In this document: one piece after another, positions 1-34,264 of the stretch
Position numbering within the stretch: the stretch's first letter is position 1
Layout: each line of letters opens with the position of its first letter
Assembly (NCBI GenBank): GCA_030154445.1
Contig: JAGUQW010000001.1
Span: 1 to 34,264, forward strand
Length of the DNA stretch: 34,264 nucleotides
Direction: 5' to 3'
From: Spirochaetota bacterium
Lineage (GTDB): Bacteria; Spirochaetota; Brevinematia; Brevinematales; Brevinemataceae
The notes under the pieces: generated by a model
The model's input: the letters and a program-made list of their open reading frames with translations, nothing else
Told to the model about the DNA's origin: nothing
Database searches by the model: none
Made by a program: the position numbers and the translations under genes

Positions 1-77
1 ACACTTTTGTGAACTCTACCCAATATACTCTCATTATTAATGAAGTATTTAATAATATCGCTCACTCAATGTTAGTT

Positions 78-106
78 AGTATAACTCATTCAATTTCGTT
101 TGTCAA
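78..106 (-). promoter_or_regulatory. Strong consensus promoter firing out of the window
   Basis: On the minus strand there is a perfect TTGACA (101-106), a 17-base spacer and TATACT (78-83), which predicts a start near base 71. The transcript would run leftward off the window, so its gene is not visible. Its leader holds an 8-bp inverted repeat (ATTATTAA at 34-41 with TTAATAAT at 50-57). Such a near-ideal promoter often serves rRNA, tRNA or a highly expressed protein, but that is inference. Confidence 0.6.
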
Positions 107-110
107 CCCT

Positions 111-141
111 TTTCTAAAATAAATTTTATTTATTTTAGAAA
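111..141 (-). terminator. AT-only hairpin just after rpmB
   Basis: A perfect 13-bp inverted repeat (TTTCTAAAATAAA, 5-base loop, TTTATTTTAGAAA) begins four bases past the rpmB stop. It has almost no G-C pairs and no clean T tract, so it may be a weak terminator or an mRNA 3'-end stabiliser. It sits directly upstream of the outgoing promoter at 78-106. Confidence 0.4.
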
Positions 142-144
142 TAA

Positions 145-384
145 CTATTTGATAACGATCTTACCTTTCTTCACAAACTTTCTCATAACAGCATCAAAAC
201 CAAAACGATCAATTGTTTTTAAAATCTTTGCACAAACACGTAATGTGATTTTTTCACCAGTTTCTGAAATAAAAGTTTTTCTTTGTAGATTTGGCACCCA
301 TTTTTTACGAGTTTTTCTATGTGAATGAGAAATGTTATTCCCAAACATAGGTTTTTTACCAGATAATTCACATGTTCTTGACAT
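145..384 (-). CDS. rpmB: 50S ribosomal protein L28
   Basis: This 79-residue basic protein is a structural component of the large ribosomal subunit. The N-terminus MSRTCELSGKKPMFGNNISH carries the family pattern (C-x-loop, GKKP, GNN-SH), followed by the R-K-T-R-K-K-W-P-N-L block typical of bL28. Its length matches bacterial L28 (about 62-80 residues). Only one of the zinc-type cysteine pair of some L28 proteins is present near the start, plus one at residue 51. A GAGGGTGG SD lies a few bases before the ATG, and a good promoter lies at 417-445, so it looks like its own transcription unit, ending in the hairpin at 111-141. The identification is secure. Confidence 0.95.
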   Translation of the reverse strand: MSRTCELSGKKPMFGNNISHSHRKTRKKWVPNLQRKTFISETGEKITLRVCAKILKTIDRFGFDAVMRKFVKKGKIVIK

Positions 385-416
385 TTTCCACCCTCACAAC
401 TATAATTCAGTTTTTT

Positions 417-445
417 ATTATACCATAAAAATTATAAATAATCAA
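417..445 (-). promoter_or_regulatory. rpmB promoter
   Basis: Minus-strand TTGATT (440-445), 17-base spacer, TATAAT (417-422). The predicted start is near 410, giving a leader of about 25 bases before the rpmB ATG. Confidence 0.65.
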
Positions 446-466
446 GCTTTATTTTATTATTCTTTT

Positions 467-2779
467 TTATAAAAAATCCATTCTACCACTTAATATTGCT
501 CTTGTTTTCCAATCTCTTGTTATACCTAAAGAAAACCCTTCAAAATACAAAAGTTTCTCTTTATTTTTCTGCTTTCTTAATAAGGATGTTCTTTGTTTAT
601 CATTAAATTTTTGTATAGGTGAGTATTTTTTTAGATTTCCTGCAACAGCAACTAACTCTGGGCTAATATTGTTTAATTGTGCTATTTTTTTTATATTTTC
701 ACTATCTATAAGAACTATATCAGTAATATCAATGAAATCAACTTTTTCTTTATTAATAGTTTTCATATAATTAACAGTACTAGGAAATAAAGCTACCATT
801 GCCGTGAACGCATCGTTCTCTCTTTTAAGTAGCACATTGTACTCTTGTTCTAATAATTTTCTTTGCTCGTTAGTTTTTAAATCTTTTTGATTTGATATTA
901 AAAGATCAAATAATTTATTAGCTTGCACATCTAATTTTCTTATTTGATTTGAAAGTGTGTCTGTTTTATGCATATATTTTTGATTCAGAAATTGGATATT
1001 TCTTTTTTTCAATTGATCAAACAGCTTTTCTTGATCTGCATATATTTCTATTTTTTGATCAATTTTATATATTTTATTTTCTATTTTTGCCAAAGCATTA
1101 TATAAACTTTTCCAATTTTTTAATTTATTTTTCATCTCTTGAGTTGCAAGACCTTGATCTTTTAAGCGTGTAATTAAAAATTGATTCCAAAATATTTTAT
1201 CTTTTATTTTTATTCTTTCTTTTTTAAGAATTGCCTTATTATTTATCTTATTTACTTTTGAATTTTTTTTAAGAGACTGAGGTAAAGAAAAATATTTGTT
1301 GCGTTCACTGACATAAAGTACAGGATCTGCTTCCAACTCATAAGCAAAAACTTCATTTGTATAATACAACTCATTTGTATGAGAAATAGGAGAAACTATT
1401 AATATCTCTTTGCCATATTGAAAAAGAGATATTAATTTTTGTCCTTCATTAGAAGGGGTATTTTTTTTCGTCAAAATATTTTTTTCGTCAATATTTACTT
1501 TCTTACTATTTTTAATACTCATGTTTTCAAAACGCCCTGTAATCTTATAAGCAACAAGTTCTGATATATTAGTTTGTCGACTTTGCACCAACAAGGGTGA
1601 ATCCTTATGCAGTATAATACGATTAGCCAAAACAACTTTATTTGTTTCTTTAATTTTTGTAGGAGAAAATACCAACTCTCCCGTAGGAGTAAAAAGTTCT
1701 ACATTTATTTTTTTCTTATTAGCTCTTAGATATTTTATAGAAGTGAGAATTTGTTTTTGTTGTTTATTCAATTTTGGCCAAATATCTGGAGGTAAGGTAA
1801 TATTAGGTGCGATAGGAGCTTTAGTTTCATCTTTATCATTTAACATACGAAAAGATGACCATAAATAAAATTGTCTCGAAACACCCTTTTGCCAAATTTT
1901 ACTACGAATTTTTTGTTCCATCATAAAATATTGTCCATTATGCACGAAATCCATGGGAATCCCAGCACCACCAAGTAATTTACCTCTTCTATCAAAAGCA
2001 TATACTAGTATTTCTAATTCTTGTTGGCTTATATGAAATATATTCATACCTTCTTCAAGCCAATTTGGTATTACATTAACCATGGCAACCAAAAAAATAT
2101 CTGTGTCAGGTAGTTTAACTGCAGCTTCATCTAATTGACCACTTAGTACTCCTAAATTAATATTTCGTTGTCCACCTTCTACAGGTCTACCAAAATAAGG
2201 TAATCCACCAGCAGCAACTCCATAAACATGATAGCGTCTTGTATAAGAAATGACTTTATTAATATCCGAAAATCGTATACTTTTTTCTGTATAATTAGAG
2301 ATTTTATTTAAATAAGGTTGGTAAATATCTGTATTTAATGCAGTTCTAACAACTTCAGGATCATTAAAAACTAAATTAGGATTGTATGATTGTAAATTAT
2401 CTAATATATTTGTAATAGAAAAATCTTTGCCTTGGACCTCTAATATATTAAAATATTCAGGATTTTCTAACCAAGTATTGACATTAACACCTATCAGTGA
2501 GACATTGTATTTTTTTTGAGCAAGCTGGTATCGATTTTTCCATTCCATTATCCCTGTATTCGCTATTTTTCTTTTAGTACTATAAGCTTGAAAAGTATTA
2601 AAAGAAAAAGGATTTTTGCCAGAAAGAGATGTGAAAACAACTTCTTTTTGTTCTGAGTTCTTGACTTGTTTTGTACTACGAACTCCAGAATTGTTTATTT
2701 TTTGTGTAACATCTTGCGTATAAGAAGCACTTGAAAAAACAATAGATAATGCAACTATACTAAGCTTCATAAAAGACAT
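467..2779 (-). CDS. Large exported protein of unknown function with C-terminal coiled coil
   Basis: This predicted 770-residue protein is not one I recognise. I place the start at the ATG at 2779, because GGAG (2786-2789) lies six bases before it. An in-frame ATG at 2791 overlaps that SD and would add four residues. The N-terminus MSFMKLSIVALSIVFSSASY is a typical signal peptide, with likely cleavage near SYTQ. Mature residues ~60-320 are mixed alpha/beta with aromatic-rich stretches and a Gly-rich patch (GVAAGGLPYFGRP). Residues ~380-520 look beta-rich. Residues ~540-680 are Lys/Glu/Gln-rich, with heptad-like Leu/Ile spacing that suggests a coiled coil. There are no further TM segments, no lipobox and no enzyme motif that I can see. 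It is probably periplasmic or attached to the outer membrane. It lies downstream of lptD-tgt on the same strand but is separated by 164 bases, so it may have its own promoter. Confidence 0.7.
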   Translation of the reverse strand: MSFMKLSIVALSIVFSSASYTQDVTQKINNSGVRSTKQVKNSEQKEVVFTSLSGKNPFSFNTFQAYSTKRKIANTGIMEWKNRYQLAQKKYNVSLIGVNVNTWLENPEYFNILEVQGKDFSITNILDNLQSYNPNLVFNDPEVVRTALNTDIYQPYLNKISNYTEKSIRFSDINKVISYTRRYHVYGVAAGGLPYFGRPVEGGQRNINLGVLSGQLDEAAVKLPDTDIFLVAMVNVIPNWLEEGMNIFHISQQELEILVYAFDRRGKLLGGAGIPMDFVHNGQYFMMEQKIRSKIWQKGVSRQFYLWSSFRMLNDKDETKAPIAPNITLPPDIWPKLNKQQKQILTSIKYLRANKKKINVELFTPTGELVFSPTKIKETNKVVLANRIILHKDSPLLVQSRQTNISELVAYKITGRFENMSIKNSKKVNIDEKNILTKKNTPSNEGQKLISLFQYGKEILIVSPISHTNELYYTNEVFAYELEADPVLYVSERNKYFSLPQSLKKNSKVNKINNKAILKKERIKIKDKIFWNQFLITRLKDQGLATQEMKNKLKNWKSLYNALAKIENKIYKIDQKIEIYADQEKLFDQLKKRNIQFLNQKYMHKTDTLSNQIRKLDVQANKLFDLLISNQKDLKTNEQRKLLEQEYNVLLKRENDAFTAMVALFPSTVNYMKTINKEKVDFIDITDIVLIDSENIKKIAQLNNISPELVAVAGNLKKYSPIQKFNDKQRTSLLRKQKNKEKLLYFEGFSLGITRDWKTRAILSGRMDFL

Positions 2780-2943
2780 GATAGACTCCATCCAACCAAA
2801 TGTGTGAAAAAAAATAACAAATGATTGATAAATATTAAAATAAAAATAAAAACATTTAATAAAAAAATATCAGAATAATATTTATAGTGTACAAACTATC
2901 AATCAAAAAATCAAGCTTTCTTATAAAAATATCTCTGAATATA

Positions 2944-7229
<4,286 letters not shown>

Positions 7230-7261
7230 AATTGAACCTTATTTGGATAAAATACTCAATC

Positions 7262-7290
7262 AGTATACTGTAAAAAATTAAAAGGAGCAA
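7262..7290 (-). promoter_or_regulatory. Promoter for lptD-tgt
   Basis: Minus-strand TTGCTC (7285-7290), 17-base spacer, TATACT (7262-7267). The predicted start is near 7255, about 26 bases before the TTG start codon. It lies back-to-back with the plus-strand promoter at 7313-7341, with 22 bases between the two -35 boxes, so one regulator could control both. Confidence 0.5.
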
Positions 7291-7312
7291 AAAAAACAAC
7301 TTTGTGATTATT

Positions 7313-7341
7313 TTGTGTTTTTTGTAAAAATAACATATACT
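7313..7341 (+). promoter_or_regulatory. Promoter for the 7444-9417 gene group
   Basis: Plus-strand TTGTGT (7313-7318), 17-base spacer, TATACT (7336-7341). The roughly 95-base leader holds a perfect 7-bp hairpin (CAATTCT 7371-7377, AGAATTG 7384-7390). Confidence 0.5.
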
Positions 7342-7443
7342 GGAGTAAGATATAGGCTTTAACGCTTTATCAATTCTCCAATAAGAATTGAGTAACAATA
7401 TAAAATATTATTCTCATTTATCTTAAATATTATGGATTGTTAT

Positions 7444-8166
7444 ATGATAAAAAAAATATTATTAGTTTTCTTACTAATATTTATAAAAAAAAATTCTTAT
7501 ACACAGATTATCGAAAAATCTGCCACTTATTATGCATCAGGAGTCAATAGCCCTTGGATGATAGGAATAGATTATGATTTTGGATTTGGAAAAATATTTT
7601 CAATTAATATGCAGATCAGTGGTGGAATTAGTTCTCAAGTGAACAGAGCATCAAATTTTGGAGAAGTATTCTTAGGTGAATTACAGATAGGTCCTCGTTT
7701 GTATATGAATCCTATTGACACTTGGACTGGACTGTTTTTAAGTACGGTAATTCGTATTGGTATTTACAGTATTCCTATACGATCTCAAGACAATCCATTT
7801 ACAGATACAAGCAGACTTATTATTGACCGAAGTACTATGCTTCAATACGGCTTAGGTATTTATTTCGGATACAAATGGAAAAGAAATTTGGTGACAGATA
7901 TGTCAAATCTACCCTTTACAATGATTATCGAACCTTATTTAGGATGGAGTTTAGATTTTCTAAATCCTTTGGATTCGATTTTTACTCAACAAGGAAAAAA
8001 TATTAATAGATTTTCTGTTGGTATAACATTTAAAATAGGCTTTTATACTCATAAAAAAAGTAAAGAAACATTAGAAAGAGAAGAAACAGAAAGAATAGAA
8101 AAAGAAGTTGCTGCTGAAAAAGAAGGCAAAGCTCAAGCAGCTAGTGCTGCCGCTGCTGCTAATTAA
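7444..8166 (+). CDS. Predicted outer-membrane beta-barrel-like protein
   Basis: This 240-residue exported protein belongs to no family I can name. The ATG at 7444 is preferred over one at 7432: the earlier ATG lacks any SD, while the later one begins MIKKILLVFLLIFIKKNSYT, a clean signal peptide. The mature part has alternating hydrophobic/polar strands rich in Gly and aromatics (GIDYDFGFGK, YGLGIYFGYKWK, FSVGITFKIGFY), consistent with a small (perhaps 8-strand) barrel. The C-terminus after the last strand is unusual: a charged helical stretch of Glu/Lys/Arg followed by an Ala-rich tail ending AAAAAN. That tail lies beyond the usual barrel-end signal and could face the periplasm. It is first in a group with the DJ-1 protein (49-base gap). 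Confidence 0.6.
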   Translation: MIKKILLVFLLIFIKKNSYTQIIEKSATYYASGVNSPWMIGIDYDFGFGKIFSINMQISGGISSQVNRASNFGEVFLGELQIGPRLYMNPIDTWTGLFLSTVIRIGIYSIPIRSQDNPFTDTSRLIIDRSTMLQYGLGIYFGYKWKRNLVTDMSNLPFTMIIEPYLGWSLDFLNPLDSIFTQQGKNINRFSVGITFKIGFYTHKKSKETLEREETERIEKEVAAEKEGKAQAASAAAAAN

Positions 8167-8215
8167 CAATCTAAGAACGATAATTGATAGTAATCGATTT
8201 TTAAGAAGAGTATTT

Positions 8216-8749
8216 ATGAAAAATTATATTTTAGTTTTATTGGCAGATAATGTAGAAGAAATTGAATTGATTGTGCCTATTGATTTGTGGCGAAGAGCAG
8301 GTTACACTGTGATAACAGCTTCTATTGATAATAAGATATCGATTAAAGGACAACATGGGATTATTATTTCAGCAGATATACAATTAGACCAAGTAAACAC
8401 AGATAAATTTAATTATATTTTCATTCCTGGTGGTACTGGACATCAATTAATCAAAGAATCAGCCCTCGCTATGGATACCATCAAGCATTTTATTGATAAA
8501 AACAAAACTATTATAGCTATTTGTGCAGCACCAACAATACTCAGCCCTTGGCTTCAAAACAAAAAAGCTACCTGCTATCCATCATTGAAAAATCTTATTC
8601 CAAATTGGGTAGATCAAGCCGTCATTGAAGACAAACCTTTTATTACTAGTCAAGGTGCTGGTACAGCTCATCATTTAGCTTTTTATTTAATAAATAAAAT
8701 CAGTGGTGAATCTGTTGTCCAAAGTTTAGTCAAAAAAACTATATTTTAA
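8216..8749 (+). CDS. DJ-1/PfpI family protein
   Basis: This 177-residue cytoplasmic protein of the DJ-1/ThiJ/PfpI superfamily begins at ATG 8216 (MKNYILVLLADNVEEIEL) behind an AGAAGAG purine stretch. A longer in-frame extension back to 8108 would overlap the previous gene and has no SD. It shows the family's hallmark pieces: an early acidic residue in NVEEIE (the Glu that contacts the reactive Cys), the FIPGGTG loop, and the nucleophile elbow AICAAP with its cysteine. A late GAGTAHHLAF segment matches the conserved C-terminal region of bacterial YajL/DJ-1 proteins. Members act as glyoxalase/deglycase-like stress proteins or chaperones; which applies here cannot be read from sequence. A gap of 35 bases separates it from the next gene. 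Confidence 0.88.
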   Translation: MKNYILVLLADNVEEIELIVPIDLWRRAGYTVITASIDNKISIKGQHGIIISADIQLDQVNTDKFNYIFIPGGTGHQLIKESALAMDTIKHFIDKNKTIIAICAAPTILSPWLQNKKATCYPSLKNLIPNWVDQAVIEDKPFITSQGAGTAHHLAFYLINKISGESVVQSLVKKTIF

Positions 8750-8784
8750 CATATTAAATTATTACATATAATTTTGGAGATCTT

Positions 8785-9417
8785 ATGTTCAAATTTATAC
8801 TTACATTTGTATTCTTATCACTCTATGCTATAACTAATCTTTTTGCCATGAAGCCTAAAGCACCACCTATTCCAAAATCATTAGTCATTTTCAATTCAAT
8901 AAAAACTGATACTAAGAAACAGATAATATACCACGAATCTGTTCCTATAATTGCAGAAAATTCTAATCAAAAATCATTAAGTATTCAATCTTTTTTTTCT
9001 TTTAACGAAATCACAGGAAATTCTTTTTTTCAAATGAAACTCTATTATGATAAACCATCTGCAGACTCTATATCTAATACGGTGTTTGAAGAACCATCCA
9101 AAAGTACGATAGAATATTTTGATCCATTCTCTATAGCTTTTATATTTAATAATAATAAAAAATTTATTCCTATCATTAAATCATCTACTTCACTAATAAC
9201 TGATTCACAAGCGTCATGTATAGGAAGTATTTATCTCTTCCAGGATGATATATCTAATTTTAGATTTAATAGAGATAGTGGTAAACCTATCTTAAATGTC
9301 ATCTTAAAAAACAATAAAGAAGAAGAAATTATATTATCTTTTTCTGATCAAGATATAATAATTTTAGCAGCTATATTAAATTTTTATAAAAATTTACATC
9401 AGTATTATACTAAATAG
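8785..9417 (+). CDS. Small exported protein of unknown function
   Basis: This 210-residue protein has a signal peptide (MFKFILTFVFLSLYAITNLF, probable cleavage after Ala22) and a GGAG SD close before the ATG. The mature chain starts with a Pro/Lys-rich segment (MKPKAPPIPKS) and continues as a mostly beta-looking domain, without cysteines needed for a lipobox or any catalytic motif I know. Residues ~175-200 (hydrophobic, then LNFYKNLHQYY) could be a short amphipathic helix. It is last in the plus-strand group that starts at 7444, and its stop overlaps by eight bases the stop of a convergent minus-strand gene, with no terminator between them. Confidence 0.6.
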   Translation: MFKFILTFVFLSLYAITNLFAMKPKAPPIPKSLVIFNSIKTDTKKQIIYHESVPIIAENSNQKSLSIQSFFSFNEITGNSFFQMKLYYDKPSADSISNTVFEEPSKSTIEYFDPFSIAFIFNNNKKFIPIIKSSTSLITDSQASCIGSIYLFQDDISNFRFNRDSGKPILNVILKNNKEEEIILSFSDQDIIILAAILNFYKNLHQYYTK

Positions 9418-9760
9418 TAGGTATTCCTTTTTGAGGCACTGTATACCTATAGTTCAAGGCGTCTCCTGACCAAAAATTCTTATTTGTTATTATCAACACT
9501 TCATTTTGATGATTTTTATTACCATAATAGGGAGTTTCAACAATAATATTTTGGTTAGTTGATCGTGGCATTTTTATAATTTCATTGAATTCTTTAATAA
9601 AAATTTTTTTGGAACTACTTGATAAAAAATAACTTCTATTTTCCATAAAAATATACATTCCTCCTAATATTAGTGGAAATGATATACTAAACATTATTAT
9701 GAATATTTTGACATGTTCTTGCCCAAAAAATATTTTCATTCTTAACAATATGATTTTCAT
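9410..9760 (-). CDS. Small single-pass membrane protein
   Basis: This 116-residue protein of unknown function has one clear TM segment at about residues 18-37 (IFIIMFSISFPLILGGMYIF). The short basic cytoplasmic N-terminus and the following ~75-residue soluble part indicate an N-in, C-out bitopic protein. The SD is good (AAGGATG, four to six bases before the ATG at 9760). It is oriented away from the ABC-transporter unit that starts at 9906, and their upstream regions share about 145 bases. A functional link to that unit is possible but only inferred from position. Confidence 0.55.
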   Translation of the reverse strand: MKIILLRMKIFFGQEHVKIFIIMFSISFPLILGGMYIFMENRSYFLSSSSKKIFIKEFNEIIKMPRSTNQNIIVETPYYGNKNHQNEVLIITNKNFWSGDALNYRYTVPQKGIPTI

Positions 9761-9792
9761 AATACATCCTTACAAATTTACTTATAATTCTA

Positions 9793-9821
9793 TAGACAAA
9801 AATATAATTTCATAATATAAT
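9793..9821 (+). promoter_or_regulatory. Promoter for the ABC-FtsX-BatBC unit
   Basis: Plus-strand TAGACA (9793-9798), 17-base spacer, TATAAT (9816-9821), giving a leader of about 78 bases. Confidence 0.5.
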
Positions 9822-9905
9822 AATAACATTATACCTATTATTTTATCGACAACTATTTCTATTTCCTAATGATCTGATCCAAATTTATTGACAATTGGAG
9901 GCATC

Positions 9906-10586
9906 ATGATTGTTCAAATAAGCAATTTATCAAAAAAAATACCAGATGGTTCTTTTCAAAGAACTTTATTAGATGATATTAGTTTGACTATTCAAGAAAA
10001 TGAGATTGTTGCTCTTGTAGGAACATCGGGTGCTGGTAAAACAGCTTTGTTACGCTCATTATCTTGTTTGGAAGTTGTACACACTGGTGAATATCTCTTT
10101 AACGGTTCTATACAAATAGTGAATTTACCTGAATCTGGATTAGCTAATATGAGAAGATTATATATGGGATTTATAGGATTTGAACCAGAATTCATTGAAC
10201 ACATGACTGTAAAAGAATGTTTAGATATGCCTCTTTCTGCTCTTTCTATATCATATAATGAGAGAAAAAATCGTGTTATTGATATTTTAGAGGTTATTGG
10301 ACTTGTTTCCAAATTAAATACCCCTATTTCATCTCTACAATATTATGAAAGAATATATATTGCAGCAGCTCGAGCTTTTATAAAAAAACCTCTTCTTGTA
10401 GTTGCTGACAATCCATGTAAACAATTACATTCATCAGAAGCTCATGCGTTTTTAGAATTATTAACTACCCTTTCTAGAGAATACGGTGGAGCATTAGTTT
10501 ATTCTACTTATGATCCTGCACATTTAAAAAAAGCTAATAAAATCATATATATGAAAGATGGTAAAATTATAAAAGCAACATCGTGA
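9906..10586 (+). CDS. LolD-like ABC ATPase with degenerate catalytic motifs
   Basis: This 226-residue protein has the size and layout of LolD/MacB/FtsE-type nucleotide-binding subunits, and it precedes a matching permease by 21 bases. I use ATG 9906 because GGAGG lies 4 bases upstream; a TTG at 9888 would place the SD inside the gene. Walker A is intact (GTSGAGKT, 39-46). Almost everything needed for hydrolysis is altered. The signature LSGGQ reads LQYYE (144-148), the Walker B end DEP reads DNP (Asn169 for the catalytic Glu), and the D-loop is unrecognisable (KQLHSS). The switch His is Tyr202 (STYDP), and the Q-loop Gln is Phe in GFIGF. The reading frame is clean, so this is not simple decay. 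It may bind ATP without turning it over, acting as a regulated gate or scaffold. Confidence 0.8.
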   Translation: MIVQISNLSKKIPDGSFQRTLLDDISLTIQENEIVALVGTSGAGKTALLRSLSCLEVVHTGEYLFNGSIQIVNLPESGLANMRRLYMGFIGFEPEFIEHMTVKECLDMPLSALSISYNERKNRVIDILEVIGLVSKLNTPISSLQYYERIYIAAARAFIKKPLLVVADNPCKQLHSSEAHAFLELLTTLSREYGGALVYSTYDPAHLKKANKIIYMKDGKIIKATS

Positions 10587-10607
10587 TATTGATCGTATCA
10601 AAAAACT

Positions 10608-13118
10608 ATGAAAAAAAATAAAATTATTATTCCTAAAAATACTTTTCGCTTATCATTTCAAACTAAATTCTTTGTATACAGTATATCAATTATTCTTATC
10701 TCTTTACTATTTATTACTTTTACTATTCTTGAAGGAATTTATTTTGATATCAAAAAAAATATTACTCAAAATTATAATTCTCATTTATCAGTATCAGCAG
10801 TCAATTATTCGCCTCATACAGCTCAAGATCTATCATCGTGGTGGATTACCCCCTCGGCTAATTTAGAGAATCCTCAGAATCAAACATCCCTTAGAGCAAT
10901 AACAAAAAGATCTGTTATGTCTGCTGTTTATCAAACTTCAACTCAACAATTTCCTATTCAATTAACATTATTAGATAATAATGATAGTGGAATCTTTAAT
11001 AATTTTATGTCTCCTACAACTACAGGTACTTTAATTCGAAAAAACAGCATACACATTGGTAAAAAACTTGCGCAAAGGCTCAATCTCAAAGATGGTGATA
11101 CATTTCCAATGTACATCCCTAGTTTAAATTATACGGCGACAAATATCAAAGTATCCTATATTTATAACTCACCAGATCATTTTAATGATAACTACGGCGT
11201 ATATCTAAATAGACAAACATTTCAAGAATCACTTGATTCCAAATTTCAAAAATATCATATTCGTTTTTACGCCTCTCCTTTTATATCTTTACTCGAGTCT
11301 GATATTACACCTATTATTTCAGAAAATCCTAAAAAATATGCAGATGATTTACTTAATTATCAATATTTACAACTAAATACTATTAAAAAAAATATCACTA
11401 AATGGAGCTATTTTTTTTATTTTTTATGTGGTATTTTGTTATTTCTAAGTATGCATCACCGATATTCTCTTATCGTTAAAGATGTAAATAGTTATACTTA
11501 TAAAATAGGTTTTATACCTACTCTGCAGCCTCATTTCAAAATATTATTAAAAGTATTTTTTCAATTGATCACTATTAGTATTAGTGCTTGTATTGTATTA
11601 TTTATTTTTATCAAGATAGATCCCTATATTTCTTCTATGTTATTTCTACAAGACAATCCTATTTTTCCAGAATTAAATTTACCCCTAACTTATCAATTTG
11701 ATCCTAAAATACCCGATATTATTTTTCTAAATATTATTCCTATAGGAACATTAATAGGAATGATATCTTTCGGATTGATGATGTTTATTTATTCTATTCT
11801 GCCTAATTTTTCTGACTCACAAAACAAACCTAGTTATATTGCTATAGGATTTATTATTGTTGCTATTCTTGGATTTACAAGTGCAAATGGCTATCTCTAT
11901 AATAGTTTTGCTGATCAAACCCGTCAAAAATATTGGACTCAATATTTTTTTGGTAAATATTCTCTTTATGAAAAAAATTACCTACATTATAATGCTCTAA
12001 GAGTATCACCACAAGACTTTATTATTCCTTCAGATTTACTTATAATGCTACAAGAAAATCCTATACAATACATGACTACTTTAGAAGTATTTGGAACAGC
12101 GTCTATACATTCTTCGTCAAATATAGAAGAGGATGAATTTGTAGAAAAAAAAATGAAAAAAAATGTCTCTATCAAAGCCTTACAAGGTAATCTTATGCAA
12201 TTTTCAAACATTTTACTTCCCTTACTATCTAATCAGATAGTAATTGGCAAAGATGTTGCTGATTATTTTCTTAGTAATAAAATTCTTAATCTTAGTTTTG
12301 AAAAAGATTTTTATTTTAATAAAAATATCAATACAAGTTCAAATATGTCTTTAGACAACACCAACACAGATACAATTACTGATACCTTCAATATTACCAA
12401 TAATCTTGTCAATGCAAGTTCAGATATGTCTTTAGATAACACTAATACAAATATTACTAATCAAATTTTTATCGTAGCACATATTGTTGATTTGCCTGTT
12501 GGAGATTTCAATAATACTATTTTTATCAACCAAACTAATTTAGCAGAAATATTAAAAATTAAGCCTAATAGTATTACCAAATTACAAAGTTCTGGATTAA
12601 AAAAAGTATTATCTCGCTATACTAATAACGATATTATACTAACGCCTATACAACAAAATATTCTACAATGGAAACAATTAACAAATCTAGTAATGACTAG
12701 CTATTTCATATCAGTATTATTACAAACTTTTATTTCTGCCATGTTAATTTTATCAGTCATATTATATTTAAATACTATTGATAAAAATCTTTTAATTAAT
12801 TATTATATATGGGGAATTCCTTATGATCCTCTTAAAAAATATAGTTTAATTGCTATGGCTAGTTTTATTGTAGGAATTTTTGTGGCATGGTTATCTAAGC
12901 TACTTCTTGTTATTAGACCTAATTCTATTCCGGAATTTTTACAAATTTTAAGATTTACACCCAAGCAATTAGCTTTTTCTATTGATTGGGGTTCTACTTT
13001 CTTAATATCCATAGGAAGTATTTTTATTTTCACAATAGTATATTTTATATTTAATAAAATACTAAAAAACAATACAAAAAATATGATCAAATATCTTTTT
13101 AAAGATCAACATTCATAA
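10608..13118 (+). CDS. Double FtsX/MacB-type ABC permease (8 TM)
   Basis: This 836-residue inner-membrane protein partners the ATPase just upstream. Its predicted TM segments are at about 21-43, 266-284, 312-336, 370-397, 409-431, 694-722, 743-768 and 793-818. Two large outside domains (44-265 and 432-693) each follow the first helix of a group of four. This is the LolC/MacB layout (1 TM, periplasmic domain, 3 TM) repeated twice, so one chain could form the whole membrane part instead of the usual dimer. No strong SD precedes the ATG, so translation may be coupled to the ATPase. The second outside domain carries a Thr/Asn/Ser-rich insert with an internal 27-residue duplication (about 577-620). 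The family moves lipoproteins or peptides, or signals to the cell wall; the substrate is unknown here. Confidence 0.75.
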   Translation: MKKNKIIIPKNTFRLSFQTKFFVYSISIILISLLFITFTILEGIYFDIKKNITQNYNSHLSVSAVNYSPHTAQDLSSWWITPSANLENPQNQTSLRAITKRSVMSAVYQTSTQQFPIQLTLLDNNDSGIFNNFMSPTTTGTLIRKNSIHIGKKLAQRLNLKDGDTFPMYIPSLNYTATNIKVSYIYNSPDHFNDNYGVYLNRQTFQESLDSKFQKYHIRFYASPFISLLESDITPIISENPKKYADDLLNYQYLQLNTIKKNITKWSYFFYFLCGILLFLSMHHRYSLIVKDVNSYTYKIGFIPTLQPHFKILLKVFFQLITISISACIVLFIFIKIDPYISSMLFLQDNPIFPELNLPLTYQFDPKIPDIIFLNIIPIGTLIGMISFGLMMFIYSILPNFSDSQNKPSYIAIGFIIVAILGFTSANGYLYNSFADQTRQKYWTQYFFGKYSLYEKNYLHYNALRVSPQDFIIPSDLLIMLQENPIQYMTTLEVFGTASIHSSSNIEEDEFVEKKMKKNVSIKALQGNLMQFSNILLPLLSNQIVIGKDVADYFLSNKILNLSFEKDFYFNKNINTSSNMSLDNTNTDTITDTFNITNNLVNASSDMSLDNTNTNITNQIFIVAHIVDLPVGDFNNTIFINQTNLAEILKIKPNSITKLQSSGLKKVLSRYTNNDIILTPIQQNILQWKQLTNLVMTSYFISVLLQTFISAMLILSVILYLNTIDKNLLINYYIWGIPYDPLKKYSLIAMASFIVGIFVAWLSKLLLVIRPNSIPEFLQILRFTPKQLAFSIDWGSTFLISIGSIFIFTIVYFIFNKILKNNTKNMIKYLFKDQHS
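12334..12450 (+). repeat. 81-bp tandem duplication inside the permease gene
   Basis: Two copies of a segment starting CAAGTTCAAATATGTCTTTA or its near twin (12334 and 12415) are offset by exactly 81 bases (27 codons). They encode SSNMSLDNTNT and SSDMSLDNTNT. The copies differ by a few mostly silent bases, so the duplication is in frame and not brand new. Confidence 0.8.
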
Positions 13119-13134
13119 ATTACAGGAGTACTAT

Positions 13135-14907
13135 ATGTTATTTGTTAACATTTCTCAAGCACCTTTCATTATTGGATTAATTATAATCCTGTTAGGGGTT
13201 ATTATCTTTACCATATACCGTCAACACAAATTAAGACTCTTCTTTTTTTCTAAAGAACAACAAAAAGTGATTCATAAAAGAAATTTCAAAGGAATCAAAA
13301 CTACAAAAAATATTTGTTTAGCTATTATTACAGTATTACTTGGTGTTTCTTTGTTAGATCCTAGAGGAAGTTCTCTTTCTTCAGATTTACAATTAGAAGG
13401 AATAGATGTAATTTTAGTCTATGATATTTCTCGAAGTATGGATGCCACAGATGTTGCTCCTAGCCGTTTGTCATTCGCTAAAAATTTGGGAGAACAATTA
13501 ATTGATTCTCTTGCAGGTAATCGTATGGCCCTTGTTGCTTATGCAGCTGAAGCTATTAGATTACTTCCTCTTACAACAGACTCCAGTAGTGTTGATTTGT
13601 TTGTAAGAGAATTATCAACTGATATGATCAGTTCACAAAGTACAGATATAGGAAAAGCATTAGATGAAGCACTCAAAAATTTTACTGAAGATACGCTTAC
13701 TCACAAAGCGATTGTTCTTTTTAGTGATGGAGAAAATCTCGATGGAAATGTAAAAAATGCTATCGATACTATCAAACAACAAGGTATCTCTATTTTTATT
13801 ATAGGTGTTGGCACAGAAGAAGGTGGCTCTATCCCTATAATCGATAAAAGAACAGGTCAAGAGACTTATATGAAAGATCTATTAGGAAAAAACATTATTA
13901 CAAAATTAGATCCCAAATATCTTCAAAATCTTGCTACTCAAAGTAAAGGAGAATATGTCTATGGATCACGAACATCCATGACCAAAATAGAAAGCCTCAT
14001 CAGTAATATAGAAAAAAATCCTTTTGGAAACAATACTATAAGTTATTTGGAACCTCAATTTCGTATATTTATATTACTAGCATTACTTGCCTTAATTTTG
14101 TATTTGTTTTTACCTGATAAAAAATGGTACAAACAATTATCATTACTAGTTGTATTTTTATTTTCAACAGTACCGAGTTATACCTTGACCAAAGAGAGAC
14201 AAGCTTACAGCTCTTATCAAAATGGAGAATACTCTACAGCATTACGCTTTTTTCAACGCAGTCTTGTACAAAATCCACAAAATATAAAATCCAAATTTGG
14301 GGAAGCGTCTACATTATACAAATTAGAGCGTAATGACAGAGCTGAAAAATCATTTTTAGCTTTAACGAATAGCACAGATCTTCAAATAGCTCAAAAATCT
14401 ACTTTTAACGCTGGAAATACCCAAGTTCAAAGAAAAGAATTTGACGAAGCTTTGGACTTATATAAAAAAGTAATGGCTGATAATCCTATTGATTCTCGAC
14501 TATATAAAAAAGCATTAAACAATTATATTTATACTAGGGCATTACAACAACAGAAGCAACAGCAACAACAAGAGAATGATCAGAAAAATGATCAAGACCA
14601 ATCTGGTGAAGGGCAGAAAGGAAAAGGACAAGACAGTAAAGAGCAAGACGGTGACAAAGGTGATCAACAAGATAAAGCAGAGCAAGGTAAGGGTGATGAG
14701 GGCAAAGCTGAAGAGGCAGACCAACAAGAGGCAGGAGCTAATGGCACTAATGACCAACAAGAAGGTGAAGGTCAAAACGCTCCTGCAAAAAGTGTCAGTC
14801 CTAGTGATATAGATAATCTTCTGGGGATTGCTCAAAAGTCAGAAAACGATAATTTTTCTAAACAACACAAACAGAAAAAAGGACTCTTACAACAAAATAA
14901 ATACTAA
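13135..14907 (+). CDS. Fused BatB-BatC: membrane VWA protein with TPR domain
   Basis: This 590-residue inner-membrane protein is of the Bat (aerotolerance) family. It has TM helices at ~11-27 and ~58-75, then a von Willebrand A domain (~90-290) with an intact metal site: D97-x-S99-x-S101, Thr170 and Asp198 (FSDGEN). Two more TM stretches (~309-326 and ~332-349) are followed by TPR-like helices (~355-465: AYSSYQNGEYSTALRFFQRS, then a second pair with EALDLYKKV). The extremely polar tail is a Gln run and then Lys/Asp/Glu/Gln/Gly repeats. BatB and BatC are usually separate genes; here they look like one polypeptide. AGGAG lies six bases before the ATG, 16 bases after the permease, so it is the third gene of the unit. 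The family's molecular role is poorly defined, and no batA is in view. Confidence 0.85.
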   Translation: MLFVNISQAPFIIGLIIILLGVIIFTIYRQHKLRLFFFSKEQQKVIHKRNFKGIKTTKNICLAIITVLLGVSLLDPRGSSLSSDLQLEGIDVILVYDISRSMDATDVAPSRLSFAKNLGEQLIDSLAGNRMALVAYAAEAIRLLPLTTDSSSVDLFVRELSTDMISSQSTDIGKALDEALKNFTEDTLTHKAIVLFSDGENLDGNVKNAIDTIKQQGISIFIIGVGTEEGGSIPIIDKRTGQETYMKDLLGKNIITKLDPKYLQNLATQSKGEYVYGSRTSMTKIESLISNIEKNPFGNNTISYLEPQFRIFILLALLALILYLFLPDKKWYKQLSLLVVFLFSTVPSYTLTKERQAYSSYQNGEYSTALRFFQRSLVQNPQNIKSKFGEASTLYKLERNDRAEKSFLALTNSTDLQIAQKSTFNAGNTQVQRKEFDEALDLYKKVMADNPIDSRLYKKALNNYIYTRALQQQKQQQQQENDQKNDQDQSGEGQKGKGQDSKEQDGDKGDQQDKAEQGKGDEGKAEEADQQEAGANGTNDQQEGEGQNAPAKSVSPSDIDNLLGIAQKSENDNFSKQHKQKKGLLQQNKY

Positions 14908-14920
14908 AATAACTACAAAC

Positions 14921-14957
14921 AAAAAAGCCACTCATGCTATGCTAGAGTGGCTTTTTT
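14921..14957. terminator. Bidirectional terminator
   Basis: A 13-bp stem (AAAAAAGCCACTC / GAGTGGCTTTTTT) with an 11-base loop gives a T tract on both strands. It serves the plus-strand batBC unit and the convergent acyltransferase gene. Confidence 0.9.
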
Positions 14958-14978
14958 TGAATTATTATACAATTTATT

Positions 14979-15947
14979 CTATATAATTATTTCTCGTTTA
15001 AATAAAATCGAAAATATTTTGCTTGTTATAATACCACAAGCTAGTGATAATCCCAAAATACTAAAATAAGCAATAGGTAAGCTGAAATAATATGAATGAA
15101 CATATTGTTTAATAATAGTTACTAGATTATCATTAAAAAGAGCATGCCATCCGTAAATTGATAAAGAATACTTAGCTATAAAAGATACACTCTTTTTAAC
15201 AAGAATAGGAACCTTTTGTTCAGGGATAGCTTTTATTAATAAAAACAAACAAATTGTAGAACTAAGTGCAAAAATATTAAATGGATTTTCGTTTTTAGAA
15301 AATATAGTAGCAAAGACAGATAATTGCCATAAACAAAAAGTAATAAATATAGATCTTTTTGAATTTAAAGAAATATATTTATTTCCCAATCCATAGCCAA
15401 CAAAAGCTAGTAATAAAAAATCATTAACAGTACCAAAAGTGTGATTGATATTAAAAGGCGATAATTTTATAGAAATTAGTAGTAATAATAAGGATATAGT
15501 TAAACCACTATATAGTAAAGCCTTTTTTTTGGAATCTAATATAGGTAAAGAAATAAAAGAAGACACAATAGATACAGAAAGAATAGAATAAAAATACCAT
15601 AAATGCCCAGCACCTGTAGGATATTTTAATACATCTAGATAAGGATACGCTTTTTTTCCTGTTAGGTGCATCCATATATAATAAATAGTATAGTAATAGA
15701 GTAAGGGAATCACTATCTTTAATATTCTTTTAATAATATTTGATTTTGTGAATTCTTTTTTTTGGAATAAAAAATATCCACTGATTAATACAAACATAGT
15801 GATGACAGGTCTTGCTAACATAAACAAATATAAAAGTATAAAATTATCTTGATACGAAAAATGAAATAACAAGTGCAATAAAACCAAGAATAATACAGCG
15901 ATACATCTATATAAATCAAAATTCCAATTTCTATTAACTTTATACAT
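14979..15947 (-). CDS. Acyltransferase family 3 membrane protein
   Basis: This 322-residue multi-pass protein is of the acyltransferase-3 (OafA/WecH-like) group, which moves acyl groups onto surface sugars or other extracytoplasmic acceptors. About ten hydrophobic helices are visible. Family landmarks are an N-terminal FDLYRCIAVLFLVLLH with Arg and the catalytic-type His on helix 1, the loop phrase GHLWYFYSIL, and a late SLSIYGWHALF. The length is at the short end of the family (about 330-380), with no SGNH domain. The SD is GAGG, seven bases before the ATG. It is monocistronic, between the terminator at 14921-14957 and a repeat-rich gap. The acceptor cannot be told from sequence. Confidence 0.8.
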   Translation of the reverse strand: MYKVNRNWNFDLYRCIAVLFLVLLHLLFHFSYQDNFILLYLFMLARPVITMFVLISGYFLFQKKEFTKSNIIKRILKIVIPLLYYYTIYYIWMHLTGKKAYPYLDVLKYPTGAGHLWYFYSILSVSIVSSFISLPILDSKKKALLYSGLTISLLLLLISIKLSPFNINHTFGTVNDFLLLAFVGYGLGNKYISLNSKRSIFITFCLWQLSVFATIFSKNENPFNIFALSSTICLFLLIKAIPEQKVPILVKKSVSFIAKYSLSIYGWHALFNDNLVTIIKQYVHSYYFSLPIAYFSILGLSLACGIITSKIFSILFKREIII

Positions 15948-15976
15948 AAAAAAACCTCATAATTTACCATTACGAC

Positions 15977-16017
15977 ACTACTATAAGTAGTTTATGTATT
16001 GAATAAAAATTAATCAA
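15977..16017 (-). promoter_or_regulatory. Acyltransferase promoter with operator-like palindrome
   Basis: Minus-strand TTGATT (16012-16017), 17-base spacer, TAAACT (15989-15994). A perfect inverted repeat ACTACT-ATA-AGTAGT (15977-15991) overlaps the -10 edge and the predicted start, a position suited to a repressor. No regulator can be named. Confidence 0.4.
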
Positions 16018-16083
16018 ATACAAAAAAGCCCACAACAGTCTGTATTGCTTATATCTTAATAAACAAAGTTTTAAACATTTCTA

Positions 16084-16158
16084 TCTAATACCGTACCATC
16101 AAAATATACAAACTGCTATGAGCAATTAATGTAAATTTACCAATGGTACGGTATTAGA
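16084..16158. repeat. 16-bp perfect inverted repeat, 43-base spacer
   Basis: TCTAATACCGTACCAT (16084-16099) and its exact reverse complement (16143-16158) flank a 43-base spacer that holds the 10-base palindrome GTAAATTTAC. There is no ORF inside. It sits in the 441-base gap between the acyltransferase and fic (15948-16388), which otherwise holds only the two promoters and a second hairpin. Confidence 0.85.
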
Positions 16159-16249
16159 CAAGTGGGTACATTACTTTAAAATGAAAAAGAATTATCCATA
16201 GATAATCCAATGCTATTTTAAAAGCATAAGATAGAAAATAAACTATTTC

Positions 16250-16285
16250 TAGTTTATTAAGATATAAGCATATCTTAATAAACTA
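16250..16285. repeat. 16-bp perfect hairpin with 4-base loop upstream of fic
   Basis: TAGTTTATTAAGATAT (16250-16265), loop AAGC, ATATCTTAATAAACTA (16270-16285). Part of the same sequence (ATATCTTAATAAAC) recurs at about 16050-16063 near the acyltransferase promoter. No T tract follows, so an operator or element remnant fits better than a terminator. Confidence 0.8.
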
Positions 16286-16327
16286 AATTAAACTTATTGT
16301 CAATAGGTATTTTGTTTTAGCTTGGTA

Positions 16328-16356
16328 TTGCATTTTATTTATATAAATAGTATGAT
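16328..16356 (+). promoter_or_regulatory. fic promoter
   Basis: Plus-strand TTGCAT (16328-16333), 17-base spacer, TATGAT (16351-16356). The predicted start near 16363 rules out an in-frame ATG at 16362 and supports the ATG at 16389. Confidence 0.5.
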
Positions 16357-16388
16357 ATAAAATGCTAACAGTGCTAGGAGAGCAGAAT

Positions 16389-17504
16389 ATGAGTTTTAAT
16401 CCTGATACATTTAAATTACCTCTTTTACTACCTAGAATTACTAAATTTGATCTTGAAACAAAAGAGATTCTTAAAAAATGTGCAGAAGCCAATAGATATC
16501 TTGGAGAATTGAAAGGTGAATGTAAAAGTATTCCCAACACAGGCGTTTTGGTTAGAACACTAGCATTACGAGAAGCTCAGAAAAGCTCAGAAATTGAAAA
16601 CATTTTTACAACACAAGAACAATTATATAAAGAAATTGTCAGTGATACTATTAAAAATCCAAATGATAAAGAAATTATTAATTATTTTGAAGCCATAACA
16701 TACGGATTTACTAGTGTATTAAAAAAAAAAGTACTATCATTAAATGTAATTAAGAACATACAAGCTAAAGTTAAAGAAAACGATCAAGGTTTTAGAAAAA
16801 ATACAGTAGAAATACAAAATGAAAAAGGTGAAACTATATATATCCCACCCACTGATATAATGTATATGCAAGAACTATTAACAGAGCTAGAAATATATAC
16901 AAACACACCAGAAAAACACGATGTTCATACTCTTGTTAAAATGGCTATTATTCATTATCAGTTTGAAAGTATTCATCCATTTACTGACGGTAATGGGCGT
17001 GTCGGTCGTATGATTAATGTGTTGTATTTGATTCTTAACAATTTATTGTATACTCCTATATTGTATTTAAGTCGTTATATTGTTGAAACAAAGTCACAAT
17101 ACTATTCTGGATTACAAAATATTAGAGAAACTAAAGATACTAATAAAGAAGAAATGGCGTGGCAAACTTATATAAACTATATCTTAGATGGAGTTATACA
17201 AACAGCTAAAGATGATTTAGCAATGGTAAGAAGTATTAGTATTTTAATGATAAGAGCTAAAAAATTAATAAAAGAAGAGTGGCAATTAAAATTTTATAGC
17301 CATGAACTGATTAATCATCTTTTTGAACATCCATATACAAGAATCGAATATATGCAGAAAGCACTCAATATAAAAACTCGTAAGACAGCCTCAGAATACT
17401 TAAACACTTTAGTTGATAAAGGATTTTTAGTATTAGAAAAAAAGGGAAGGAGTAAATTTTATATAAACACCTCTTTTTGGGATTTACTCTGTAGTAAAAA
17501 GTAA
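16389..17504 (+). CDS. Fic-domain AMP-transferase, self-inhibited class II type, with C-terminal winged helix
   Basis: This 371-residue protein should transfer AMP (or another phosphate-linked group) from a nucleotide onto a target protein hydroxyl. The catalytic motif HPFTDGNGRVGR begins at His196 and is complete. An N-terminal inhibitory helix carries S66-x3-E70-N71 (SSEIEN), the class II pattern in which the Glu blocks ATP binding. The flap (TIYIPP) precedes the motif as usual. Residues ~295-371 look like a winged helix (YMQKALNIKTRKTASEYLNT), common in chromosomal Fic proteins that may bind DNA, perhaps their own promoter. The start is set by GGAG eight bases upstream. No antitoxin gene is adjacent. 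The repeat-rich flanks suggest an accessory gene, possibly acquired. Confidence 0.92.
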   Translation: MSFNPDTFKLPLLLPRITKFDLETKEILKKCAEANRYLGELKGECKSIPNTGVLVRTLALREAQKSSEIENIFTTQEQLYKEIVSDTIKNPNDKEIINYFEAITYGFTSVLKKKVLSLNVIKNIQAKVKENDQGFRKNTVEIQNEKGETIYIPPTDIMYMQELLTELEIYTNTPEKHDVHTLVKMAIIHYQFESIHPFTDGNGRVGRMINVLYLILNNLLYTPILYLSRYIVETKSQYYSGLQNIRETKDTNKEEMAWQTYINYILDGVIQTAKDDLAMVRSISILMIRAKKLIKEEWQLKFYSHELINHLFEHPYTRIEYMQKALNIKTRKTASEYLNTLVDKGFLVLEKKGRSKFYINTSFWDLLCSKK

Positions 17505-17511
17505 TATAAGC

Positions 17512-17619
17512 AAAAAAATCACTTTTCTATACATATTCAAAATGATATGTGTAAAAAAATCGCTTTTCTATACATATTCAAAATGATATGTGTAAAAAAA
17601 TCACTTTTTTATACATATT
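17512..17619. repeat. 41-bp tandem repeats (2.6 copies)
   Basis: Three units start at 17512, 17553 and 17594, each opening AAAAAAATC(A/G)CTTTT and continuing TATACATATT. The first two are identical except for one base. Each full unit holds a 6-bp hairpin (ACATAT / ATATGT) followed by seven A, so on the minus strand every unit is T tract, hairpin, spacer. There is no variable spacer and no ORF. They fill the gap between fic and the terminator. Confidence 0.9.
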
Positions 17620-17654
17620 TAGATTCAATGATAGAGAAAAAAAGAAAAATAACA

Positions 17655-17690
17655 AAATAAAGCCACCCTATAATAAGGGTGGCTTTATTT
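17655..17690. terminator. Bidirectional terminator between fic and dapF
   Basis: A 15-bp stem AAATAAAGCCACCCT / AGGGTGGCTTTATTT with a 6-base loop, T-rich on both sides. It serves fic (plus) and dapF (minus). Confidence 0.9.
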
Positions 17691-17709
17691 ATTTATCATA
17701 GATTAATTT

Positions 17710-18588
17710 CTATAAAGTAGAAAGATCTATCATCCCTTCAAAGACTAGATCCGCCCCACCTTTCATTATCATCGTTCCATCATCTTTTTGAGAGATAAAG
17801 AGAGTTCCTCTTTCTAGTATTATTTCTACGATTTTACTAGGATCAAATTTGCCTAGATACATACCCAAGCCAGCTACAAAAGTCGCTCCTGTCCCACATG
17901 CCAGCGTATGCCCAGATCCTCTTTCCCACACTCTCATGATCGCTTGTGTTGACGAGATTATGTTCACAAATTCTACATTCACCCCTTCAGGGAAAAGAGA
18001 TTTGTCTTGTTCAATCAAATTACCTATAGTACAAAAATCACAGCTGGTGACATCTTCTGACAAAAAACAAGTTGCATGTTTTGAGCCTATCCCACCCACA
18101 TAAAAAAGTAATTCTTGATTATTATACAAATAAGTAAAAACAGAAATTCCTTCTATTTTGTGTTCATCGGGAGAACAAAAAGGAATATTTTTAGGATCAA
18201 AATCCAAACAACCCATCTCAACAAGAGCTGTATTCATTTTTTTATTTTGATCAAATTCCATCTGCACAGACAAAGACCGATTATTAGTTTGAATAAAAAG
18301 AGGATTCTTATTGATGATTTTCTTATCCCAAAGCAATTTAGCTAGTTCACGAATTCCATTACCACACATATCGCCTTCAGATCCATCGCGATTAAACATA
18401 CGCATTCGACAATCACAAGTATCAGATGATTCAATGATAATAACCCCATCTCCACCTATACCAAAATTTCTATCCGACAATTTTGGCACATAAGGAATTA
18501 TCTGTGTTACAAGAGAAGAATTTTTTAAGGCATTGAAAAAAATATAATCATTCCCCAATCCATTCATTTTTGTAAATGATACTTTCAT
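17710..18588 (-). CDS. dapF: Diaminopimelate epimerase
   Basis: This enzyme converts LL- to meso-diaminopimelate, the cross-linking residue of peptidoglycan and the lysine precursor. At 292 residues it is near the usual length (about 275). Both active-site cysteines are present: Cys75 in FNRDGSEGDMCGNGIR and Cys231 in SGHTLACGTGA. The N-terminal KMNGLGNDY and RNFGIGGDG blocks also match. One change from the usual pattern is GSKH (168-171) where most homologues have GNPH or GxPH, part of the substrate pocket; the other contacts look intact, so activity is likely. The SD is AAGGA about ten bases before the ATG. It is a single gene between two terminators; I could not find a convincing -35/-10 pair in 18589-18704. 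Confidence 0.93.
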   Translation of the reverse strand: MKVSFTKMNGLGNDYIFFNALKNSSLVTQIIPYVPKLSDRNFGIGGDGVIIIESSDTCDCRMRMFNRDGSEGDMCGNGIRELAKLLWDKKIINKNPLFIQTNNRSLSVQMEFDQNKKMNTALVEMGCLDFDPKNIPFCSPDEHKIEGISVFTYLYNNQELLFYVGGIGSKHATCFLSEDVTSCDFCTIGNLIEQDKSLFPEGVNVEFVNIISSTQAIMRVWERGSGHTLACGTGATFVAGLGMYLGKFDPSKIVEIILERGTLFISQKDDGTMIMKGGADLVFEGMIDLSTL

Positions 18589-18704
18589 ACTAGCTGTTTC
18601 CTTTTTTTTAAGTATTGTAGCAAAGACGAGAAGATATTTTTCACAAGATCTTATAACAAAAATACTTATTCTATGATCTATTCAATTTTTACAGTACCAA
18701 ACTA

Positions 18705-18728
18705 TAAAGCCCCCTTTCGGAGGCTTTA
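18705..18728 (-). terminator. Terminator after rpsU
   Basis: Stem TAAAGCC / GGCTTTA (18705-18711, 18722-18728) with inner C-G pairs, 24 bases past the rpsU stop. It separates rpsU from dapF. Confidence 0.75.
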
Positions 18729-18752
18729 ATAATTTATTATTTAGAAAGAGAA

Positions 18753-18965
18753 TTAAGCGTAGCGTTCCATTAATTTCATTTTACGAACTTTTTTCTCAAT
18801 TTTACGCTGAACAACAGCTTTTTTACGCTTGCGTGTTTCGGATGGTTTTTCATAAAAACGGTGTTTTTTTTCCGCTGTTAAAATACCATCTTTTTCTACT
18901 TCTTTTTTAAATCTTTTGATAGCGCTTTCTACTGTTTCGCCTTCTCGTATTTCTACTAATAACAT
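18753..18965 (-). CDS. rpsU: 30S ribosomal protein S21
   Basis: This 70-residue, strongly basic protein of the small subunit sits near the 16S 3' end and helps initiation. It starts MLLVEIREGETVESAIKRFK, the bS21 signature, continues with the conserved KKHRFYEKPSETRKRKK block, and ends in a basic helix. AGGAG lies five bases before the ATG. It is the second gene of a two-gene unit, 22 bases after the HIT gene, and is closed by the hairpin at 18705-18728. The upstream leader contains a full anti-SD complement (19377-19387), notable because S21 acts at exactly that rRNA region. Confidence 0.95.
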   Translation of the reverse strand: MLLVEIREGETVESAIKRFKKEVEKDGILTAEKKHRFYEKPSETRKRKKAVVQRKIEKKVRKMKLMERYA

Positions 18966-18987
18966 GTGTTCTCCTGGAATTTACAAA

Positions 18988-19326
18988 TCAATGACCTGCT
19001 AGATTATGTCCTAGCTGTTCGCCTGCAATAATATGAAAATGAACATGATTGACTGTTTGTCCACCATGTTGACCATTATTATTTACAATACGATAACCTT
19101 GATTGTCAAGATTATTATCCTGTATAATGATTTTTATTGCTCTCAATAAATGAGCTAGAGTGTTGTCCTCTATATTGTGAAAGTGTTGACAACATTGCTT
19201 GGGAATTATAATAATATGAAACAGTGCAACAGGATGCATATCCTTAAAAGCAAGAACATATTCATCTTCATAAACCCTATCTGCTGGGATAATATTATCT
19301 ACAATAGAACAAAAAATACAACTCAT
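18988..19326 (-). CDS. HIT-family nucleotide hydrolase (HinT-like)
   Basis: This 112-residue cytoplasmic protein hydrolyses purine nucleoside phosphoramidates or related AMP conjugates in characterised homologues. The histidine triad NHVHFHIIAG (H-x-H-x-H) and the typical N-terminus CIFCSIVDNIIPADRVYEDE (with the C-x2-C pair of zinc-binding members) are clear, and length and order match bacterial HinT. AAGGAG lies six bases before the ATG. It heads the unit with rpsU, an arrangement I infer to be one transcript from the promoter at 19402-19430. Confidence 0.93.
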   Translation of the reverse strand: MSCIFCSIVDNIIPADRVYEDEYVLAFKDMHPVALFHIIIIPKQCCQHFHNIEDNTLAHLLRAIKIIIQDNNLDNQGYRIVNNNGQHGGQTVNHVHFHIIAGEQLGHNLAGH

Positions 19327-19348
19327 CGTCTACTCCTTTGTTCTTTTT

Positions 19349-19387
19349 TTAGGTAATTCCATCAGTGATTTTATGCATCACCTCCTT
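19349..19387 (-). promoter_or_regulatory. Leader with full anti-SD complement and tiny ORF
   Basis: The leader of the HIT-rpsU transcript contains AAGGAGGTGAT (19387-19377), an 11-base perfect match to the canonical 16S 3'-end complement, starting only about 8 bases after the predicted transcription start. The only nearby start is ATG 19378, which overlaps it and would give a 9-residue ORF (MHKITDGIT, stop at 19349). GTGAT and ATCAC can pair across GCATAAA, so part of the site can be hidden in a hairpin. It could be a ribosome- or S21-responsive control site, or simply a leader peptide. Confidence 0.45.
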
Positions 19388-19401
19388 CACAAATCAATTT
19401 A

Positions 19402-19430
19402 ATTCTACAACATTTATAGAGAAAAATCAA
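19402..19430 (-). promoter_or_regulatory. Promoter for HIT-rpsU
   Basis: Minus-strand TTGATT (19425-19430), 17-base spacer, TAGAAT (19402-19407). The predicted start is near 19395, giving a leader of about 70 bases. Confidence 0.6.
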
Positions 19431-19487
19431 GTAAATCATTTAATTTTTTATAAAATAATTATTTTATAAATTTATTTGAATATAATC

Positions 19488-19516
19488 TTGACAAGAGATT
19501 AATTATATTTAATAAT
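19488..19516 (+). promoter_or_regulatory. Promoter for the acidic miniprotein
   Basis: Plus-strand perfect TTGACA (19488-19493), 17-base spacer, AATAAT (19511-19516), predicted start near 19523. The leader of about 30 bases ends in a GGAGG SD. Confidence 0.65.
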
Positions 19517-19554
19517 ATATCATAATATTTATAATCACTTTTGGAGGAAGTTAT

Positions 19555-19719
19555 ATGTCTGTACAAGATGATCTAGATAAAAAACAATGGAAACTTTTAG
19601 ATGATGATGATGATGATTTAGATAATAATAAAAAACCATGGAACAATAATGATAAAGAAGAGATTTGGACTGATAATGATGATGATGATGACGACGACTG
19701 GTTAGATTTTGATAAATAA
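19555..19719 (+). CDS. 54-residue Asp-rich miniprotein
   Basis: A short gene with full expression signals: promoter at 19488-19516, GGAGG seven bases before the ATG, and a strong terminator that begins right at the stop. The product starts MSVQDDLDKKQWKLL. Twenty-one of 54 residues are Asp and two are Glu, against seven Lys, so the net charge is about -16. It has two poly-Asp runs (6 and 7 residues), four evenly spread Trp, no Cys, no signal peptide and no hydrophobic segment, so it should be cytoplasmic and disordered. The second Asp run uses both GAT and GAC, so it is not pure triplet slippage. I recognise no family. The pattern recalls acidic nucleic-acid mimics or the acidic tail of RNA polymerase delta, but that is only analogy. 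Confidence 0.75.
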   Translation: MSVQDDLDKKQWKLLDDDDDDLDNNKKPWNNNDKEEIWTDNDDDDDDDWLDFDK

Positions 19720-19750
19720 AAAAAACATCTGGATAATCCAGATGTTTTTT
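19720..19750 (+). terminator. Strong terminator after the acidic miniprotein
   Basis: A 14-bp perfect stem (AAAAAACATCTGGA / TCCAGATGTTTTTT) with a 3-base loop, directly after the TAA. It is also T-rich on the minus strand, so it may shield against transcription from either side. Confidence 0.9.
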
Positions 19751-19799
19751 GTTATATTATACTAAAATAATATTATTATTAACTTGTTCAAAAAAAATA

Positions 19800-20801
19800 T
19801 TAATACAATCTATTAATCAAGTACTCTAATAAGTCATTCCATAATAGTTGATATTCTGATCGAATATTCATTTTTAGAATGATCCCTTCCGCAAATTTTT
19901 TATACGATAACAGATCATTATTAATTGATTCTTGTGCCCCAGAAGATATATATAATTCTTGTATTTTTGTTAGATTATCATCTTTACCGAACAATCCCTT
20001 TGATTGTGGACATCGTTTTAATAATTCCAAACGGCAAAGTGTTTTTTTGTTCTCTCTGATATCACCCCCCGTACTTTTACCTGTTTTATTTTCAGAGATA
20101 TAGTTTAATTCATCGTCTTTAATTTGAAACAATAATCCAGCTAAACGACTAAATTCACTAATATGATTTTGATCTTCTATAGAAGCATTTGCCAAAATCA
20201 TCCCAGATAAGAAAGGTAGGTAAAAAGTATAATTAGCTGTTTTATGTTGAATAATAGTATATATTTCTTCTTTAGATATCTCATTATCCTGAGACGCACG
20301 ATAGATTTCAAAAGCTTGACCCAAGGCTGTTTTAGAAAGTTCTTTGGAAAAGAGTTGTACTAATTTAGAATGATGGTGAAGATAAGAAAACAAATGAAAT
20401 AGTGTAATATCGCCTACACATATTGCTAATGATTGAGCTGTATGTTTAGTATTATGAGAAGAGTTTGCTAAAATTTTTTCATACATTTTATGCATTGAAT
20501 CTTTGTTTCGACGAAAATCATCGTTATCCATAATATCATCATGGATCAATAAAGCTGTTTGTGCTAATTCTATAGCACTAGCTGTTTGAATAACAGATTT
20601 GTCTAGTTTTTTCCCAAAAGATTCTGCAGCAAAACAAACAAAACATGCTCTTAATAATTTGCCTCGAGAGGTATATTCACAAATATTATCTGCTATTTCT
20701 CGAGCATTGGGAAGTTCTAATAAAGCGATATCATTACATTGAGAGGAAATTTCTTTTAAAATACGAGGTTTTAAAGTATCTAAATATTTTTGTAATACCA
20801 T
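19800..20801 (-). CDS. Polyprenyl (trans-isoprenyl) diphosphate synthase
   Basis: This 333-residue enzyme is of the trans-prenyltransferase family, which joins isopentenyl units into geranyl-, farnesyl- or longer diphosphates. The first Asp-rich motif is DDIMD, inside LLIHDDIMDND. The second reads DDELN in QIKDDELNY, with Asn where the last Asp usually is. It is followed by the common GKSTGGDIRENKKTL. The N-terminal GKLLRACFV matches the GKxxRP region, with Ala in place of Pro. An early SD (GAGG, five bases) sets the start. It lies 8 bases after ispH, so it uses the building blocks that IspH makes. The product chain length cannot be read safely. Confidence 0.88.
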   Translation of the reverse strand: MVLQKYLDTLKPRILKEISSQCNDIALLELPNAREIADNICEYTSRGKLLRACFVCFAAESFGKKLDKSVIQTASAIELAQTALLIHDDIMDNDDFRRNKDSMHKMYEKILANSSHNTKHTAQSLAICVGDITLFHLFSYLHHHSKLVQLFSKELSKTALGQAFEIYRASQDNEISKEEIYTIIQHKTANYTFYLPFLSGMILANASIEDQNHISEFSRLAGLLFQIKDDELNYISENKTGKSTGGDIRENKKTLCRLELLKRCPQSKGLFGKDDNLTKIQELYISSGAQESINNDLLSYKKFAEGIILKMNIRSEYQLLWNDLLEYLINRLY

Positions 20802-20809
20802 ACAAGCCT

Positions 20810-21673
20810 CTATATTTTTTCCAGATAATCTACAATTTCTTTTTCAATAAATAATGGTGTTGATGTAGAAGAAACCACTAATACTTTATTTATATTGTTC
20901 CATGACATTCCTTGTTGTTGAAGATGTATCAAATTTTGAATAAAAATAGTATTTTTTGATGCTTTTTTTAAGATAGCGTATAATTTTTTAGAATTAGAAC
21001 TAGTAGGATCTCCTATAACTATAGTGAAATCAACATCTTTCTGTAATTGAATAGATTCTTGTTCTTTATTTTCAGTAATAGAACAAATTGTATCTTTTAC
21101 AGTAATAGGTAGATGAGAAATATTTTGTTGTATCGTTGTACATAATTCTTCAAAAAATTCCCGTGAATGCGTAGTTTGAGAAATAATAAAAATACGCTGA
21201 CACTCTTTAGGAATTACTTTATGATAGTCTTTGATAAAAAGATCCAACTCTATTTTGCTTTCTATTACTAGAAAACATTGAGCATAGCTAACTAAACCTT
21301 GAACCTCTGCATGATCAGCTTTGCCAGAAATAATTACAAAAGAATTATCATTGGCTGCTTTTTCTACATTTTTTTGTACTCTTTTTACAATAGGACAAGT
21401 CAAGTCCTTAAGAACAAATTTGTCAGCAAGTGTTTTTTCTTCATGACGAGAAATACCATGAGTACGAATAACCAAAGTATCTCCTTGAGACAAGCTATCT
21501 ATAGCTACAGAACTAATATTATGTTGTTGAAGCATAGAGATATAATTTTGATTGTGTATCAACGGTCCATGTAAGTTGACTTTATTAGATGTTTCTTTTA
21601 TTTTGAAAACACCATCTTCTGCTCTCTTAACTCCTGGACAAAAACCAGATGTTTTTGGTACAATAACAATCAT
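20810..21673 (-). CDS. ispH: 4-hydroxy-3-methylbut-2-enyl diphosphate reductase
   Basis: This iron-sulfur enzyme does the last step of the MEP pathway, making isopentenyl and dimethylallyl diphosphate. At 287 residues it is slightly short of E. coli IspH (316). The three cluster cysteines are Cys12 (SGFCPGVKRA), Cys93 (LTCPIVKR) and Cys197 (DTICSIT). Substrate contacts are visible: LHGPLIHN, RTHG, H121-A-E123 (HPE in most homologues, so Pro is replaced by Ala), QTTHS and SSNS. The GGAG SD lies within the end of the upstream deaminase gene, with one base between that stop and this ATG, so translation is coupled. It shares an operon with the prenyl synthase downstream. Confidence 0.95.
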   Translation of the reverse strand: MIVIVPKTSGFCPGVKRAEDGVFKIKETSNKVNLHGPLIHNQNYISMLQQHNISSVAIDSLSQGDTLVIRTHGISRHEEKTLADKFVLKDLTCPIVKRVQKNVEKAANDNSFVIISGKADHAEVQGLVSYAQCFLVIESKIELDLFIKDYHKVIPKECQRIFIISQTTHSREFFEELCTTIQQNISHLPITVKDTICSITENKEQESIQLQKDVDFTIVIGDPTSSNSKKLYAILKKASKNTIFIQNLIHLQQQGMSWNNINKVLVVSSTSTPLFIEKEIVDYLEKI

Positions 21674-21674
21674 T

Positions 21675-22133
21675 TTATTTCTCCAACAATAATTCTAATT
21701 TTATTAGTTCAATACCAGCTTTAGCACAGAATTCTTGAGAATATGAATTTGATTTATCATAAGGATTCAAATAAATGATTTTTTTAATTCCAGCAACAAC
21801 ACTTGATTTGATACAATTTTGACACGGTTGTAATGTTGTATATAGGACAGATTCATCGACAGATATACCTTCACGAGCAGCCCATAAAAGAGCATTCATC
21901 TCAGCATGAATAGTAGTGTTTTCGGAAAAAATATGATGTGCCTCTCTCTCCGTAGGATCTCCACAAAAATGATCTGAACAATCTTCAGGGAAACCAGAAG
22001 GAGTACCATTATAGCCATGAGAAATGATTCTATCATTCTTTACAATAACAGCTCCTACTTGAAAATAAGTGCATTTCGATGCTTTAGCAGTCACTAAAGC
22101 GTGTTCCATAAAGTATTGATCTCTATTATACAT
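21675..22133 (-). CDS. dCMP deaminase (ComEB-like)
   Basis: This 152-residue zinc enzyme should convert dCMP to dUMP for thymidylate supply. The catalytic TIHAEMNAL (His ligand and proton-shuttling Glu) and the zinc ligands in LQPCQNCIKS are intact. VGAVIVKNDRIISHGYNGTP and the Cys-containing insert DCSDHFCGDPTEREAHH are typical of the dCMP deaminase subgroup rather than plain cytidine deaminases. AAGGG lies about seven bases before the ATG. It is first in the unit with ispH and the prenyl synthase. Only 37 bases separate it from the tRNA terminator, with no clear promoter there, so it may depend on read-through from the tRNA-Val promoter. Confidence 0.9.
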   Translation of the reverse strand: MYNRDQYFMEHALVTAKASKCTYFQVGAVIVKNDRIISHGYNGTPSGFPEDCSDHFCGDPTEREAHHIFSENTTIHAEMNALLWAAREGISVDESVLYTTLQPCQNCIKSSVVAGIKKIIYLNPYDKSNSYSQEFCAKAGIELIKLELLLEK

Positions 22134-22170
22134 TTGCTAACCCTTCATTGATAACATGATATTAAAATAT

Positions 22171-22198
22171 AAAAAAAAGAGAACTATATAGCTCTCTT
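22171..22198 (-). terminator. Hairpin with T tract after tRNA-Val
   Basis: On the minus strand, AAGAGA and CTATATAG / TCTCTT form a long stem with one mismatch, followed by eight T. It starts about ten bases past the tRNA 3' end and lies just upstream of the deaminase gene, so it may act as an attenuator. Confidence 0.8.
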
Positions 22199-22207
22199 AT
22201 GTTGTAT

Positions 22208-22281
22208 TGGGTAATAACGGATTCGAACCATTGACCCCCTGCATGTCGAGCAGGTGCTCTAACCAACTGAGCTAATCACCC
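22208..22281 (-). tRNA. tRNA-Val (anticodon GAC)
   Basis: A 74-base cloverleaf on the minus strand. The acceptor stem GGGTGAT / ATTACCC has one G-T pair. The D stem is GCTC / GAGC with loop AGTTGGTTA. The anticodon stem is CCTGC / GCAGG with loop TCGACAT. The variable loop is GGGTC, the T arm is AATGG-TTCGAAT-CCGTT, and the discriminator is A. The anticodon at positions 34-36 is GAC, which reads GUU and GUC valine codons. CCA is not encoded. Base 33 is C where nearly all tRNAs have U. It has its own promoter (22302-22330) and terminator. Confidence 0.9.
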
Positions 22282-22301
22282 TTTTTTAATTAATAGAAAT
22301 A

Positions 22302-22330
22302 ATTATAACATATCACTAAAAAAAAATCAA
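22302..22330 (-). promoter_or_regulatory. tRNA-Val promoter
   Basis: Minus-strand TTGATT (22325-22330), 17-base spacer with a T tract, TATAAT (22302-22307). The predicted start is near 22295, about 14 bases before the mature tRNA. Confidence 0.7.
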
Positions 22331-22410
22331 TTAAAATAGTAAGTTTATTTAAGATTACCTATAATATATCCGAAATATTTAAATACTTAAAGTGTCTTAA
22401 TAACAATTTG

Positions 22411-22426
22411 TAGTTATGCATAACTA
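22411..22426. promoter_or_regulatory. 16-bp perfect palindrome in the tRNA-lipoprotein gap
   Basis: TAGTTATGCATAACTA is a perfect, loop-free palindrome, 50 bases upstream of the -35 box at 22476. It is shaped like a dimeric repressor or activator site. The rest of the 324-base gap (22282-22605) holds only the divergent promoters of tRNA-Val and the lipoprotein; I see no gene in it. Confidence 0.4.
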
Positions 22427-22475
22427 AATAAAATCATACTACAATTAGTCATCATTATATTTTTATATAAAACTA

Positions 22476-22504
22476 TTGATTATTATATAAAAAAAATGTA
22501 TAAT
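22476..22504 (+). promoter_or_regulatory. Lipoprotein promoter
   Basis: Plus-strand TTGATT (22476-22481), 17-base spacer, perfect TATAAT (22499-22504). It leaves a leader of about 95 very AT-rich bases. Confidence 0.65.
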
Positions 22505-22605
22505 AACTTATATTTTAGTATATTTTTTTCTATTTTATTAATAGAAAATTTGATTATAGTAAATTAAAAATAAAATTATATAGTATTTTAGATGGAGGTC
22601 TTATT

Positions 22606-23124
22606 ATGTCAAAGAAATTTACCAACCCATTACTAATGATAATAACAATCATTTTACTAAGTGCCTGTAAAACAGTAGATAAATCTGTAGAAAAGATGGT
22701 ATTCCAACGCCAGTCAGCACCCATTAAACAAAGTGATCCTCACAAAAACTCATTTATTAGAGATATACAGGGTACTTATGAAATGATAGATGGTAAAACA
22801 TTTACAGTAGATGGATCTGGATTTTTCAAATTAGGTGAAACTGAATTTTTCTTACAAGAAGTTCTTAATGGATCACAAGCTGTGTACGCATCTGCAGAGC
22901 CTTCTATAAATAGTAGAAAGAAAGTCTACACTTATCATGGAATTGTAAATACAGGAAAAAGACTCTTAAGCGTTGCTCATAAAGCACCTTCTGATAATAC
23001 CCGTCTTCTTACAAAAAAAGACACAGAATATGCATGGGAAGTAAATACATTCCAAGCCGAAAATATCAATTGGGAATCTGGATTTTCAACACCATTTGCA
23101 ACAAAAGTAGATCTAAAAAGATAA
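22606..23124 (+). CDS. Predicted lipoprotein of unknown function
   Basis: This 172-residue protein has a type II signal peptide: a basic start (MSKKF), a hydrophobic core, and the lipobox LLSAC with Cys21 as the lipid-bearing residue. The mature part opens with a Lys/Ser-rich linker and then a compact beta-looking domain (GTYEMIDGKTFTVDGSGFFK, and later KVYTYHGIVNTGKRLLSVAH). I know no family for it. GGAGG about 8 bases upstream sets the start. It has a strong promoter and a hairpin after the stop. The M23 peptidase gene follows after 111 bases without a clear promoter of its own, so the two may be expressed together. Confidence 0.75.
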   Translation: MSKKFTNPLLMIITIILLSACKTVDKSVEKMVFQRQSAPIKQSDPHKNSFIRDIQGTYEMIDGKTFTVDGSGFFKLGETEFFLQEVLNGSQAVYASAEPSINSRKKVYTYHGIVNTGKRLLSVAHKAPSDNTRLLTKKDTEYAWEVNTFQAENINWESGFSTPFATKVDLKR

Positions 23125-23156
23125 TTTTTTTTTATTAAACTTATATTATATACAAG

Positions 23157-23192
23157 ATAAGGCTATAACTATCTATTTAGTTATAGCCTTAT
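23157..23192 (+). terminator. Hairpin after the lipoprotein gene
   Basis: A perfect 15-bp stem (ATAAGGCTATAACTA / TAGTTATAGCCTTAT) with a 6-base loop but no long T tract after it. It may stop only part of the transcription, letting some through to the M23 gene. Confidence 0.65.
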
Positions 23193-23235
23193 TGATATCT
23201 AACTCTTAATCATTTTTTTTTAAGGATACTTTGTT

Positions 23236-24579
23236 ATGACTATTTCTCGTATTATCATATTATGTATAGCGCTCCTACCAATTTTTACTTACAGTATATC
23301 CCTTCCATTAACAATTAATAATTGGGGGAAAGTCCAAGCATTTAATTGGAATGGTATAACTCCGCTAGCACTAGATATCAAAATAGGGAAATATTACGAA
23401 TTAGCAATTATTCTTCCTAATAAAAAAAAGATATCTCTAAAAAAAGATATCTCTAAAAATATGGAAAATGAAAATCAATATATTTTTTATCTCGAAGATA
23501 CTTCTATTTTAAATTCTATTAATAATTTTAATCTTCAAATTATTAATACAAAAAAATCATGGCCTCTAAATTCTTCTATCACTAAAATCACTAAAAAAAC
23601 TTCTCCACCAAAACTATCTCTAATTTCTGCATCTGACTCTGTAGAACATGGGGGGGCAGGATTAGTAGTAATAGAAAGTGAAAAATATAACAATTTAAGT
23701 ACGCTAGCATTTCTAGATGAAAATAATATTGCTTTTTATCCTCAAACATTTCAAAAAGATGGTTTCTATACTATTTTATTTGCTTGGTACACAGATCATT
23801 CAACTAAATGGACTAATCAATACATATTAGCAATGGATAAAGCTGGTAATACCAATACATTGATATTATCTAAAGTAACTCCTCGAAGTAGAAAATATAA
23901 ACAAAGTGTTATTAATTTACCAAAAGATTATGCCAAACAAAAAGCAAAAGAACTAGAATTATCCAAAGAACAAGCTGCAAAACTTGAAGGTAATATAACA
24001 GAAATTAATAAAATTCTAGCACAACAACGAACTTTTGAACGTTGGAATAAAACTAGAACATCTTTTTCAGAAAATGCTAAAAAAATTATTAAAAAACCTC
24101 TCATATTTTCAAAACCAGCTCTTCCAATGAGTAATGCTATCACTACTGCTACTTATGGGGATCAACGTAAATATTTTTATCAAAAAAAACAAGTCCGTAC
24201 TTCTGTACATCGAGGACTCGATTATGCTTCTTATAAAAACACACCTATATACGCTTTGCTCGATGGAACTATTATATATGCCGATTGGTATAGTGGAAAT
24301 GGGAAATCTGTTATTATTGATCATGGATTAAATACCTATTCTCTTTATGCTCATAATTCAAAAATATTAGTCACAGAAGGGCAAAAAGTTAAGGCTGGTA
24401 CTCAGATATCTATCAGTGGCACAACGGGTCAATCTACAGGAGATCATTTGCATCTATCTATATTTATTCAAGGGATGTTCGTTGAGCCTAAAGAATGGAT
24501 TACAGCAAATTCTATCGATAAAATTTTTCATAAACCTCTAAAAGAAGCTAGCGAGTATATCAAAAATATTACTAATTAA
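23236..24579 (+). CDS. Exported M23 (LytM-type) metallopeptidase
   Basis: This 447-residue protein is a predicted cell-wall endopeptidase. It has a signal peptide (MTISRIIILCIALLPIFTYS), a long beta-rich N-terminal region, a Lys/Glu/Gln helical linker (~230-265), and an M23 domain from ~300. The zinc ligands are intact: H325-x3-D329 (HRGLDY) and H406 in DHLHLS, with catalytic His373 (YAH) and His404. It therefore looks like an active enzyme rather than an EnvC-style regulator. Common companion phrases GTIIYADW, VIIDHGLNTYSLYAH and GTTGQSTGDHLH are all present. AAGGA lies nine bases before the ATG. It ends at the bidirectional terminator 24605-24642. It is likely periplasmic and acts on diaminopimelate-type peptidoglycan. 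Confidence 0.93.
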   Translation: MTISRIIILCIALLPIFTYSISLPLTINNWGKVQAFNWNGITPLALDIKIGKYYELAIILPNKKKISLKKDISKNMENENQYIFYLEDTSILNSINNFNLQIINTKKSWPLNSSITKITKKTSPPKLSLISASDSVEHGGAGLVVIESEKYNNLSTLAFLDENNIAFYPQTFQKDGFYTILFAWYTDHSTKWTNQYILAMDKAGNTNTLILSKVTPRSRKYKQSVINLPKDYAKQKAKELELSKEQAAKLEGNITEINKILAQQRTFERWNKTRTSFSENAKKIIKKPLIFSKPALPMSNAITTATYGDQRKYFYQKKQVRTSVHRGLDYASYKNTPIYALLDGTIIYADWYSGNGKSVIIDHGLNTYSLYAHNSKILVTEGQKVKAGTQISISGTTGQSTGDHLHLSIFIQGMFVEPKEWITANSIDKIFHKPLKEASEYIKNITN

Positions 24580-24604
24580 TTTTATAAATATCATAATTAT
24601 AACA

Positions 24605-24642
24605 AAAAAAAGATCTCTCTATAAATAGGGAGATCTTTTTTA
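24605..24642. terminator. Bidirectional terminator
   Basis: Stem AGATCTC...GAGATCT with extra inner pairs, flanked by A and T runs. It lies between the M23 gene (plus) and the convergent ThrC-like gene (minus). Confidence 0.85.
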
Positions 24643-24651
24643 ATGACTAAT

Positions 24652-25815
24652 TTATAAAATATCTTTTTGTGTAAAAGGTTTTAAAGATGCTTTTTGTATT
24701 GGTAAAGAAGGATTTACCGCATCAAATATAAGTACATGTTCTGATAAATCTTGAGATAATTTATACCCTGTTAAAGCAAATTTTGTTGCTTCAATGTCAG
24801 TTTTTTGTTTGAATTCTTCAAGTACAGATTCGTAATATGATTTGGTAGCAAACTGTGATTTGAATTTGGATTGAATTGATTGTAATGTTTTGAAATCTAC
24901 TTTAAAAGATCCATGTTGTGCTAATTCTTTTTTCCAAAACACTACTTTTTCGGAAGATCCTCGGGCTGCTTCAAATAACATTCTATCTAAGGAAATTTCT
25001 AATTTCTCATAAGCTACGAGATCATTGATTTTAAATTCTCCTTTATCAAGAAAATTGTGAACCATTCTATGTTCTGTAGAAATAGCATAAATATTTTTAA
25101 TAGGGAATTTAGATTTTGACAAATAATAAGCAGCTAATACATATTCCATATTATCAGCAGGAATCACTAAACTCACTATATCATTATAAAAGCGTTGTCT
25201 TTTTTCTTCTGTAGCATGCAAGGCTTCTATCATCGTCGCTATATGACCTACAATACGAAAAATATTTTTCTGATCACAATACAAACTTTGTTGTTTTAAT
25301 AACTGTTCCTTAAGAGTTTTATCTGTTGTATCAATAGAAAAAATATTAGTATTTTCTGTTTCAAGGGGCGTACCATTTGTATTATCTAAAGGGATCAGAA
25401 TATTTTTTTTTTCTAAAGAAAAAGCTTGTTGAAACGCAATTCCTGTATCATCTCCATTAGCTAAAAAATATAAATTTTTATTCATTTCTTCAGGAAGAAA
25501 ATTTTCAAATAATCCTGCCAGTAATAATTCCGCTAATAATGATAAGTGATTTTTTGGACGCCATACAGAACAATTAGTAGAAATACTATGCAAAGTCCCA
25601 ATATTATTAGAAATAATAGGTAATACATCTTTTAATTTTGGATGTTGATCTGTATAAGCAGCTACAACCTCATGCAGACGAAGTGCATAGTCTCTTTCCA
25701 TAACAATTTCAGGATCAATAAGAGGCACTCTATCGGGAGTGTATGCTAATTTCCCATTTAAAACTCCCATAAAAGTTCTAAATCCTTCAGCTCCATAGAT
25801 AGATAAATAACGCAT
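24652..25815 (-). CDS. Threonine synthase-like protein with degraded active site
   Basis: This 387-residue protein follows the order of threonine synthase (ThrC) from end to end. It opens with RYLSIYG and MGVLNGKLAYTPD, as in ThrC's first strand. FLANGDDTGIAFQQAF (117-132) lines up with TATSGDTGAAVAHAF. LVIPADNMEYVLAAYYLSKS (216-235) lines up with VVSVPSGNFGDLTAGLLAKS. NIYAISTEHRMVHNFLDKGE matches the next block. Key residues differ: the GNFG phosphate loop is DNME (221-224), the SGDTG loop has lost Ser-Gly, and the TLAFKDF lysine region reads SVWRPKNHL, with Lys88 the only candidate for PLP. It is shorter than ThrC (428). It may be a pseudo-enzyme or have a new role. AGGAG lies five bases before the ATG; the promoter is at 25842-25870. 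Confidence 0.6.
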   Translation of the reverse strand: MRYLSIYGAEGFRTFMGVLNGKLAYTPDRVPLIDPEIVMERDYALRLHEVVAAYTDQHPKLKDVLPIISNNIGTLHSISTNCSVWRPKNHLSLLAELLLAGLFENFLPEEMNKNLYFLANGDDTGIAFQQAFSLEKKNILIPLDNTNGTPLETENTNIFSIDTTDKTLKEQLLKQQSLYCDQKNIFRIVGHIATMIEALHATEEKRQRFYNDIVSLVIPADNMEYVLAAYYLSKSKFPIKNIYAISTEHRMVHNFLDKGEFKINDLVAYEKLEISLDRMLFEAARGSSEKVVFWKKELAQHGSFKVDFKTLQSIQSKFKSQFATKSYYESVLEEFKQKTDIEATKFALTGYKLSQDLSEHVLIFDAVNPSLPIQKASLKPFTQKDIL

Positions 25816-25841
25816 AAGATCTCCTAAAATAAATACAATAT

Positions 25842-25870
25842 ATTATTACAGATAAAACATTTAAAATCAA
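25842..25870 (-). promoter_or_regulatory. Promoter for the ThrC-like gene
   Basis: Minus-strand TTGATT (25865-25870), 17-base spacer, AATAAT (25842-25847), about 20 bases before the SD region. Confidence 0.5.
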
Positions 25871-25945
25871 GATAAAAAAATAATTTGTTATAATATTTTA
25901 TGAACATATCTAATAAAATTGTCTAAAAATAACATAAAAAATGTA

Positions 25946-25975
25946 TTGACAAAAAAGCAATATTAGTTATATAAT
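25946..25975 (+). promoter_or_regulatory. rny promoter
   Basis: Plus-strand perfect TTGACA (25946-25951), 18-base spacer, perfect TATAAT (25970-25975). The leader is about 105 bases and includes a possible 10-codon ORF (ATG 26016, stop ending 26048, MGIIFLINQF). Its GAGG SD is 13 bases away, so its translation is doubtful. Confidence 0.7.
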
Positions 25976-26085
25976 ATTACAACATATATCATTTATATGA
26001 GGTTATAAAAATACTATGGGCATTATATTTTTAATTAACCAATTTTAGAAAAACAATAACATTACTGTCAAATTATGGAGAACTT

Positions 26086-27630
26086 ATGAACCAATTAACG
26101 ACAGGATCTTCAATACTAATGATTATTGTTGCATTAATAGGAATTTTATCCGGTTATCTCATTCGATTAATTATCGCTCAACTTTCAAGCAAATCTGTAG
26201 AACAACAAACTAAAAGATTACTTGAAGATACAGAAAAAAATGCTGAATCACGTAAAAGAGAAATTATCTTAGAAGCAAAAGATAAAGTTTTTGAAGAACG
26301 AAAACAATTCGATAAAGAATCCCGTGAACGAAATAATGAAATCCAACAAATGCAACGCAGATTAGTACAAAAAGAAGACTCCTTAGAGAAAAAATTCGAT
26401 ATAATCGAAAAAAGAGAGAAGACTCTTAGTGAAAAAGAAGAAGATAATAAAAATCTTCAAAAAGAATTAGTAGATGCAAAACAAGAACATTTACACGCTT
26501 TAGAAAAAGTTGCTGAGTTATCTGCCCATGAAGCAAAGCAACAAATTATCAGTAAAATAGTTGATGAAGCCAAACAAGAAGCCGTGCCTTTAGTTCAAAA
26601 AATTGAAGAAGAAGCTAGAGAAGAAGCTGATCAAAAATCAAAAGCAATCCTAATTACAAGCTTAGAAAGAAATGCTGTAGAAATTGCTACAGAAAAATTT
26701 ATCACAACAGTAAATCTTCCAAGTGATGATATGAAAGGGCGTATTATTGGTCGTGAAGGTAGAAATATTAGATCATTTGAATCCATCACAGGGGTAGACT
26801 TAATTATTGATGATACTCCTGAAATCGTGGTTATTTCTTCTTTTGACCCATATAGAAGAGAAATCGCTCGTATTGCTTTAGAAAAACTTGTTCAAGATGG
26901 TCGTATTCACCCAACAAGGATTGAAGAAGTTGTAAACAAAATTCAAAACGATATTAATTTAGAAATTGTAGAAGCTGGTAAACAAGCTTGTCAAGAACTA
27001 AAACTAAATTTACCAAGAGGACTTTATCCTTACATTGGTAGACTTAAATATAGAACAAGCTATGGACAGAATGTTTATAAACATTCTATAGAAGTTGCAA
27101 ATATTGGCGGTATGATTGCAGGTGAATTAAATATTGATATAGAATCTGCAAAAATAGCATGTTTATTACATGATATTGGTAAAACTATCAAATCTACTGG
27201 AGAAGGTGGTCATGCTATCTTGGGTGCTGAAGTAGCACGCAAGTTTGGATTAAGTGATAGAATTGTCAACGCAATTGCTTGTCACCATGGCGAAGAAGAA
27301 TGTAAACATATAGAAGGTTCTATTGTAATGCTTTGTGATGCTTTATCTGCTGCAAGACCTGGAGCAAGAAGAGAATCATTCGATGATTATATCAAGCGTT
27401 TACAACAACTTGAAGAATTATCACTTTCTTGTGAAGGTGTTGAAAAAGCCTTTGCTATTCAAGCAGGGCGTGAAGTTCGTGTATTTGTAACGCCTGAAAA
27501 AGTTACTGATGAGCAAGCTTATCTTATTGCCAGAGATATTGCTAAAAAAATTGAAGATACTATGCAATATCCTGGTCAGATAAAAGTAACACTTATTCGA
27601 GAAATGCGTGTTACAGAATATGCAAAATAA
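26086..27630 (+). CDS. rny: Ribonuclease Y
   Basis: This membrane-anchored endoribonuclease starts mRNA decay in many bacteria that lack RNase E. Its 514 residues match the family (about 520). Domains in order are an N-terminal TM helix (~8-30), a long charged coiled coil (~35-190), a KH RNA-binding domain (~210-272) with GRIIGREGRN, and an HD domain with HSIEVA and the metal-binding HD pair at 362-363 (LLHDIGK). The C-terminal AYLIARDIAKKIEDTMQYPG block is also typical. GGAG lies five bases before the ATG. It heads a plus-strand unit with a glycosyltransferase (34-base gap) and an aminotransferase-like gene (27-base gap). The long leader and strong promoter would suit autoregulation by the enzyme itself, which is inference. 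Confidence 0.97.
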   Translation: MNQLTTGSSILMIIVALIGILSGYLIRLIIAQLSSKSVEQQTKRLLEDTEKNAESRKREIILEAKDKVFEERKQFDKESRERNNEIQQMQRRLVQKEDSLEKKFDIIEKREKTLSEKEEDNKNLQKELVDAKQEHLHALEKVAELSAHEAKQQIISKIVDEAKQEAVPLVQKIEEEAREEADQKSKAILITSLERNAVEIATEKFITTVNLPSDDMKGRIIGREGRNIRSFESITGVDLIIDDTPEIVVISSFDPYRREIARIALEKLVQDGRIHPTRIEEVVNKIQNDINLEIVEAGKQACQELKLNLPRGLYPYIGRLKYRTSYGQNVYKHSIEVANIGGMIAGELNIDIESAKIACLLHDIGKTIKSTGEGGHAILGAEVARKFGLSDRIVNAIACHHGEEECKHIEGSIVMLCDALSAARPGARRESFDDYIKRLQQLEELSLSCEGVEKAFAIQAGREVRVFVTPEKVTDEQAYLIARDIAKKIEDTMQYPGQIKVTLIREMRVTEYAK

Positions 27631-27664
27631 TTTAATTCGAAAAATAAAAAAGGTGATATTATAA

Positions 27665-29212
27665 ATGCAATTAAAATATGTATACAACCATCCTTACAAG
27701 TTTATAATATTATTTATTTTAATATTTTTTTCTTTTTTAAGTTTTCAAGGAATGTATTTTTCACATTGGGGAGACGCAGAAATATATTTGAATATTTCTC
27801 AAGTATTATTTAATAATAATACTTTATATAAAGATGCTGTAGATACCAAACATATAGGATTTTTATTATTTTATTATTTTTTATATTTTCCTTATGCCTT
27901 TTTTTTTGATACTGTACAGTATTTTCCTATATTGCATGGATTTTCATTGAGTATTTTATACTTTGGAATCGGAGCGTTAAGCTACAAAATAACAAATTCA
28001 CTATATGATAAAAAATTAAGTTTATTAACAAGTATTTCTATATTGTGTGTTATTTTTGGAAATCAACATTCTCTATTTATCAATCAACCTCAAGTTGCTA
28101 TATTGTTTGTTTTCATTTTTTTATTATATTTACACAAAACTTTTATAAAACAAAGTTATTTTAATTATTTTGTATACGGTGTATTATTAGCTTTAGCTTT
28201 TACTATTAGTCATATTTTAATACCTCTTGTTTTAATAATTCCGTTTTTAGTATTACAAAAAGATATCTTGATTAATAAAAATATTTTCACGGCTTTTTAC
28301 AAATGTACTATCGCTGCATTAGGATTTTTATGTATCATCAGTATTTTTATTATTTATTTATACTCCCAAAATGCATTAAATGACTGGCTTTACTGGAATA
28401 CTATTTATCCTTTAACGGTTTATACAAAAACAACTCAATTTACTATGTTAAATGGGTTGATATCATTTGATTCTTCAAATGATATTTTAAAAATGATATT
28501 GATATTTTTATCATTTTTTGGGATTGGTAATAATTTTAAATTTCCTCTTAGTTATTCAATAGTAACACACTATTTTTTTATTATTTCTTGTGTAGTTAGT
28601 TTCATAATATTTATTTATAGAAAATATATCATAAAACAAAATTTTAATCTTTCATCTATAGAATACACATTAATGTTTTTTGGATTTCTTTCTATTATTT
28701 CTCGATTTTTAATTTCAAGAGTATCTGGATCTGATTCTTATAATATCTATCTTTTGCCTTTTATTATTTGTTATTTTCCTTTGTTTTATCAATTTTTTCC
28801 TTTATTCAAAAAAGTAATGAGTTATGGAATAGTATTAGTTTTATTTATCAATTTAACATACATTCCTTTTAGATATTTTTTATATCCCTCAAAAATAACT
28901 ATCCCAAATTATATGAAACAACTAACTATCTTAAATCCTAATAAAAAACCAACGGTAATTAATTATCCGTGGCACACTAGTTTATATTCTACACAATGGA
29001 AACCATTATTTTATGCTCATATTGTTGTAGATAACTATAATTTTTATGAAAAAGTAATACATTTACAACCAGAAATATTTTTTTATTCTTCAACACAAAA
29101 AATTATTAATCCTAATAATTTTCTTCCTTTTATAGAAAAAAATTATCAACAAGTTCTAGAAAATACTTATATTAGAAAAGATATGGTATCTTCATGGAAT
29201 TTACCCCAATAA
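27665..29212 (+). CDS. GT-C fold membrane glycosyltransferase
   Basis: This 515-residue polytopic protein has about eleven hydrophobic segments and looks like an ArnT/PMT-type glycosyltransferase, which uses a polyprenyl-phosphate sugar donor on the outer face of the inner membrane. The signature is in the first outside loop: GDAEIYLNISQVL with the catalytic-type Asp, then LYKDAVDTKHIGFLLFYYF. This parallels the usual 'LYxDxxDxKPP-xxYY' motif, with HI replacing Pro-Pro. A soluble C-terminal part of ~110 residues follows the last helix. The SD AAGGTGAT lies 7 bases before the ATG. Base composition is even more T-rich than its neighbours. The substrate is unknown; lipid A/LOS or a glycoprotein are options. 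Confidence 0.65.
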   Translation: MQLKYVYNHPYKFIILFILIFFSFLSFQGMYFSHWGDAEIYLNISQVLFNNNTLYKDAVDTKHIGFLLFYYFLYFPYAFFFDTVQYFPILHGFSLSILYFGIGALSYKITNSLYDKKLSLLTSISILCVIFGNQHSLFINQPQVAILFVFIFLLYLHKTFIKQSYFNYFVYGVLLALAFTISHILIPLVLIIPFLVLQKDILINKNIFTAFYKCTIAALGFLCIISIFIIYLYSQNALNDWLYWNTIYPLTVYTKTTQFTMLNGLISFDSSNDILKMILIFLSFFGIGNNFKFPLSYSIVTHYFFIISCVVSFIIFIYRKYIIKQNFNLSSIEYTLMFFGFLSIISRFLISRVSGSDSYNIYLLPFIICYFPLFYQFFPLFKKVMSYGIVLVLFINLTYIPFRYFLYPSKITIPNYMKQLTILNPNKKPTVINYPWHTSLYSTQWKPLFYAHIVVDNYNFYEKVIHLQPEIFFYSSTQKIINPNNFLPFIEKNYQQVLENTYIRKDMVSSWNLPQ

Positions 29213-29239
29213 ATTTTTTTTAATACATAAGAGGAATTT

Positions 29240-30235
29240 ATGTCTCATTTCTCAAATCCAGAAAATTATTCTCTTAAACAATCTGCTAGTCATATAAAAC
29301 AACTCCCATCTAACTCTAATTATTTTATTTTAAAAAAAGCTAAAGGTGTTTATCTTTATGATATCGATGAAAATAAGTACACTGATTTTAATTTGAATAA
29401 TGGTACTATTTTTACAGAACATTCTCCAAAAAGACTAACAAAATTTATTAAAAATGTTTTATCTTCAGGATTAAATAATTGTGGATTTTATCATAAATTC
29501 ACTTTCAAAGCTCAAAAATATTGGCAAAAAATTACTAATTTAAATCATATAGGATTTCACACTTCTTTTGTAGAAATGATACTTTCTGTTATTAATACGC
29601 TCAAGATGAGCAACAAAATATGTATTGGATATACTACAAAAGCATTATATCATCAATTAACACCATTAGCACATCTTATTTTGTTAAAAAAAATAGATCC
29701 TTTTCAAGAAATAAAAGATATTGATATATTATTAATAGAAGAATTTAATGATGACCTAGTAACTACTCAAATAAATAATATATCTATCCCTATTATAAAA
29801 ATACACAGTCGTTTTTTATTTCGTACTCCAAACATCAAAAAAGAAAACTTCTTTGAATCAGACTATCTCCATTTTATTACTACTACACCTTTTGGTGGAA
29901 AAAGCATAGGAGTTCTTGCCAGTAATATACCTATTGATTATGCTCCATCTTCTTTTGATGATGGTATTTTGTACCTTGAAGGGGCTAAATTATTCGTTTC
30001 TCTTTCCTTATCTCATACTCTCAAATTTTCACATCCTCAATTTAAATGCTATCAAGGATTTGCTAAAAGTCATATCCATTTAGATAATCAATTTTTTTTA
30101 AAACATGGAATTTATATACAAGATAATATATTATATTTTTCACCTTATCATACACAACACGATTTTAGAAGACTCTATCAAGTTTTGAATAAATATTTTA
30201 TTACATTTTCAATCGATAACCTTGACCAAAAATAG
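29240..30235 (+). CDS. Shortened class III aminotransferase-like protein lacking the PLP lysine
   Basis: This 331-residue protein resembles glutamate-1-semialdehyde aminomutase and other class III aminotransferases, which are about 430 residues. AKGVYLYDIDENKYTDFNLN (34-53) matches the N-terminal 'KGxYLYDxDGxxYIDF' segment. LLIEEFNDD (164-172) sits where 'LIFDEVxTG' should be, with Glu for the PLP-binding Asp. SDYLHFITTTPFGGKSIGVL (207-226) matches 'DLTTLGKIIGGGLPVGA' with Thr where the Schiff-base Lys should be, and the Gly triplet is reduced. The C-terminal half is short. The frame is intact, so it is a likely pseudo-enzyme rather than a dying gene. The SD is GAGGA. Its 3' end overlaps the convergent regulator gene by 35 bases. 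Confidence 0.55.
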   Translation: MSHFSNPENYSLKQSASHIKQLPSNSNYFILKKAKGVYLYDIDENKYTDFNLNNGTIFTEHSPKRLTKFIKNVLSSGLNNCGFYHKFTFKAQKYWQKITNLNHIGFHTSFVEMILSVINTLKMSNKICIGYTTKALYHQLTPLAHLILLKKIDPFQEIKDIDILLIEEFNDDLVTTQINNISIPIIKIHSRFLFRTPNIKKENFFESDYLHFITTTPFGGKSIGVLASNIPIDYAPSSFDDGILYLEGAKLFVSLSLSHTLKFSHPQFKCYQGFAKSHIHLDNQFFLKHGIYIQDNILYFSPYHTQHDFRRLYQVLNKYFITFSIDNLDQK

Positions 30236-30914
30236 TTTCCAAATATTTAGGATTTCGACTATCATCATTAAACATTTTTCTTAATGCTACAATATTAGTA
30301 TCAATCACCCGATCCGTAACTACTTTAGATTCAGATATCCATATTCTATCTAACAAAATTATTCGAGAAACAACTTGTCCTCTATATTCCAACAATAATT
30401 TCAAAATTGATAATTGTTTTCTAGTAAGTCTGTATGTTCTATTATATTTACAATATGTTTCATCTATTAATGACAAAACTCCTTCAGCAACAATAATATT
30501 TGTATTATTATTTTCTAAACTATATTTTTTGGAACTCAATACTAAAAGCCACTGCCATAATTGATGATAATAGTATTCCAAAATATTACTTTCTGAAATT
30601 TTTAATATAAAAAATAATTCTTGTGTTATTATAACATCATCCATAGCTGTAATATCATCTACAATTATTACGCATATAGTATTAGGAAATTCTAATTTAA
30701 TATTTTTGATAATTTCTTGATAATTTTTATAATGTTGGGAAATCAAAAATACAGTAAAGAAATTTATTGTCGAAACAGGGTTTATTAAGGAAGAAAAAGA
30801 TAAATGAAAATAATATTGTTTTGCTATTTTTTCTATTTTTTTCACATCAAGATAGGCACAACCTACAGCTAATGCATGAAATTCTAAATTCATCATATTT
30901 AATTTAATTTTCAT
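30201..30914 (-). CDS. OmpR/PhoB-type DNA-binding regulator with degenerate receiver
   Basis: This 237-residue protein ends in a clear OmpR-type winged helix (about 140-237): YRLTRKQLSILKLLLEYRGQ, then LLDRIW, TDRVIDTNIVALRKMF and YLETIFGQGYRL. The N-terminal ~125 residues have receiver-like length and strand spacing, but there is no acidic pair near the start and Ser59 (LISQ) sits where the phospho-accepting Asp should be. It probably works without phosphorylation, as atypical response regulators do. Its ATG shares one base with the mutS stop (TAATG), with AAAGG eight bases before it, so translation is coupled. No sensor kinase is nearby. Targets are unknown. Confidence 0.8.
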   Translation of the reverse strand: MKIKLNMMNLEFHALAVGCAYLDVKKIEKIAKQYYFHLSFSSLINPVSTINFFTVFLISQHYKNYQEIIKNIKLEFPNTICVIIVDDITAMDDVIITQELFFILKISESNILEYYYHQLWQWLLVLSSKKYSLENNNTNIIVAEGVLSLIDETYCKYNRTYRLTRKQLSILKLLLEYRGQVVSRIILLDRIWISESKVVTDRVIDTNIVALRKMFNDDSRNPKYLETIFGQGYRLKM

Positions 30915-33487
30915 TATTTTGACCTTTCTATTGATTTTAATTCAAAAATAATTCTTAAAGCATCTAAAGGAGTTAATGAATTTGGATCTATACTAGAAAT
31001 AAATTCAAACATCTTATCTTTTTGAATAGTATAAATATCATCTTTACTAAATAAATTATTATCATCATCTGTTTTAGTTTGTTTTGTATTAAAAAATGTT
31101 CCTTGCTCTAATTGTAACAAAATATCTGTTGATCTTCGAATTACATTAGGATCAATTCCTGCCATTTCAGCAACATGTATTCCATAGCTTTTAGATGCTT
31201 TTCCTTCTATAACTTTTCTTAAAAAGATAGGTTTTCCTTTATTTTCTTTAATAGCCATACATAAATTTTTCACACAATTAAAACGAGCAATTTCCGTCAA
31301 TTCATGATAATGAGTAGAAAACAACACCTTTCCTTGTTTATGTGGGTGTAAAAGTAAATGTTCTAATATTGCCCATGCCAAAGACAAACCGTCTAGTGTA
31401 GAAGTTCCTCTACCAAGTTCATCCATAATCACTAAACTTCTAGGAGAAATTTTATCAATAATCATTGCAGCTTCTTGCATTTCAACAAAAAAAGTAGAAC
31501 GACCAGCGCCGAGATCATCCGAAGCTCCAATTCTTGTAAAAATTTGGTCTACAATTCCCATTGTTGCCGATTCGACGGGTAAATAACTTCCTATTTGAGC
31601 CATCACAGCAAACAGTGCGTTCTGCCTTAAGTATGTAGATTTTCCAGCCATATTAGGCCCTGTAACAATAGATATTCTAGAATTTTTATTAATATTTGTA
31701 TCATTAGCAACAAATGTTTCTTTTACCAATAATTTTTCGATAACAGGATGTCTTCCTTCTTTTATATCCCAATCAAAAGCATCGTTCAAAATTGGTTTAC
31801 AATATCTATTATTTTTAGCTACAATAGCTAACGAACTTCTCAAATCTACCTCTGTAATAAATTCACTCAAAGGAATCAATTTAGCATAATAAATTTGCAT
31901 ACTAGCTACAAAATTTTCATATATCTCTCTTTCTAAACGAAGAACAGCTTCTCTTGCTTTTGATATTTTTTTTTCAAACTCATCTAAAACAGGAATAGAA
32001 AAACGCTCTGCATTTACAAGGCTTTGTTTACGAATATAATGCTCTGGAGCATTTTTTGATGCAACTTTAGATATCTCTATATAGTATCCAAATATCTTAT
32101 TGAAAGATATTTTTAGTGTGTTGATCCCTGTATTGATTCTTTCTTCTGCTTGCAATTGAATAAGATATTTGTTACCATTTTCAAGAATATCTTTATAAGA
32201 ATCTAATTCTATATTAACACCAGATCTTATCACATGACCATCTATCAAATTAGAACATTCTGGATTAATCATAGAATAAATCAGAAAACAAAAATCCTCT
32301 AAAGGTGTTAGTGTAGCCATATAATCATTAAAAGGTACTGCTGATTTTAGAAAATTTTTCACCTTTTCTGATCTTTCTATTGTATCCACAAGTGCCAAAC
32401 ACTCTCTTGGAAGAATTTTACCCGTTATCAAACGAGCACTTAATCGTTCCAAATCACTCATTCCTTTTAAAATATCTTGAATAGATCCACAACCCCCAGC
32501 AAGATTCATAAAATATTCTGTGCGAGCTTGTTGTCGCAAAATATCAGATAATTGTGCCGAAGGTGCTACTAACAATCGTCTTAATTTTCGAGCAGCAGGC
32601 ATTGTTTTTGATTTGTTTAATATAGAAAATAATGTTCCCTTCATAGAAAAATCTTTAGCATTATAAACAATTTCCAAATGTTTAAGCGTATCTTCATTCA
32701 TAAACATAGTATCCATTGTTTTAAATTGTATAGGAGTACGCAAGTGTTTTATACTATCTTCTGCAAAATGATTTTCTTCCAAATAAGTAAAAAGTCCTTT
32801 TAAGCTTAATAGTTGAGAATCAGAAAAATCCATCGGATTAATATTATTAGCTTTTATATAAAGTTTAAAAAGATTGTTTTCAAGAAAATAATCTTTTACT
32901 AATACTCGAAGTGTTTCTTGATGTGTTTTTAATTCTTCTTTTATAGAAAAATTATAGAAAAATTCATGCATACACAGTGTTTCTACAGGCATATAACGCA
33001 TCAGTTCATCTGATAAAAAGGCCACAGGATTCATCTCTTGAGAAGATCGTATAATAATATCACCTGTAGAAATATCAGCAAAAACAATAGATAATTCTTG
33101 ATCGGTATAAACTACTATAGCTAGAAATGAATTTACAGATCTATCAAGCAAAGGATTTTCAGACCAAGTTCCTTTAGTTAATATAGAAACTACATCTCTT
33201 TTGACAATACCTTTTGCTTGAGATATATCTTCAACTTGTTCACAAATAGCTACTTTACAACCAGATTCTACTAATTTGTAAGCATATTGTTCTAAAGAAT
33301 GGTAAGGGAATCCACACATTGGTCTATCACTTCTTTTTGTAAGAGCAATATTAAGAATTTTAGCTGTTTCTAATGCATCTTCATTAAAAACTTCATAAAA
33401 ATCTCCTAAACGAAATAACAGAATTTTATCCATATGATTTTTTTTAATTGAGTCATATTGTGATTCCATAGGTGTTTTTTTAGACAT
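30914..33487 (-). CDS. mutS: DNA mismatch repair protein MutS
   Basis: This 857-residue protein recognises mismatches and small loops and starts repair with MutL. The N-terminal mismatch wedge is present as F30-Y31-E32 in RLGDFYEVF. The connector, lever (LDEFEKKISKAREAVLRLER) and clamp regions follow in order. The ATPase is complete: Walker A GPNMAGKST (610-617), STFFVEM, Walker B DELGRGTSTLDG (689-700) and STHYHELT. It is close to E. coli MutS in length (853), so it is a MutS1 type. GAGG lies five bases before the ATG. It follows the hairpin at 33545-33576, so a promoter should lie in 33488-33544; a TATACT-like -10 is there without a good -35. The regulator gene downstream is coupled to it. 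Confidence 0.98.
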   Translation of the reverse strand: MSKKTPMESQYDSIKKNHMDKILLFRLGDFYEVFNEDALETAKILNIALTKRSDRPMCGFPYHSLEQYAYKLVESGCKVAICEQVEDISQAKGIVKRDVVSILTKGTWSENPLLDRSVNSFLAIVVYTDQELSIVFADISTGDIIIRSSQEMNPVAFLSDELMRYMPVETLCMHEFFYNFSIKEELKTHQETLRVLVKDYFLENNLFKLYIKANNINPMDFSDSQLLSLKGLFTYLEENHFAEDSIKHLRTPIQFKTMDTMFMNEDTLKHLEIVYNAKDFSMKGTLFSILNKSKTMPAARKLRRLLVAPSAQLSDILRQQARTEYFMNLAGGCGSIQDILKGMSDLERLSARLITGKILPRECLALVDTIERSEKVKNFLKSAVPFNDYMATLTPLEDFCFLIYSMINPECSNLIDGHVIRSGVNIELDSYKDILENGNKYLIQLQAEERINTGINTLKISFNKIFGYYIEISKVASKNAPEHYIRKQSLVNAERFSIPVLDEFEKKISKAREAVLRLEREIYENFVASMQIYYAKLIPLSEFITEVDLRSSLAIVAKNNRYCKPILNDAFDWDIKEGRHPVIEKLLVKETFVANDTNINKNSRISIVTGPNMAGKSTYLRQNALFAVMAQIGSYLPVESATMGIVDQIFTRIGASDDLGAGRSTFFVEMQEAAMIIDKISPRSLVIMDELGRGTSTLDGLSLAWAILEHLLLHPHKQGKVLFSTHYHELTEIARFNCVKNLCMAIKENKGKPIFLRKVIEGKASKSYGIHVAEMAGIDPNVIRRSTDILLQLEQGTFFNTKQTKTDDDNNLFSKDDIYTIQKDKMFEFISSIDPNSLTPLDALRIIFELKSIERSK

Positions 33488-33544
33488 GTAAACCTCATTG
33501 AAATAATATCTTTTAGTATATATTTTTTATAAAAAATTATCTAT

Positions 33545-33576
33545 CAAAAAATCCCAATATATATTGGGATTTTTTG
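33545..33576 (-). terminator. Terminator after the SPOR-like gene
   Basis: A perfect 32-base palindrome: CAAAAAATCCCAATAT followed by its reverse complement. It gives a stem with a central TCCCAA / TTGGGA and T runs, 19 bases past the stop of the gene at 33596. It isolates mutS from that gene. Confidence 0.85.
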
Positions 33577-33595
33577 ATTTTAAAATTATTTTAGA

Positions 33596-34264
33596 TTAAT
33601 TGTCTTGATATTCTATAACTTCATATTGTTCAAACATTTGAATATCTGTGTATCCCAGCTGATATAATTCTTGTGATATCTTTTCTGCCTTTTTTTTATC
33701 TTTAATTGATCTGATTTCAAGAAAATAAAGTTCTTCTTTATAATAAATTCCAATAGCTACATCTAATTGAAGTTCATTAATATCTCTAAGAATAATATTA
33801 GCAACAGATAAATCCTTCACTTGAGCGATACGAATAACAAAACCTTTATTTTCTGAAAAACCATATTGTCCCGCAACTCCTGCTGATTGTTCAGCAAATT
33901 TTGCTACTTGGTATTCTAAACGGGCTATTTCAGGTGAAACATATTGAATTTGAGGTTCTTCTATAGCACTAGCATAAATAGGCTCTAAAATAAAATCAAT
34001 TTGAACATCATCTTCTGTAGAAGGTGGAATTATTGATACTACTGTTTCTACTGGAGCAACTTCTACAAGAGTAGCTGTATTAGTGTAAATATTAGTCAAA
34101 AAATGCTCTATAAAATTGGTTACTATATTAAGCCCGCCATTTGGCATATTAATTAAATTTGTTATAACTTTTTCTACTATATTTGTAATTACATTAGTTT
34201 TATCAAAAGCTCTGTTAATTCTATTTGTTACTACTAATTCTGCTATATTTGTAATTACATTAGT
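33596..34264 (-). CDS. SPOR-like domain protein with 22-residue repeats (5' end outside window)
   Basis: The frame stays open from the stop at 33596 to the window edge, giving at least 222 residues; the start is not in view. An internal ATG at 34147 has no SD and is unlikely to be the true start. The visible N-terminal part is built of repeats of 22 residues (66 bases) with the pattern x-N-x-x-T-N-x-x-E-x-x-x-T-N: three copies can be seen, the first two starting TNVITNI. A Pro/Glu-rich linker follows, then a C-terminal domain (~75 residues: FVIRIAQV, then IYYKEELYFLEIRSIKDKKK and AEKISQELYQLGYTDIQ) that fits SPOR folds, which bind denuded peptidoglycan glycan at division sites. It is probably an envelope protein. 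The SPOR call is by pattern only. Confidence 0.6.
   Translation of the reverse strand, partial: TNVITNIAELVVTNRINRAFDKTNVITNIVEKVITNLINMPNGGLNIVTNFIEHFLTNIYTNTATLVEVAPVETVVSIIPPSTEDDVQIDFILEPIYASAIEEPQIQYVSPEIARLEYQVAKFAEQSAGVAGQYGFSENKGFVIRIAQVKDLSVANIILRDINELQLDVAIGIYYKEELYFLEIRSIKDKKKAEKISQELYQLGYTDIQMFEQYEVIEYQDN
34178..34264. repeat. 66-bp coding repeats
   Basis: A 21-base identical segment appears at 34178-34198 and 34244-34264, offset by 66 bases. A more diverged third unit lies at the 34147 end. The array continues off the right edge of the window. Confidence 0.8.

Follow-up and report, generated by a model that had tools for sequence, protein, structure and literature searches.

The window analysed, a stretch of 34,264 nucleotides from a member of the Brevinemataceae (Spirochaetota), contains three consecutive genes on the forward strand. 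They encode a degenerate ABC nucleotide-binding domain (NBD) of 226 amino acids (positions 9906-10586), a permease of 836 amino acids (10608-13118) and a BatB-BatC-type VWA-TPR membrane protein of 590 amino acids (BatBC; 13135-14907). The NBD frame opens with an ATG at 9906 and stays intact over 226 codons up to position 10586, and the Shine-Dalgarno sequence GGAGG (9897-9901, forward strand) can be read just upstream of the start codon, in agreement with the initial annotation of this gene. The spacing is 21 nt between the NBD and permease genes and 16 nt between the permease and batBC genes. A gene for a single-helix protein of 116 amino acids, which is conserved across the four Brevinemataceae genomes (55%, 35% and 31%), is located divergently just upstream (9410-9760, reverse strand) and overlaps the end of the gene that precedes it, so that the three-gene operon probably has its own promoter. 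A promoter-like site, TAGACA-17-TATAAT, matching the consensus at 11 of 12 positions, was located upstream of the operon (9793-9821, forward strand) by a consensus scan only and is thus to be regarded as putative. The 116-aa protein itself yielded no family match. Further upstream, a secreted-looking protein that was assigned to no family is encoded at 8785-9417 (forward strand); its position is conserved, with 26-34% identity between relatives, and it may belong to the function of this neighbourhood.

By its Pfam, NCBIfam and PDB matches, the 226-aa protein is classified as an ABC nucleotide-binding domain of the LolD/MacB type. It matched the Pfam family PF00005 (ABC_tran) with 60.1 bits (cut-off 25) over residues 22-171, and the two features of the ABC fold, a Walker A sequence (GTSGAGKT) and the Walker B aspartate (in the dipeptide AD), are invariant in four orthologues. 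The top NCBIfam model was LolD (TIGR02211), although the score of 135.6 bits is far below the equivalog cut-off of 307.75, by which the protein does not qualify as a LolD. The best PDB relatives were chains of the E. coli LolD protein (phmmer, E 1.9e-29, residues 2-222), and the nearest named relative, which is 87% identical, comes from an uncultured Brevinema MAG. A canonical LolC-LolD pair is encoded separately in the same genome.

The phmmer alignment of the NBD with LolD contains one single-residue gap, placed before the Q-loop, and the signature, Walker B and H-loop all lie in ungapped stretches; the motifs are therefore in register, and a shift or misalignment of these motifs was ruled out. 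The Walker A sequence GTSGAGKT (10020-10043) is intact. In the Q-loop segment (10167-10193), the LolD sequence GFIYQFHHL reads GFIGFEPEF and the glutamine is replaced by Phe92. The signature LSGGQ has become LQYYE (10335-10349), with the LolD sequence LSGGERQRVAIARA, in which the signature itself reads LSGGE, corresponding to LQYYERIYIAAARA in the NBD. The Walker B sequence LLVVADNP (10392-10415) retains Asp168, whereas the catalytic glutamate is replaced by Asn169, and the adjoining D-loop CKQLH (10416-10430) stands in place of TGNLD or TANLD, so that ADEPTGNLD of LolD corresponds to ADNPCKQLH with a histidine for the D-loop aspartate. In the H-loop STYDP (10503-10517), VTHD of LolD reads STYD, the switch histidine being replaced by Tyr202. 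All four of these replacements in the signature, the catalytic position, the Q-loop and the H-loop had been named in the initial annotation. They are found here in a register-true alignment, with the restriction that the change from DEP to DNP applies to the protein of the window and not to the family as a whole. To these losses must be added that of the A-loop tyrosine, since KRY of LolD reads KKI in the NBD (Ile12, 9939-9941).

The NBDs tabulated from the order all have a canonical or near-canonical signature, glutamate and histidine, with the sole exception of the NBD and its orthologues. The genome encodes 20 full ABC_tran domains, of which the NBD of the window alone lacks both a recognisable signature and the Asp-Glu pair of Walker B; these features are present in the remaining 19. 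As judged by these motif comparisons, the degeneracy of the NBD is above chance level.

Orthologues of the NBD are present in all of the four Brevinemataceae genomes considered (G000, G001, G002 and G003), the other three proteins being 56-87% identical to that of the window, and the evidence from orthologues rests on these four known sequences. The motif losses are common to all of them and thus real, and the agreement of three other genomes rules out a sequencing error. None of the four has the LSGGQ of an active ATPase, with LQYYE replaced by LPFPE in G003, or its complete set of glutamate, glutamine and histidine. The glutamine and histidine positions are occupied by phenylalanine and, in four of four orthologues, tyrosine, and the catalytic position varies, with asparagine in G000 and G001, aspartate in G002 and glutamate in G003. 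The Walker A sequence together with the next four residues (GTSGAGKTALLR) is invariant at 12 of 12 positions, compared with 56% overall identity. The replacement segments are themselves nearly invariant in the family, with GF(I/L)GFEPEF in the Q-loop (eight of nine residues fixed) and STYDPxHLKKA in the H-loop (10 of 12).

The NBD is under strong purifying selection that is comparable to that acting on the working LolD of the genome, as the dN/dS values calculated for the pair G000 and G001 were 0.117 for the NBD (dS 0.66, unsaturated) and 0.104 for the canonical LolD. A pseudogene was ruled out by these values. In the phylogenetic tree, the four orthologues group together with full support (100/100), the stem leading to them being long (2.14 changes per site) and the tips short, which indicates that the change happened once and that constraint came after. 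No orthologue of the NBD was found outside the Brevinemataceae among 393 genomes of the phylum, and the nearest match from outside the family that was read (L127) has canonical motifs. These data suggest that the common ancestor of the four orthologues had already lost the signature, Q-loop, histidine, D-loop and A-loop and that the catalytic glutamate was eroded last, from glutamate to aspartate and then to asparagine, presumably because this residue no longer mattered. If this order is correct, hydrolysis had probably already been lost in the ancestor.

The initial annotation had assigned a matched permease to the NBD, and the neighbouring gene does encode a partner of the LolC/E type; what had been missed is that this protein is a fused double permease, that it has lost the coupling motif and that it lies in an operon with batBC. 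Profile comparison with hhalign indicates that the 836-aa protein is a head-to-tail, in-frame fusion of two LolC/E-type permeases. Half 1 (residues 1-404; 10608-11819) matched a set of 19 LolC/E/MacB-type permeases with a probability of 99.0 (E 3.3e-18, 378 columns), and half 2 (residues 405-836; 11820-13118) matched LolC/E-type permeases moderately, with a probability of 87.5 (E 3.6e-6, 297 columns); controls with reversed sequences and unrelated membrane proteins reached at most 2.5 for half 1 and 1.0 for half 2. A profile of the four permease orthologues also found LolC/E-type permeases of about 410 amino acids across the phylum by means of its N-terminal half. The hydropathy profile and the secondary structure prediction both fit a unit that occurs twice and in which, as in LolC/E, one helix is followed by a periplasmic domain and then by three helices; the two units amount to eight predicted transmembrane helices and two periplasmic domains. 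No match to the Pfam families FtsX or MacB_PCD was found in the permease, a PDB profile search with it gave no matches, and full-length orthologues were not found outside the Brevinemataceae among 296 genomes. An AlphaFold model of the whole permease was of low confidence (pLDDT 35). A model of the C-terminal half (pLDDT 52) had chains of LolC/E, FtsX, YtrF and MacB as top Foldseek matches (E at least 0.27), a result that is not independent evidence since the underlying alignment contained LolC/E-type rows. Half 2 carries a low-complexity insert (12309-12464, forward strand) with repeated SSxMSLDNTNT in the predicted periplasmic domain, which is absent from G002 and G003.

In permeases of the LolCDE/MacB class, the segment EIGxLKAxG after the second helix is the part that contacts the NBD. 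A motif of this type was sought after TM2 in both halves of the fused permease and is absent from both, the corresponding regions being located at 11454-11522 in half 1, according to the hhalign pairing with the canonical sequence ERFHEIGVMKCIG, and at 12765-12833 in half 2, according to an alignment of 22 rows. Motor and transmission have thus degenerated in parallel, the motor motifs being lost from the NBD and the coupling motifs from the permease.

The third protein of the operon contains VWA and TPR domains according to Pfam and is orthologous to the BatBC proteins found throughout the order, with full-length orthologues in 11 other genomes. It resembles the BatB-BatC fusion of Leptospira biflexa, which belongs to the BatABCD aerotolerance cluster of spirochaetes (PMC3557215). 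The cluster differs in that, wherever the region upstream of batBC could be read in other families of the order, an ABC module of this kind was not found and other genes are located there instead. In G002 and G003, the NBD, permease and batBC genes overlap or almost do so; the contig of G001 stops inside the permease gene, short of any batBC copy. By gene order, NBD, permease and batBC make up a compact operon that is confined to the Brevinemataceae, and the three genes are presumably co-expressed. The module seems to have joined batBC in the ancestor of this family. As a side observation, a batA-like VWA gene (L067, 6399-8373) is located on a different contig from the batBC gene of its genome, and the MoxR and DUF58 genes are found elsewhere again in that genome, indicating a scattered Bat cluster.

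The findings are best explained, with a probability of roughly 0.6, by a repurposed and vertically conserved type VII ABC complex of the Brevinemataceae that would be non-hydrolysing, nucleotide-gated or structural in its action and tied to the Bat system. A single fused double-permease polypeptide would presumably be mounted on two copies of the LolD-derived NBD, a stoichiometry of two NBDs per permease being likely. These NBD copies are predicted to be unable to hydrolyse ATP, as had been proposed initially, and this prediction is well supported by the loss or drift of the elements of hydrolysis under purifying selection. The nucleotide-binding role that had likewise been proposed is consistent with the retained Walker A sequence and Walker B aspartate, from which it follows that nucleotide binding has probably been kept, even with the A-loop aromatic residue lost. 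Binding and release of the nucleotide, or plain structural support, would then stand in for the hydrolytic cycle, and it is possible that the NBD acts as a sensor or gate. In the cell envelope, the complex would most likely cooperate with BatBC, not by pumping but by serving as a scaffold or as a transmitter gated by nucleotide; its link to Bat function is speculative and is based on the gene order in three genomes. A more far-reaching proposal, which is somewhat less likely than not, is a hydrolysis-free type VII ABC complex, in which a whole ABC system with hydrolysis disabled in both sites and in both coupling regions would have been maintained by strong selection to serve the Bat VWA-TPR system as a scaffold or as a switch that works by binding only.

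The alternative that best withstands these data, although unlikely, is a purely structural pseudo-ATPase without functional nucleotide binding that completes both fold and assembly of the fused permease. The Walker A loop doubles as a structural element of the P-loop fold, and the loss of the A-loop aromatic residue could weaken nucleotide binding, so that Walker A would be kept for the fold only; the disappearance of the Q-loop, signature, D-loop and histidine and of the coupling motifs in both permease halves is in line with such a role. The strict conservation of the Walker A lysine and threonine and the residues that follow, at a site where the remainder was free to change, and the retention of the Walker B aspartate argue against it.

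An NBD that still acts as an ATPase through a non-canonical site, for example by means of the conserved FEPEF, STYDP and KQLH segments, is improbable. The serine and glycine residues of the signature contact the gamma-phosphate, and both are gone in four of four orthologues. Conservation of the replacement residues speaks for such a site, yet the catalytic residue drifts between glutamate, aspartate and asparagine, none of which shows signs of being selected over the others. In G003, which retains the catalytic glutamate, an unusual route to trace hydrolysis is conceivable.

Slightly less credible still is a heterodimer of the NBD and an active ATPase from another locus, a pairing that the initial annotation had offered as its alternative. 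Heterodimeric ABC systems that combine a degenerate site with a consensus site are familiar (PMC7756269), among them the asymmetric exporters. The whole genome was searched with the NBD protein, PF00005 and PF02687 for a partner, but no unpaired type VII ATPase, and hence no partner NBD providing one complete site, was found; the canonical FtsX-type permeases of the genome number only two, and both have a canonical ATPase of their own next to them. Moreover, each site of an ABC dimer combines Walker A, Walker B, the glutamine and the histidine from one subunit with the signature contributed by its partner. A mixed dimer would consequently contain one site without a signature and another without glutamine, glutamate and histidine, leaving no consensus site according to the motif positions, and the coupling motif is lost in both permease halves rather than in one. 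Decay of the gene towards loss in a reduced genome is very improbable, given that the frames are intact in four genomes, the dN/dS of the NBD equals that of LolD and the motifs are invariant after the stem change, despite the small genome (1.5 Mb) and the fast evolution of the permease (dN/dS 0.27-0.51).

The non-hydrolysing complex favoured here shares features with several known systems and differs from each of them. It has the LolD-like NBD and LolC/E-like permease layout of LolCDE but lacks the signature, glutamine, glutamate, histidine, D-loop and A-loop residues of LolD as well as EIGxLKAxG, and its permeases are fused. With FtsEX and other type VII mechanotransmission systems it shares the permease fold class, and type VII complexes that transmit conformational changes instead of transporting a substrate have been described (PMC11466899, PMC11627006); FtsE differs in being a working ATPase with canonical motifs, whereas the NBD of the window is devoid of motor residues. 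Heterodimeric exporters, such as TM287/288, TAP, MRP/CFTR and BSEP, likewise contain one NBD with a replaced glutamate, histidine or signature, which may bind ATP without hydrolysis, but they keep one full consensus site (PMC7756269). The system of the window would have none, either as homodimer or as mixed dimer, and the transmembrane fold of the exporters is unlike that of its permease. In the open-access literature, which was covered to a limited extent, no precedent was found for a pseudo-ATPase of the ABC type or for a type VII system that is degenerate throughout. The original observation is right and stronger than first stated.

A degenerate ABC site usually has a working site as its counterpart. 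A system without any possible working site, under constraint as tight as that on an active LolD, would offer a natural way of testing what an ABC complex achieves through nucleotide binding alone. The conservation of the NBD, as strict as that of a working motor, suggests a nucleotide-binding switch or anchor and not an engine. The complex is also a concrete candidate partner for the Bat proteins of spirochaetes, for which no specific role had been shown by experiment (PMC3557215).

A further gene region was noted in a genome of a related family (G005; L021, 2020-8244), where genes for a LolA_like protein, a barrel-like protein, a canonical ATPase and three LolC/E-type permeases are located beside dapF. 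The ATPase of this region is among the closest canonical relatives of the NBD, and a dapF gene is also located 3 kb downstream of the operon in the window.
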